The translations under genes were made by a program, and so were the position numbers. The notes under the pieces were generated by a model, which worked only from the letters and a program-made list of their open reading frames with translations, was not told the DNA's origin and searched no databases. Shown here piece by piece: positions 1 to 64,000 of a stretch of 64,000 nucleotides of DNA (position 1 is its first letter; the number at the start of each line of letters is the position of its first letter). The stretch lies in NCBI GenBank assembly GCA_023515795.1, contig JALGPX010000042.1, positions 1 to 64,000 on the forward strand. The letters run 5' to 3'. The DNA comes from Amoeboaphelidium occidentale. Its lineage: Eukaryota > Aphelidiomycota > Aphelidea.

Positions 1-180
1 AAGCGAAATTTGACTCTTCTGACAGTTATAGTTTGCATCACCAGAATTCTATTCAGCCATTCAGTAATTTTATCTGCGCGGATTGGTATTTTTATTTGAA
101 ATAAAAATTCAGTTTTGCCTTGACCGACCGGTGACCAGTCCAGGTTTCGACTAAGTGTTTGGGTGACCAAAAGCAATTTT
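1..180. repeat. Dispersed repeat, copy 1 (cut by the window edge)
   Basis: This stretch matches 23220-23399 almost base for base in the same orientation, with a handful of substitutions and small indels. Both copies stop being alike just after the shared gggtgaccaaaa motif. Copy 2 lies beside the Fanzor-type remnant, so copy 1 is probably the same end of a second element whose body lies to the left, outside the window (inference). It ends shortly before the stop codon of the ADAM-like gene. Confidence 0.8.
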
Positions 181-193
181 ATTTTATTATTTA

Positions 194-1132
194 TCATTGG
201 AACTGAAGATAAGCTACACTATTTCTTGGTACAAAACATGAGAAATTTTTGATCAACTTCTGGTTAATCTGGTTGATGGAGCACGAACTCAAATCATCAC
301 CATTTGAGCCGGTTGAGACAGATGGTGACATCAAGTAAGGATTGTCTGTGCTTGCGCATGATGCAGTGTTAGTTGGCGATGTTACACCGTCGTGGTAGCT
401 TCCGGTAGAGTGAAATTCTTCATGCGCGATTGTCCTTGGAATCTTTACAGGTGACAAGTACAATCCGCGAGACTTGAATGTTGTTGCGGCGATATTGTAA
501 CCGAATTTATCGCACATGCCGCCTGAGCCATCGTCCTGTTTTACGAATGCATTACCAATAGTTCCTTCATAGTCTTGCGCTGTGAAGTAGTGTATCAAAC
601 AACTGTAGCGATGAGCAGCTAAAGACCCAGACATGACCTGATCGTGTATTTTCTTCAAGAGATCATCAATATCTCCTGTTGGCTTTGACAGTGTGGGATG
701 ATTTGAATCAATGAACACGACTTCCTTAACAGGAATACCAATCTGAGCATCACTCTTGAATATACCATCAACTTGCTGAAATGCGTTAAGTACTTGTGTT
801 CTAGCCTCTTGTTGATTGTTATTGTAAATGCTCATGAAGAATGGATCAACAACCACAGTAACAGGACAATCTTTGCCAGAGAACGGGCCAGACGCAGCAT
901 TATCAGTATTTGCCGCAGTCAAATGAGGATTAACCAAGGATGACAATGTAATATCACCGTGTTTTAAACTTGGCTGTGGTCTGTTAATAGACTGTAACAA
1001 AGGGATCGCAGACTGAAGGTCTTGGCCATCGTCGATCGAGCATGAAACAGATTCATGTTGAACGGATGGCAACGCGATTTGATAAGCAGAGCCAAGTAAT
1101 GCAATTAATGAGAATAATTTAACAGCCAGCAT
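194..1132 (-). CDS. Secreted ADAM-like (metzincin M12B) metalloprotease
   Basis: A single-exon gene for about 312 residues. The first ATG in frame (1132) opens a clear signal peptide (MLAVKLFSLIALLGSAYQIA), so the product is probably secreted or vacuolar. Near residues 237-248 it carries HEEFHSTGSYHD, which fits the metzincin zinc site HExxHxxGxxHD. A Met-turn follows (NPYLMSP), then a serine- and cysteine-bearing stretch (SSCS) like that of adamalysin/reprolysin domains. The length suits a catalytic domain with a short pro-region; no disintegrin domain or membrane anchor is seen. Assignment to M12B rests on motif and order. The substrate cannot be told. A role in attacking host or prey is only a guess. 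Confidence 0.75.
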   Translation of the reverse strand: MLAVKLFSLIALLGSAYQIALPSVQHESVSCSIDDGQDLQSAIPLLQSINRPQPSLKHGDITLSSLVNPHLTAANTDNAASGPFSGKDCPVTVVVDPFFMSIYNNNQQEARTQVLNAFQQVDGIFKSDAQIGIPVKEVVFIDSNHPTLSKPTGDIDDLLKKIHDQVMSGSLAAHRYSCLIHYFTAQDYEGTIGNAFVKQDDGSGGMCDKFGYNIAATTFKSRGLYLSPVKIPRTIAHEEFHSTGSYHDGVTSPTNTASCASTDNPYLMSPSVSTGSNGDDLSSCSINQINQKLIKNFSCFVPRNSVAYLQFQ

Positions 1133-1415
1133 TTTGATATGAGTTTTCGTCAACAGTGGATAAAGAAGGAGCACGTTCTAAAATTGATCAAATCACACTC
1201 CTGAAAGCATGACGTTTTAAAATCGTGGCAGCTAGAATCAAAAAGTCGAGGTTAAGGCAAGTTAAGGTTGTAGGCACGTACACGAACTACTCGATCGACA
1301 ATTTGGACCTCCAGTATGTGAGGCGATGAATCAGGTTGAGACGTCTTGTTGCTATTTTAGTGCTTACATTAGAACTTTTAATCGCTGGACAAATCATTTA
1401 TTGTTTCAACTGATA

Positions 1416-2651
1416 ATGAAGAATATAGCGATTCACTTAGCATTAACAGCTTCATTGTCTGCATACGGCGCAATGGCAGCGTGTTGTTTCATGGGAACAC
1501 CGAAGTTCGTTAGCCCTTTCAACTTCAACTACAACCTTACTCTTGGATCGTCAGAGGCTCCTTCAAAGAACAATGATTACTCTGTGAAGTTCTCATTCCC
1601 TAGTACCTACGTTGTTACAAATCTCCCAACATCTTGTCAGAACCAAGGCAATACCATCACGTGTACAAAGAATGCTTTGGTCTTCAGTGCATTCTTCCAA
1701 TTGAACACTCCTGGTAACTCTAATGGCGAACCTGAAATTCTGTCTGTTTCTGCATTCGATGAATCCTGTGAGAAGCAACAATACTGTCCCCTTGTCGATC
1801 AACTTTTGAACAAGGAAAATGGTAACGGAGGAACTAAACCAGGTATGATTGATCTGGGTCCATTGGGTATGGTTGCAGCTGATACTTTCTGGCCGGTCAT
1901 GATCACGATTATCATTGTGATTTTGGGTGCAGCAGCATTGGCATACACGCGTAATAAGAAGGCACCTTCTTCATACTCTACTAATCAAGCAGCTGTCGAA
2001 GCTAGCGAAATGGAAATGACTAAAAGCAAAAATAAGGCTGGCTGGTTTGGTGAAAAGAAACATGACTTAGAAACTGGACACAGTGAAGAATTCGCTCAGG
2101 GTAAAACAGCGAGCGGTATGCCAAGACCTTCAACTGCAGCTGTCGTGAAGAACTCTCCAGCAAGTAACAGAAAGACAGATAACTCAGACTCTGCAAAAAG
2201 AAGCCCTTCAGTGCGCCAACACAAGAAGAAAGACTCTGACAGTGCTGTTACCACAGAACGTACAAAATCCGTTAAGAGATCAAACAAAAGCAGTGACAGA
2301 AAAGCACGCGACTCATGGGCACCAAAGAAGGCAACATTATTCGATAAAATTGAAACCCAACAACAAATGGCACAGGATGGCGTAGAACCTACAAAGAAGA
2401 TTGAAACAAGTACTGATGATGAGAAACCAATCGTTACAGCTACCACAAAGAAACCAGCTCCTGCAAACAGAAGAATAGTAAAGAAGAAGACATCCGATGA
2501 TTCCAGCACAACCTCTGATTCCGACTCTGATGATGATGATGATGATATTGATCTATCCAGAGTGGTTAAGCGTGTCCCAGCAGCAAAACCTTCACAAAAG
2601 CCAAAGACTAGAAGAAGTAGAAAGACTAGCAGCAGCAAAAACAAGAAGTGA
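1416..2651 (+). CDS. Type I membrane protein with acidic/serine-rich cytosolic tail, unknown family
   Basis: About 411 residues if translation starts at 1416, which opens a signal peptide ending ...YGAMAA; an in-frame ATG at 1326 would put 30 unlikely residues before it. The luminal part (about 135 residues) has several cysteines and N-glycosylation sites. One membrane helix follows near residues 155-178 (ITIIIVILGAAALAY), then a roughly 230-residue tail rich in Ser, Lys and Asp, including a run of Ser-Asp and Asp residues near the end and Arg/Lys clusters. The tail looks disordered and phosphorylatable. I recognise no family. It is divergent from the ADAM-like gene, sharing a 283-bp upstream region. 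AAATAAA follows the stop codon directly. Confidence 0.7.
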   Translation: MKNIAIHLALTASLSAYGAMAACCFMGTPKFVSPFNFNYNLTLGSSEAPSKNNDYSVKFSFPSTYVVTNLPTSCQNQGNTITCTKNALVFSAFFQLNTPGNSNGEPEILSVSAFDESCEKQQYCPLVDQLLNKENGNGGTKPGMIDLGPLGMVAADTFWPVMITIIIVILGAAALAYTRNKKAPSSYSTNQAAVEASEMEMTKSKNKAGWFGEKKHDLETGHSEEFAQGKTASGMPRPSTAAVVKNSPASNRKTDNSDSAKRSPSVRQHKKKDSDSAVTTERTKSVKRSNKSSDRKARDSWAPKKATLFDKIETQQQMAQDGVEPTKKIETSTDDEKPIVTATTKKPAPANRRIVKKKTSDDSSTTSDSDSDDDDDDIDLSRVVKRVPAAKPSQKPKTRRSRKTSSSKNKK

Positions 2652-2734
2652 AAATAAATTTTTCTTCGGCTGAAACGATCCCTATGTAATTACTTAATGG
2701 ACTCTTTTTGCTTTCTGTTGTTTGACTTTGCGTG

Positions 2735-4585
2735 ATGTTCTCTGGCTGGTTTCAACAGCAGCAGAATTCGCAACAGGCGGGTGAGAAACCTTCCGGTCAA
2801 ATGCTCGCCCATTTTATGACAGCTACAAGCCCAAAGAATGGAAGCGGAATACCTGGAACTCATTTGATATCGAATATAATCTCAATGATAAGTCCCGCAG
2901 CAGCAGTCGCAACAACGTCCGCATCCCCTGTGCCCTCAACACCACCCACCGGCACATCAGTCGAGTTGAACATGAAGAGCAGCGGCCTCGAAAACGTAAT
3001 TCTTTTCACTAATTGGGAATGTTCTTTTAATTTTTACAGTTCGGAAATACTTGCTACTGCAACTCACTTATCCAAGCCTTGTTCTCATGCAGACCATTCC
3101 GGGACAGAGTTTTCACAAGTAATCTGCTGCAGTTGCCCGTGGATGCAGTGAAAGAGAAGAATGTGTCGCTGTTGAATCCTTTGAAGCAGCTCTTTATGGC
3201 GATATTATCTGCGCAGAAGTCTCCGAAAGCAAACGCTTATCAGCTCAAAGACGCCATGAAACAATTCATTGAGGAACTCAGGCGGAGGAATGAAATGTTC
3301 CGGGAGCCCGTGCACCACGACGCTCACGAACTATTTAATTATTTAATCAATGAGATCATTACGGAGGTCAAAGAGGATCACACCTCCTTTGTTGTTTCAA
3401 GGGATGAGGAAATACGGAACGTTAAAGGAACCAGGCGAAAGTATTTTAGAACAGGGCAGGACTTGAGCACGGTAGAAATCGATGATCGGGACGACGCAGA
3501 ATCTTCAGCGACAGCAGAAAATGATTTAAATCGGCACAAAAGGAAAGACACTTGGGTTCATGAATTATTTGAAGGTGTGCTATCAAATGAAATACGATGC
3601 GTTCAATGTGAAACAGTTTCAAGTAGACTGGAACCATTTTTAGATTTAAGCGTTGATATTCCGCCAACGCAACAGAATTGTTCTATTTTGAGTTGTTTGA
3701 AGGAATTCTCAAAGATTGAGATTATGGGAGGTCGAGGTATTTATTTCCTTTGAGTTTGAATTTAATTGTTGAGACAAATTCTTTTGCTCTTCGTGTAATT
3801 CACTACAAGTCGCTCAGAAGAGGATGAAGATTTATGCGCTACCTCGGATTCTGGCTTTGCATTTGAAACGGTTTAAATATGTTGAACGGTTGGGAAGGCA
3901 TGTTAAACTCTGTCAAAGAGTCTCGTTTCCGCTCACGTTAATGCTATCTTCTTCGCTAGGAAATGTTTTCTATCGGTAAGTTACTGCATCAGAAGAACTT
4001 TAATTTTTTAGTCTTTTCGCTGTTGTTGTCCATGTTGGCGTTAATCCAAGTCATGGTCATTACATATCGCTCATAAGATCAAACAACAATTCTCAAAAAT
4101 GGTGGGTTTATGATGATACATTTGTGGAAGAAGTTGATGATGAGTATCTGGCAAAGGTGTTTGGATGGAATCCTGTTGTGAATTCATCAACAAACGATGA
4201 TCATTATCCTGATACGCCCTCAAGTTCAAGGCAGAACTCAGTTAGAAACGGTACAGCAACTCCCGGTCAAGAAGAACTTCGCGATGTTAATGAATCGATA
4301 TCTAGTAAGGGTTACGGAAGTATGTTTGGAAACATTGTTAAGGACAAAGATCAGAACAATAAGGAGAATCATTCTGATGATGATACTCAAAGAAAATGGT
4401 TCTTTCCTTCAATAAGCCTTCATTCAAATACTTCATCTAGTTCAAACGCACGAAACAACAGTGGTACAGCACATTCATCTACATCTGGAACGACACCAAC
4501 AAAACAAGAACAATCTGGTTACGGTAAAAGCTTACTTAGTCATGGTTCTGGCTATCTTTTATTCTACGAAGCTCTTTACTCCTAA
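2735..4585 (+). CDS. Ubiquitin-specific protease, USP12/USP46 (yeast Ubp9/13) type
   Basis: Removes ubiquitin from proteins. Exons 2735-2995, 3040-3736, 3774-3975 and 4012-4585 join in frame to 577 residues; all three introns are 36-44 bp. Joining exons 1 and 2 creates the Cys box [13 protein letters not shown] with the catalytic cysteine. The His box is seen as HGHYISLI followed by WWVYDD. A zinc-binding pair of CxxC motifs lies in between (RCVQC near residue 285, then CSSC after intron 2), and [20 protein letters not shown] is typical of USP12/46. The Ser/Asn-rich C-terminal tail (about 130 residues) is extra. In yeasts and animals this subfamily works with WD40 partners; none is nearby. 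The listed exon 3 start (acceptor TTGAG) was chosen because it keeps the CSSC motif. Confidence 0.9.
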
Positions 4586-4624
4586 TTATCAGCATAAATA
4601 ACATCCTCGATACATTTAATGACT

Positions 4625-5434
4625 TTATTTAGCAAGAGCCCTCAACTCTTTAACTCTTTCTGTCTCTCCATTTGCCATATCCTCTCTGACCCATTCTTCA
4701 GGGAAAGCGTTTCGGATATCAGCGGCAACAGGTTTACCATTTTCAATAGCTGTCTGCTGTTCTTCGTTTGAACCAACTACGGAAATATTCTCAAAGCTAT
4801 CACGAGACAAATCCTGTGAACATTTCACGAGTGTGCTCAGAGTATCAACCAGAAACTTCTTATTTTCAGCATAAGTAGGAAACCTTTCGCATCGAAGCAC
4901 CAAAGTCTGCAGCTTTCCGTCATAATCTTCAGATTTGCTCAAGTAAGGTTGAACCAAAAGCTGGAATTTATGCCAAACTTTTTCATCAGAATCCTCTGTG
5001 CGTTCAGTAGTGCCGCAAACAATGACGCTCTTCAACTTTTCATCAACGTTCACTCGAACTTCACATAAATGCGAAACACCATTGTCTGTCATGTGCCTGT
5101 CATTCTTGTCTGCGCCAACGTATATTTGACCCCTCTTAACGAATTCAGCGTATGCGCCATCACCATTCCTCTGATACTCCATCGAATACTTCTTCAAGGA
5201 AGGAAACTCATTTATAATTTTGTTTTCCCATATCGCAACCAAAGATTTAATGTATCGCGTCTGTTCAGTGTAAATCGAAGGCAGCGGTTGTGTTGCGCGT
5301 ATCTTTTGAAGCATTTTAGGTATTGACGATGAGCTATTGGATGAACGTATTTTACTTCCGCCAGATGCTGCAGCTGCATCACTAGCAGGAGGTATAGCAG
5401 CAGAAAAATGTCTCAGAGCCCTACGAAATATCAT
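4625..5434 (-). CDS. Unknown protein with likely mitochondrial presequence
   Basis: A single exon of 269 residues starting at the first in-frame ATG (MIFRRALRHFSAAIPP), an Arg-rich amphipathic N-terminus typical of mitochondrial import. After a Ser/Ala-rich linker come about 200 residues of mixed helix and strand with no motif I can name; Tyr-, Asp- and Arg-rich segments such as YDGKLQTLVLRCERFP stand out. No membrane segment is visible. It is tail-to-tail with the deubiquitinase, 39 bp apart. It could be a lineage-specific mitochondrial ribosomal or assembly protein, but nothing in the sequence shows that. The coding call itself is solid because the frame is long and codon use matches the neighbours. 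Confidence 0.65.
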   Translation of the reverse strand: MIFRRALRHFSAAIPPASDAAAASGGSKIRSSNSSSSIPKMLQKIRATQPLPSIYTEQTRYIKSLVAIWENKIINEFPSLKKYSMEYQRNGDGAYAEFVKRGQIYVGADKNDRHMTDNGVSHLCEVRVNVDEKLKSVIVCGTTERTEDSDEKVWHKFQLLVQPYLSKSEDYDGKLQTLVLRCERFPTYAENKKFLVDTLSTLVKCSQDLSRDSFENISVVGSNEEQQTAIENGKPVAADIRNAFPEEWVREDMANGETERVKELRALAK

Positions 5435-5478
5435 TGTCGCTTGATTCCAAGAAAAGCAAAAAGCTAGATCAAACACAT

Positions 5479-5805
5479 CGAGGTGTTCTTGGTAGTGCAG
5501 ATTGAATTAGAGGGTTTTCAGTTACTTCAGGCTAGCAGTTTTACAGTGTATTATGTCGTATACTTAGATGATCGCATCAATTGCGAAGTTAGCAACCCTG
5601 ATCAACCTAGATCCCAACCTACATCGCCGATATCATATGTGTGATACCTAACTACTGAAACATCAAGCCCTTAACCTCAGAACTAAGATTGTGTCATATG
5701 ACCTGCTGGCGCAATCTTGTCAAGTGATCCGATCACAGAATGTCGCAACACAGCAAAGCACAAAATTTTTCCCAAAATCATTGTAATCCAGCAAAATCCA
5801 TTAAA
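5479..5805. other. Intergenic region, probable divergent promoter
   Basis: 327 bp between the mitochondrial unknown (reverse) and UBE2H (forward). I see no convincing reading frame or RNA gene. It contains short direct-repeat words (gatcaacctag / gatcccaacctac) and pyrimidine-rich stretches before the UBE2H start. Confidence 0.4.
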
Positions 5806-6454
5806 ATGTCATCTCCAAGACGAAGAATAGAAACAGATGTGATGAAACTGTAAGCATCTGGTCATACTGCGGAACCCTAACCCTAATTTGACTGTGTAGC
5901 CTCATGTCAGATTACGAAGTGAACCTAGTAAACGACAACATGCAAGAATTCTATGTGAAGTTCCAAGGCCCAGCTGATAGTAAGTTCGGAATCTATTTAT
6001 ATCTCATTCAGTAGCCCCATTCAGCGGCGGTGTATGGAAGGTGCATGTGGAAATACCGGACCAATATCCGTACAAATCGCCTTCTATTGGATTCATCAAC
6101 AAAATATTCCACCCAAACATCGACGAACTGTCTGGGAGTGTGTGCCTGGATGTGATAAATCAGACTTGGAGTCCAATGTACGATTTGATAAACATTTTTG
6201 AAGTGTTTCTACCACAACTGCTGCGATACCCAAACCCTACAGATCCACTGAACGGAGAAGCTGCAGCCCTTCTTATGAGGGAGCCTGCCTCTTATGATAC
6301 GAAAGTAAAGGAACACGTACAAAAGTATGCGACAAAAGAACAGTATGATCACAACCAGAAGGACGATGAAGATGATATGGATGATGAAATGAGTGAGATC
6401 AGTAACGATGATGGTAGCGACAGTGAAGATAACGTCGCAGGCAACATGGAGTAA
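5806..6454 (+). CDS. UBE2H: Ubiquitin-conjugating enzyme E2, UBE2H/Ubc8 type
   Basis: An E2 enzyme that carries ubiquitin as a thioester. In yeast the orthologue Ubc8 serves the GID/CTLH ligase in catabolite degradation of gluconeogenic enzymes. Exons 5806-5849, 5900-5979 and 6015-6454 give 187 residues. The start [16 protein letters not shown], the HPN box (IFHPNIDE), the active-site Cys in [12 protein letters not shown] and [12 protein letters not shown] match UBE2H closely. An acidic tail of about 35 residues follows the fold, as in other family members. The first intron holds two CCCTAA units (see rejected items). AATAAA begins directly after the stop codon's first base pair. Confidence 0.95.
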
Positions 6455-6489
6455 TAAACAACAGGTTCAATCTTTCTATTCTGCCGTTT

Positions 6490-6834
6490 TCAGTAGCAGC
6501 ATTTACAGTCGAAAGGGCATTCATCTGTCATGCCAGCATTTGGATCATTAGAGACAAGTTCTTCAATCTGATAAATTGGATAGCCTTCTTCGGTGTATCG
6601 TCGCTTTGAAGAATTATCGGCTTTAGGGGAGAATAGGTCGTCTGATAATAAAGAATTTGTTGCTTTCGTTGAAGTAGTCGCGCTTTTGGTCTGTTTGGAT
6701 TTCTTTGGCGTGGCTTCGGCGGGCTTTGGAAGTTCTTCTTCCGTGGGCTCCGGGGCCTTCCGTTTCTTATTCGTGCCTTTGCCTTTGCTAAAGATATCGT
6801 CAATTTCCTTTGACTTTTGTGTGGTAGTCTTCAT
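6490..6834 (-). CDS. DUF1764 family protein
   Basis: A 114-residue Lys-rich protein starting at ATG 6834. The N-terminal half is basic and low-complexity, suggesting a nuclear or nucleolar protein. The C-terminus reads RRYTEEGYPIYQIEEL ... CPFDCKCCY, which is the conserved signature of the eukaryotic DUF1764 family (R-x-T-E-E-G-x-P-I-Y and a final CPFDCxCC). The molecular role of the family is not known to me. It is head-to-head with spermidine synthase, with only 18 bp between start codons, so the two must share a promoter. Confidence 0.8.
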   Translation of the reverse strand: MKTTTQKSKEIDDIFSKGKGTNKKRKAPEPTEEELPKPAEATPKKSKQTKSATTSTKATNSLLSDDLFSPKADNSSKRRYTEEGYPIYQIEELVSNDPNAGMTDECPFDCKCCY

Positions 6835-6852
6835 CAATAATCACTCTGCAAA

Positions 6853-7834
6853 ATGACGATTTCTCATCCAAAGATCTACACCACGCCAGAGGGTGAATTA
6901 TGGTTCAAAGAAACATCTGAACTATGGCCTGGTGAAGGTAAACATGAATTGTTGCATACGTGTGTTAATGTTTTAAGCGCGTACTCTGCGTGTAAAGAAG
7001 GTATTGCATAATGAACAGTCAAAGTATCAGGATGTGCTCTATTTTGAATCTACCGATTATGGAAATGTTTTTGTTTTGGATGGTGTAATTCAGTGCACAG
7101 AACGCGATGAGTTTGCATATCAGGTAATGCTCTCTAATGTGTGGTGCTAAAGTATGAAGGAAATGATTGCGCATTTACCGCTGTTCGCTCACAAGAACCC
7201 AAAGAATGTTTTGGTGATCGGTGGTGGTGATGCCGGCGTATTGCGCGAGGTCGTAAAGCATAAGTCTGTTGAAAAGGTCACTCTATGCGAGATTGATGAA
7301 GCTGTTATCAGAACTGCTAAACAGTATTTACCAGAAATGGCAAAAGGATTCGATAATGAGAAAGTAGAAGTATTCGTTGGTGATGGATTTGAGTATTTGA
7401 AGAACCACGTGAATTGTTTCGATGTGATTATTACAGATTCTTCAGATCCTATCGGACCAGCAGAGTCTTTGTTTCAACCAGAGTTCTTTTCCTTGCTGAA
7501 GAATGCATTAAAGCCTTCCGGAATCATCTGCTCACAAGGAGAATCACAGTGGTTACATTTGGAAATTATTGCTGGTTTGATAAAGAAGACCAGCAAATTG
7601 TTTCCTGTTGTAGAATACGCGTACACAACAATCCCAACTTATCCTTCAGGTCAAATTGGTTTCCTGATCTGCAGCAATGATGAAACTGTGGATGTAAAGA
7701 AGGTCAACTCTGATGGTTTAACTGAAGATCAAATGAATGAGTTGAAGTATTACACAAAAGAACTCCACCAAGCTTCTTTTGTTCTACCAGCCTTCACCAG
7801 AAGGACCATCGAAGCCTCCAAAAAGGCAGAATAA
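6853..7834 (+). CDS. SPE3: Spermidine synthase
   Basis: Transfers an aminopropyl group from decarboxylated S-adenosylmethionine to putrescine to make spermidine. Exons 6853-6937, 6978-7123 and 7160-7834 give 301 residues. The order is [13 protein letters not shown] at the N-terminus, [24 protein letters not shown], the nucleotide-binding [11 protein letters not shown], and the catalytic [10 protein letters not shown]. All are hallmarks of the eukaryotic enzyme; the product is cytosolic. Intron 2 has its acceptor at TATGAAG, chosen because it restores YQEM. The TAA stop lies inside AATAAA, which probably also serves as the poly(A) signal. Confidence 0.95.
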
Positions 7835-7902
7835 AAAAGATTTAAAAGATTTGAAGTATTTCGTTATGGTGCGCTAATTGCGAATTTTCTTTCGATTGCT
7901 TA

Positions 7903-8598
7903 ATGATTCGATTTAACCTCAGACGTTTACACAATTCTCCGTTAATGCGCTTACCACGCGTCAAGAAGCTTCCGTCTTTATCGCGACTACAGAATATCAG
8001 CAGCGCAGAAACTTTGAATGCTGCCGATATCGCACAATCTAATGAGATCGCAAAAGTCGTGCCTTTGGAAAAGCAATGGTTCATTGACACGAACTTCAGA
8101 CAAAACACAACGACCGCGATAGAAGAACATAAACCTTTTGATATAAACACAAAGAAACCATTTGTATTAAATGAGATTGTGAATTACTTGCAGGAATTAT
8201 CAGCAGAGAATATTGTGATTATTGACATGAAGAAGGCATGCGCAAGAATCTCTTCAGATGATCAAGAACAGATTGTCGCAACACCATGGACAGATAAAAT
8301 GATCATATGCGAAGGATCTTCTCTAAGTCATGTAAACAGAATAACAGAAGCTATTTATCTCCATGTAAAAGACAGAGTGCGCAGACTGCAGAGTGAAGGC
8401 GCGCAAGTTGAGTGTTGGCAGGAAGGCGACTCTGATTGTGGCTGGCGTCTAATTGATGTACACAGTGTCAGTAAAGAGCAGACCTCTACTTCTGATCATT
8501 TATCAGATTTCGTTGTTCACGTGTTCACAAAAGAAATGCGTGAGAATTACGACCTGGAAGGTTTATGGGGTGGCACAATTAATAATAAGAGGGAATAA
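7903..8598 (+). CDS. Mitochondrial ribosome silencing factor, RsfS/MALSU1 family
   Basis: A single exon of 231 residues. The N-terminus (MIRFNLRRLHNSPLMRLPRV) is a mitochondrial presequence. The C-terminal two thirds match the RsfS/Iojap fold: VLNEIVNYLQEL, IVIIDMKK, the DCGWRLIDVHSV segment, and the closing FVVHVFTKEMRENYDLEGLW. The family binds uL14 on the large ribosomal subunit and helps mitoribosome assembly or blocks subunit joining. In yeasts this domain is fused into Atp25; here it stands alone. The stop codon is part of GAATAAA. Confidence 0.85.
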   Translation: MIRFNLRRLHNSPLMRLPRVKKLPSLSRLQNISSAETLNAADIAQSNEIAKVVPLEKQWFIDTNFRQNTTTAIEEHKPFDINTKKPFVLNEIVNYLQELSAENIVIIDMKKACARISSDDQEQIVATPWTDKMIICEGSSLSHVNRITEAIYLHVKDRVRRLQSEGAQVECWQEGDSDCGWRLIDVHSVSKEQTSTSDHLSDFVVHVFTKEMRENYDLEGLWGGTINNKRE

Positions 8599-8679
8599 AT
8601 GTTTATCGCGAAGAGTATCACAACCTCCCGTGCTCGATAGCTCAATCGCTCGCTTTCTCAGTGAAACAATTCGTTCGAA

Positions 8680-10517
8680 ATGGCGCAAATCACAATTCGT
8701 CTCAGAGGCCCAACTGGAAACTTTCGAATTCAGGCCGCACCCTCCGATGATGTTTCTGTCCTCTACGCAAAAGTACGCTGTGGATTCTGACTTATAATAA
8801 CTGTGATAATTCTTTAGTGCGCTGACTTGGCAAAGCAGGAAATACTTTCAATTTCAAATCAGCCAAATAACAGCAGAGCTTTTCCTAAAGAAGGTGGTGC
8901 GACTCTGGAGGAATTTGGGATAAAACATGGCGATATGCTTTTCTTTACTGTCAAGGCTGCTGCAGCTGGTGCAGTTTTAAAGGAATCTACTGAGCAAGTT
9001 ACAACTTCTTCCAGTGTTAAGGAACATCCAATTGATGAATTACTATCAAAAGAAAATGGTTTAATCAAACGGACTAAAGACGTAAACTTTTGCAGGCACG
9101 GGGCTAATGGAATGTGTGACTATTGTATGCCTCTGGAACCTTATGATCAGAAGTATTTGTCAGAGAACAAGATCAAACACATGTCGTTTCAGTCATACTT
9201 ACGAAAGGTCGGTATCATTTCCACTGCATCGAATAAGAAACCGTCTGTTTCAGTTATGAGTTCATTAGAAGAGCCTTCATTCAAAGTTGATCCGAAATGT
9301 GATGCAGGTCATGAGCCTTACCCAAAGAGTATGTGTGCCAAGTGTCAGCCATCAGCTGTGGTTCTACAGCAACAAACATTTCGATTTATTGATCATGTAA
9401 CTAATTCTTTGAAACGATTAATTATTTTTAGGTTGAGTTTGAAAGTCCTGGTTTGGTTGATTCTTTTATTGGGTTCTGGCGTGCCACTGGTCTACAAAGG
9501 TTTGGGTATTTGTATGGAAAATACGATCGATACAATGAAGTTCCTTTGGGTATTAAGGCTGTTGTTTCAGCGATATATGAACCACCACAAAAGTCGTTTG
9601 TTGATGGAATAGAATTACTAGAAGAAGAGTTCAAGAAGGAAATTGTGGTGGTTGATGAGATTGCTGCTGAATTTGGTTTAGAACGTGTAGGGATGATTTA
9701 TACTGATTTGACAGATGATGGAACAGGAACTGGTAAAGTCATTTGTAGAAGGCATGTTGAATCTTTCTTTGTTTCATCAGTGGAATCTGTATTCATGGCG
9801 CTGGAACAGTTGGAACACAAGAACAAGACAAAATACTCATCATCTGGCGAGTATGGTTCAAAGTTTGCGACTGTGATTATTAGTGGTGATACTGATGGAA
9901 ATATTCATTTGAGTGCATATCAAGTGTCTGTGACTTGCATGTCTCTGGTGCGTGATGGTATTGTAGACGCTTCTGTGGATCCTCATTTGATGCTTGTTAG
10001 AGAGAGTACTCCAACGCATTATGTTCCTGAGGTCTTTTTCAAGTACAAGGACAAGTATGGTGTCACTGTGCAAGAAGCTGCTAAACCAACTTTCCCAGTT
10101 GATTACTTCATTGTTACAGTTACAGAAGGATTTCCACATTTAGTGAATCCATTCTTTAAAGCCAGCAATTTCCCTATAGAGAACAGAGGAGGTTTGAGTA
10201 TTCACAATATGAAGACTGTTGCTGATCATTTGGATAAGTTTCAACATCAAGCATTTAGTGATTTCCACTTTCTGTTGTATCTGAAGAAGGTTGTAACTAA
10301 ACCTGTTTGGGATGAGATTGTGTACTCTGTCGTAAAGAACAGACCAGTTAGTGAAGGTGTGGTACAGTATTTCAAAGATTTAGTAGCAGCATCAAAAGCT
10401 GAGACTAAATCAAGTACAGCCGCCGCAAATACTTCAACAACATGGACATGTTCACATTGCACATTTATCAACAGCAAAAGTGGAGACTGCGAAATGTGTG
10501 GTCTACCGCGCGAATAG
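8680..10517 (+). CDS. NPL4: Npl4, Cdc48/p97 ubiquitin cofactor
   Basis: With Ufd1 it recruits ubiquitylated substrates to the Cdc48 unfoldase for proteasomal and ER-associated degradation. Exons 8680-8772, 8818-9396 and 9432-10517 give 585 residues. The N-terminus (MAQITIRLRGPTGNFRIQ) is the ubiquitin-like domain. Next come two zinc motifs (FCRHGANGMCDYC and PKCDAGHEP...CAKC) and the MPN-like core with FIGFWRATGLQRFGYLYG. The end is an NZF finger (WTCSHCTFI...CEMCGLPRE) that binds ubiquitin. Yeast Npl4 lacks the NZF, whereas animal forms keep it, so this copy has the ancestral layout (family knowledge). Confidence 0.95.
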
Positions 10518-10545
10518 ACACAAGCTTACTTTGACGTCGCTTTAT

Positions 10546-11112
10546 TTACTCAGTCTTCATTTCTCCCTTCTCAGACACGTAGATACCATCCAAGAACTTA
10601 CGAATATCCTTGTTCTTGACCCTGCAGATCTGCTGAATGTTTGCAGCTGACTGAGAGACGTTCTCAATGTCGTTACCAACCAAGACTAATTCGTCCTTTT
10701 GTGACTTTGACATTTCAATCTGGACACCGTCCAACATTGGAACTTTTCTCAAAATACGTTCACCCAAGAAGTTTCTAATCTCCAAGCACTTTCCAGCATC
10801 AACAACGGAAGCGTTAATAGGAAAGTGCGCATAGACAAGACGCATTTTGTACTGGAAACCGTTCGTAACGCCCTTGATCATATTCTGAATGTGAGTGCAA
10901 ACAGTTCTTAGGCAGGCATTGTGTTTGCGAGTAGCGTGCCACATTGTAATCTTCAAAGTCTGGGGATTTGGGAAGGAAGTTTCCATGTCGACGTGCTTTA
11001 GCGCTTTTGTCAACGTGCCTCTTGGGCCGGTAACTTTGAAGACTCTTGAACGGACCTCGACCTTGATACCTTCAGGGATTTTAACGGTTTCCTCGACTTT
11101 AAGAACTTTCAT
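10546..11112 (-). CDS. RPL9: 60S ribosomal protein L9 (uL6)
   Basis: A single exon of 188 residues, usual length for eukaryotic L9. The start MKVLKVEETVKIPEGIKV and the segments VTGPRGTLTKALKH, HNACLRTVCTHIQNMIKGVT, FLGERILRKVPML and DELVLVGNDIENVSQSAA are characteristic. It binds the sarcin-ricin region of large-subunit rRNA near the factor-binding site. The gene has no intron, unlike many neighbours. It is tail-to-tail with Npl4, 28 bp apart. A run of A's lies just upstream of the start. Confidence 0.95.
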   Translation of the reverse strand: MKVLKVEETVKIPEGIKVEVRSRVFKVTGPRGTLTKALKHVDMETSFPNPQTLKITMWHATRKHNACLRTVCTHIQNMIKGVTNGFQYKMRLVYAHFPINASVVDAGKCLEIRNFLGERILRKVPMLDGVQIEMSKSQKDELVLVGNDIENVSQSAANIQQICRVKNKDIRKFLDGIYVSEKGEMKTE

Positions 11113-11232
11113 TTCAGCTCGTACACAAAAAAAATTTTCTTGATTCGGTTTTTCGGTTGATCCGGGCGCGATTGTTTCAGGCGCGGCTTGGAAGATAAAG
11201 ACGCAGTTTATTTTAAAGTCGAGTAATACTTC

Positions 11233-12484
11233 CTATTGCGTAAACACGCTTCTGTAAGAGTCGATATTGAAGCATTTAAAGATCTTCTGGATAGCATTTA
11301 CATAATCATCATCGCTAGCTTCTTCATATATACAATCGAAAACATCATGCATCCATTCGCTCTTGATCTCTGGAAGTAAATCATCAAGACAAACTACCTT
11401 CGCGCTTATGTTCAGGTTCGAGAAGCATTCAATATAATCACTTGTAGTAGCACAATCGAAATAGTCAAAAACAGCCTATAACGATCAATTAACTTTGAAT
11501 AAGCGATAGTTTTACCTTTAGCTTAGAAACAGCGATACAAGCATCATTATAGAAATCAAATACAAACTGATGCAATAATTCATAAAGAATAAATTCATGA
11601 TTCCGTACAAATTCAAATACGTGCTCAATGTAAGCAAACTTCAGCGCCATGAGATTAGAGACGTAATTAGAGTATGCCCTGTGCATATCAGATCTTAATT
11701 TATCAAAACTTTTCTGTAGCTTCTCATTAAACTCAATTATAGTATTGTAAATGTACTCGACTTCAGACAATGTCATTGAGAATTCTTTCGCCAACTGAGA
11801 CAAATACTCCTGAGCAGATCGAAATGAAACACGTATTGCCAAATCTTTGAATGCGCTCAAAGAAACACAGAATATGCGGTTGAATGAGAAGTAGTCACAG
11901 AGTTGTTTCATCTCAAACAGTATCGCGGGAAGAACACGCTTTGTGTGAAACAGACTCAACTCCTTCACAATCGAATCGCGCAAGTGCGATTTCTCTCTGG
12001 CCAACTGTAATTCAATATCCCTGTCAGCCTGTAACAAATGCTGCGGTCTTTGCTTATAAAGTATATGATTGTTTGGCTTTGTAGGTGTGATCTTCGGAAC
12101 AGGAGCAATATTGACTTCAGTAACACCTGGACCACCATCAGATACACCCGGACCGCTCACAAGAGAAGTATCACCTTCAGAAACCAGCGATTGAAACTTC
12201 GGATCCTTCACAGATTCCATTTCATTCAAAGCACTTGTAGCAAATGTCGACTGGAACTCATCGAAACCATCAGAGTGTTCAGGGCTGGAGCTTTCCATAG
12301 GGTCATTGTCGGTTCTGACAGAGCGCTCTTTAAGCAAAATGGCCATTTGCTGCCGTTCAGTGAGTCTCGGAACCAGCTCAGTCTTTTGTTGGATTTTACC
12401 CTGAAGCTGCTTGAATTCATTGAATTTACTCCACGAAGGCGTCTTAATTTTCTTTTTCTTCCTACTTCGATGGTTCTGTGTCAT
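11233..12484 (-). CDS. Unknown, largely helical protein with basic N-terminus
   Basis: Two exons (12484-11516 and 11475-11233, intron 40 bp) give 403 residues. The start MTQNHRSRKKKKIKTPSW holds a likely nuclear localisation signal. Residues about 30-150 are Ser/Pro/Gln-rich and probably disordered. From about residue 160 the chain is predicted helical by eye (long Leu/Phe/Lys periodicities such as FVRNHEFILYELLHQFVFDFYND), ending in an acidic stretch. I do not recognise the family. Splicing is supported because the second exon stays open to a TAG with normal codon use. Confidence 0.6.
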
Positions 12485-12918
12485 TTAAATAATTATTGCC
12501 GTAGGTTAAGAGTGTGCCTAAAGAGAGATTTCGGTGCGCTCGCCAGGAAAAGTTTGCAAGGGACTCTGAAACAATTTGGGCCAAGCTGCTTGTGATAGCC
12601 TCAGAGTGACAGTAACGTTAAAACGACAAAGCGAAAAGACGATGTGAGCATCGTAGTAATATCAATGTTTAACGCGTCACTCTGATCAATAATCGTGACA
12701 AAGAATGGTCCATTTATAGTATAGTTTCAGGCATAATGCAATGATAAAAAAGGGCTAAATTACCAGAACAGGTGCTTAATATGGACAGTGAAAAATACCC
12801 TTTTCTGATATATTCGAAAATTTCTGGTCCTTACAGAGAAATGAATAACCCTAGAAAACATGAAACTTGCCGTTGGCGAATTTGATCGACATGCCAACCC
12901 AAATTTTTTGTTTCCGAA
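12485..12918. other. Intergenic region upstream of the Crinkler-type gene
   Basis: 434 bp without a convincing gene on either strand. Only antisense open frames without codon bias are present. It would hold the divergent promoters of the unknown helical protein and the ATPase-nuclease. No repeat shared with the other regions was seen. Confidence 0.4.
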
Positions 12919-15726
12919 ATGTCGACACCGCAGCCCGAAAGAGAGCAAGCTGACGTCGAAATGACTGACCGAGACGATGATTTCATTGACTGGTCCATTA
13001 AAGACGTTGAAGTGGTGGCTGCTGAGGGCTTTATGTCGGCCTTAATCTTCAAAGATGCTTCAGTTCACAGTAACCGAGAACTTCAGGCTACAATCAAGGC
13101 CAAGTTGGTGGAAGTACTTCGCAGTGTCTTTGTAGATAATGCTGCTTTAAATGCTTTATGTCAGTATCTTAATTATGTGAATTACTTGATCATGTATGGC
13201 AAGACAAGGAGCCAATTGATTGAAGCTATGAAGAGTTTGGTGCCATTGAAGAAGCAAGAAACTATCAATGAGGATCGTATTGACATGCAGGCCCTGAAGA
13301 ATTCTTTTGGAATTGCCTTTAACGACAACGATGCTCTGGTCGATAGCTTTATTTCTAATTTCATGGTCGAATTTGGTAAACAGTGGCGGCGTGGCTCTAA
13401 CAAAGTTTTATCCCCTTATTGCAGTCTTGTGCAGTCTTCTGGTTGTGGCAAGTCAAGGTTCTTAAGGGAAGTGGGTAAGAAGGCCTTTGTGTTTTTCGTA
13501 TGCCTTCGTGACTCAAAAAGCGTGGTTAGTACTTATCCGCCGAGGTCTGCTTGTGCTGATTACTTGCTGCCTCCTGAAACAAAAGAGATTGAAAAAACCT
13601 ACTATTTGAACTTCTTTCTTGCTTGTTTGGCTTATTTAGAACAGCACCTGAAGGAAAATGAATTTGAGTACAAAGAAGCGTTGGAACCAAGAAGAAATAT
13701 CAATCCCGAAGAGCCTGGGCCAAGCTCATCTGGAGACTCTAAAATCTGGAGTAAATTCATTGACAGGCAATTTGAAACTCCATCTTCCATTAATCAAAGT
13801 ACCGTTATGGGCGGAGCATTTTGGGATAAGGTGGGCGAGCACTTGAAAAAGGCACAGGCATCGCAAGATTCTAAACAGATAATTGACGGCTTTGCTTTGT
13901 TATGCAAGTACAAAGTTCCGGTATTATTTGCCTTCGATGAAGCCCGTGCTCTGTTGCGGCATGCGAAATCTGCTAACTCTTCTGGCGACCAAGTAGAGAA
14001 TTTGTTTAGAATTGTAAGGCGCGATTTGGCATTATTTGCGAACAGTGAGGGTCAGCCTATTGTTACTGCGATTTTTACAGATACCAATTCGAAAGTTGCA
14101 AATTTCAGTGGTCCTGATCGTTTGGATCCTTCCTATCGCATAGGTGCGAGTTTCAAACTCAAAGAACCGAAATGGTTGTTGCCTGGATGGTCTTCAGCTC
14201 CAAGAGATTTATGGGAAACTCACAAAGAATCGTATGCGCACTTCTTTCGTCCAGCTGCTTCCGGCGCCGTTAAACCTGTTGAAGATAGTATGGACACGGA
14301 TTCTTTGGATTCGCCAGCAACGACACCTATAGAGTTTGCAAATACAGAGGCGCCCCAGTCTTCTGCGACCAATGCTGCTGTTGCCGTCGACCAACTCTTG
14401 CGTTATTACTATTCTATTGGTCGCCCTTTGTGGTACAGCTTCATTCAAGGTTATGAAAAACGTTTAGCTGCTGTAGGTCGACCTTTGAAAGCATATGAAT
14501 ACGAGGATATTGTTTCGACTGCCAGGATGAAGCTAGCGTCGAATGATCTGAAGAAGAAAGTCACCGACGCCAGATCGATATTGGCGGTGCTAAATTGCAG
14601 GTTATGTTTTTCCATATCTGGTAGCAGTATTGTTGCATCGCAATTGGTGTCTGATGGGATGGCTCTGAATGTTTACACAGGCAATAATCGGGAGTTTTTA
14701 ACCATCGGCTATCCGTTTGAGCCCATGCTAGTTAATGCGAGTGTTTATTGGATGAACAACGCTAGAATTTCATACCTCGACCAAGTGAAGGTGCTTGTCG
14801 ATTCATTAATGGAGGGTCAAGTACTTTACGGTTACAAAGGGGAATTGATGTCCAGGCTGCTGTTGACCTGGGCGTTTGATTGTGCGGTTCAGAAACATAT
14901 CACCACGGAGAAGGAAGAATTGTTTATTGACCTTTATGCTGTTACTGTTCGTCAGTTCTTGCTGAGTTTGTACGGAGAAGATGCAATTAAAGCCTTGGAA
15001 GTATCATGTCACATGACGGATGTTACCGACGCAAGAAAGAAAAACTTGGATTCTTTGTTAAATGGATATGTGAGAATTGGCAAATGGATCAAGTTAGATG
15101 CTGCACCAAAGAACGATAAAGCAAGCTACTACTTTAGTCTAGGCGCGGCTTTGATGACTACGGAGCAGCAGCCGGGCTGTGACAAGTTGATCCCTGTCTA
15201 TTTGAAAGATCGTAATGCTTTTACTTGGATACACATTGAGGATAAAAACTGTAAAAAAACTAAAAATGGGCTTCAGCATGCAATGCAAACTTCATTCAAG
15301 TCTGTGTTCGACGAAGATCCAGAGAACCCTTATCTTATGCTGTTCATCCAACTTGATTCAGAACATCAACCAGGCGTAGAAACGTTATTTGGAGGAACTA
15401 AAAGCAATGAAGGAACTATGGCAACGAGGAACAATAAGCCCGGCAAAGAGCCCAAAAAAGAACATTTGTACAAGTTTGCACTTGGTTCCTACAAAGTGAC
15501 CACAAGTGTGTTTAAGTTTCTTCAAGAAAAAGCTGGTGATGGTATTGTAGAGAATTTGGAACTTTTGAGGAAAGAGAAGTTCAAGTCTGAATACAAGGAT
15601 CCTGCTTTTATTAAAGAATACGAGAAGGTTTCCGCAAGTTGGCCATTGGAAGGCGAAAGCTTCGTGCCTTTCCAATTCAAAAAACCTGATGAAAAGAAGA
15701 CAGAGCTGACTAACAAAAATCAATAA
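12919..15726 (+). CDS. Crinkler-type P-loop ATPase with PD-(D/E)xK-like C-terminus
   Basis: A single exon of 935 residues, the longest intronless forward gene here. Walker A is SSGCGKSR near residue 173, followed by YPPRSACADYLLPP. Walker B is PVLFAFDEARALL near 333, with a sensor-like region (VTAIFTDTNSKVANFSGP). The motif SIGRPLWYSFI lies near 498. These elements in this order mark the NTPase modules of Crinkler (CRN/CR) effectors and related transposon-derived proteins. Near 750-775, QQPGCDKLIPVYL and WIHIEDKN resemble the D...E-x-K core of restriction-type nucleases. The usual N-terminal CRN ubiquitin-like header is not evident, and there is no signal peptide. Whether it is an effector, a domesticated transposon protein or a conflict system gene cannot be told. 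Confidence 0.7.
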   Translation: MSTPQPEREQADVEMTDRDDDFIDWSIKDVEVVAAEGFMSALIFKDASVHSNRELQATIKAKLVEVLRSVFVDNAALNALCQYLNYVNYLIMYGKTRSQLIEAMKSLVPLKKQETINEDRIDMQALKNSFGIAFNDNDALVDSFISNFMVEFGKQWRRGSNKVLSPYCSLVQSSGCGKSRFLREVGKKAFVFFVCLRDSKSVVSTYPPRSACADYLLPPETKEIEKTYYLNFFLACLAYLEQHLKENEFEYKEALEPRRNINPEEPGPSSSGDSKIWSKFIDRQFETPSSINQSTVMGGAFWDKVGEHLKKAQASQDSKQIIDGFALLCKYKVPVLFAFDEARALLRHAKSANSSGDQVENLFRIVRRDLALFANSEGQPIVTAIFTDTNSKVANFSGPDRLDPSYRIGASFKLKEPKWLLPGWSSAPRDLWETHKESYAHFFRPAASGAVKPVEDSMDTDSLDSPATTPIEFANTEAPQSSATNAAVAVDQLLRYYYSIGRPLWYSFIQGYEKRLAAVGRPLKAYEYEDIVSTARMKLASNDLKKKVTDARSILAVLNCRLCFSISGSSIVASQLVSDGMALNVYTGNNREFLTIGYPFEPMLVNASVYWMNNARISYLDQVKVLVDSLMEGQVLYGYKGELMSRLLLTWAFDCAVQKHITTEKEELFIDLYAVTVRQFLLSLYGEDAIKALEVSCHMTDVTDARKKNLDSLLNGYVRIGKWIKLDAAPKNDKASYYFSLGAALMTTEQQPGCDKLIPVYLKDRNAFTWIHIEDKNCKKTKNGLQHAMQTSFKSVFDEDPENPYLMLFIQLDSEHQPGVETLFGGTKSNEGTMATRNNKPGKEPKKEHLYKFALGSYKVTTSVFKFLQEKAGDGIVENLELLRKEKFKSEYKDPAFIKEYEKVSASWPLEGESFVPFQFKKPDEKKTELTNKNQ

Positions 15727-15778
15727 CACATTATAACCCTACAGGCCAAGTGGCATCTTTCCCACAGACTATTCGATT

Positions 15779-16117
15779 ATGAACAAATATGCAATAAATC
15801 GTTTTATAAACTTCCTCAGGAAAATTTTGGTATCATCGTGCTTTAGCTGTTGTTCGTGTACGGGACAAGCGGCGAAACTCATCCTCGATACACCAGCCTC
15901 TGCACTCAAACGCAAATTACAAACATCACAGGAAGTTATGAGGGACACGTTAGGATTTACAAGAGCACGTTATTACGCAAAGATTTATGCGGAACTACGC
16001 GCCATCGAAATCAATTTGAAAAAAATTTATTCAAAAAAGGTTTCAGTCCAACAACATATCGCCCTTCAACTTTTGGCTCATCGTCTTGTTTCCTGTCAAA
16101 TAGTCAACAAGGCTTAA
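15779..16117 (+). CDS. Doubtful small reading frame after the Crinkler-type gene
   Basis: The 316 bp between the ATPase-nuclease and DJ-1 hold two overlapping open frames. One (112 residues from 15779) is Lys/Arg-rich and helical by eye (SQEVMRDTLGFTRARYYAKIY). The other, from about 15744 through 16155, would need a very short intron to stay open. Either frame runs about 75-110 bp into the 3' end of DJ-1 on the other strand. I recognise no family. It may be a small gene, a decayed gene fragment, or simply 3' untranslated sequence. Confidence 0.2.
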   Translation: MNKYAINRFINFLRKILVSSCFSCCSCTGQAAKLILDTPASALKRKLQTSQEVMRDTLGFTRARYYAKIYAELRAIEINLKKIYSKKVSVQQHIALQLLAHRLVSCQIVNKA

Positions 16118-16612
16118 AGCGAAATCAAATGAAGTTGCAGGGCCTTTGGATGTGATCAAATTGCCATCAACAACTACACGCTCATTCTCAATGTAATGAT
16201 AACCACCAGCCTGATCAAATTCTTCTTTGAATGAAGGGTAACTTGTTATCTTTCTGCCCTTAGCGACACCAGCTTTTAGCAATGCAGTAGGTGCAGCACA
16301 AATAGCAGCCAAAGACTTGTCATTGTAGAATGTCTTGATAAGTTCCAGAACTTTTGGTGAGTTTTTGAAAGCTTCAGTGCCTCCGTAACCACCAGGCAAT
16401 ATCATGATATCATAATCTTGTACGTTTACTTGGTTCAACTTGATATCAGGGACAATCTTGACACCTCTAGAGCATTCAACATAATTCTCATTGCCACCAA
16501 CTGCAGCAACAGTAACTTTAATGTCAGCCCTTGCCAAAGTGTCAATGACAACGACAGCCTCGATTTCCTCTGAACCGGGTGCAATTAAAACTAAAGCGTT
16601 CTTCTTTGTCAT
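16043..16612 (-). CDS. PARK7: DJ-1/PARK7 family protein
   Basis: A single exon of 189 residues, exactly the usual length. The reactive cysteine sits in the nucleophile elbow AAICAAPTAL (near residue 106), with the conserved Glu near residue 18 (APGSEEIEAVVVIDTL) and the GGYGGTEAF segment. Family members are cytosolic or mitochondrial and are described as oxidative-stress protectors and glyoxalase/deglycase enzymes acting on methylglyoxal adducts. It starts at ATG 16612. Close to human DJ-1 in length and motif, unlike the longer yeast Hsp31 class. Confidence 0.95.
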   Translation of the reverse strand: MTKKNALVLIAPGSEEIEAVVVIDTLARADIKVTVAAVGGNENYVECSRGVKIVPDIKLNQVNVQDYDIMILPGGYGGTEAFKNSPKVLELIKTFYNDKSLAAICAAPTALLKAGVAKGRKITSYPSFKEEFDQAGGYHYIENERVVVDGNLITSKGPATSFDFALSLVDYLTGNKTMSQKLKGDMLLD

Positions 16613-16716
16613 TCTGTGGAAACTTTGAGAGAAAGCCGACTGATCACAAGACGCTCGGTAAGGAAGTTGTCGCGCGATGGCTTATTCGTAATTAATTGTA
16701 AGATTTATGATATTCG

Positions 16717-16950
16717 ATGATGACTGAATTATCTTCATTTAGAGAGGATTTCATTCTGTCTCTTGAAAGGTTGTTTCAACATGACAGTAAGGGGCTTCAA
16801 CAAGCGCTTCCTCCAAAACGATGACTCATCAGTAACTGCAGTTCTTTTCCTCAAGAGTTAGCTATGCAGCGTTTACCATTGGCGAAAGGAGTTCAAGAGT
16901 ATTTATTAGAGGAGAACATTCTTAATGAAAATTTTGGTTACAATTTTTAA
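16717..16950 (+). CDS. Possible 54-residue spliced protein
   Basis: In the gap between DJ-1 and the small secreted protein, ATG 16717 opens MMTELSSFREDFILSLERLFQHD. Splicing 16787-16855 (GTAAGG...TCAAG) joins it in frame to LAMQRLPLAKGVQEYLLEEN and a TAA at 16948. The predicted product is amphipathic and helical. The intron is longer than most here and there is no recognised family. It could equally be non-coding. Confidence 0.25.
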
Positions 16951-17038
16951 GGCGCGTTGGTCCAGTTGTTTAAAACTAGGAATTCATCTTAGTTTGACTT
17001 GTTCAAAATAGATACATTTGCCCTCGGGCACCGCGCCT
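16950..17038. ncRNA. Candidate structured RNA with closing stem and T-run
   Basis: The ends aggcgcg (16950-16956) and cgcgcct (17032-17038) pair perfectly over 7 bp. Inside, tgccc and gggca can form a second stem next to the 3' strand. ttggtccagttg near 16957 fits the Pol III A-box pattern, gttcaaaa near 17000 faintly resembles a B box, and ttccctttttacc follows, a possible Pol III stop. It does not fold as a tRNA: there is no T-loop before the acceptor strand and no good D-stem. It may also be a structured 3' UTR. Confidence 0.25.
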
Positions 17039-17335
17039 TCCCTTTTTACCTGGTAGTTATAGTGTGCCTCTGCCACCAGAATACTCTTCAAGTCTTCATT
17101 TATCAACCAACTGTGTTATTTTTTAGCTTGTTTGAAGTAGCTATTGTTTCTCCTTGAGACTTCTGGGCCGAGTTCGATTTGCGCCCGTGCTGAGTTTTAC
17201 GTTTGGCTTGCAGTACTACGTGTCATACACGACATGGAATTCCACTCAATCAAGACACGCCCAGACGTCGTACAGAGTTTCAAGTTGTGTAATGATGTAG
17301 ACTTGACGTTTGAAACTCTACTTTTCTACAATTTG

Positions 17336-17680
17336 ATGAAGTTACTTAGTTTAGGATCACTATTCGCTCTTTACTGTATTGTTTCAACTACTCCCGTGCC
17401 ACAAGAAGCCCCGCCAGCTGAAGGAAATCTTGTTCCTCTTGGTCAAGCTATGGCTAAGAGTATCACTGAAGCATCATCTAATGGTACATCTGTCCCAATT
17501 GAAGACGTTGTACCAATAACAAAGATGAATGTTGAGAAGGAAAATCCAATAGCTGGTGCAAAGCCTGACTATGGCAATATGACAATGCATCAGAGACTTA
17601 TGCTTCTATTGGAGGTTATCACGCAATTGGCAGCGCAGGAACAGTCTCTTGCAGCCGCAACATCTGCGCCGCCAGCTTAG
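17336..17680 (+). CDS. Small secreted protein, unknown
   Basis: About 114 residues from ATG 17336, chosen because it opens a clear signal peptide (MKLLSLGSLFALYCIVST) followed by a Pro/Ala/Glu-rich mature part. The frame is open upstream to 17144 but those residues look like untranslated sequence. The mature protein has a couple of N-glycosylation sites (NGTS, NMT), a hydrophobic amphipathic segment (QRLMLLLEVITQLAAQEQ) near the end and no cysteine pattern. No family recognised. AATAAA-like signals follow within 40 bp of the stop. Confidence 0.55.
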   Translation: MKLLSLGSLFALYCIVSTTPVPQEAPPAEGNLVPLGQAMAKSITEASSNGTSVPIEDVVPITKMNVEKENPIAGAKPDYGNMTMHQRLMLLLEVITQLAAQEQSLAAATSAPPA

Positions 17681-17737
17681 TGTCGCGTTTACTAATTCGC
17701 ATATAATGCAAATAAATATTTCGTTCCTCAAACAATC

Positions 17738-20700
17738 ATGACGATCGTTGCTGAGTTTCCTGCCGATGGATTGCTGCCAAAAGTATCATTCCTTTTCAAA
17801 GCCTTTCTAACTTTATCAGAGTGAAGTTGGTGCACTTAACTTTCTTAAGAAGTATCCTGAATACGATGGTCGTTCAATAGTTATGGCAATTCTTGACACT
17901 GGCGTTGATCCAGCTGCGTCGGGATTGCAACTAACAGCAAATAGTCTTCCCAAAATTGTCGATATTGTCGATGCGACTGGTTCCGGAGATGTTATTTTGG
18001 GTGATACTGTTAAAGCTACTGAGGCTGCTGATGGTTCATTGACTTTGACTGGAATTTCCGGAAAGACGCTTACAGTTTCAACGCAATGGAAGAACCCAAC
18101 TGGTGAGTTCCGTCTTGGTTTGAAAAGACAAGTGGATTTGTATCCTGGAGGCGTTGCTAAGAGGGCTGCTGCTAGAAGGAAAGAAGCTTTTGAGAAGAAG
18201 CACAACATTCTGTTGGCAAAAGCTGTTAATGACTTGAAGGAATGGGAACTTAAACACCCAAAGCCAACAACGCCAGAAGAATTATCAGAGCAAGCCAATT
18301 TAGATGCAACTGTTACTTGTTTGAATAAGGAAATGGAAAACTATGAAGATGATCTTTTTTACGATGTAGTTGTGTTTCACGATGGTAAGGATTACAGGGC
18401 TGCTTTGGATTTGTGTCACGATGGCGATTTGACGAGCTTGAAGCCTCTTGCTGATTATAAACTGTATCGTGAGTATGATTACTTTGATCACGTTGACGAA
18501 GTTACTTTTAATGTCAAGTTTTACGATGACGGAAAGTTGCTAAGTATTGTTTGTTCTGCTGGTTCACATGCGACTCATGTGGCTGCTATTGCTAGTGCAT
18601 ATTTTCCAAATGATCCTGTGCTGAATGGTGTGGCTTCTTCGAGTCAGATTGTCTCCATTAAAATTGGAGATACTAGATTGGGAAGTATGGAAACAAAAAG
18701 CGCATTGAAACGATCTATTGCAGCAATGATCGACAACAATGTTCATCTTGCTAATTTATCTTATGGAGAAGATGCTGCTTTTCACAACAAGGGAACATGG
18801 ATCAAGTCTCTTCAAGATTCAATCGAGAAACACAATATCGTTTTTGTTTCTAGCGCTGGAAATGCAGGTCCAAATATCTGTACAGTTGGTGCACCAGGCG
18901 GGACAAGTTCTTCTGTGATTAGTGTTGGTGCATACGCGACTGCATCTATGATAAAGGCAGAATACGCATTGTTGAACCAAGTCAACGAAACGCCTTTTAC
19001 TTGGAGTAGCAGAGGACCTACCCTTGATGGAGATAAAGGAGTTACTGTTTATGCACCAGGAGGTTGCTTTATGTTCTTTGTGACTAACTTCTTCTTTAGC
19101 TGCAATTACTTCTGTTCCAAAGTATAATTTGAAGAATAGTCAATTGATGAATGGAACCAGTATGGCTTCACCTCTGGCTTGTGGCTGTATTGCTTTGTTG
19201 TTGAGTGGTTTGAATGCTAGGAATATTATTTACAACCCATTCTCAGTCAAGAAAGCTGTTGAGAACTCCAGCAAGAATTTCAATGATCCACTAGGAGTTG
19301 GCCTAATTCAAGTAGAAGCAGCTTTTGATTATTTTGTCAAGTACAAGGAACATGACGATTTGTTCATGAATTTCGCTGTTACTCTGCCAGGCAGAAATAA
19401 TGCCCGTGGCTTGTTTATCAAGAATGAACGTGATTATTTCAATGGATTTGTTGAAGAAGAGGTTTCAGTGGATTGCGTTTTCAGAAACGATGATCATGCT
19501 TCTAATGAAAGAAGATTGAGATATGAGCAGCGCTTAACTTTAGTTCAGAAGTATCCTGCTTCTTTCATCAAAGCTCCAGATTTTGTCTTCATGAACACAG
19601 GAGGTCGCCAGTTCCAGATCAGTGTTGATACAACCGCACTAACGCATTCTGGTTTGTACTACAATGAAATTCAAGCCATCGATTCGAAGTTTCCTGATAA
19701 AGGTCCTGTATTTACTATTCCTATTACGTTCTTGAAGCCTGAAACTGTCAATGACAACAAGTTTGTGTTTGAAAAGGTTTTCAGTCCTGGACACATTGAA
19801 AGATTGTTCTTCTTGCCTTCTTCGGGTTGTACTTTCGCGAAAGTTAAAATAAGATTGGAAAACAGCAATACCGATCCCTCAAAAGAGGCGAATAATGTTC
19901 GTTTTTCGATGGAAACAATGCAGCTACTGGACAATGAAAAGAAGTTTACCAAAGATTTCCATTTTGCATTGAGGAATTCCAAAGAAGAGGCAAGAGATAG
20001 CATTTACTTCGATGTAGTTGGTGGAAAGTACTTGGAAGTAAATTTGAGTTCTTTTTGGAGCTCAAGTGGCGTTTTGAAAGTTTCTTTGGAAATTGATTTT
20101 ATGGGTATTATGGTCAACGGTTCAACGGGACCTATTACTTTGCGCGGCATGGATGCATTTACAACATTAAATTTCTATGCACCGTTGAAACAAGTTGAAT
20201 TCAACCCCACTTTGACTTTAAGTGGATACAGGAGACATGTAACACCATCTGGTGATAGAAAGATTAAGTCGTTACTATCAAAGAGAGAAATTATTGCTGA
20301 AGGAAAAGTCAGTTACGAAGTCATCATCAATTACACGTTGAAGATCACAGAAGAAAAGTCTTTCACTTTGAAACCATTCATTAAGGGACACTTGTATGAA
20401 TCTCCATTTGAATCTTTCTTATTGATGGTGTTCAATGAACATAAGAGAAGAGTTTTCTTTTCAGATGTGTTCTCAAAGTCTGTCAAGTTGTCCGACAAGG
20501 GAACGTATACCTTACAGGTGGAACTTCGTCATGAGAACCAGGATTTATTGGATAAATTACAGAAATCTCTGGTTTTTGTTGTTGAAGGGAAACTTTCAAA
20601 GCCTATTACTTTGAGTCTTTACGACGACATTTATGAATTGTATTCTGGAAAGAAGAAGACATTGCCAAAGTTCATTCAACCTAAACAAGAAATTTCTACT

Positions 20701-21579
20701 GTGGTTGATTTATTAGTTAATGTAGAAGATGGAATTACTAGCAGCGACTTGTTAATCGGAGATATTTCCTTCGCTAGCGGTAATTACAAAGTTGGTTTGT
20801 TTTTTGATGTGGCAGCTTCATCCAGCAGTAAGAGCAGTGATGATAGTGCAACAGTAGACTTGACTCTTGAAGAGAAGAAGAAGGAGCTTCTGTTGGGCTT
20901 GGTTCTTCAGAAGAATTTGAAACTTGAAGAAAGAACAAAAGTCATGAATGATTTGGTTTCGAGTTATCCGAAAGATGTTGCAGTTTTGAAGAAACAGATC
21001 GAGTTCTTGCTTCCAACATTAAAAGAAACTGCTGCTAAGGATAAAATTGTAGCTGCATGCGATACCATCATTTCCGTAAGTGATCAGAAAGAAATCCAGC
21101 TTTTCCTCTTGGAGAAAGTTCCGCCAGCGGTTTCGAACTCAACGGAATACAAGCAGAAGAAAACAAAATACAGCGATTTGAAGAGCACATTGGCTTTTGC
21201 TTACTATCTGAAGTGCTGCATTTTACTTGAGGATAAAGACGACAAGGTATCAGAATGTTTCAACTCACTATCGAAATTGATCGATATTGACTCTGATATC
21301 CGCTATGTGTTCTTGAATGCTGCTCTGAAAAGACACAAGAAACAGTACGGATCTGCATTGAAAATTGTAGCTACTTACTTGAAAGCAAACTTTAATAGCA
21401 CAACCAAGACAGAGAATCTGATCACTTTCGCAGCTCAAATTTCTGAATCCTTGAATGATGTACAAAAGCTCTGCAAGTTTAAACAGCTTTTATTGAAAGA
21501 TCTTGGCTTTGACTGTTGGGTTGAACACGAAGAGAGAAAATTTGTTGTTGCATTCCCTAAAGGCTACGAAACTTTCTGA
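17738..21579 (+). CDS. TPP2: Tripeptidyl peptidase II
   Basis: A giant cytosolic subtilisin-type serine peptidase that trims tripeptides from proteasome products. Exons 17738-17782, 17820-19062 and 19100-21579 give 1255 residues, close to the animal enzyme. The start reads EFPADGLLPKSEVGALNFLKK across intron 1. The catalytic residues are in place: Asp near 40 (ILDTGVDP), His near 264 (SHATHVAAIA), Asn near 360 (SSAGNAGP) and Ser near 446 (LMNGTSMASP). Intron 2 begins GTTGCT, an unusual donor, but its removal restores APGAAITSVPKYN. The C-terminal part after about 1000 is helical, as in the family. Its stop codon directly abuts that of NDUFAF6 on the other strand. Confidence 0.95.
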
Positions 21580-22488
21580 TTAAACAAAGTAAAGCTTGAA
21601 AGGGATCTTCCACTGCTGTAGCATCATTGAGCGGTTTGTTTTCAATAGATCAAACTTGTTCTGCTCCAATAATTTCAGGTATATTTTAGAATGAAGTGTA
21701 AACAGTTTGAGGAACTTTGCTTCCTTATTCAATGCGTCTTCATCCGCATGCTTCATCATATGGGAGTGAGCACGAGACGAAATATCAAACACGAGATTAG
21801 ATAATTGCTCCTGGAATCTCTCGTTAGCAACCTGTTTCTGCTTGAAGAATCGAAGGTAATCAGTCGTTGAGATCGAGTGTTTCACCATCGTTTCAGCGGG
21901 TAAATAAATCAGATTTTTGAGTGAATTATGCTGCGCTGCCCTTAGCGTTTGAACGAGGCCTATTGCTTTTCCCAAATGACTTGCGATATGGTCTAAGTGA
22001 GACGATTTATGCCCAAAAGACTCCAAAGTCAAATAAAGCATACATGACTGAGTATTTTCAAGATAATCTTCCAAGTCTTCTTCGGAGTAATACTGTCTCA
22101 CGCCCAAGTTAGCCTCTCTGGCATTCAAAATCTTCAGGAACCACGACTTTGAGAGTTTCTTGTTATGATCACAGTTCGCAAGAGTATCATGAAGTGCAAC
22201 AAGGACAGGATTTTCTGGAGGCTTCCCTGCATAAGTATCATTCAGCGCCTGCTTCCACCACAATATTCTCATCTTTCCTACTTCGTCTTTGCTCACAATA
22301 TCGCGTATCATCGATGTTTCCGCATTAAATGCTCTGATAACCCATTGTGCTCTCATCGCGCTCTGGTCCTTCAAGTATAATGATGACAAATATGCATCAG
22401 AGTCCATCCTCTTTGTTAAATCTCTACAGTATTCCAAAGCTGAAGCACGTGAACTTGCAAAGCGCTTGAACAAGCCCCATTTCATCAT
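21580..22488 (-). CDS. NDUFAF6: NDUFAF6-like complex I assembly factor (squalene/phytoene synthase fold)
   Basis: A single exon of 302 residues. The chain has the squalene/phytoene synthase fold without its catalytic Asp motifs: RDLTKRMDSDAYLSSLYL, AQWVIRAFNAE, MRILWWKQALND, YSEEDLEDYLENTQSCMLYLTL, HLGKAIGLVQTLRAAQHN and LIYLPAETM all match NDUFAF6. A basic N-terminus (MMKWGLFKRFASSRASAL) fits mitochondrial import. The family supports assembly of NADH dehydrogenase (complex I) through the ND1 module. Its presence suggests that this organism has complex I. The 5' end of the coding region is partly repeated after the N at 22624, and a Fanzor-type element end lies immediately upstream. Confidence 0.9.
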   Translation of the reverse strand: MMKWGLFKRFASSRASALEYCRDLTKRMDSDAYLSSLYLKDQSAMRAQWVIRAFNAETSMIRDIVSKDEVGKMRILWWKQALNDTYAGKPPENPVLVALHDTLANCDHNKKLSKSWFLKILNAREANLGVRQYYSEEDLEDYLENTQSCMLYLTLESFGHKSSHLDHIASHLGKAIGLVQTLRAAQHNSLKNLIYLPAETMVKHSISTTDYLRFFKQKQVANERFQEQLSNLVFDISSRAHSHMMKHADEDALNKEAKFLKLFTLHSKIYLKLLEQNKFDLLKTNRSMMLQQWKIPFKLYFV

Positions 22489-22623
22489 TTTCGACAGATA
22501 ACTTTATTTTGTGAATAAAAAAAGCTGCGTCTTTTATGCAGCGGTCACATTTTTTTGGCTCAGACTTGCCTACTGAAACTCGGGTGTCTTTCTCCGGTTA
22601 AAAAGTAATGAACCGCGATATTA
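22455..22623. repeat. First copy of a 170-bp direct duplication ending at the N
   Basis: This block and 22625-22794 align over their whole length. The first 62 bases (the NDUFAF6 5' end and leader) are identical, while the remaining part, which belongs to the Fanzor-type element end, differs at roughly a dozen sites. The reverse strand of both copies ends a protein frame ...HYFLTGERHPSFSRQ with the last residue Val here and Leu in the other copy. Confidence 0.9.
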
Positions 22624-22624
22624 N
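22624..22624. other. Ambiguous base N, probable assembly join
   Basis: The only N in the window, placed exactly at the junction of two near-identical 170-bp blocks. The simplest reading is that two contigs were abutted here without merging their overlap. Confidence 0.9.
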
Positions 22625-22794
22625 TTGCAAAGCGCTTGAACAAGCCCCATTTCATCATTTTCGACAGATAACTTTATTTTGTGAATAGAAAAAGCTGCGT
22701 CTTTTATGCAGCGGTTACTGATTTTTTGACTCAGAGTTGCCTACTGAAACTGGGGTGTCTTTCTCCAGTTAAAAAGTAATGAATTGTGATATTA
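22625..22794. repeat. Second copy of the 170-bp direct duplication
   Basis: Matches 22455-22623 as described there. It continues without a break into the Fanzor-type remnant, so this copy is the one physically joined to the rest of the element in the assembly. Confidence 0.9.
22694..22712 (-). other. Hairpin at the element's 3' end
   Basis: gctgc (22694-22698) and gcagc (22708-22712) form a 5-bp stem with a 9-nt loop; the same hairpin is at 22524-22542 in the first copy. It lies about 20 bp past the stop codon of the Fanzor-type frame. In TnpB and Fanzor elements the guide (omega) RNA overlaps the 3' end of the nuclease gene and ends at the element boundary, so the position is right for such an end (inference). 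Confidence 0.4.
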
Positions 22795-22980
22795 GCCATG
22801 TTAATTGCTGCTGAAACATCCTTATTAACAATGAGATCGTGTCCAATTGAAGTCTTGCAATCTTTACACTTCCACATTCTAGTTCCTTCATTACCGTGCT
22901 TTTCAAGAGGGTTAAAGCACATTGGGCAATTCTAAGAAGTCCAAAATCTCTGAGCAACGATGGGCTTAGTATATAAATCA
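22731..22980 (-). pseudogene. C-terminal fragment of a Fanzor/TnpB-like RNA-guided nuclease
   Basis: The reverse-strand frame reads CPMCFNPLEKHGNEG, then WKCKDCKTSIGHDL, then NKDVSAAINMANI, then YFLTGERHPSFSRQ. This is the C-terminal zinc ribbon (CxxC...CxxC) followed by the conserved Asp-x-x-Ala-Ala-Asn-x segment that carries the last RuvC acidic residue in TnpB/Fanzor proteins. The closing GERHPSFSRQ resembles the G-x-x-R-P end of fungal Fanzors. Upstream, a frameshift near 22935 separates it from RDFGLLR in another frame, and beyond that stops appear in all frames. The N-terminal part and the first RuvC motifs are absent, so the copy is dead. Low similarity makes the Fanzor1/Fanzor2 assignment uncertain. 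Confidence 0.6.
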
Positions 22981-23219
22981 CTCAATGATTAAACCCTCAT
23001 AACATTAACAACTCAGTGCTATTGTCTACGAGATTTTAATCCATCTCTGTGTGCGTGGATCAATATAGGGTACTATCGCAGAAAAACAGCAGCAAAAACG
23101 ATGTTCTCAATGATTGCCATGCTCAGTCCAGAGTGCTGACTGACTTAGGAGAATATCCTGCGGTCTCTCCTGAGGTTGTTCTCCTTTGTGAGTGCTGCTG
23201 ATTACTTGATTCTTGTAAC

Positions 23220-23399
23220 AAGCGAAATTTGACTCTTCTGACAGTTATAGTTTGCATCACCAGAATTCTATTCAGCCATTCAGTAATTTTATCTGTGCAG
23301 GTTGGTATTTTTATTTGAAATAATATTCTTGTTTTGCCTTGACCAACCGGTGACCAGTCCAGGTTTCGACTAATTGTGTGGGTGACCAAAAATTTTTTA
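23220..23399. repeat. Dispersed repeat, copy 2
   Basis: Near-identical to 1-180. It ends only a few bases before the first plausible PFK start codon (23403), so it probably supplies the core promoter and leader of PFK. Read on the reverse strand, it would be the 5' end of the Fanzor-type element. Confidence 0.85.
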
Positions 23400-23402
23400 T
23401 TG

Positions 23403-25857
23403 ATGACCGCAGCAATGAAACAAATGACAGCGGAAAGAGGCTTCATGTCGAGCCCTTTACAAACTACACCAGCGGTTGTTAAGCGCAATATTGCAATTAT
23501 AACTTCTGGAGGTGATGCGCCTGGAATGAATGCAGCGGTAAGATCAGTCGTTCGTATGGCTTTAGTTCGTGGATGCGCTCCTTACGGTGTTATCGATGGG
23601 TATCAAGGGCTCGTGGATGGTAATATAAAGCTGTTTGCGTGGAAGGATGTTCAGGGTATTTTGTCACAAGGAGGCACGGTAATTGGAACAGCACGTTGCG
23701 CAGAGTTCCGTGATAGAAGCGGAAGATTAAAAGCCGCCAAAAATTTAGTTACGATGGGCATTGATGCTTTGGTTGTTATTGGGGGTGATGGAAGCTTGAC
23801 TGGTGCTGATACTTTCCGTTCTGAGTGGAAGTCTCTGTTGGAAGAATTGGTGAAAGCTGGTGAGATTAAAGAAGAAGATTCTCTGCGCCACGAGCATTTA
23901 TCGATTGTTGGTTTAGTCGGAAGTATTGATAACGATATGGCAATGACTGATTTAACTATTGGTGCTGTTTCAAGTTTGCACAGAATTTGTGAAGCGGTTG
24001 ATTGTATCTCATCTACGGCAATATCACACCAGAGAGCATTTATCATTGAAGTGATGGGAAGACACTGCGGTTGGTTGGCTGTCATGAGCGCGATCGCTAC
24101 AGGTTCTGACTGGTTATTCATTCCAGAGAATCCTCCTAAAGAAGGATGGGAAGATGAAATGTGCAGGCAATTGAAAGAGCACAGAGATATGGGTAAAAGA
24201 AAAAGTATTGTCATTGTCGCAGAAGGTGCTGTTGACCGCAATTTGAATCCCATTAAGGCTGACTACATCAAGGAGTTGTTAACAAACAAATTGAAGTTTG
24301 ATACAAGAGTTACAACCTTGGGACATGTGCAAAGAGGAGGATCGCCTTCTGCTTTAGATAGAGTTATTGGAACTGTTCAAGGTGTTGAAGCTGTAGAAGC
24401 CATTCTTCAAGATACTCCAACATCTGAAACACCTTTAATTGGTGTCGCTCAGAACAGAAGCAATATTGTGCCGTTGATGGAGGCAGTGAAGAAAACAAAG
24501 GAAGTTAGTCAAGCTATGAAAGACAAAAACTGGGACTTGGCTGTGGAATTGAGAAGCCCAAAATACAGGTCTGATATTGACGCATTCTTTGAAACTTCTG
24601 GTAAACGCACAGAACAACTACCATTGGGAAAGGTATGTTTTAAGTATTTCATTGATTTTTTAGAGAATCAACATTGCAATCTTGCACTGTGGTGCTCCGG
24701 CTGGAGGAATGAATATGGCAACAAGAGCTCTGGTGAGAATGGCTTTGAACAGAGGTCATAAACCATTGCTTGTTCATAACGGCTTCAAAGGACTTATTGC
24801 TGGTGATGTTCATGAGGTCAAGTGGATGGATGTGGAAAATTGGAGCGTAGAAGGAGGCTCTAGGCTAGGAACTAACAGGTCTCAACCAGGAGACGACTTG
24901 TCGATGTGTGCATATCAACTGCAAAAGTTCAATATCGGCGCATTGGTTATCGTTGGCGGCTTTGAAGGATTTAATGCTGCGTGTGAGCTTTATGAAGCAA
25001 GGAAAAACTTTGTGAGTTTTTGCATTCCTATTATGCTTATTCCTGCCACTATATCCAATAATGTTCCTGGAACTGATTTCTCTTTAGGTTGTGACACTGC
25101 GTTGAATGTTATTATTGAAGCATGTGATTGTATTAGACAGTCGGCTCATTCATCAAGAAAGAGAGTTTTTGTCGTGGAAGTCCAAGGAGGAGAGTGCGGT
25201 TATTTAGCTACAGTAGCAGGACTGGCTTCTGGTGCAACTTGTGCTTACATCCCTGAAGAAGGTTTGACTTTGGAAATGTTAAGTAGAGACTGTAAGCATC
25301 TTATCAAGCAATATTCCGATGGAGAAAATCAAGGAAGAGTCATTCTGAGAAATGAAAGTGTTTCAAAGACTTACACGACGGAAGTTGTTTCCAATATTTT
25401 TGCCGAAGAAGGAAAAGGGTTGTTTGACTCCAGATCTTCGATTTTGGGGCATATTCAACAAGGTGGCTCGCCTTCGCCCTTCGACAGAGTGCGCGCAGTG
25501 AATTTCGCTGTGAGGACCGTAAAATGGATCGAGGATTTTGCTCTTGGCTCTATTGAAACTCATGAGAAACATTTGAATACTGGCAAGGCAGAGAAATTGG
25601 AAGCAGCTATCGAATCTCCATGTGGATTATCAAACGTCGACGAAGCAAGAGTTGATTTAGTCGCAAACGGTATTTATACAAATGTGCCAGAATCCGCTGC
25701 TGTCATTGGTTTAAGTGAGGGTAAAGTACATTTTCCGTCTGTGGCGTCTTTAATACCAGAGACTGACTTTAAGCTTCGTAAACCGAAACATGCTGCCTTC
25801 AAAGAATTGAATGAACTTATTAGAGTGTTGGCAAAATACGGTTATGAAGAAAACTAA
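23403..25857 (+). CDS. PFK: ATP-dependent 6-phosphofructokinase, two-lobed eukaryotic type
   Basis: Catalyses the committed step of glycolysis, fructose 6-phosphate to fructose 1,6-bisphosphate. Exons 23403-24632 and 24664-25857 (intron 31 bp, between the two lobes) give 807 residues. The N-lobe has [27 protein letters not shown] and the catalytic SIDND; the usual Gly-Thr-Asp after it reads MAMTD. The C-lobe repeats the fold with [11 protein letters not shown] and [14 protein letters not shown], as expected for an allosteric half. The yeast N-terminal glyoxalase-like extension is absent, so the layout resembles animal and chytrid enzymes. ATGs at 23403, 23415, 23424 and 23445 are all possible starts. 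The stop overlaps that of the lipase gene. Confidence 0.95.
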
Positions 25858-27089
25858 GCCTCGACTCTATTAACCTCGAGTACATAATCAGTCAATAAAA
25901 TATCACACAACATATCAGTCATCTTTTCTCCGAGAGTCTTTACTACAAGATGCACTCCAGGAAACGATTTTCCTATAACAGAAGGGTGAACAAAAAGTCT
26001 AGAGAAGGGATTCTGAAGGTTATAGTCTACAAGTAATCTGCGCCATGGTATAGATTCCAATGCTGCCAAAACATCAGGATCGTATTCAACTTCTGGACCT
26101 TGTTTATATCCCTTGTCTGTAACTGAAGTGTGCCGCTTCAATGTATGCCCTCTTTCATCCATGCTAGCACGTTCAGACAATAAATTCATATGTTCCTGTT
26201 CAAATCCACTAACGAGCAGTATCTGTAAAGAATTTTTATCAGACGATTCGTCAAACTTATGATGAGGCATTAATAAAGAAGACCCAGCTGATACTACCAA
26301 ATCTTGCAGATGGGCTACTGTTGTACAATGTTTAAATTTCAATAGATTCTCCATGTATTTTCCGTTCCCCCTTGCTAGCTCCTGAAGCATCGCAACATCC
26401 TTTTGTTCAGATGTGTCCGAGGAATCTTCTTTGATGGGTTCTTCATACGCCTTCTTCTCTTTAAAGAACGTCTGCATTTTGAACGATGAACCATTGTTTG
26501 ACGCTGCGACAGGCGGTTGAGGCGACTGAATGTCCTTCATTATGAGTTCCTTTCCTGTCTGCCCTATAATATTCGCACACACGACTTTCACTATACTGGA
26601 CATCATTATATCATTCAGATTGTCTGTAGTTTTCGGCCTTCTGGAACCCAAATGTGGTGTTGCGACTGTCATGAAAGAAAGCGGAACGAAATCCAATGCA
26701 CCCTGCGACATGCTCTTAACAAGCTGAGAAATTTTGTCATTATTCATAATCAGTTTCACAAAATAGCGCCCTATAAGACCTCCCAAACTGTGTCCCACAA
26801 AAGCAAAGTACAAAACATCCTGTCGCCCATCTGTTTTAGCCATAATAGACGGCAACACCTTCTCAGAAATAAATCGAAGTGTTTCATCGTGTAATCTCGT
26901 CGCCATAGTCTTTATGCCGTCGTGCGTTTTGTAATTGTTTGCCTTGGATCGCAAAACATAGATTTCATTGATTCCCTTGTCTCCACAAAACTTTTGTCGA
27001 AAGAGTGCCACGAGGCTCTGTTCAAAATACGCGAAATCTTCGTCTGTTCCATGCAGGCCGTGTGTGAGAACCACAGCGAGGGCGGGCAT
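25854..27089 (-). CDS. DUF676/ROG1-type serine lipase-esterase
   Basis: A single exon of 411 residues starting at ATG 27089 (MPALAVVLTHGLHGTDEDF); the upstream open frame has no ATG. The alpha/beta-hydrolase fold is marked by the oxyanion strand VVLTHGLHG, the nucleophile elbow FVGHSLGGLIGRY (Ser near residue 104) and MTVATPHLGSRRP, typical of the DUF676 family that includes yeast Rog1, a monoacylglycerol lipase. A likely catalytic His is in the C-terminal region (VHPSVIG or FPGVHLVV). No membrane segment or signal is evident. The stop TAG shares bases with the PFK stop TAA. Confidence 0.85.
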   Translation of the reverse strand: MPALAVVLTHGLHGTDEDFAYFEQSLVALFRQKFCGDKGINEIYVLRSKANNYKTHDGIKTMATRLHDETLRFISEKVLPSIMAKTDGRQDVLYFAFVGHSLGGLIGRYFVKLIMNNDKISQLVKSMSQGALDFVPLSFMTVATPHLGSRRPKTTDNLNDIMMSSIVKVVCANIIGQTGKELIMKDIQSPQPPVAASNNGSSFKMQTFFKEKKAYEEPIKEDSSDTSEQKDVAMLQELARGNGKYMENLLKFKHCTTVAHLQDLVVSAGSSLLMPHHKFDESSDKNSLQILLVSGFEQEHMNLLSERASMDERGHTLKRHTSVTDKGYKQGPEVEYDPDVLAALESIPWRRLLVDYNLQNPFSRLFVHPSVIGKSFPGVHLVVKTLGEKMTDMLCDILLTDYVLEVNRVEA

Positions 27090-27192
27090 CGTTCTTCTAT
27101 TTCTAAAAATAGTTCTTTGAGTGACGTGCAACGCAAACAAATCAAACAAACGGGAAATGCTTCGGAATCCCGCCACTTCTTCAGCAGCTGGA

Positions 27193-28001
27193 ATGACCGT
27201 CCGACAGAACGGAAAATCGTCGACATTTCAATTGAACGGATGGAATTTTGAAGCTCACAAGGGCGAAATATCCAACAGCGCAGAGACAGATTCGTAACGT
27301 TCCGGAAATTCTTGTAATGAACTTAATTATGCAGATTATCAAAGGAAGTTGGTATTCCGATGCCCACGATGCTTTTCGGAAATAATTATTTGAAACTCAG
27401 CCATGAAAGCGGTTTGGGTTTTGTTTTTACAGTTAAGGATGCTCTTTGCACGGTAATCAAAGACGATGTCCCTTGTAAGCTCAGTATATCAGACGCATGG
27501 ACTGAGTCTCGTCAACATCAGACAAGGGCCTTGAAGGTCTATAATCCTTTCGACTGGACTTATACACCTAATGATTACTTTGGCTCGGTGTGTTCTTCCA
27601 AGAATGCTGCGTATCAGAAGTCAACTGAGCATGCGATTGATTATGAACACTTGAAACAACCTGAACAGATTTTATTTTATTCTGAAGTTATTCTTTTTGA
27701 AGATGAATTGGCTGATAATGGTTTGGCTCAGTTGTCTGTCAGAATCAGAGTTATGCCGTCGTGCTTCTTTGTGCTATTGAGGTTTTTCTTGCGCGTAGAA
27801 AATCAATTATTCAGAATAATCGACTGTCGCATGTTTCATAAGTTTAACTCTGATTTGATCATCCGGGAAGTATCAACCAGGGAATCGACTGATTATGCCC
27901 GCATTAAAGCTTCTGGAGATAACGAAAAGTTAATGAATGTCAGCTGGTTATGTGAACAGCTTCCTGTTATTGAGTCTTACGTTGAAACAATAAATATTTG
28001 A
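27193..28001 (+). CDS. TIP41: TIP41 (TIPRL), regulator of PP2A-type phosphatases
   Basis: Binds the catalytic subunits of PP2A, PP4 and PP6 and acts in TOR signalling in yeasts. Exons 27193-27293 and 27335-28001 give 255 residues. Splicing joins NGWNFEAHKGEISNSAE to LSKEVGIPMPTMLFGNNYLKL, reproducing the family's N-terminus, which fixes both the intron and the start at 27193. Later hallmarks are VYNPFDWTYTPNDYFG, ILFYSEVILFEDELADNG and RIRVMPSCFFVLLRFFLRV. It is head-to-head with the lipase gene, 103 bp between start codons. Confidence 0.95.
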
Positions 28002-28020
28002 TCGTATTCTTGTTTTCCCA

Positions 28021-29083
28021 ATGAACCCAACTGATCCCAGACTTGGGGACATCATAGTCAAAGATTATAATAGACATTCTGCTTACGATATCGTCTTAAT
28101 TGGATTTCCTAATGATGAGGGTAATATTGTGTGTTTCATGTGGGAACATGGAATAATTTTTTCATGTGAAGGCGTTGCTAGAAATGGTGGCAGGGTTGGA
28201 GCTAAACAAGGGCCAGACAGTTTCCGGAAATTTGTGAATAGACTGTGTGCTTCAGATTCTCGTTTGGGTGCGGACTTCAGGTAGCTAACCTTTGGTCTTT
28301 GAGTTAGCTGATATGAAGGGAAAATTTAAGTCTCTGTGACGCTGGTAATGTTGATTGTTCCGGAACGTTGGAACAGGGGCATGATAGTCTGAGGCAGAAA
28401 GTCCTTGATTCCATGAAGAATAAGAATGCTACGCCTTTCATAGTCGGAGGTGGGAATGATCAATCGTAATCTTTGATGTCTTGGTAGGTTTTGGGTAATA
28501 TTGTAGATATCCGAATGCTTCTGCTTTAATGGAACATCTGGTTGAAAGTAAAACTGGAAAAAATCTGTTAGTTATAAACATTGATGCTCATTTGGATGTT
28601 CGTCCATTGAAGAATGATCAAGTTCACTCAGGGTCGCCATTCAGGTTAATGTTACAAGACCCTCGCTTCAAACAGTTAAATGGCCATTTTGTGGAATTCG
28701 CTTCACAGGGACAGCAATGCAGTCTTGAGCACGTTCAGTTTGTGCGTGATCAAGGAGGAAAGGTCATGTTTGTTGATGATATTCGTTCAGATCCTGTTGC
28801 AAAGTTTACGGAATTACTACAAAATTCTTCATATGATGCGATCTTTGTATCTTTTGACTTGGATTCTGTTACATGCAGTGTTGCGCCTGGTGTAAGTTCT
28901 CCGTCTCAGTTGGGTATCACAGGGCAAGACGCTGTCAGAATATGTTACGAAGCCGGTAAATGCTCCAAGGTTAAAATGTTTGATCTTTCGGAATATAATC
29001 CGACGATCGAAGAGTACAATACAGGAAGGTTGACAGCGTTTATGTTTCATGCTTTCTGTGCCGGAAGAAGTTCTTTGAAGTGA
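28021..29083 (+). CDS. Arginase/formimidoylglutamase-like hydrolase
   Basis: A ureohydrolase-fold enzyme. Exons 28021-28120, 28172-28280, 28319-28465 and 28507-29083 give 310 residues. Conserved blocks are VARNGGRVGAKQGPDSFR, IVGGGNDQSYPNASALM, NIDAHLDVRPL, VHSGSPFRLML and SFDLDSV...APGVSSPS. The DAHxD and DxD metal ligands are kept, but the first ligand, normally the His of GGDHS, is Asn in GGGNDQS. The best match is the formimidoylglutamase-like group (histidine breakdown); arginase or agmatinase activity is less likely. Intron 1 (51 bp) has no stop and a length divisible by three, so an unspliced transcript would still be open. It starts only 20 bp after TIP41 stops. Confidence 0.8.
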
Positions 29084-29126
29084 AACACCAGTCAAAGAAC
29101 CGTCGCATAATTTTATTTGCACTTTG

Positions 29127-30455
29127 ATGATGACCGGAAGTAACGACGTTGAAATAAATCCGTTCGTTCTGTGCCCACACCCCTCTGGTGTCCACTGCTT
29201 TGCTGCTACCGAATGCCTTCGATGGGTGTTCACCGGTGGACAGGATGGTTTGATAAGAAAGTATGACTTCTTTCAAAGTATGAACGGCAAAAGTAAACTG
29301 ACACAGTCTCAAATGCATTCCATGCCAGACGGTGTTTGGAGGGCCGGCGTCTTGCTTGGGTCATGGGAAAATGAGGAGGGCGCAGAGGAAGATAATGTCG
29401 GCATTGATGATCAGGGCTTGGTATCGAATGCTTTGGTAAATCCTGTTGACATCTTTGGTTCTGGTAATCATAAAACTCCTGGAGCTGGTGGTGCTAAAGC
29501 ATCATTTGAGACGCCAGCCTCTACTAAGAAAGACAAGTCTGGTCCTGTGATATCTCCGGTTTATAGTTTAGCCCTTCAAAAACAAGCATTGTGGGGATTG
29601 TCTGGTTTACAGAATGGTGATATCAACCTGTGGTCTGTACGGCATGATCAAGGGACTCTTGTCCATGCTCTTAGGGGTCATAATGCGGAAGTGTCTCTCT
29701 TGAAACTCTCAAATGATGAGATAAAGTGTTACAGCGGATCTTTTGATAAAAGTATTAACTTGTGGGATCTTCATACTGGCCAGGTTCTTAGCAAATTTAA
29801 TGGACATAGTTCTGCCATTATTTCGCAGTTTAATCTTACACATGACACTTTTATTGCTACGGATTTTGCTGGAATCTCTATATTGTGGGACTGCAGAGAC
29901 CCGTCTTTAAGGTGTAGGGTTTTCGATCCTTCTTCATATGATATTCCGTACTGGTGTCTGTCATCATGCGCTCATGATAATCTCAAAAGCTTTTTCTGTG
30001 GACGAAGGAACGAGCTTGGTAAGTTACTGTTTCTTGTTCTGAATTGTAGTCGATGAGTGGGATGTATCAAGTGGAAAACAGCTTTCTGTTTTAAAACTCC
30101 CTCGAGATTCTGGCCCAGTTGGATGTGTTTCGTTAGTTGAAGGGACCTCAAAACTATTATGGTATGACTTTTTGTTTGCAGTTTGCTTAACTGTTCTTTT
30201 AGTGGTTCATTTGACAACATAAGACTGTGGGATTTGACGAAAACTTCAACTAGCTCAGTTCCATTCAGAATTGTGCCTGGGCACCATGGTGGGATTCTAT
30301 CTCAGATTTGTATGTATTCTTGATTTCGATTCATCTCATTTTTAGATATCAGTAAGAACGGCGGGTTCATGTGCACGACTTCCGGTAACAGAGGATTAGT
30401 GGATTATCCTGAAACGAAATCAGCCATGTTTTATCATATTAAGGCTACAAACTAA
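29127..30455 (+). CDS. SPT8: Spt8, WD40 subunit of SAGA
   Basis: Part of the SAGA coactivator that contacts TATA-binding protein. Exons 29127-30018, 30050-30161, 30203-30309 and 30346-30455 give 406 residues. The WD40 propeller opens with HPSGVHCFAATECLRWVFTGGQDGLIRKYDFF and continues with SPVYSLALQKQALWGLSGLQNGDINLWSVRHDQGT, which is specific to Spt8. The last blade is rebuilt by splicing (LLC|GSFDNIRLWDL, then YISKNGGFMCTTSGNRG). The acidic N-terminal region of yeast Spt8 is almost absent. Spt8 is mainly a fungal SAGA subunit, which supports a fungal source. Its stop shares bases with that of DHX37. Confidence 0.9.
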
Positions 30456-33409
30456 TTCTTTATTGTTGTTTTCCATTCGTTTCTTACTTGGTTGTGAAGT
30501 TTTGCCGGAAGCCAAGATAAGTACGCATTCAGCATAAAGTTTGGATTTTCATTCCAAGCTGCTTGTAACTGCTGCTTTGTTTCTATCTTCTTTTCCAATA
30601 AAGGCTGTACTATACCAATAATTTTGGAATTCGTAAAATTAATTTTGGTCAAAACGCTGCTATGAGGCTGTAGCTCGTTTTTGTATTTTTCAAAGCCCTT
30701 GAAGATTTGCCCTTCCAATAAAAACCTTCCAAACCATCTGGCTTGAATAGGATTGCTTTTGAATTTCGTAATAATTGGCGGTAATTCTAATCTCAAGTCT
30801 CCGTAGAATGGCTTCACAGAACAGTAAATGGTTCCTTCTTTGGCGTTATACTTTGGTGAAGGCGTCTCCAAAGGCGGTGAGAAAGTACAGAGAGATTCTC
30901 CCATGTGCCCGAGAAGTCTTCTGTCAGAAACAATGGTTAAATTCCGCATATTAAGTCTCGATGGTGACTGGCGTAGTTCCTGGAACACTACAACTTCTGG
31001 ATTGCCCTTCTTGAAGAAAACACTGTCTGGGTGAATGAAAACATCCTGAATAGCACAACCATACATGTCATGCATCGCAAGCTGATACGATTTGGAGTTT
31101 TTGTCGTAGACAGCAACCTGATCAATAAAACCAGACATAAGACATTTTGCGAGAATAAAAGCGTTTTCTTGGCTGAGAGGGTTTAGATTCTTATAATTCT
31201 CGATTTTAAGCATGTCGCAAAGCTGATAGTATAACTGCACAGCTTCTTCCATTGACTTTCGTACAATACAATTTTCCTCGCAAAACTGTTTCTTGTCTAG
31301 GCTAGCCATATAAGCACCAAACGCAACGACATACTTGAAGCAGTCAGAAACGTTATTATCTGAAACGTCTTTAACAGTTGTCCTAACGGATTCTTTGCCG
31401 GATTCAAAAACCTCACCGGAAGACAAAGTTGCAACTAAAGCAACAGCATGCATATAAACTGTAGTTGAAGAAGCATAGTAGAGAATACGAGAGAGACGAG
31501 AGTTGATGGGTACTGCAGACATGTATCTGCCTATTTCTGTCATCTTCCTGTCGCTGTTCAAAGCTCCCAAACGTTTGAGTAATCTCTCAGCGGCAACCAA
31601 ATTAATTTTTTCCGGTTTTGTGGGAAATGGAAAATTGATAATATTGTCGATTTCCATACTTTTCATTCTCAAGTACACATCATCCATGGGCATACGGACC
31701 ATTTCTGGTTTTGAGAACTCGGGGAATTCATTTTGAAATACTGAAGAGGAGTATAACCTGTAGCAGTGACCCGCAGAAGTTCTACCAGCTCTTCCGCATC
31801 TCTGTTCCGCAGAAGATTTGGAAATCCATTCAACATTAAAAACAGAGATAGAATTGCTTGCATCATAGCATTTTTGCTTTTCCTTTCCGCTGTCGATGAC
31901 GTATTTAACATCAGGAATAGTGATAGATGTCTCAGCAACATTAGTGGCTATAATACATATCCTTTGTCCAGGCTTGGCAGTTTGAAACGCTTTAAATTGG
32001 TCTTCAGCAGATAACGAGGCATAAAGAGGAATAGGTACCAATGTAAGTGTCTCAGGTTTTTCTTCGGTTACCAGTGTGCTTTTGTTCTCGGTTTCTTCTT
32101 CTTCGTCATAATCATCATGCTTCAACTCAATTTCATTCTTGGACATTTCATTCAATTTATCCATCAACCAGAGAATCTCATTCTTTCCTGTTAAAAATAC
32201 AAGAATGGCTCCAGCGGGCAACGTAGTGTGTATCTTCCAAACTTTCTTGAACGCGGCTTCCAAATAATTGTCTGGAGTTTTCCTGTTAAAATGCACAGTG
32301 ACAGGGAATCGTCTCGATTCCACATTGAAAATCGGCGGTTCCGCTTTAAAAAGATCTGGATTCTGAGAAAATTCTTCCACTTTCAAGGTCGCAGACATAA
32401 TAATGAGCTTGAGAGGTTTGTGCTTATCCCGGTTCTCTTTAGCGTTCCTAAACTTTACAATTCTGCTTAATAAACCAATTAAAATGTCAGTGTTCAATGA
32501 TCTTTCGTGAGCTTCATCGATTATTATGCAAGAGTATTTTGACAAAAGAAAATCCTTTCCTACCTCTTCGAGTAAAATACCATCTGTCATGAACTTAATG
32601 ATGGTATTTTTGGTTATTTGATTATCATATCTCACATGATAAGACACAACGCCAGACTTGTCATTCATTTCAAATGCAACACGTTTTGACGTAGACATTG
32701 CAGCGACTCTTCTTGGTTGAGTGATAGCAATCATGCCACTGTATTCGCTGCGACTACTACCAAAGCCGTGTTCGAATAGAATTTGAGGCATTTGAGTTGT
32801 TTTTCCGCTACCCGTTGAACTTGTCAGTATAACAACATCATTACTCTTGATCATGTCTATGATATTGTGCTCTTCTCCTAAAATAGGAAGCAAACGCCTT
32901 TGTTCTTCGATAGTAGGGTCTCTGTTAATGACGACAGCATGCGAGTCAACTAGAGGTTTGTCGTCAGGCTTCGGAATCGTTTCTGACTTTAGCAAGACAA
33001 CTTCTTCAATAACTTTAGCCTTCTTAATCTGAGGCTGGACTTTCGGAGCAGGAGTCTCGGTGACAACAGGTAAAGCAGCATCATGATCACTTCCATCATC
33101 ACTTACATCTTGTCCGTCAGCAACATGGATATCATCATACAGTTCAGCATATGCGTCTTCCTCCAGCATACCGGCCTTCTCTAATTCGAATGCTCTTTTA
33201 ACGCGCTCTTTCGCTGTTTGTTTCCCGTTGCCTAAAGTTCTGCTGGAGCGAAGCAAGTTTGAATCTACACTCGATTCCGCCAACTTCTCCAAAAGATTAA
33301 CGCGTTCTTCCTTCTTGAGTTTCCGTTCGATGTATTTCTCGAGTCTCTTCCTCTTCTTAGAGCTCATCTTGACATTTTCATCGGATTTCTGTTCAGCTTT
33401 CTTAATCAT
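30452..33409 (-). CDS. DHR1: DEAH-box RNA helicase DHX37/Dhr1 (Ecm16)
   Basis: A nucleolar helicase that releases U3 snoRNA from pre-ribosomes during 40S subunit maturation. A single exon of 985 residues, somewhat shorter than yeast Dhr1. The N-terminus is Lys-rich (SSKKRKRLEKYIERKLKKEER), as in this family. Helicase motifs are in order: SSTGSGKTTQMPQ (I), TQPRRVAA (Ia), DEAHERS (II), MSATL (III), IATNVAETSITIP (V) and QRCGRAGRT (VI), followed by winged-helix, ratchet and OB-fold regions. It is head-to-head with Kae1; only 9 bp separate the start codons. Confidence 0.95.
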   Translation of the reverse strand: MIKKAEQKSDENVKMSSKKRKRLEKYIERKLKKEERVNLLEKLAESSVDSNLLRSSRTLGNGKQTAKERVKRAFELEKAGMLEEDAYAELYDDIHVADGQDVSDDGSDHDAALPVVTETPAPKVQPQIKKAKVIEEVVLLKSETIPKPDDKPLVDSHAVVINRDPTIEEQRRLLPILGEEHNIIDMIKSNDVVILTSSTGSGKTTQMPQILFEHGFGSSRSEYSGMIAITQPRRVAAMSTSKRVAFEMNDKSGVVSYHVRYDNQITKNTIIKFMTDGILLEEVGKDFLLSKYSCIIIDEAHERSLNTDILIGLLSRIVKFRNAKENRDKHKPLKLIIMSATLKVEEFSQNPDLFKAEPPIFNVESRRFPVTVHFNRKTPDNYLEAAFKKVWKIHTTLPAGAILVFLTGKNEILWLMDKLNEMSKNEIELKHDDYDEEEETENKSTLVTEEKPETLTLVPIPLYASLSAEDQFKAFQTAKPGQRICIIATNVAETSITIPDVKYVIDSGKEKQKCYDASNSISVFNVEWISKSSAEQRCGRAGRTSAGHCYRLYSSSVFQNEFPEFSKPEMVRMPMDDVYLRMKSMEIDNIINFPFPTKPEKINLVAAERLLKRLGALNSDRKMTEIGRYMSAVPINSRLSRILYYASSTTVYMHAVALVATLSSGEVFESGKESVRTTVKDVSDNNVSDCFKYVVAFGAYMASLDKKQFCEENCIVRKSMEEAVQLYYQLCDMLKIENYKNLNPLSQENAFILAKCLMSGFIDQVAVYDKNSKSYQLAMHDMYGCAIQDVFIHPDSVFFKKGNPEVVVFQELRQSPSRLNMRNLTIVSDRRLLGHMGESLCTFSPPLETPSPKYNAKEGTIYCSVKPFYGDLRLELPPIITKFKSNPIQARWFGRFLLEGQIFKGFEKYKNELQPHSSVLTKINFTNSKIIGIVQPLLEKKIETKQQLQAAWNENPNFMLNAYLSWLPAKLHNQVRNEWKTTIKN

Positions 33410-33418
33410 ATTTGATCA

Positions 33419-34490
33419 ATGATCGTTTTGGGCTTGGAAGGAAGTGCAAATAAATTAGGAGTCGGAATACTTCAGGGTGATAAAGTTTTAGCAAATATCA
33501 GAAGAACTTACGTGACTCCACCAGGCGAAGGCTTTCTTCCGCGAAGTACAGCGGAGCATCATCGCAACAATATATGCGCTTGTATAGAAGAAGCTTTGAA
33601 CACAGCTGGAATATCACCCAAAGACATCGAACTGGTATGTTTTACGCAAGGCCCTGGAATGGGCGCACCTCTTGTATCTGTGGCATGTGTGGCTCGATCA
33701 TTATCTTTACTATGGAATGTGCCAATTATGAGCGTAAATCACTGCGTTGCTCATATCGAAATGGGCAGATTTGTTACGAATGCTGATAACCCGGTGATAT
33801 TGTACGTAAGTGGCGGTAACACGCAGGTTATAGCGTATTCAGAGAACAGATATCGCATATTTGGCGAAACTATTGATATCGCGATAGGAAATTGTTTGGA
33901 CAGGATTGCGAGGATTCTGGGCCTTTCTAATGACCCATCGCCTGGGTACAACATTGAGCAGATGGCAAAGAAGAGCTCTAATTTAATCCACTTGCCTTAT
34001 ACTGTGAAAGGAATGGATATTTCATTTTCTGGGATTTTAGGTTACGTCGAAGATCTTGTCAAGAAGGACAAATCCGTTAAAGCAGAGGATATCTGCTTCT
34101 CATTACAAGAAACTCTATTTAGTATGTTGGTAGAAATAACAGAAAGAGCGATGGCGCACGTTGAGAGTAAAGAAGTTCTAATCGTAGGTGGTGTTGGCTG
34201 TAATATCAGACTCCAAGAAATGATGCGCTCAATGGTTAAAGACAGAGGTGCGCTTCTACACGCCATGGATGATCGGTAATTCCTTAAGAGAGTTTGAACA
34301 ATATTAATTTGATAGATATTGCATAGATAACGGTTTAATGATTGCTCAAACTGGATATTTAATGTATCAGCACGGCTATCGGACGCACATAGAAGATACT
34401 AAATGTTCACAAAGGTAAACTTGTTTCTAATACTTTTGGGCTTATTTTAGATTCCGAACTGACGCTGTTAAAGTTACTTGGAGGCCTTAG
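33419..34490 (+). CDS. KAE1: Kae1/OSGEP, catalytic subunit of the KEOPS complex
   Basis: Makes N6-threonylcarbamoyladenosine (t6A37) in cytosolic tRNAs that read ANN codons. Exons 33419-34275, 34316-34414 and 34451-34490 give 331 residues, the usual size. Hallmarks are [30 protein letters not shown], the iron-binding [37 protein letters not shown] and, after splicing, [16 protein letters not shown] and [15 protein letters not shown]. The last exon is only 40 bp. No mitochondrial presequence is present, so this is the cytosolic paralogue rather than Qri7. Confidence 0.95.
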
Positions 34491-34537
34491 GAAATAGAAT
34501 TGCAAAGTTTTAAAAGTTTTCCGTGTTTCAACAGAAG

Positions 34538-36062
34538 ATGCTTTCAAATTCTTCTGTTCCAGCCAGCCAAAACACACCGCCAATTAACTCCTCCCATGCG
34601 CTTGGATTCTCACAACAGAAGCTGCCAAGTGCCATTTGGGGTTTCCTTAGCGGCACGGGAATTCAAATTGGTTAGTGTTTCATCCGCATACATTTACGCT
34701 TAGGATTGAACAAGCGTTTCTATTTGGTTGGTAGGCGTCAAGACTTCCGCTGGAATGATGTACTTTAGGCAGGCATAAGAATTGCGACGTTGTGATATCA
34801 AATGCTCGGCAGGTTTCGAATCGACACTGTGAAATCGAACTGGTAATTTCAGCATATGCGACGCTCTCTAAGTTCAAGTCCGATAATGGCAAAGCCTTCA
34901 TTAGAGACATTTCTTCTAATGGCACGAAGATTAATGGCGAAACCATCAAGAAGAACGTTGCTACTGAGGTTTGTTTCAAGTTAAATGTTTAAAGTTTCAG
35001 CTTCGAGATTCCGATCTAATTGAATTCGTCCCAGGAACAGTTTATGCCGTGTTCAAGTATGCCGCTTCTTCCAACACAATTGCGGCAGCTTACTTGAATG
35101 ATTTGCGTTCAGATGACTATGTGATTCTCGAGAAGGAATTGGGAAGAGGCACATACGCATTTGTTAATATGGCATTGAACAGGAAAACAGGAAAGCGCTT
35201 AGCATGCAAGATTATCAAGAAGGAGCAAAAGTGGACCAAAAAGCAGAGCGAGTATTTGAAACAAGAAATTGGAATTCTACGCTCTTTGACGCATCCAAAT
35301 ATTATCACTCTAATTGATCATTTCGAGTCAGAAAAGACGTGTTTCATATTCCTTGATTTCTTGGAAGGAGGAGACTTGTTCGATTATGTTGTTTCACAGT
35401 CTTGCATCGAGGAAAATGAGACACGCTTCATTACTCATCAAATGGCTGAAGCATTGTCGTATCTGCACCAAAGGAATGTTTCACACAGAGACTTAAAGGT
35501 AAATTAAGACTTTTACTTATTAACTTTGTAGCCAGAGAACGTGCTTTTGAGAAAGAGGGATGCTTACCCGTTGATTGTGTTGACAGACTTTGGATTAGCC
35601 AAAATTAAATGTAATTTCACAGAAAGAATACTAAATAATAGTACAATCCTTTAAAACTGTTTGTGGAACAGTGAACTACGTAATAAGGACACTTCACGTC
35701 TTAACCTGTTCTAGATGGCACCTGAGATCGTTTCTGGAACAAAAAGCGGTTACGATTTCAAGGTCGATTGCTGGTCATTGGGCGTTGTGGTATATGTGAT
35801 GCTTGCAGGTTCAATGCCTTTCAACGAAGATAGCGAAGGTGAAACATTGGACCTAATTAGAAACGGCCAGTATGTCTTTGACGAAGCGGAATGGAGTTCC
35901 ATATCGTCTGAGGCAAGAGATATCGTCGAAAGATTGCTTCAAGTAAATCCTGAATTGAGATTGTCCATTGAAGAGGTCCACGAGCATGAGTTTCTTCGCG
36001 ATTACAGGGAGAAGCTAGATGAAATCTTTCAATCGAAATGGAAATTGCTTCAGAAAGAATAA
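34538..36062 (+). CDS. CDS1: Checkpoint kinase Chk2/Cds1/Rad53 type (FHA + Ser/Thr kinase)
   Basis: A DNA-damage checkpoint kinase. Seven exons (34538-34670, 34704-34730, 34769-34968, 35001-35498, 35532-35610, 35642-35679, 35715-36062) give 440 residues. The FHA domain covers about 45-125: FYLVGRHKNCDVVISN, RHCEIEL, FIRDISSNGTKING. The kinase follows with LGRGTYAFVNMAL, the VAIK-type Lys in ACKIIKK, HRDLKPENVLL, the DFGLAKI activation segment, CGTVNYMAPEI and DCWSLGVVVYVMLAG. There is one FHA domain, as in Chk2 and Cds1, not two as in budding-yeast Rad53. A 27-bp exon and four introns inside conserved motifs were placed by motif continuity. Confidence 0.9.
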
Positions 36063-36275
36063 GAAAGATAAATATACTAAAGTTCATGTTGTATCAAAGT
36101 TCTTTATTTGACTTCAGACAGAAACTGTAAGGATTTTCATCGCATTGTTTGACAACAGATGGTTGTTTCACTATCTTCAAAGCAAAAGCAGCAACGATTC
36201 GTTACATGAAAAAGATTCTAAAACTTCATTCTATTCGAATACTTATCGTTATTGCAAGCTGTTGTGATGCTGCTT

Positions 36276-38471
36276 CTAGAATCCGCGAATTGAAGCGATA
36301 GTCTTCTTGGCAGCATCTTTAGGTAGAGGAGAATATCCCTCAAATGACGACAGAAGCTGCCCATATCCTTGCGTTAAAGATCTGATGGTTTTGTCCAAGT
36401 TCAGAGTTTCACTTAGGTACAAGTCAGCCACTAATGACTTTTTGCTATCTCCGTCTTCTTCAGATACAGGATTGTGTTGAAAACAATCTTGAAGGAAGTC
36501 GCGTTGTTTTGAGATCAAGTTCAAATTTTCAACAGCCAAATCCATATCTGTCGCTTGGTGTATGGTTGATCTTCGGTTATTGGTGAGCTCATGCAATACA
36601 GAACCAAAATACTTGGAAGGTGAAGAAATCTTGACGCGCATCAACGGTTCTAACAACTGGAAAACAGACTTCTCAACAATTTCATTAGCCTCAAATCCAA
36701 CCATAGTCTGAACGAACTCAGTTCTGCTATTCTTGTCCTTGACGGAATTTATGCATTGGAATAACATCGATGTTAACTCTTTGAATATAAAAGCATCATT
36801 TTGTTCTTTGTCAAAAGCTATGTCTACGCCAACGGCAATATTCAGTAAAGGAGAGCTCAACAATGGTCCAGATGTCAAGCATTTCAGCAGAAGATCTTGA
36901 ACGCGTAATCTAAATGCATCCTTTTCTGAATTCTTCAATTGCACTTTTAAATTGTTCAACTGAATATCATTGCTCAGATTCAGTTTTTCTGTATCGAGTT
37001 CCTTCAGGATAATTTTCATAATCCCGTTATCGAATTTCCTCTCGTTAACTATCGTAACACCCTTTTTCAAAGTCTCTCTGTAGGATATCATCAAAGGGCC
37101 TGTTTTCGATTTCATACCAAATTCTGATTTCAAACGATTTGCCATGATCTCCAAATGCAGTTCGCCCATACCACTAATCAAAATCTGCCCTGTTTCTTCG
37201 TTGTTCTTGTAATGGAAACTTGGATCTTCCATGTGGAGAATTTCTAGCGCCTTCATTAATTTCGGTAACTCGTTTAAACTTGAAGGCTCGATTGATCGCG
37301 AAACTGAAGGAGGAGGAATCTGGAAGGCTTCTTTAAATGACTCTTTGCTCTTAAAATTGTTTGAAACCAAAGTCTGGCCTGATTCTACTTTTCCTGAAAG
37401 AATTAAAGCTGCAATGTTGCCACTCTCGATAGAATCGATTTCAATTAAATTCTCGGCTTTAATTCCGAAAATCTTGTCAACTCTGCGTTTTTCATCAGTG
37501 TTCATAATCTTTAGGACGTCTCTTGTTTTTAATTTGCCATCATAAATTCTTGAAAACGCAATATTTCCTTTTCTTGCATCATTCTTAACTTTAAAGACAA
37601 ATGCAGATGAGAACTTATCGTTTCCTTTGGCAGGAGGAGGCATTAATACTGAAATATAATCCAACAATGCAGTTACACCAATATTCTTTAGACCAGATCC
37701 ACAAACCACTGGGGTGATTTTTCTGCTTGCCACATTCCGCGCCAGCGTTTTCATAACACATTTCTCTGCTATATCGTTTCCCTTCTCCAAATATTCCTCC
37801 AAAAAGTCATCATCAACCTCTGAAAGAGACTCAAACAAATAATTTCGACTCACTTCGAGCTGTTTCATGATACTTTTGTCTTCGGAGATGTCTCTACCTG
37901 TTATAACATCGGCGTATCCCGTAAATTTTCGATCTTTATCGTATACTGGGACTTGCAGTGGGACAACGATACCAGATTCTCTGAGCTTTTGCACATCTTC
38001 GAGACATTTCGGAAACGAGGAATCATCCCTGTCCATCTTATTAACAAAGACTATGCGCGGTATACCGTATTTGTTCGCCTGTGACCACACCTTCTCTGTC
38101 TGAGCCTCTACGCCATGTCCAGCATCAACAACAATCACAGCGCTGTCCAAAACTCGCAGCGACCTTTCCACCTCTATGGTAAAATCCAAGTGCCCAGGGG
38201 TATCTATCAAGTTTATATGTTTATCTTTCCATCCAAACGTTATAGCCGCAGATTGAATAGTTATGCCACGTTCCTGTTCTTGGTCCATAAAGTCCATCAC
38301 AGTGTTGCCTTTGTCCACATTACCAAGGAATCGAGTGACACCTGCATTATAAAGAATAGCTTCCGTTGTTGTCGTCTTTCCCGCGTCTATATGTGCTACG
38401 ATACCAACATTTCTTATGTTGTTCGAGAAACATCTATGGCTTGCAATATGACGAACAACTCGCAAGATCAT
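36276..38471 (-). CDS. GFM2: Mitochondrial elongation factor G2 (ribosome recycling)
   Basis: A translational GTPase that splits mitochondrial ribosomes with RRF after termination. A single exon of 731 residues from ATG 38471, which opens a mitochondrial presequence (MILRVVRHIASHRCFSNN); the frame is open further upstream without such a feature. GTPase motifs are AHIDAGKTTTTE, the Thr-bearing RGITIQSAAITF, DTPGHLDF and NKMD. Domains II to V follow. It fits GFM2/Mef2 better than the translocase GFM1. It begins 16 bp after the Elp3 stop on the same strand, with no sign of shared transcription. Confidence 0.9.
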   Translation of the reverse strand: MILRVVRHIASHRCFSNNIRNVGIVAHIDAGKTTTTEAILYNAGVTRFLGNVDKGNTVMDFMDQEQERGITIQSAAITFGWKDKHINLIDTPGHLDFTIEVERSLRVLDSAVIVVDAGHGVEAQTEKVWSQANKYGIPRIVFVNKMDRDDSSFPKCLEDVQKLRESGIVVPLQVPVYDKDRKFTGYADVITGRDISEDKSIMKQLEVSRNYLFESLSEVDDDFLEEYLEKGNDIAEKCVMKTLARNVASRKITPVVCGSGLKNIGVTALLDYISVLMPPPAKGNDKFSSAFVFKVKNDARKGNIAFSRIYDGKLKTRDVLKIMNTDEKRRVDKIFGIKAENLIEIDSIESGNIAALILSGKVESGQTLVSNNFKSKESFKEAFQIPPPSVSRSIEPSSLNELPKLMKALEILHMEDPSFHYKNNEETGQILISGMGELHLEIMANRLKSEFGMKSKTGPLMISYRETLKKGVTIVNERKFDNGIMKIILKELDTEKLNLSNDIQLNNLKVQLKNSEKDAFRLRVQDLLLKCLTSGPLLSSPLLNIAVGVDIAFDKEQNDAFIFKELTSMLFQCINSVKDKNSRTEFVQTMVGFEANEIVEKSVFQLLEPLMRVKISSPSKYFGSVLHELTNNRRSTIHQATDMDLAVENLNLISKQRDFLQDCFQHNPVSEEDGDSKKSLVADLYLSETLNLDKTIRSLTQGYGQLLSSFEGYSPLPKDAAKKTIASIRGF

Positions 38472-38487
38472 CAAAAGGAAATTTCTA

Positions 38488-40116
38488 TTAAACCAATTTC
38501 TTTGACATGTATGGACCGTCCAAATAATAGCCAAGCTTCTTATAATAGTTCCTTGTTCCTACACCAGAAATAACAGAAATTTTAACTGAGCCATGCTCTT
38601 CTCGAGCGATACGTTCAGCTTCCTCCATTAGTAGTGTTCCATATCCTTGATGCTGAAACTTCCTTGGATCGCGTCCACTAAGCGGAACTGCAGTACCATA
38701 GACATGTAACTCTCTAACCACTGAGCATTGGCCACCCTCCTTCAGTTCTGGCCTAAAAGCAAGTTCTGAGCATTTTCTTAATCTTAATAAACCGATGAGA
38801 ATATCTTGATCAGGATCCTCATAAGACAAGAATGTTTCCCAGCCGTTATTAGCAACATAATCTCTGCGAATTAACTCAACCTGATCTGGGCGAATCTTAT
38901 TGTGAATATCTTGAATACCAACTTCTCGTGTTCTAACATCTCGGCACGAGGCTCCAAAATCTTTAAGCCTCTGCAAAGCAAGTTCTCTTAAATGTCCATG
39001 TTCAACTCCTGATGTAACTAATGGCATTGGAATATCACGCTGAATTCTGTAAACTCTTGTCCATGGCGGAACCAATGCCATAATTCTTGCTACTAAATCA
39101 ACCAAGTCGTTTGGAGTGTAGTTCTTATACTTTCCGGCTCTCCATAATTCATACAAACCTGTTCCTCTAATAACAAGCGTAGGATAGATTTTCAAACCAT
39201 CAGCTCTGAACGCAGGATTCTCAAAGAATTCCTTGAATTGCTCAATGTCTCTTTCCATTCCAACATTAGGAAGATCAGGCATCATGTGAGCAACAATCTT
39301 ATAACCACTATCTTTTGATAAACTAAAACTCTCGCAGACGGCTTTGACTGTGTGGCCCCTGTTTGTGTCTCGCGCAACATCTTCGTAAACACTTTGAACC
39401 CCGATTTCCAACCTCGTGCAACCATACCGAAGCAACTGACTCAAATGAGGCTTTAAACAATAATCTGGCCTTGTTTCTATAGTTATTCCAATGCATTTAG
39501 TTTGACTTCTTTCTGAAAACCTAACAGCTTCATCAACATTGCTACTTCTGTTGCCGCTCAAGGCATCGTGTAAATTCTTGACAAACCATTCTCTATAGTC
39601 CTGCGGCATACTCATAAAAGTACCTCCCATGATGATATACTCAACTTTATCAACAGAGTGCCCTAACCCTTTCAATTGTTCAATTCTGACACGCGCTTGC
39701 TCAAAAGGATCATATCTAGCACGTATAGCGCGCATACTAGTTGGCTCATAACCAGTGTAACTCTGTGTAGAATACTCAAAATCAGAATCAGGACCACCAG
39801 GACAGTACACGCAAATATTTCCAGTCATCGCGATATGAGGGCAACGATGAGGTTTGCACATGACGGCAACAACAGCAATACCAGAAGCAGTCCTAACCGG
39901 TTTAGCCTTCAATCTGGACAATATCATTTCCTTGTGCTTTTCCGGAACCGCAGAGATCAGATCGACCAATTTAGGTGTTCCCTTTAGCCCATTCTTCCGC
40001 GAGTACTGCGCCTTCAGTGCATTCAAATTAACATCTTTATCTTTCTGGTACGCATCAATTAGGGCAGCTACTATTTCTGCGCACGTTTTCACCATCAATT
40101 CCGATTGCGATGCCAT
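38488..40116 (-). CDS. ELP3: Elp3, Elongator catalytic subunit
   Basis: Modifies wobble uridines of tRNA (cm5U family) using a radical SAM domain and a tRNA acetyltransferase domain. A single exon of 542 residues, the normal length. The iron-sulfur cluster motif is [17 protein letters not shown] (C-x9-C-x2-C), followed by [27 protein letters not shown] and [15 protein letters not shown]. The GNAT domain ends the protein with [11 protein letters not shown] and [18 protein letters not shown]. It is head-to-head with the BSD-domain gene, 55 bp apart. Confidence 0.95.
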
Positions 40117-40171
40117 TCCGGAGATTCTCTAGAAATCTTTTGCTGTTTGATTGCTTTGCTGTTCGTTTCCA

Positions 40172-41079
40172 ATGGCTGAACAAGGAACAAACGATAAAGA
40201 AAACAATTGGTACACTTCATTAATGGGAGTTGTGGATGTGATAAAGCAAAAGGCAATTAAATTATGATATGCTCTGATGGAATGTAGACGATAGAACTGG
40301 AAAGTGGCTTACGGGAAGATCTAGACGAACTATCGGAAGTTGTAACAAAGGATGCACAGTCCACAGTGAATATCATAAAAGATTTGATAGTGCCTGTTGG
40401 ATCTACGTCAAAGGAGGCGGTAGAGGGAGAATCATCTGTACCAAAGCCTGCCATAAATCTTTCAATATCAAACTTAACGAATACCATCGGAGACTTTTTA
40501 TCACAAGCCGTAGTCATTACAGATGAGACTGATAATGGAGCGCAAGGTTATGGCACATATGACCAGAAACTTATACTGTAATATTTAGTGATGATCACTA
40601 ACTTTTTCAATAGGATGGATAGAAAACATGTTCATATAACATCATTATTGAGTAATCCTCAAGCTTTTTTGGAAGTGGAGGAGGATGATGATGAAGATAA
40701 GCGGAAGAGCATATTACTGATTGACCATAAGGATGATATTGATGCTCTACTCGAAACATACAAAAATCTTAAAGAGCTTTACGAGGCGCAGGTCCCATCG
40801 AAAGCAACGCATGAAAAGTTCTGGAAATGCTTCTTTTATGAACTTAACCGGCGGCATGATGAAGACGCTAAACGTAAAGAAGCTTTTAAGAATCGAACTA
40901 CAGCTGAAAAAGATGAAGTGGAATTGCTGTGGGACGATGAAGTTAAAACGGAAGGCGATCGAAATACAGCTAAGGAAGATGATAAACCGAAAGATCAAGA
41001 AAAGATCGAAGACTACGACGTCGTTGGAAGCAGCGTGGAATCTTCAGAAAAGAACGAAGAATGGCCAGAATGGGAGTAA
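40172..41079 (+). CDS. BSD-domain protein (Dos2/BSDC1-like)
   Basis: Exons 40172-40252, 40288-40577 and 40614-41079 give 278 residues. The N-terminus WYTSLMGVVDVIKQK joins TIELESGLREDLDELSEVV, the usual start of this family. The BSD domain follows near residues 165-215 with its conserved aromatic pair (THEKFWKCFFYELNRR). The tail is acidic and ends EEWPEWE. Intron 1 starts with GC rather than GT; no GT donor keeps the helix intact. BSD proteins of this kind are poorly characterised; yeast Dos2 has been linked to ubiquitin and heterochromatin processes. Confidence 0.8.
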
Positions 41080-41179
41080 CCAGGGGACTCTGCATGGATT
41101 AATAAATCATGAAATTTGTTATCAAAAGTTGAGTATCACCTGAAACAGCGGCAAATAATCTTTTCCAATTGAAATTGAG

Positions 41180-42629
41180 ATGTCTGTTGGTAACAAGCTT
41201 GGAATCAAAGACGTTGAGTTAAAAGGAAAGCGCGTGCTAATCAGGTAACTTCAAGGATACCCTAAAGAACTTATTTAAATTATTTATAGAGTCGACTTTA
41301 ATGTTCCTCTTGATGGTGCAAAGATTACGAATAATCAAAGAATTGTTGCCGCATTGCCTACAATCAAGTTTGCATTGGAACAAGGAGCTACAGCGGTTGT
41401 TTTGATGTCCCACTTGGGTAGGCCTGATGGCAAATTTAATTCAAAGTATTCATTGAAGCCAGTTGCTGAAGAATTGGAGAAGCTGTTGAATAAGAAGGTT
41501 ACGTTTCTTCCAGATTGCGTTGGTGAAGATGTTGAGAAGCGATGCTCTTCAGCTTCAGGCGGTGAAGTCATTCTGTTGGAGAATTTACGTTTCCATTTGG
41601 AGGAAGAGGGCTCTACTAAGGACGAACAAGGCAACAAGGTTTGTTTGCGTGCTTGTATTGTTTGGGGCGCTTATCGTCTCGTGTAGATCAAGGCTGATAA
41701 GGACAAGGTTGAGAAGTTTCGTGCTTCATTGTCCAAATTGGGTGATATCTACATTAATGATGCTTTCGGTACTGCACACAGAGCTCATAGCTCAATGGTT
41801 GGTGCAACACTTCCTGTTAGAGCAGCAGGGTTCTTGATGAAGAAGGAATTAGATTTCTTTTCAAAGGTATTAGAGAATCCTGAGAGGTATGTTTCAAGGG
41901 TTTATATATTCATTTTAGACCATTTTTGGCAATTGTTGGTGGTGCAAAGGTTTCTGATAAGATTCAATTGATAGAGAATTTGTTGGACAAAGTCAATGGA
42001 ATGATCATCACAGGTGGTATGGCTTTCACATTTAAGAAGGCTTTAGAGGGTGTCAAGGTTATATTTGCATTAAGATATTGTCTCATGTGATAGATTGGAA
42101 ATTCTTTGTTTGATGAAGCAGGGTCAAAGATTGTTAAAAATTTAGTTGAAAAAGCTAAAGCAAAGAATGTTACATTGTATTTCCCTGTTGATTACGTTAC
42201 AGCAGATAAGTTTGCAAAGGATGCTAACACGGGGTCAGCGACAGATGAAAGCGGTATTTCAGACGGATGGATGGTAAGAATATCTTTAACATTTTCTTAA
42301 TTATTATTTAGGGTCTTGATGTTGGACCAAAATCAGTTGAAATTTACAGAAAAGCAATTCTGGGTGCTAAAACAATTTTGTGGAATGGTCCAGCTGGTGT
42401 TTTTGAATTCGAAAAATTCGAAAATGGTACACACGAGATGTTGAAAGCAGTCGTTGAAGCTACCAAGAGTGGTGCAATTACAATTGCAGGTGGTGGTGAT
42501 ACTGCGACCGCTGTTGCTAAGTGGGATGCAGAAGACAAGTTGTCGCATGTTTCAACCGGTGGTGGCGCGAGTCTTGAGTTGCTAGAAGGCAAAGAGCTTC
42601 CTGGTGTCACAGCCTTATCAAGCTTATGA
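41180..42629 (+). CDS. PGK1: Phosphoglycerate kinase
   Basis: Glycolytic enzyme making ATP from 1,3-bisphosphoglycerate. Six exons (41180-41244, 41290-41638, 41687-41886, 41919-42057, 42094-42273, 42312-42629) give 416 residues, the usual length. Hallmarks are RVDFNVPLD (rebuilt across intron 1), [56 protein letters not shown] and GGGDTAT for nucleotide binding. Intron-richness (five introns of 32-48 bp) contrasts with intronless neighbours. AATAAA follows the stop within 15 bp. Confidence 0.98.
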
Positions 42630-42738
42630 TGCTTTTTTGATGAATAAACGGGAATAATTAAATTTACCAAATTGGGTTCTGACAATTGTCTATTGTGATC
42701 CAGTCGAGCCCTGTGGAACAATTTTATTTTTCATAAAA

Positions 42739-45469
42739 ATGAACTTTCTATTGAAGCTTTGCGTTTTATTAAGTTTCTTAATTTACGAATGCGTTTCCGT
42801 TGGAGTCATGGGCATTGACTTTGGTACCGACTGGTTTAAAGTTGCTGTAGTGAAACCTGGAATACCTCTCGAAGTTGTGCTAAATAAAGAGTCAAAGCGC
42901 AAAACAGAGACAGTTGTTACCATTAGGAACGGAATACGTTACTTTGGTTCCGATGCAGTTTCCTTGGTAAGTCTTTTGTGTCCATCAGAGGTGTCTGAAT
43001 CTTTAGGGCGTCAAAAGACCGCAGGAAAGCTACGGAAAGCTTAAAGTTCTTTTGGGTCGCAGTTACGATGATGCTGTTGCTGAAGAATACCGAAGACTCT
43101 TCGATAACACAATGCTGAAGAATGAGAACAGAAGCAGCATCGACTTTAGGCAAGACGAGAACACCGTCTTCTCTGTGGAAGAGTTGATTGCAATGCAGCT
43201 GAGCCACGCAAAAGACCAATGCGAAAAATACGCTGGAGAGGAAATTAAGGATGCTGTTATAACTGTTCCTCCGTTTTGGACTCAAAGAGAAAGACGTGCA
43301 TTGTTAGACGCTGCTGAAATCGCTGGTTTGAATGTCTTGACGTTGCTTAATGATGAAACATCTGTTGCGATCAATTACGCCATGACAAGAACTTTTGATG
43401 AGCCACAGTATCATTTGTTTTATGACGTAGGAGCAGGAAGTACTGTTGCTTCTTTGGTAGAATTCAGCTTTGTTCCTGACAAGAATTCTAAACTTAAGAA
43501 GCCTGTTGGAACTACTTATGTTGACGTGAAAGCCATTGGATACGACAGAACCTTAGGAGGCCATGAAATTGATCTTGTTTTGCAAAGAAGGCTTGTGAAG
43601 GATTTTAATGAAAAGCACGGCTCTAAAGTGAAAACGGAAATCACAAAATCATTGAAAGCCATGGCAAAGCTTTTGAAGGAGGCTAACAGAGTTAAACACA
43701 TTCTCAGCGCCAACACGGAAACTACAGCATCAGTTGAAGGTCTTCATGAAGAGATTGATTTTAAAACCAAAATCACAAGGAAGGAAATGTTGGATGAAAT
43801 CAAGGATCTTTTGGATAGAGTCGCTGATCCGATAAATAATGTTTTGGCGTCAGCAAATGTGACATTATCTCAAGTGAAACATGTTGTTTTAGTAGGAGGT
43901 GGAGCTAGAGTCCCTGCGCTACTTTCAAAGTTGGAAGAACTTGTCGGTGCTGATAAAATTGCAAAACATGTTAATGCCGATGAAGCTGTAGTTTTGGGTG
44001 CAGCTTTCCATGGGGCATCCATCAGCCCTCAGTTCCGTGTCAAGAAGATTGTTATCAAAGACGTTCTTCCTTTCCCAATAATGATGTCTTCTACTTCCTC
44101 CTCTGAAAAGGAAATTAAACAGCGCTTGTACGCAAAATTCAGCAACTTGGGATCAAAGAAGAAGATAACATTCAAGAAGCAAACCGATTTCTCCTTCTCT
44201 CTTGGATATCCAGAAGATCTTTATGAATCTGATAAGTAAGCTTTATTGTTTTCAGTCTAACAACTTAGATTGCTCGGCCCTTTGGAACTATTGAAGGTCA
44301 AAGTTGAAGGGGTGAAAGAGGCTTTAGAAGGAATCAACAAGACATTGAAGATAAAGGACCAAAAGGTCAAGGCTATAGTCAGTTTAGATGAGTTTGGTTT
44401 GGTAAGCGTTAGAGATGTCCAAATTGAGACCGAAATTGTTAAAGAAAAGTCAATTGGTGGTAAACTTGCTGATACTGTTATGTCATTTTTCGGTTCTGGC
44501 GCGAATAAGACTGAAGAAAGTGCAAATGATAGCAAAAATAATCAGACGGCGAATGAAAGTGTAAACTCAACAGTTGCAGATGCAACAGAAGAAAAAGAGA
44601 CAACAAAGATTGAGTACACAAACTTGAATTACACTGTTGTTGTGAACGAGTTGCCGCCAATGTCAGAAGAGGACAAGGCATTCTGTAAGGATCGTTTGAG
44701 CAAAATGGATGCTGAAGATGCTGAAAGAGCTCGCCATGAGGAGTCGAAAAACATTCTTGAATCTTTTATATACAAATCAAATGATTACTTGTCCTCTGAT
44801 ACTACTCCAAATTTTTCTACTGAAGAAGAAAGATCCAAGTATGAATTAGAAGTGCAGTCAGCTTCTTCATGGTTGTATGATGAAGTTATGGATACGACAC
44901 CAACATTTGAAATTGTTGGAAGATACAACAAGCTGAAAAAGCATTACGATACCATCAAAAACAGAGAAGTTGAGAGTCAGTGTAGGCCAGACGCCATAAA
45001 GAGCGTTAGAAATGCTTTAAAGAGCGCTAACGATGTTTTGTTCAAAGAGTATCTGAATGTCACCGAGAATGATCGTCTATATACACTGGAAGACTATAAC
45101 AAAACATCAAATGCATTAAATGATATCGAGAAATGGCTCGAGGATAAAGTACAGGCACAGTCAAAACTAAATTCATCAGACAATCCAGTTTTGCTGTGCA
45201 GTCAACTCAATGACAAGGCTGCTGCTGTTCAAAGAGAAGTAAAATTTTTCAGGTATAGGAAGAAAAAGAAGAGCACGTCCTCCTCTGCTACATCCACGAC
45301 TGCAACATCAGAAAAATCAGATGCACAAAGTTCCACGAAGCCTGTTTCAACTGAAACTAATGAAGACGAAGACGTTGAAGATCAAGATGAAACAACAACT
45401 TCAAAGTCTCCTGAACCAACAGAGACTGCATCTTCCGAGACAAAAGGCGATAACCGCGACGAACTATAA
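42739..45469 (+). CDS. LHS1: ER lumenal HSP70-like HYOU1/Lhs1 (GRP170)
   Basis: Nucleotide-exchange factor and holdase for the ER HSP70 BiP/Kar2. Exons 42739-42966, 43007-44235 and 44269-45469 give 885 residues. A signal peptide (MNFLLKLCVLLSFLIYECVSVG) leads into MGIDFGTDWFKVAVVKPG, the ATPase domain start. Further on come VITVPPFWTQRERRALLDAAEI, LFYDVGAGSTVASLVEF and VVLVGGGARVPAL. An acidic, Ser/Asn-rich insert and a long helical C-terminal part follow, ending in RDEL, an ER-retention signal. Several N-glycosylation sites are present. Confidence 0.95.
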
Positions 45470-45554
45470 CGATTTTAATAAATGGCGGGGTCCGAAATCA
45501 ATGAACGTCGTTGCCACTTATGGAACGCGGAATTGTTTCCTAAAAATAACTTCA

Positions 45555-48500
45555 ATGTCTACTTCACCTATTCCATTCTTCACCGACGAAGGTTCAAATG
45601 ACGGCTTTGAAGTATTCGGTAAGCCGAACAATGACGGCCAGAGCGCCAAGAAGGATGCTCAGAAAGATCAGACCAAATCTGCGCAACCTGCTGCATACAG
45701 CACAGAAGAACTTTTTGGCAATGCGGATTCTACGCACGACGATTTCTTCAGTTCCTTCTCAGGAGGTGTACAAGGACCTCCAGCTGCTTCCGGAAACTTT
45801 GCGGAACCTCTGAAGCAGCAGCAAAAGCAAACCGTGGCTGGGGATTCGTCTCAGGGTAACTTCAAAAGATCCAAGTGCAAGAGTCTAATGGCTATTTAGA
45901 GAACTTAGTCTCCAAGAACACTGTGACTCCAGCAGTTAACATATCCTCTAATGCTGTTCCTACAACTCAAGGTAGCGCTCAAGGCACAAGTTATGGTGCG
46001 GATTATAGCTACGAAGCCACAAATGCTGCAGCTGCTACTTACCAGTTTGACTACACCTTGCCTCAGAATGGCGTTCCTGTTGATGCTTCTACAAGTCTTA
46101 CTGATAATGCCAAGGCCGAATCAGTCGTGCAAGGATCAAATGCAGCAGCCTATCATGAAACTGGCGGAAATGCAGGCGATACTCCTTCTCAACAAGGACT
46201 AAATGCTACTCAATATCAAGTAAAAGATTTTTGGGGACAGCAGAGCTACACGAATAATGAGACCGCTAATGCGAACGTACAGAACGACTTGCATAATGCT
46301 ACCACATCAAACTATGGCGAATATTCTCATTCAAGTCAGAATTCTTACGAGCAGAATGAGTCTTATGCAAATAATCAAAATTTGGGTTCTTATGACTATT
46401 ATCAACAAGCACCTGCAGCGCAGCAGCCTGTAACAAATGATGCTGTCGCTCCGTCTTATGTTGCTCCTCCAAGTGGTCCTCCTATAGGATTTTACAAGGG
46501 GTCTACCAAGTCAAGATCTAATTCTTCAAAAAAGTCATCAAGAGTCTCTTTAGCTAGAAGTGAAGCGACGAAATCGCCCAAGAATGAGGAATCAGTTGTT
46601 CAGCCTCAAGATTACGGATATCAGCAAAATGCGTCCTTTAACCAATACACAGAGTATTACGGACAAACTGCTACTTCTACTGCTAGTGCTAGCTATCCTG
46701 CTCAAACAGAGTCCGCTGCTCCAAACAGCAGTACATATGCGAACAATTCATCTTATCATTACAACACCGGAAACTCTGGATACACTTACAACCAGTACGT
46801 CAATTATGGTCAAACTGGAGAAGCTGGTACCAATTACCCATATACCCAGTATAATGCACAAGGTGCAGTAGAAAATAGCACGCAGATTTCTTATGCTGCT
46901 TATGGTGCGGCTCAAGTTGCTGCTTCCTCAACGAATTCACTTGGAAGTTCTGATTATAACGCAGGTCAAACTCATCAGAATGCCCCTCCACCGTCCGGCT
47001 CATTCGTTAATCAAGGATTTGTCAAATCTCCGACTCAAGGTTCAAATTTGAATGCTGTGTCAGCTTCTGTGCCTCAAAATGACGCTTCATCGGTATCAAA
47101 GGGTACTAGTGACACTTATGCAAAATATAGCGGAGGTTCTCAGATATCTGTTGGATCTAATGTCAGCCAAAGTATTGAGCTTTCTGAGCCTGTTGATTTA
47201 AATGAAGATGATCACAAGAGCAGTCTTGAACCAGCCTATGAAGAAAATCAAAATGTGACTGGGTTTCAAGTAGATGAAGAAATTCACAAAATAATCGAAA
47301 GAAATAGCATTCCATCCACTCCTCTAGATACATCACAAGTTGCTTCAAAAGCTCGCACATATGCGCCATCTGCAGATAGCCCTGAGAGTAAAAGCTCAGT
47401 TTATTCTGCTCCATTGCCGCAATCTAAATTGGACAGCCCTTCCAAGCGTGTAGGAAGGAAAAGCAGTCTATCTTCTGAAAGATTTACCTACTCGGCTGGT
47501 GGAAATTTTGATAACAGTATGCACAGGCCTGCTTCTGTTGTCAGTCATGGATTGATTGACGATGACAGATATAGCGTGTCTAGTATGAGATCTTCTGATG
47601 GAAAAAGATGTGGTAGCTGTCGACGCGTTAATGAAATGGACGCTAATTTTTGTTCTAAATGTGGTGCGGCTTTTACTGAGAGCAGAGCAACTCCTATTGC
47701 ACCATTACGGAAAGAGTTCATGTCACCGTCTCCTTCTAGTAGAAGTGCTCTGTCCTCTTATGGAAACAATTACTACAATTATGGCACAGAAAACACTGGA
47801 TCTTATGTTGAACCAAGTGTCAATCCAACTCAGAGTTACGAGCCACAGGTTCCAGAGCCTCAAGTATTACATGATCCTCTTAAAAGAACAGGATGTCCCA
47901 TTGTCACTTTTGGCATGGGTGGAAAAATGGTCACTATGTTCCCAAAGAAACAGAGTCGATTTATTCCAGAGAAGAATTCTGTTGTTGAGCAGCTTTCACC
48001 TGGTGCGGTCTCTATTCATTCCTTAACTCCAGCTGCAAAGGCTCAAACCGATGTGAAATTCATAACCAGCTTGAAGGGACCTGTTGATAAATGTAAGAAG
48101 AAGGATGTTGCAAAGTTGATTCAGCAAGTTCTTGATGGCAAATGCGACCACAAAGACTTTGCAAAGTTCAAGCTAACGTTTCAATACTTTAAATTATTGG
48201 TTGATTCAGATGGGAAGACTGTTTCGTCCGATGTACTCCAGGGCTTCCTTAGTACGGTATTTGCCGACTTGAACCAGGAACAGTCCGCATTCTCTGTTAA
48301 AGAAGACAGTTTAGATCCAAACGGATCTATGGACTCGTATCACAAGATAAGAGACCTTGTCATTGCAGGAAAAAGAGAAGAAGCTGTTTATCTTGCAAAG
48401 CTTAATGGATTATGGAGTCTTGCTCTGGTCATTTCTACTCATATCAGCAAGGACGTATTCAATAGCACAGTTTTGGAATATGGCAACTCAGTGTTCTCAA

Positions 48501-50364
48501 ATAGTGACCCGTTGCACACTGTTGTGAGACTTTTTGGTAATGGTTTTGCATCAAGTTCAGGTGATTTGTTCCAGTCCTCATCGGATGCTAGATCCTGGAA
48601 GGTTCATTTGAAAACAATTTTGTCCAACCGCACTGCGAACGATGCAGACGCTTTTCATGACTTGTCTTTGTCATTATCCAAACATGGAATGGACGACGAA
48701 GCAACACTTTGGTAACTTGCCTTTCTTTCTCATCTAATTTTAGCTTCTTGCTATCTGGTGCAACGCTTCAAGGAACTGAAGGAAAGCCATACCTTCTTGG
48801 CCCTCAGTTTGGCTCCAAGAAAGACGGACCGTTGAATATTACTGCGATCCTAATTACAGAAATGTATGAGTATTTGATGAGGCTCAACTCTAGCACATTT
48901 TTGATTACACATTTACAAAATGAGAAATTACGTCTTGCTTATCATTTGGTTGAAGTTGGACTGGCGGAAGAAGCCTCGAAGTATTGCGACTCTATTGCAA
49001 CGCTGATCAAATCAAATAACAAACCGCTATCTCCGCAGTTTAACCCTAGATTTTATGAGGATTTGAAATCGTTGAGCGAGACTCTTTCTGCCGCTGGTGT
49101 TCAAACGACTTCAAAGGAGACTTTTGGTTGGTTGTCGAGAACAAAGATTTTTGATGCGATCGATAAGGGCATTACTTCTATTGTAGAGGGACCAAAAGAA
49201 CCAGTTGTGGATAAGAGAGTTTCTGCCGTCATGAGTGGTACGCCAGTCTCAAGCAGGACTCCGCCTCCTATGGCAAGTCAAACTCAAGGAAGCTTTTCTT
49301 CGAAGAATTCGGAACCAATTGTTACTAACAACTACGCTGCTGCAAATCAGCAACAATACACCAATACTTATGATTCCTACGGCAAAGATTACAACTCTTA
49401 TAATGGCAGCGATTACTATGCGAACAGCCATCAATATTCGGCAACTGCTACAAACAATGTTGCAATGACTGCGCAATCTTCTTACAACACAGGTGTAAAA
49501 TCACCTGGTTCTCAACAGCAAAGCACTTCATATGATTACAACACAACGAATTACAGTACTTCCAATTTTTATGATTCATATATGAATAATTCGTATCAGC
49601 AATCGGGATATGGAGATAGTAACACTGCAGGACCATCTGCGCAGAATTATGGACAGCAACAACAGCCGACATCCTATAATACCCCTGCTCAACAACAGAA
49701 TTACCAAGCGGCCGATGATGATTTAGGTTTTGGAAACAACAGTTTGGCGCCAAAGAATCCTGCTGCAAGCGTGTCTACTCCAAATCACGGAACACCGAAC
49801 CAAGCGCAACAAGACAACTCAGGACAAGAAAATGATGACAGTAGGCAGACTATTAGCAAATCTAGTTATTTGGATCTTGTAAAGACGTATTCGACTGGAA
49901 TATCGTCCTTTTTTACGTTCAGGAGAACTAGCAGCGGTTCAAGTGATCAGAAAGACAAGGCAACTGTAGCAAATCTTGGAGAAGAAAATTCATTCTACTA
50001 TGACAAGGAGCTAAAGCGCTGGGTTAACAAAAAAGATCCAGGCTCTGCTACTGAAACTACTGCGCCACCTCCAGGTCCTCCGCAAGGAAGTAGACCTCCT
50101 ACTGCGCCACCGACGACTCCTAACATGTCACAAAATCCATCAAGGACCGCTTCACCTATGCATCCACCACAGGAAATGAACGCGACCCAATTCAATCAGC
50201 CGCTGGGACGAAGTTCGACATATAGGAGATCAGCAAGAAGCAGATATGTTGACTCGTTCAATCCAAGTGCTAATCAACCTCAAAACAGGCCTTCAGTGGG
50301 ACCAAATACTTTCGTTAGTCCAGATGACGGAACAGCACCAAAAATTATGCCACAAAGGCAATAA
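45555..50364 (+). CDS. SEC16: Sec16, organiser of ER exit sites
   Basis: A scaffold for COPII coat assembly. Exons 45555-45855, 45882-48711 and 48744-50364 give 1583 residues; the first intron is only 26 bp. The long N-terminal region is rich in Tyr, Gln, Asn and Ser. The central conserved domain starts near CPIVTFGMGGKMVTMFPKKQ and continues with LVIAGKREEAVYLAKLNGLWSLALVIS, as in Sec16 where it binds Sec13. The C-terminus has the conserved FYYDKELKRWVNKKDP and a Pro-rich tail. Unusually, a four-cysteine zinc ribbon (CGSCRRVNEMDANFCSKCG) sits just before the central domain. An in-frame ATG at 45501 is an alternative start. The TAA stop lies inside CAATAAAC. Confidence 0.9.
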
Positions 50365-50386
50365 ACGCATCTTTTCTTCATTAGCT

Positions 50387-50691
50387 TTATTGTTGCAAAT
50401 AGTTGAACGTTAGAATCCAACTGAGTAGGAATGGTGCCATAGAAGGCACAATGTAAACGCGCAGTTGGTCGTTAAAATCTGCTTCTGCTAAATCCTCACC
50501 GAACAATTGCTTCGAAATTGCTGGCGGTATCATGCTCAGGGAAGCAAAAAACCTTTCAAGTTAACTCAAAAGTGCTGAACATCCTACATTCCAAATCCAG
50601 TCATTCCATTAAGTTGTGAAAAGGCTAATGCTACTCCCAGCGTGAGCGCTATTGTCTGGTATAAAATCAACAACGGAAAGCTCTCCTTCAT
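50387..50691 (-). CDS. Small membrane protein of the RAB5IF/EMC6 (Rab5ip) family
   Basis: Exons 50691-50588 and 50552-50387 (intron 35 bp) give 89 residues: MKESFPLLILYQTIALTLGV, then GMTGFGMFFASLSMIPPAI, then IVPSMAPFLLSWILTFNYLQQ. Three hydrophobic segments, the short loop with LNGMTGFG, and the order match RAB5IF (C20orf24), a partner of TMCO1 in multipass membrane protein insertion; EMC6 is the related alternative. It is missed if introns are ignored, because no frame longer than about 35 residues is open. It lies only 22 bp after the Sec16 stop on the opposite strand, and its own stop is inside CAATAAAG. Confidence 0.6.
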
Positions 50692-50731
50692 AATATTATT
50701 AGAAAAATTTGGAGAAGACTCTATTTATCTT

Positions 50732-51922
50732 TTAAAATAGACTTTCGTTGCATTTAGATGGCCCAGCACCAACTCGAGTCATTATTACTCGTCTTATCAA
50801 GCCCTTTCCCAGCACAGAAAATTTGGACGCTAAACTTTCAAAATACTCCGGCCTATCAGCTCTATCAAACACATTCCTTGTGTGCTCATTCATCGGAATA
50901 TGCTCAACATCAATAAGGGCAGTCAAACAGGCGCACAAGTCTTTTAAATCCTTTTCTTGAACAAATAGAACTGCATTTGGCCCTGCATCAAACGTGTAAC
51001 AAGCAACGTTCCTCCCAGCAAACTTATTAAGCGCTGTAACAAACTGAATAACCATCTTTGAAGTATCATTCAGATAAAATATAGGAGGGTACGTGTCAAG
51101 ACAAGTAGCATGAAATTGATTAGAATCTGCCATTGTCAGCTGAGCAAACAAATCAAAGTCCTTGGTCTTAATAGCATTCTCCATCTCTCTAATTCTCTCA
51201 GGAACAACACTTTCAACGCGATAATTGAACAGTTCAGATGTCTCAACAGTTGTCTGCATACCACCAGTGCTGCTTACTTCCTTCTTCTCGTCGTTTGCGA
51301 CTAATACGATTGCCTTTACATCAGGCCAGGACGACTTTGACGCAACTTGAACAGCAAAACTATCAGCACCACTATCACAAACTCCAGCTTCCCATTTAAC
51401 GTAACCACCAAATAAGCTTCTGCATGCAGAACCGCTACCTTGACGTGCAATCTTGGACAACTCTTGGAACGCTTCATCAGGGGAATCTTCAGTGATTAAC
51501 TCAAACAACCTCGCAATGACATACACAAAGCACGCGATCCCGGAAGCAGAGGAAGCCAAACCAGCAGCAGTTGGAAAGTTGTTTTCAGATTTAACGTGAA
51601 TTTTCCAGTCAGAAATCTGCGGCTGAACAACTCCATCGCTTTCGAGCTGCTTTCTCTTCTGCTTAAGAAGTTTTAAGCATTTCATTAAGCGTGGGCTGTC
51701 TTTCAATGATACTTCTTTACCGTTCAACCAAAAGCGATCTTCAGTGTATTCTGGACTGATCCTTGCAGACGTGTGGGTATGCAAATCGTTCGTATCCAAA
51801 GTGACTGATATCGATGAATTGCATGGCAGGATAAGTTCAGAGTCTCTTTTACCCCAATACTTGATAACTGCAATGTTAACAGGCGCAACTGCAGATTCTT
51901 CGCGAAAGTTTGGAATCGTCAT
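50732..51922 (-). CDS. MVD1: Diphosphomevalonate decarboxylase
   Basis: Last step of the mevalonate pathway to isopentenyl diphosphate, cytosolic. A single exon of 396 residues, the usual length. GHMP-kinase motifs are AVAPVNIAVIKYWGKRD, the ATP-binding NFPTAAGLASSASG, and SGSACRSLFGGYVKWE. The C-terminal DAGPNAVLFV helps bind substrate. It shows that sterol/isoprenoid precursors are made through mevalonate. It is divergent from the Nudix gene with 164 bp between starts. Confidence 0.97.
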   Translation of the reverse strand: MTIPNFREESAVAPVNIAVIKYWGKRDSELILPCNSSISVTLDTNDLHTHTSARISPEYTEDRFWLNGKEVSLKDSPRLMKCLKLLKQKRKQLESDGVVQPQISDWKIHVKSENNFPTAAGLASSASGIACFVYVIARLFELITEDSPDEAFQELSKIARQGSGSACRSLFGGYVKWEAGVCDSGADSFAVQVASKSSWPDVKAIVLVANDEKKEVSSTGGMQTTVETSELFNYRVESVVPERIREMENAIKTKDFDLFAQLTMADSNQFHATCLDTYPPIFYLNDTSKMVIQFVTALNKFAGRNVACYTFDAGPNAVLFVQEKDLKDLCACLTALIDVEHIPMNEHTRNVFDRADRPEYFESLASKFSVLGKGLIRRVIMTRVGAGPSKCNESLF

Positions 51923-52086
51923 TAGGAAAAGGAAAAGTGTGAGTTTAGCACGGCTAAAGGAGGGCGTGCAGAATTTCTTACGCCTTCTTATGATAAACGT
52001 ACCCGTATCTTTACAGTCTTTGTTTCAAGCTATTTGGTAGCATTTGTTGCTGTGAAGCTTGGTAACAGCGTCACATTTTCATTTTC

Positions 52087-52879
52087 ATGGATTCCACTTT
52101 GCCTCTTAAAAGCCCTTCTGCTGAATTAAGATTGTTACCAGTGAGTACCATTAATACTACTACAAAAGCATCAGGGAAATGGCTCAAGTTTAATGAAGTT
52201 CAATTCAAAGATCCAATATATGGGCAACAAAGATCATGGGAGTATGTCAGAAGATCTGGTAATGTAGAAGGACAAGTAGATGGTAGTTTTAAGTTTTACG
52301 AACTTTCTCATGTGATTATCATTAGCAATTGAAGTAGTTGGGATAGTGAAGCGGAGAAATCAACCTGATACCATAGTCCTGGTCACTCAATACAGACCAC
52401 CAACGGGATCATATTGTGTTGAGTTTCCTGCAGGTATGATCATTGCTTTAAAGATATTTTTACGTTGAATTTAAGGGTTGGTTGATAAGGATGAAGACCC
52501 AGAAGATGCAGCCAAGCGCGAACTAAAGGAAGAGACAGGTTACACCTTCAAGAAAATTCTAAAACGAACGCCAACTCTATTCTATGAACCAGGTCTAAGT
52601 AATTCTTCCATGAAGCTGATATACGTTGAGGTAATTTGATATCCTAGTTCCGACGTAATTTGGAAGATCGATGGTGATGCGCCAGAGAATAATCCTCCTG
52701 TGCCTAAACTAGAACACGATGAATGGGGCCTACAAACAATTGAACTGCCTATTAACTCATTGTATGATGAACTAGAGCGTATCCACAAAGAAAAGGCTGT
52801 TGCGATCGACGCGAAACTATACACCTTTGCATACGGGCTGAAACTGAGTGAAACTACTTCGTTATCGCATAAGTATTAG
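52087..52879 (+). CDS. ADP-ribose pyrophosphatase (Nudix, NUDT5/Ysa1 type)
   Basis: Cleaves ADP-ribose to AMP and ribose 5-phosphate. Exons 52087-52282, 52326-52433, 52476-52630 and 52667-52879 give 223 residues. GKWLKFNEVQFKDPIYGQQRSWEYVRRSG is the N-terminal dimer region of this family. The Nudix box, rebuilt by splicing, reads GLVDKDEDPEDAAKRELKEE followed by TGY and fits GX5EX7REUXEEXGU. YEPGLSNSSMKLIYVE joins IDGDAPEN across intron 3. That intron was set at 52631-52666 because the shorter option (17 bp) breaks the frame. Confidence 0.9.
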
Positions 52880-52999
52880 GTTCAGCACGAGAATAGAATA
52901 ACTGCGTCGATACTAAGCTCTTTCTTCTTGTGTTTTCAATTGCAAACCATTGAATTAGTAAATTTACTTATCATCAGGATCTATTTGATTTCAATACTC

Positions 53000-54039
53000 T
53001 TACATACCTTCTAATGTCATACCGAGACCAAATTTACTTTGGCCAGTAACATGATCAATTTCACCAGCCATCAAGAATGCGACACCTGGAGCTAATCTCT
53101 CTTCTACAGCTGCACAAATCTTTCCTGTTGAATCAATTTGTCCTCTGAATGCGCTCTGACGGAATTCCCATTTAGCGCCAACAGTACAAACACCCTGTTT
53201 TCTGCCAGGCAAAGCAACCAACTGCAACTCTGTACCAAGTTCAACCTATTTAAAGCGTTAAACACTGAAACTGAATATCATTTTACCTTTTCGTTAACCT
53301 TGTGAAAGTAAGAAGCCTGCAAGATTCCGATTTGACTCAAGTTACCAGTCAAAACGAAATTGCTTCCAACGTATTTCGCGATGAATGATCCTTGACCATC
53401 CATTTTATCCTGTGGAGTTTCCTTTTTGAATACGTATTCCAATCCCAACGCCAACTTCTTAGAAACTGACTGCAAATGACTTAAAACGAAGATACCAGTT
53501 CCATCAGGCGAAGGATTAACAGCCTTAACATTGGAGCTGTATGATTTTCCAGTTTGGTCAAATTCTACTTGCAATGCACCTGGAGCTTGAGGCGCGAATT
53601 GGAACTGAGCCTTTCCGATCAAACCCTTCAAACCCAAACCACACTGACCTCTTAAACTGAACATTCCCTGGAAGTCTGTGTGTGCTTGAACAAAGTTCTT
53701 TGAAATTAGACATTATCATGCTTATTATTAGTCACCTTCTGAGATGCATCATTAAGAACTCCAACCAGCGAATAAGAAGAAGGAATCTGTTGTGATCCTA
53801 CAGTATCGCAATAAGACACGTTTCCCAGTTTAAAATCATACCCAAAGCAAATGAGTGTCTGGTGCTCAAGTTTGCAGACACAGGAAGAGCAAAATCAAAT
53901 TTAGCTCCATCGAAGATAAAGCTTGACGCAAACACGTCTAAAACACGTAAATTGAGTAAAAGCGGAATATACTTCTTATTTCATTGTGTAAAGCATCAAA
54001 TGCGCCAGGGTTGGGCAAATCCGCAAAGTACGTCGACAT
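53000..54039 (-). CDS. TOM40: Tom40, outer mitochondrial membrane import pore
   Basis: The beta-barrel channel of the TOM complex. Five exons (54039-53973, 53937-53842, 53797-53736, 53697-53287, 53245-53000) give 293 residues. The N-terminus YFADLPNPGAFDALHNEIR is typical; splicing gives RHSFALGSQQIPSSYSLVGV and QKNFVQAHTDFQGMFSLRGQ. Beta-strand alternation and the closing FGLGMTLEG agree with the family. The final codons overlap a good splice donor (G|GTATGT). A 27-bp intron there would swap the end for ...LEDPDDK and place the stop about 45 bp further on. It is head-to-head with Prp31, 66 bp apart. Confidence 0.9.
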
Positions 54040-54105
54040 TTTTTGATCTGATCAGAAAACTTGTTGGCTCGCTTTTTGTCAACGCCAACGGGAAGTTTGA
54101 GTTTG

Positions 54106-55669
54106 ATGGACCTTATTGATGAATTGGAGAATGACTTACTGGAATTGGATGAACAGCATCAGAAGCATCAGCAGAAAGATCATTCAACGGGTTTAGAAGA
54201 GAACGAGGATGGTCATAATCAACTTCATGTTGCTTCCGGAGAAGAGTATAAAGACGAACTTCGAAGAGCTGCGACCTTTTACTTCTCCGGAAAGCTAGAG
54301 GAATTACAGTCTGACATTGTGGCCTTTGAAGGTCAGAAGGATAATGCTGAAGAGTCGCAGGAGTTACTCAGTCGAGCGATATCAGCACTGGAACAATCGG
54401 AACAGGAAATAACTGACATACATTCTTTAATTAATTCAAAATTCTCAAAGTTCATTCCGGAATTATCTACGCTCGTTCCTTCCATCAAAGAATACGTTAA
54501 AGCGGTTGAAATTATAATTAACAAGGAAGATTTATCTGAGCTGAAGAAATTTGTATCAAATAACGGAGTCTTCCTGGTTCTGTCTATTCAACTGAAGAAT
54601 AGTCCGTTTGATTTGGGGAAGGATGTGCCCGCTAATGATCGAGCTTTTATTTTGGACGGTTGTTTGGTGATCGAGAAGCTTTTCGCATTTAATGAGTTAG
54701 TTGTTTCGTATTTAGAGAAGATTATGATATTTTTATGTCCCAATATTGTATGCTTAGTTGGCAAGGCCTTTAAATTTTTAGTATTGATGTTTTAGGGTCG
54801 AGGATAGCTGCACAATTAGTTGGAACAGCTGGCGGAACAGTTCAGTTGAGTCGGATACCTTCGTGCAATATTATCAACTTGGGAAAGAACCAGAATGTTA
54901 ACTCTAAAATTGGTCTTTCTAATTATGTCTCATACTTGAAGAATGGTTATATCTATCACAGTGATTTGGTTCAGAATGTGTCTGAAGACATTCAAAAGAA
55001 AGTGATGAAGATGCTAGCCGGTAATAACTTCCTGTTAAAGCTTACGTGTGAAGGGAAATTGGCTTTAGTAGCCAGAGTTGATTCTAGAGCAGAGTCTCGC
55101 GATGGCTCCATAGGAAGGCTGTACAGAAAAGAGATTGAAGATAAAATTGAGAAACTGGAAGAGCCTCCTCCAACAAGGGGAGTGAAAGCGATGGATCTAC
55201 CTGGAATACTGGATGGCAACAAGAAGACACGGAGGGGTGGTAAAAGGAAAAGAAAGTTCAATGAAAAATATCAAATGAGTGAACTTGAAAGGTTTAGCGA
55301 CTTTGTTTACTATGCTAATTGTTTTAGGCAGCAGAATAGGGTTCTTTTTGGTGTTGAGGAAGAAGAAGTATTTATGGAAGGCGGAGAAGAAACTGAGGGT
55401 CTCGGTATGTTGGGACAGAAAGGATCCGGACTTCTAAGAATGGGACAAATGACGACAGCTAATCGACTCAAAACTAAATCCAACCAAAAAGGTACGCTGT
55501 TTTACTTTTGCGTCTAATTTTAGCAAATGCAACGAGCGGCGCAAACCATCATCTGTCTGCCCTTGCATTTACCGCAGATCAAGGTCTTCAGTTATTAGAC
55601 CCAAGTTTAAACAAAAAGAAGCAAGATGATAATAGCAAACAAAGTGAGCCAAAAAGCAAATATTTCTGA
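54106..55669 (+). CDS. PRP31: Prp31, U4/U6 snRNP splicing factor
   Basis: Binds 15.5K and U4 snRNA and holds the U4/U6.U5 tri-snRNP together. Exons 54106-54760, 54796-55491 and 55524-55669 give 498 residues, equal to human PRPF31. The NOP domain reads CPNIVCLVG|SRIAAQLVGTAGGTVQLSRI across intron 1, with SCNIINLGKNQN after it. The C-terminal PRP31 region has RRGGKRKRKFNEKYQMSELE. Intron 1 has a GC donor (GCAAGG); no GT donor gives the invariant LVGSRIAAQL. The start MDLIDELENDLLELDE is the usual Prp31 opening. Confidence 0.97.
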
Positions 55670-55750
55670 AAACTTAAGTAGAATAAATGTTTACAACTTT
55701 GGGGAGGTTTCCTTTCGCGGTGTTTCATTGCGATATTTTTAGCTTGTTTC

Positions 55751-56980
55751 ATGTTCACAGGATCGAAAGTGACAACGAGACACGAGGTTACTGTGACAAA
55801 GAAACTCGTTGAAGAGTCAGAGATAGACTCTTTGGTTCGTAGAGTTAATCAGTATACGATCAAACGTACAATTGGCGAAGGCGCGTACGCGACAGTTCTT
55901 TATGCAGTGGATGATAAGAAACAAGAATATGTAAGACCTTCGTGATCACACAAGCTAAACGTACGAAGGCCCTCAAAGAAATATCAAAGTCGCGAATATC
56001 AAGAAAAAAGAGAACGTTACCAGGACAAGGACTTCGATCTCCAGGAGGTCAATCACCAACTCCTGTGGACGCAGGACTGTTATCGATACAGAACGAGATT
56101 GAGATTCTCAAAAGACTACAACACAAGAACGTGATTACTTTGTATGAGGTTATAGACGATGAAGAGTCTGACTTGATGTATTTGGGTAACACGCTGTAAC
56201 AATCTTGCTTGTAACAACTTTGTAGTCTTTGAATACTGCAAGAAAGGAGTAGTTATGGAAATATCTTTAGACACAGTTTCAAAGCCTTTCAAGGAGAGCC
56301 AATGTTGGGATTTGTTCCGACAGTTAATTACTGGTCTCAAGTACTGTCACGATAGAAAAGTGGCTCATCGCGACATAAAACCAGACAACTTGGTAAGTTT
56401 CACTCAAGTATCATTGAATTTTATAAGCTTATAACATCATCTGGAACTTTGAAAATATCTGACTTTGGTGTTTCATATATAATTGATAGCGGGAATACAA
56501 TTGATGGAAGTGCAGGCAGTCCAGCATTCATCCCGCCGGAGCTCCTGAGTTCTGATCCAAGCGACAGAAAAGCATCACTGATTACCGCTGATATATGGGC
56601 TGCTGGCGTTACTCTTTATTGTTTTGTTTATGGAAAACTACCATTCATTGGAGAAAACATCATAGAGATGAACAAGAAGATCAAAACAGAACGGTAAGCT
56701 CGACAAAGAAAGTCTAAAACGTAGACCACTTATTGATCCGAAAACAAATCATTTACTGGCTGATCTTCTGATGAAACTGTTGGAAAAAGATCCACACAAA
56801 AGAATCACTCTCCAAGATGTGTGTGAACACCCATGGATAACTAGAAACGGAAAGAAACCTCTGCTACCAAAGGTAACAAAAGCACGAACAACTTCAAGCG
56901 AAATCATCAGATCACGTGAGCTATCATCTGAAAGCGACAGTCTCAATGAGGGACCACTATCTTGCTGTGTTTCGCAGTGA
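55751..56980 (+). CDS. CaMKK/Ssp1-Sak1-like protein kinase
   Basis: Five exons (55751-55930, 55969-56185, 56226-56392, 56428-56693, 56725-56980) give 361 residues. The kinase domain spans most of the protein: IGEGAYATVLYAV, the ATP-binding Lys in EYALKEISKSR, an RP-type insert between strands (GQGLRSPGGQSPTP) typical of CaM-kinase kinases, NEIEILKRLQHKNVITLYEVID, HRDIKPDNL, KISDFGVSYI and GSPAFIPPEL. Fungal relatives (Ssp1, Sak1, Elm1) act upstream of AMPK/Snf1. The C-terminal regulatory region is short and no calmodulin site is obvious. Introns are 31-40 bp. Confidence 0.85.
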
Positions 56981-57170
56981 AGTGACTCGCTCAGTGTCGA
57001 TCACTTTCGGTTGATCCCAATCCAAAATTTTTGCATCAGTTGATTCCGTGAAGTAACCGTTAAAGGTAATAAATCTTTATAGAAAAAGTGCATGAGCCTT
57101 CGCGCATTACCGTAAAGGACGCGCGGCCTGCACTCTTCCTCTTCTTTTAAAGAACATACTGACAGCGTAG

Positions 57171-57602
<432 letters not shown>

Positions 57603-57709
57603 TCTAAAATAAATCACAGGAAAGTATTTTGCGTCTAAGTGTGTCTTTTCGTAAAAGTTGTTTTAAGTTTTCGTTGTCTGTGCCTTTGTCTTCTTCAAAC
57701 AGACTCAGA

Positions 57710-59459
57710 ATGGTTGTTTTGGCCTCTTCGATTTGCACAAAGAGCGGCAAAGGTTACTTTTTATAGTTCCGTAGAAGCTCCCGTCTAACAGAAGTAGCTG
57801 TCGTATCCCGTCAGTATGTCGAAATGAGCAGGAGCAGAATCGAAGGATTGCTTGCTTCGTTCCCCAAGCTGATCTCCGCTGGACACCAACACACTTACAT
57901 TGAGACAGACACTGTCCGTTACATTTACCAGCCGCTAGAAGATTTGTATATGGTAACTTTTTAACTGTCAAAGTTCAGATTTACTTTGTTCGTTTTAAAG
58001 GTTCTAATAACCAACAAGCAGTCCAACATTCTCCAGGACAATGAGACGCTGCACCTTTTTGCTCGGACAGTTTCTGAGTTTTGTCGTTCTCTTAAGGAAG
58101 CTGAGATTGCAGAGTATTCTTTTGAGTTGGCCATGGCTTTTGATGAGATAATATCTTTGGGTTACAGGGAGAATATCAACTTGACTCAGTTGAAGACAAA
58201 TACGGAAATGGAATCACAGGAAGAGAAGCTACAGGAAATGTTACAGAAGAGTAAAGAAAGGGAGGCTATCGAGAATGCGAAACTCAAAGCGAAACAATTG
58301 GAAATGCAGAAGCGAGAGGATAAGAGGCGCGGTATTACGCAAGGGAGCGGCTCAAGTTACAGTTCATTACGATCTCCTCCTATGCCGTCGTCTCAGCCTG
58401 CTACTTCATCTGCAGCTCCTCAAACAAAAGCTTTCAATAGTTCGCTTGATCAACAGCGAAATTCTGTCACAGCTGCTCCATCAATTGGCAAAGGACTGCA
58501 ATTGGGCGGAAAACCAAAAGTTTCTGATTTGCTTGCAGCTGTTAATGTAGAAGAAGGAATTCGTGATATTGATTTAAATTCCTCATTGGGCGCTTCTTCT
58601 GTAGCTTCCAACAATGCCAGCGCTGCAAATGTTGCTTCTGCAGCGCCAACAGAAGGGTAAGTTCAAGCAGAATTTATGAATCTTACACCTTCAATTTAGA
58701 ATTGCTGTTACCTTTGAAGAAAAGATGAGCGCTGAAGTCAACAGAGACGGTGGTATCAATAATCTTGAGGTTAAGGGGGATATGTTTGTGCAGATTAATG
58801 ATCCTTCAAAGAGCAAAGTGCAGTTCCAGTTAGAAAGTTGGGAAGATTCTGCATTACAATTCAAAACTAATCCGCATGTTGATAAGAATAATTGGCAGAC
58901 ATCTAAGATTATTTCCACAAAGGACAAGAACACAGCATTTCCAGTTAATCAATCCATTCCTGTTCTTAAATGGCGTTATGTTACAAAGGATGAGTCCATG
59001 GCTCCATTCTCTATCAATTTCTGGCCATCTGTGTCAGGTAGGGGAACAGTTGATTGTAGTGTAGAGTATGAAATCCTGTCAGAGAAACTAGAACTACAAA
59101 ATGTTGTCCTTTCTATTCCACTAGGATCATCCTCAGTTGTTCCTAAGGTGAACCATGTTGATGGAGAATACACTGTTAATCCTGGCACTAAAAGTCTGGA
59201 GTGGAAGATTCCTTTGATGGACGCTTCAAACTCGTCTGGCACTTTGGAGTTTTCCATTCCGGGAGATAATGATAGTGTTCTGTTCCCTGTGCTTGTTTCA
59301 TTTACATCTAGCAAGCCTTACATTGAGATAAAGGTATTTGATAGTTTAGGTCCAGCTTATATTGTCTAGGTTGCAGCAGCTATCAGTATCGAAAGTGGTC
59401 AACCTGTTCCTTTTGCACAGACTGGTCGTTTGGTGACTGACGAATACAAAATTGTCTAA
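57710..59459 (+). CDS. RET2: Delta-COP (Ret2/archain), coatomer subunit
   Basis: Subunit of the COPI coat for Golgi-to-ER transport. Five exons (57710-57752, 57792-57952, 58001-58656, 58700-59333, 59370-59459) give 527 residues. The longin-like N-terminus reads [20 protein letters not shown], then [13 protein letters not shown] and [22 protein letters not shown] Lys/Glu-rich linker with [11 protein letters not shown] follows, then the mu-homology domain ([21 protein letters not shown], ending [20 protein letters not shown]). The linker is longer in Ala/Ser than in animals. Confidence 0.95.
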
Positions 59460-59503
59460 AGATCTAATAAATGAAACATTTTCAAATAATGAAAGCAGTT
59501 ACT

Positions 59504-60963
59504 CTATTGATTTCTTGAGATGGAGTTAATTGCGACAGATAAATCATTAATCATTCTGAGACTGGCCAGCTGTATTCCAATAATAAGTCTTCTCCAACTA
59601 TGTTGATATCTGGGTATTCTGTCTGCATCAATATTACTCAACCCGGACAAATTGACTTTATCCCACGACAAAATCAAAGCATTGCAAAAGCAATCAAAGT
59701 CGCTTCCTCTCCAACCACAAGAGACGGCTGGTTCAATTATCTTTTCAACGATATTCCCAAACAAGTTCCTCGTTTCTTTGGGCTTTGCTAAACCATTCCC
59801 AATCTTGAGCATATTTCTTACTAGCAGCTTAAACACAACAGTAAAATCTTTGCTGATCACAATTTCATTCTGAACAGACGAAGAAGAAGATGCAATACCA
59901 TCATTAAAGCTACTGTTTCCAGCAATTCCAATATCCTTGCTGGTAACACTCGCACCTCCAAAACTTCCAGAACTCATGTAAGTTATTGTCGTGGAAGTCG
60001 GTATATTCGATGAAAAGAAACTGAATGTAAAGGACGATGTTGATGGATTCATAATAACACTGCTAGACGTAATCCCAGATTGCAACAAATGCTCATACGT
60101 CAAATTCCTGTAATGATCAATGAGATCTTTACTCGCAAAAACACTCTGTTTCAATTCCTTTAAATCTTGAAGCCAATATGAGTCAAACTCGCAAAGAAAC
60201 TCAAAACCGTTAATAGCAGCCGGAGCCCAATATTTCATTAGAACAGAAGCACAGAATTCAAAATCAGAGAAAGTGTACTGCAATAGCTTTTTTCGTGATG
60301 TATCAATTCTGTTTAAATTCAAAAAGATCACATGTGCATACAATTTAGCGAGCGATTCACCAACCATAAATTGATCTTGAATAATTTGAGTCAAATCTGC
60401 ACATAATCCACCAGAAGTCGCAGCCCCACCAGAATATGAATTCACAGCAGGAGCAGCACCATCAGCATTCCCAATAGAAGCGCCAATATCCTTCAAATTC
60501 TCAATGTATCTCATAATTCGCTTCAGATTGTCAAACTGTCTCCTGCAACTCCCAATAGGAACTTTGGTCTTAGCGCTGACGTCATCCAACTCTTTCCTTT
60601 GTCGATGGCTTAGCTTTTTGCCCAGTAACTCTCTTACGACAGCCTCATCGAAACCATAATACAAAACAACCAACTTGCGCCTAATAGAAAGCGGCACCGG
60701 AAGAGAAAACGTATAAACTTCCGAAGGTTTATGAAAGAAATGCTCCAAAAGTTCGAATAATCTGTACTGACTGAGAATGATTTCTTTTGTGGCTATTTGG
60801 CCTCTAAGTCGCAATTGATGTATCGCTTGATCGACTACGAAGGAATTAATTTAAAACGATTACGCATTGAAAGAAAGTTACTCGATAGTCCATTGAGCCA
60901 AAGAAGGTAAATGTGATAATTCGGAATGGAAATGTTGGAAGTGAAGACGGTGAAATTGCTCAT
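59504..60963 (-). CDS. FIBP: FIBP family protein (acidic FGF intracellular-binding protein-like)
   Basis: Exons 60963-60882 and 60834-59504 give 470 residues. The small first exon (MSNFTVFTSNISIPNYHIYL) joins LLWLNGLSIDQAIHQLRLRG, reproducing the family's N-terminus. The core has RRKLVVLYYGFDEAVVRELL, GKKLSHRQRKELDDVSAKTK, SCRRQFDNLKRIMRYIE and FSDFEFCASVLMKYWAP. The Ser/Thr-rich insert near 270-330 is extra. FIBP is found in animals, chytrids and some protists and is absent from most Dikarya, as far as I know; its cellular role is unclear. It is head-to-head with Tfb4, 21 bp apart. Confidence 0.9.
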
Positions 60964-60984
60964 TTCCGGAAAATAATCGAACTC

Positions 60985-62028
60985 ATGGCTGGCGATGGAA
61001 TAGATCCGTTAGATGCCAAAGGGGCTGAGCAAAAGGAAGCTACTGAATTACTTTGTCTTCTTCTGAACCTTCCTCATGATTTGGGAATGCAGGAGTCTGT
61101 TGATTTAATTACGAATGTTGTGATATTTATGCGTGCACATGTCGCACTTAGAGAAGATAATGAGTTTATGTTGCTATTATGTTCATCCTATGGTCCTGTT
61201 GTTCTTTATCATCCTACGGAATCTGAAGATGTTGAAGTAACTGAGCTGCAGAGTGGTTCCCGTAATTTGAGTTATGCTCGATTTGAGAAGGCCCAAGGCA
61301 GCATTATGGCTGCATTAAAACGATTAAATGATACAGTATCATCGATGAGCGATTTTGGTAATATTTCTGGTGAAGTTAAAGGTGGAAGTGGAATGGCTAA
61401 CGGTGTTGCAAAAGCTTTGTGCTATGTGAACAAGAAACGTTTGATGACAGTTGAAGTATTTAATGCGCGAATCTTAATCGTTACCGCGGGCGCTAAACAG
61501 GAAGACAGCAAGAATTATATATCGCTAATGAATTGTATATTCAGTTGTCAGAAGATGAATGTTCCTTTGGATGTCTGCATAGTTGAAACGAGTCAAGATG
61601 ACAAAGGGCCATCGAAGCGGGGCTCTGTATTCATGGAACAAGTACGTTTAATGATTAATTCCGCTGATATCTTTGTAGGCTGTGTATATTACGAATGGAA
61701 ATTATCGATCATGCAAACAGAATGCTTTTCTTCAAACGCTTTTGGTAATTCCTTTATGATATCTTCAAAGAGCTTACACGTAGACGCATTTCTTATTTAA
61801 AACCAAGACCATTGTATCGGAATCAAGTTCTTTGAAACAGGTCGATTTACGAGCGACGTGCTTTTGTCACACTCAAGAGAACAAGATTGTGGATGTTGGT
61901 TATATCTGTTCCATATGTTTATCAAGTTAGTTTTTATCTTTGCATGATGGTCTGACTTATACCGTGTAGTATTCTGTGAGCCATTGAAACAATGTGAGAC
62001 ATGTGGTTATGAGTTCAACAAGGATTAG
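60985..62028 (+). CDS. TFB4: TFIIH subunit p34/Tfb4 (GTF2H3)
   Basis: A core TFIIH subunit for transcription start and nucleotide-excision repair. It has a divergent von Willebrand-A fold and a C-terminal zinc finger that binds p44. The N-terminal fold is marked by ILIVTAGAKQEDSKNYISLMNCIFSCQKMNVPLDVCI. The zinc region is VDLRATCFCHTQENKIVDVGYICSICLS joined to IFCEPLKQCETCGYEF. Introns 61642-61678 and 61926-61969 are clear. The middle intron is not: 61745-61807 gives an open 299-residue protein, but an alternative frame (LTRRRISYLKPRP) in that interval also looks protein-like. ATG 60985 is chosen as start because the longer upstream frame has no ATG. Confidence 0.8.
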
Positions 62029-62171
62029 CGTTAACAGCGCGATGGTTGATGAAACTGTAAATCAAATCTGCTAAAAATATCTCTATAAATTTGTTTAAAT
62101 CTCTGTAAATTTGTGGCTTTTACGTATCCCGTCAAATAACGCCGTCTATCCTATTTTCTTTCAACTGTCGC

Positions 62172-62996
62172 ATGCCAACTCAGAATAAAACTCCAGCTGA
62201 TTCAAACACACTTCGACTGGACGCTGTGGAGTCGCTGGCATTGAAGCTGATCGATGAGATACTCAGAGAGAATGTATTCGAAGGACACAGGGACCACGTC
62301 CTGTCCACATCAATCTGCCAAATCTGTCACGAGAAGTGCAGATACTTTGTGAACAAGCCAGGCAAGGAATATTCTCTAAGTGGATTATTAAACTTTATCA
62401 TTTAAGGCTTTGATATATATGGGAACAGAATATCTGCATCGCAACCCAAAGAAGACATGTACGATTGTCCCAATTGCAAAAGAAAGTTTCCTACGCAGCG
62501 ATACGCATTGCATTTGGAAAAGTGTTTAGGTTTGCTGAGAGATCAATTAGACAGGATTTATCTTATTTGTAGGACTGAACGGTAGAAAAAGTAGCAGAAG
62601 GAATAATGTTCAAAAGTATCACGATAGCGAAACAGAACCAGAGGATAATTCAAAATCTGCTCAAGAGTATCAACCGCCTTATGCAGCATCTTCTCAGACA
62701 CGTGATCAGGAGAAATCCAGACAGAAGAAACGGAAACGCAGCAATGCAGGTGCGACACAAAAAAGTACCAACGCACGGGCATCATCTGCAAGTTTAGGAA
62801 CAACAGCGCCTTCAGCAAAACCTGGAAGCCAGATCGTAAATAACACTGCCAATTTAGATTCATTAACTGGAAGATCTATAAGGTTAGTATTGTTTCGAAT
62901 GCTTCTAATCTCCTTAGGAGCTTTACGCCAGACTTGCACGGCGGCCCAGTGATACTGCAAAACGAAGATAGTTTATCAGAAGATTCAGAGTTTTAA
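62172..62996 (+). CDS. SGF11: Sgf11, SAGA deubiquitinase-module subunit
   Basis: Activates the Ubp8/USP22 deubiquitinase of SAGA on H2B. Four exons (62172-62361, 62407-62529, 62573-62882, 62918-62996) give 233 residues. The helical N-terminus (LALKLIDEILRENVFEGH) is followed by CQICHEKCRYF and FDIYGNRI. The hallmark zinc finger is YDCPNCKRKFPTQRY then ALHLEKCLGLNGR (C-x2-C...H-x3-C). A Lys/Ser-rich tail follows. Intron 1 is either 62362-62406 with a GC donor (GCAAGG) or 62380-62406 with a GT donor; both stay in frame, and the first gives the shorter, more usual loop. With Spt8, this is the second SAGA subunit here. Confidence 0.85.
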
Positions 62997-63103
62997 TAGA
63001 AAGTAATTTATTATAATTCTTCTTTGAACCTGTCCTGTAACAGTTTTGGCTTGAGTCTTTAGATAAAAGTTGATTAGTATTTGATTGCAGTGAAACAGAA
63101 ATG

Positions 63104-63395
63104 TTACCCTTTAATGTCCATGATCTTCTTGGTAGCTGGCGACATGACCTTATCAGACGGAGAAGAGAATCTAAAGAAAAGAATAAGTGCTTCTGAGACG
63201 CAGTTACTTTTGCTTTTGCTTCCTCATCAAAAGACTTGGTAAGCTTCTTGGCTTGGAGCTGTTTCTTCTCGTTGCTCTTGGTTCCTGCTGGTTGGTAGCA
63301 GCAGTTTCAGAAGTCGATAATTCCTTTTCTTTGATTTCATTCTGAATAGAGGCCTCTTGCCTTATCTCGTTGTTCGTCTCATTAACGCTTTCCAT
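63104..63395 (-). CDS. Spo12-like small protein
   Basis: Exons 63395-63208 and 63170-63104 (intron 37 bp) give 84 residues. The N-terminal half is Glu/Asn-rich and disordered, the middle Arg/Ser-rich. Splicing yields the closing FSSPSDKVMSPATKKIMDIK, which resembles the short conserved signature of fungal Spo12 proteins (SPSDxLLSPxSxKL), regulators of mitotic exit and meiosis. The motif is short, so chance resemblance remains possible. The unspliced frame ends earlier without the motif. Confidence 0.5.
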
Positions 63396-63410
63396 GTTGT
63401 GAATGTTGTC

Positions 63411-63660
63411 AAGAAACAACCTGATCGTGAAACCAAGCACAATGATCTATGATCGACGCTATGCGGTGCTTGAAGGTAATAAAATAATAGATACACAGAG
63501 GAATAATCCGGCACCTTTTATTCTTGTTGAAACAGGTTCTGGGCTGCTTCGGGATATCGTCTTGGCCTCAACATGATCAATGTTCCGCATGAGACCAACG
63601 ATAGAGATCAAAACATTCTGACTGTTCTAACCTCAAGAGAGCCAGCATTTACACACTTTT
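63411..63660 (+). CDS. Possible small spliced gene, unresolved
   Basis: Between the Spo12-like gene and kinesin, ATG 63411 opens MLSRNNLIVKPSTMIYDRRY followed by AVLEG and a GTAATA donor. A CAG acceptor at 63526 and a later open segment (FWAASGYRLGLNMINVPHET ... EPAFTHF, ending TAA near 63660) look like a second exon, but the two do not join in frame with the splice sites I can see. The first part has the look of a mitochondrial presequence. No family recognised. Confidence 0.25.
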
Positions 63661-63707
63661 AACTCATTTCGATAGTTTGCGCATTATTTTCCCCGTGTTT
63701 CTTTGGA

Positions 63708-64000
63708 ATGTCTGAAGGTGCTGGCGGTGATTCAATCAAAGTGGTCGCAAGGTTCATTCGATGCTCTTGCGTAGTGTTTACTGACTTTTTACTAAAGATT
63801 TCGACCACAGAACTCACTGGAGATCGAAAGGCAAGGAAAGATTATTGTGGACATTGAGGAGAATACTTGCCTTATTAATGATTTACAGTTCACTTTTGAC
63901 TCAATTTTTGACTGGAAATGTACACAGGAGGATATGTTTAGAACATGTGGACTTTCACTGGTAGAGCAATGCATGGAAGGTTTTAATTCCACTCTATTTT
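63708..64000 (+). CDS. Kinesin motor protein (N-terminus, cut by the window edge)
   Basis: Exon 1 (63708-63751) gives MSEGAGGDSIKVVARF. Removing 63752-63797 joins it to RPQNSLEIERQGKIIVDIEE, then FTFDSIFDWKCTQEDMF and MEGFNSTLF, which runs off the window just before the expected P-loop (AYGQTGSGKT in the family). IKVVARFRPQN and FTFDSIF are standard motor-domain openings, closest to conventional kinesin-1 of fungi. Most of the motor, the stalk and the tail lie outside the window. Confidence 0.9.

Follow-up and report, generated by a model that had tools for sequence, protein, structure and literature searches.

A repeated, putatively non-autonomous element with a probable Fanzor-derived tail in the aphelid Amoeboaphelidium occidentale

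Fanzors, relatives of Cas12-type nucleases found in eukaryotes, are carried by transposons for reasons that are, to our knowledge, unsettled. The guide (omega/re) RNA of TnpB/Fanzor elements overlaps the gene at its 3' end. The closest precedents for the element described here, MCi-2 of Mucor circinelloides and the CRe-1/2/3 Fanzor1 Helitron2 elements of Chlamydomonas reinhardtii, are those of Bao and Jurka (2013; PMC3627910), a paper which, like the others cited, is drawn on here in excerpt. According to such excerpts, the scaffold of the RNA stops where the element stops, with the flank acting as the guide (PMC10711439, PMC10432273), and Fanzors carry the signature DPG-x(120-160)-E-x6-CxxC-x(12-18)-CxxC-x(4-8)-D (PMC10711439). 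Aphelids are described, in the source excerpted, as parasitoids of algae, and our literature searches returned no paper joining Fanzor and aphelid.

The window, i.e. the whole 64,000-nt stretch of DNA analysed, lies in the 11.3-Mb genome of Amoeboaphelidium occidentale (204 contigs; Aphelidiomycota according to NCBI). The element and its surroundings contain the following features:

22679..23395, minus strand, putatively non-autonomous, probably Fanzor-derived element of family A, ~0.72 kb, with ends taken from the comparison of copies
23396..23401, minus strand, left AATAAA hexamer, preceding the left-end core by 14 nt
23126..23398, minus strand, left part of the element, open for 91 codons
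22932..22934, minus strand, in-frame TAG ahead of the ribbon (FWTS*NCPMC)
22734..22931, minus strand, Fanzor-like C-terminus of 66 codons (zinc ribbon, NKDVSAAIN, GERHPSFSR), matched by family profile
22694..22712, minus strand, right-end hairpin GCTGC-ATAAAAGAC-GCAGC with a 5-bp stem and a 9-nt loop
22673..22678, minus strand, right-end AATAAA hexamer, in the same orientation as the left one
22455..22623, minus strand, another partial copy of the tail with flanking sequence, next to the N at 22624
23376-24761, plus strand, ORF of a phosphofructokinase (PFK) gene, one neighbour of the element
22488-21580, minus strand, gene with a squalene/phytoene-synthase domain, the other neighbour

A sequence-only reading had described a Fanzor/TnpB remnant at 22683-23399, and these limits almost match the ends obtained by comparing copies (~23395-22679), which lie between the AATAAA hexamers. 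The zinc ribbon, NKDVSAAINM block and GERHPSFSRQ end that it reported are all present on the minus strand (22931-22734), as is the small hairpin after the tail (22712-22694). The minus frame translates to NCPMCFNPLEKHGNEGTRMWKCKDCKTSIGHDLIVNKDVSAAINMANITIHYFLTGERHPSFSRQL, with the order NCPMC...WKCKDC...NKDVSAAINM...GERHPSFSRQL, and closes with TGA; the left-end core, GGTCACCC, begins at 23387. The reading that the rest of the nuclease gene is gone was borne out as well, since the DPG motif of RuvC-I, which the signature places 120-160 residues before E, is absent from the 464 nt before the ribbon in all three minus-strand frames, and the longest frame of the left part has no Pfam match. This left-part frame was found again in other copies, several of them with stops. 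In the ribbon itself, the spacing of 16 between the CxxC pairs fits the signature, while the D follows after 12 residues, outside the range of 4-8, and the E(alt) position, six residues before the zinc finger, is occupied by R. Nuclease activity of the window copy can thus be excluded, as it lacks the RuvC-I motif, has Arg at E(alt) and is interrupted by a stop ahead of the ribbon.

The two neighbouring genes are head to head, and the window copy abuts the start of the PFK gene head-on instead of lying behind a stop codon. Around the single N at 22624, the tail is partly duplicated (22455-22623 vs 22625-22794). This duplication was read as an assembly join of two overlapping, diverged contig ends, not as biology, because N joins with repeated sequence also occur at another locus (L085). 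Also on the minus strand, at window positions 1-188, a second family-A left end (L035) runs off the contig start; its core lies 25 nt behind the stop of a reprolysin-like gene.

Genome searches returned 31 DNA matches to the element (query and partial copies counted) and 24 matches to a 63-aa peptide (query and its duplicated tail counted). The hairpin pattern, with up to 3 mismatches allowed, gave 17 hits, of which this locus accounts for two, whereas its reversed control gave 0; these features are therefore beyond chance. C150 and C96 match almost the whole element at 86-87%. The locus is not the lone remnant that had been supposed: unlinked copies have their ends in common with it, and together they make up a repeated, apparently non-autonomous family. 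Family A comprises the copies in the window, C150, C96, C12, C74, C57, C29 and others, with the left end GGTCACCCAAACA or a variant. Family B (C67, C56, C159, C162 and C72) has a 5' body unlike that of A, but the two have in common the 3'-terminal ~260 bp, which span the ribbon and the right end. Family C carries a near-full-length Fanzor gene, broken by assembly joins in some copies, and a different right end. This gene follows a B-type 5' part in C188, C12 and C173 and an A-type left end in C29; by locus, the family-A left end precedes it in L086 and the B-type left end in L085, L087 and L088. Left ends are thus common to families A/B and the family-C Fanzor elements, whereas right ends differ. 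In L085, L087 and L088, a degenerate A/B zinc-ribbon segment (~478-636 of the element query) was also seen upstream of the family-C gene.

As to coding constraint, the pooled pN/pS of the ribbon frame in five copies was 0.33, vs 0.51-3.78 in the other five frames, and variable sites per codon position numbered 15/4/18, which hints that the ribbon may have been translated for part of the family history; against this, L005 and L006 as a pair gave 1.16, close to neutrality, and phase scanning of the whole element gave a weak signal. In a comparison of A with B over 15 copies, conservation was 0.85 in the last ~90 nt and 0.78 in the ribbon region, and with so slight an excess a sharply conserved RNA at the element end is not claimed.

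That the host genome has Fanzors, as the sequence-only reading proposed, was supported by many Fanzor-type matches, near-full-length genes among them. PF07282 gave 142 genome matches at E <=10, of which 84 exceeded the cut-off, two of these only with neighbours; the matches take in exon pieces and assembly duplicates and are not a gene count. They fall into several groups with different tails, each with its own right ends. In the ORFs of the loci examined, 26 tails with distinct contexts fit E-x6-CxxC...D, and 4 of the 26 also have DPG at 120-160 residues. Among six predicted Fanzor proteins, P0002, from the L087 locus of family C, fits the DPG-to-D signature, as family C does in L085 and L087, where RuvC-I is retained. 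P0002 matches PF07282 at 3.5e-8 and gave weak PDB matches (a transposase, best, at 0.014; eIF2-beta, 0.063; Parasitella Fanzor1, 0.19), and shares 37% identity over 287 residues with L067, which itself matches Parasitella Fanzor1 and SpuFz1 in the PDB at E ~0.003. Intact copies had been suggested to lie elsewhere; near-full-length Fanzor genes are present, but for the exact subfamily, with a ribbon of the type seen in the window, the searches turned up no intact full-length parent. The nearest relative found outside the family, L021 (G000:C93:1413-1598), is 39% identical and itself degenerate; its 111-codon frame encodes a diverged Fanzor-like tail in which the long loop before NK(D/Y) is the same as in the element, E is kept at the E(alt) position and Y stands in place of D.

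Candidate mobilising enzymes were sought by profile. The genome gave 0 matches to the tyrosine recombinase PF00589, which was detected in 14 of 14 prokaryote controls; Crypton PF16787 gave none over the cut-off and Helitron PF14214 gave 0, with no control genome detected by either profile. The sole match to the serine recombinase PF00239 (G000:C172:89432-89881) is a candidate TnpA for a Fanzor2-like group (L055-L063).

Left ends could be located in 15 copies, of which 9 belong to family A and 6 to B/C. We found that AATA(A/G)A lies 13-20 nt before the left-end core in 13 of these 15, against a background of 108/5430 windows of 20 nt in the loci used (2%); the two misses are near-matches, AAGTAAA and AATAAGA. 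Fourteen of the 15 copies start 8-48 nt past the stop codon of an open frame that runs in the same direction and has at least 99 codons, the window copy being the exception, and in five of these 14 gene-end loci an antisense frame of at least 80 codons is also near. Of the upstream neighbours, 12 of 14 were scanned and 11 of the 12 had a Pfam match (e.g. importin-beta, DOP1, myotubularin and protein kinases). The corresponding proportion was 19/51 for AATARA in the window outside ORFs when overlap with the stop was allowed, against 14/15 copies (P ~1e-5), and 9/41 when overlap was barred, against 9/10 copies (Fisher 1.3e-4); as the hexamer overlaps the stop codon in three copies, which the 9/41 null omits, the 19/51 null is the fairer. 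Because of this overlap, the insertion may itself have supplied the stop codon in some copies. Besides targeting, selection against insertions elsewhere may contribute to the gene-end bias.

Left and right flanks of the same copy share 4-20 nt in 13 copies, at least 9 nt in four of them, with a mean of 8.3 vs 6.1 for mismatched pairs and none of ~2000 permutations as high; the stretches were hand-picked around the hexamer, and one of the 13 pairs joins two C12 hits assumed to be one insertion. Most pairs share little beyond the hexamer, and the only direct repeats longer than the best chance match (10) are two of 15 and 20 nt. The hexamer recurring at both ends probably belongs to the target and not to the element, but, with no empty site seen, it may instead be part of these ends. 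Among ten further copies that lack a sharp left end, one has AATARA within 70 nt upstream; by eye, it spans the junction in two more, L034 and L039, and is lacking in L038. For the G2 Fanzor family, the position of the left ends could not be fixed.

AATARA was also considered as a poly(A) signal, which was not borne out: for the 41 window ORFs of at least 150 aa, it occurred within 60 nt after the stop in 9 sense and 9 antisense cases.

These sites suggest an unusual landing rule, apparently new here, of an AATAAA-like hexamer behind a stop codon with co-orientation, which looks like a safe haven. Among titles and abstract starts of the literature matches listed, no AATAAA or behind-stop transposon target was described, and those pairing Fanzor with a polyadenylation signal concern, by title and abstract, other subjects.

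As to the tail, scans of the 66 aa as a single protein were weak and could not separate Fanzor from other zinc ribbons. PF12760 (E 0.032) and PF07282 (E 0.036) tied in Pfam, and in NCBIfam IS256_N_4Cys (1.8e-4), IS1249 (2.8e-4) and IS1_IS1595_Zn (0.0021) ranked above guided_TnpB (0.062). A PDB search with the family profile A3 returned no Fanzor and nothing relevant, and these results would accord with a ribbon unrelated to Fanzor/TnpB, e.g. IS256- or IS1595-like, whose likeness to Fanzor is superficial. However, the IS256, IS1249 and IS1595 matches span just the two cysteine pairs (residues 1-32 at most). The PF07282 genome scan, reaching upstream of the ribbon, scored this place in the window at 22.1 bits (E 0.0016), below the 26.3-bit cut-off. 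The family profile was decisive: six family-A copies, with stops entered as X, aligned in hhalign to nine Fanzor-type tails of the same genome at 96.3% over 63 columns, with an E of 1.7e-9 that holds for that single comparison. The best values in shuffle controls were 4% in 60 column shuffles and 49% in 60 shuffles keeping the cysteines. The alignment is collinear from QRFWTS/DEFRTS through GERHPSF/GVRPGKF, and it is the T-S, D-x-x-A-A-x-N and G-x-R matches outside the cysteines that lift it to 96%; left ends are, moreover, common to the element and Fanzor genes. An unrelated ribbon is accordingly considered very improbable. The Fanzor/TnpB-type C-terminus named in the sequence-only reading holds up on this alignment, although the profile check of the 66 aa alone ranked other ribbons as high or higher, and C-terminal RuvC-III/zinc-ribbon homology indicates that the tail derives from a Fanzor-type gene.

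Given that origin, the missing body and the stop preceding the ribbon would also be expected of a simple decayed Fanzor gene that lost its body at this locus only. Yet the left part, the ribbon and the stop at the same place recur at loci with different flanks, so the gutting predates the spread, and a purely local decay is quite improbable. In alignment A3, each of the six family-A copies is interrupted by a stop ahead of NCPMC (a TAG in the five for which the bases are known), from which the same order of events follows; this stop could be a putative intron acceptor (TTCTTAG). A SINE-like retrotransposon, reverse-transcribed by a LINE enzyme, would likewise have a fixed 3' end with variable 5' ends and direct repeats, and several copies do consist of the 3' part only, with shared flank lengths varying from 4 to 20 nt. 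On the other hand, reverse transcriptase RVT_1 has just 2 matches in the genome, the right ends examined bear no A-tails, the sharp left end is kept in 15 copies, and a similar pattern results from the one-ended transposition described for Fanzor Helitrons in the excerpt of PMC3627910; we regard a SINE-like origin as improbable.

We therefore consider it likely that the locus is a short non-autonomous transposable element that arose by internal loss from a Fanzor1-type transposon and subsequently spread. It would have kept both ends of the transposon and, between them, the 3' part of the Fanzor reading frame. This part was probably retained because the guide (omega/re) RNA overlaps it and has a scaffold that reaches to the element boundary. 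An enzyme that recognises the ends probably acted in trans to multiply the copies, which would have integrated beside the AATAAA-like hexamers, mostly just past stops and in host-gene orientation. The family-C Fanzor elements, having the same left-end types and the same kind of site, would be the best partner candidates. On this account, the aphelid genome holds both Fanzor-type matches and gutted derivatives keeping the end expected to make the guide.

The hairpin is a plausible guide-RNA end, as both it and the retained 3' end fit a guide RNA whose scaffold, in the cited Fanzor work, ends at the element boundary. In 14 copies, 94.3% of cells were paired, the same value as in shuffles, with no covariation, and Rfam gave one hit far below its gathering score. 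A more speculative proposal, which taken as a whole we think doubtful, is that i) AATAAA would serve this Fanzor family as a target-adjacent motif or as the seed of the guide, ii) the right end of each copy would print a putative guide from the AATAAA behind the element, so that Fanzor cutting would steer or maintain elements in host-gene 3' ends, and iii) the non-autonomous copies would be guide-RNA donors for the family-C Fanzors. If this were true, the elements would ride host transcription while the poly(A)-signal-like hexamer is left unbroken.

Compared with the known systems, as far as the excerpts describe them, the element resembles MCi-2 in that subfamilies share a 3' region and differ in their 5' regions, the exchange of 5' parts among A, B and C being of the same kind (PMC3627910). 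The 11-12-bp direct repeats and fixed AT-rich motif ATAATTNNNN of MCi-2 also have their likeness here, as may its lack of TIRs. In contrast, MCi-2 is ~6 kb long with a Fanzor gene whereas families A and B have none, and the motif here is AATA(A/G)A, with copies behind stop codons (PMC3627910). Like CRe-1/2/3, the element is putatively non-autonomous, with terminal hairpins, 5'-truncated copies, direct repeats (~7-19 bp in CRe-1/2/3) and a fixed motif beside the left end, but the CRe elements follow TTTT and have a known related Helitron (PMC3627910), whereas the PF14214 search, which detected no control genome either, gave no Helitron Rep here. Finally, L067 links this genome to SpuFz1 and Parasitella Fanzor1 (PDB 8gkh, 9cf0; PMC10432273), from which the window copy differs in having no DPG in its remaining part and R at E(alt).
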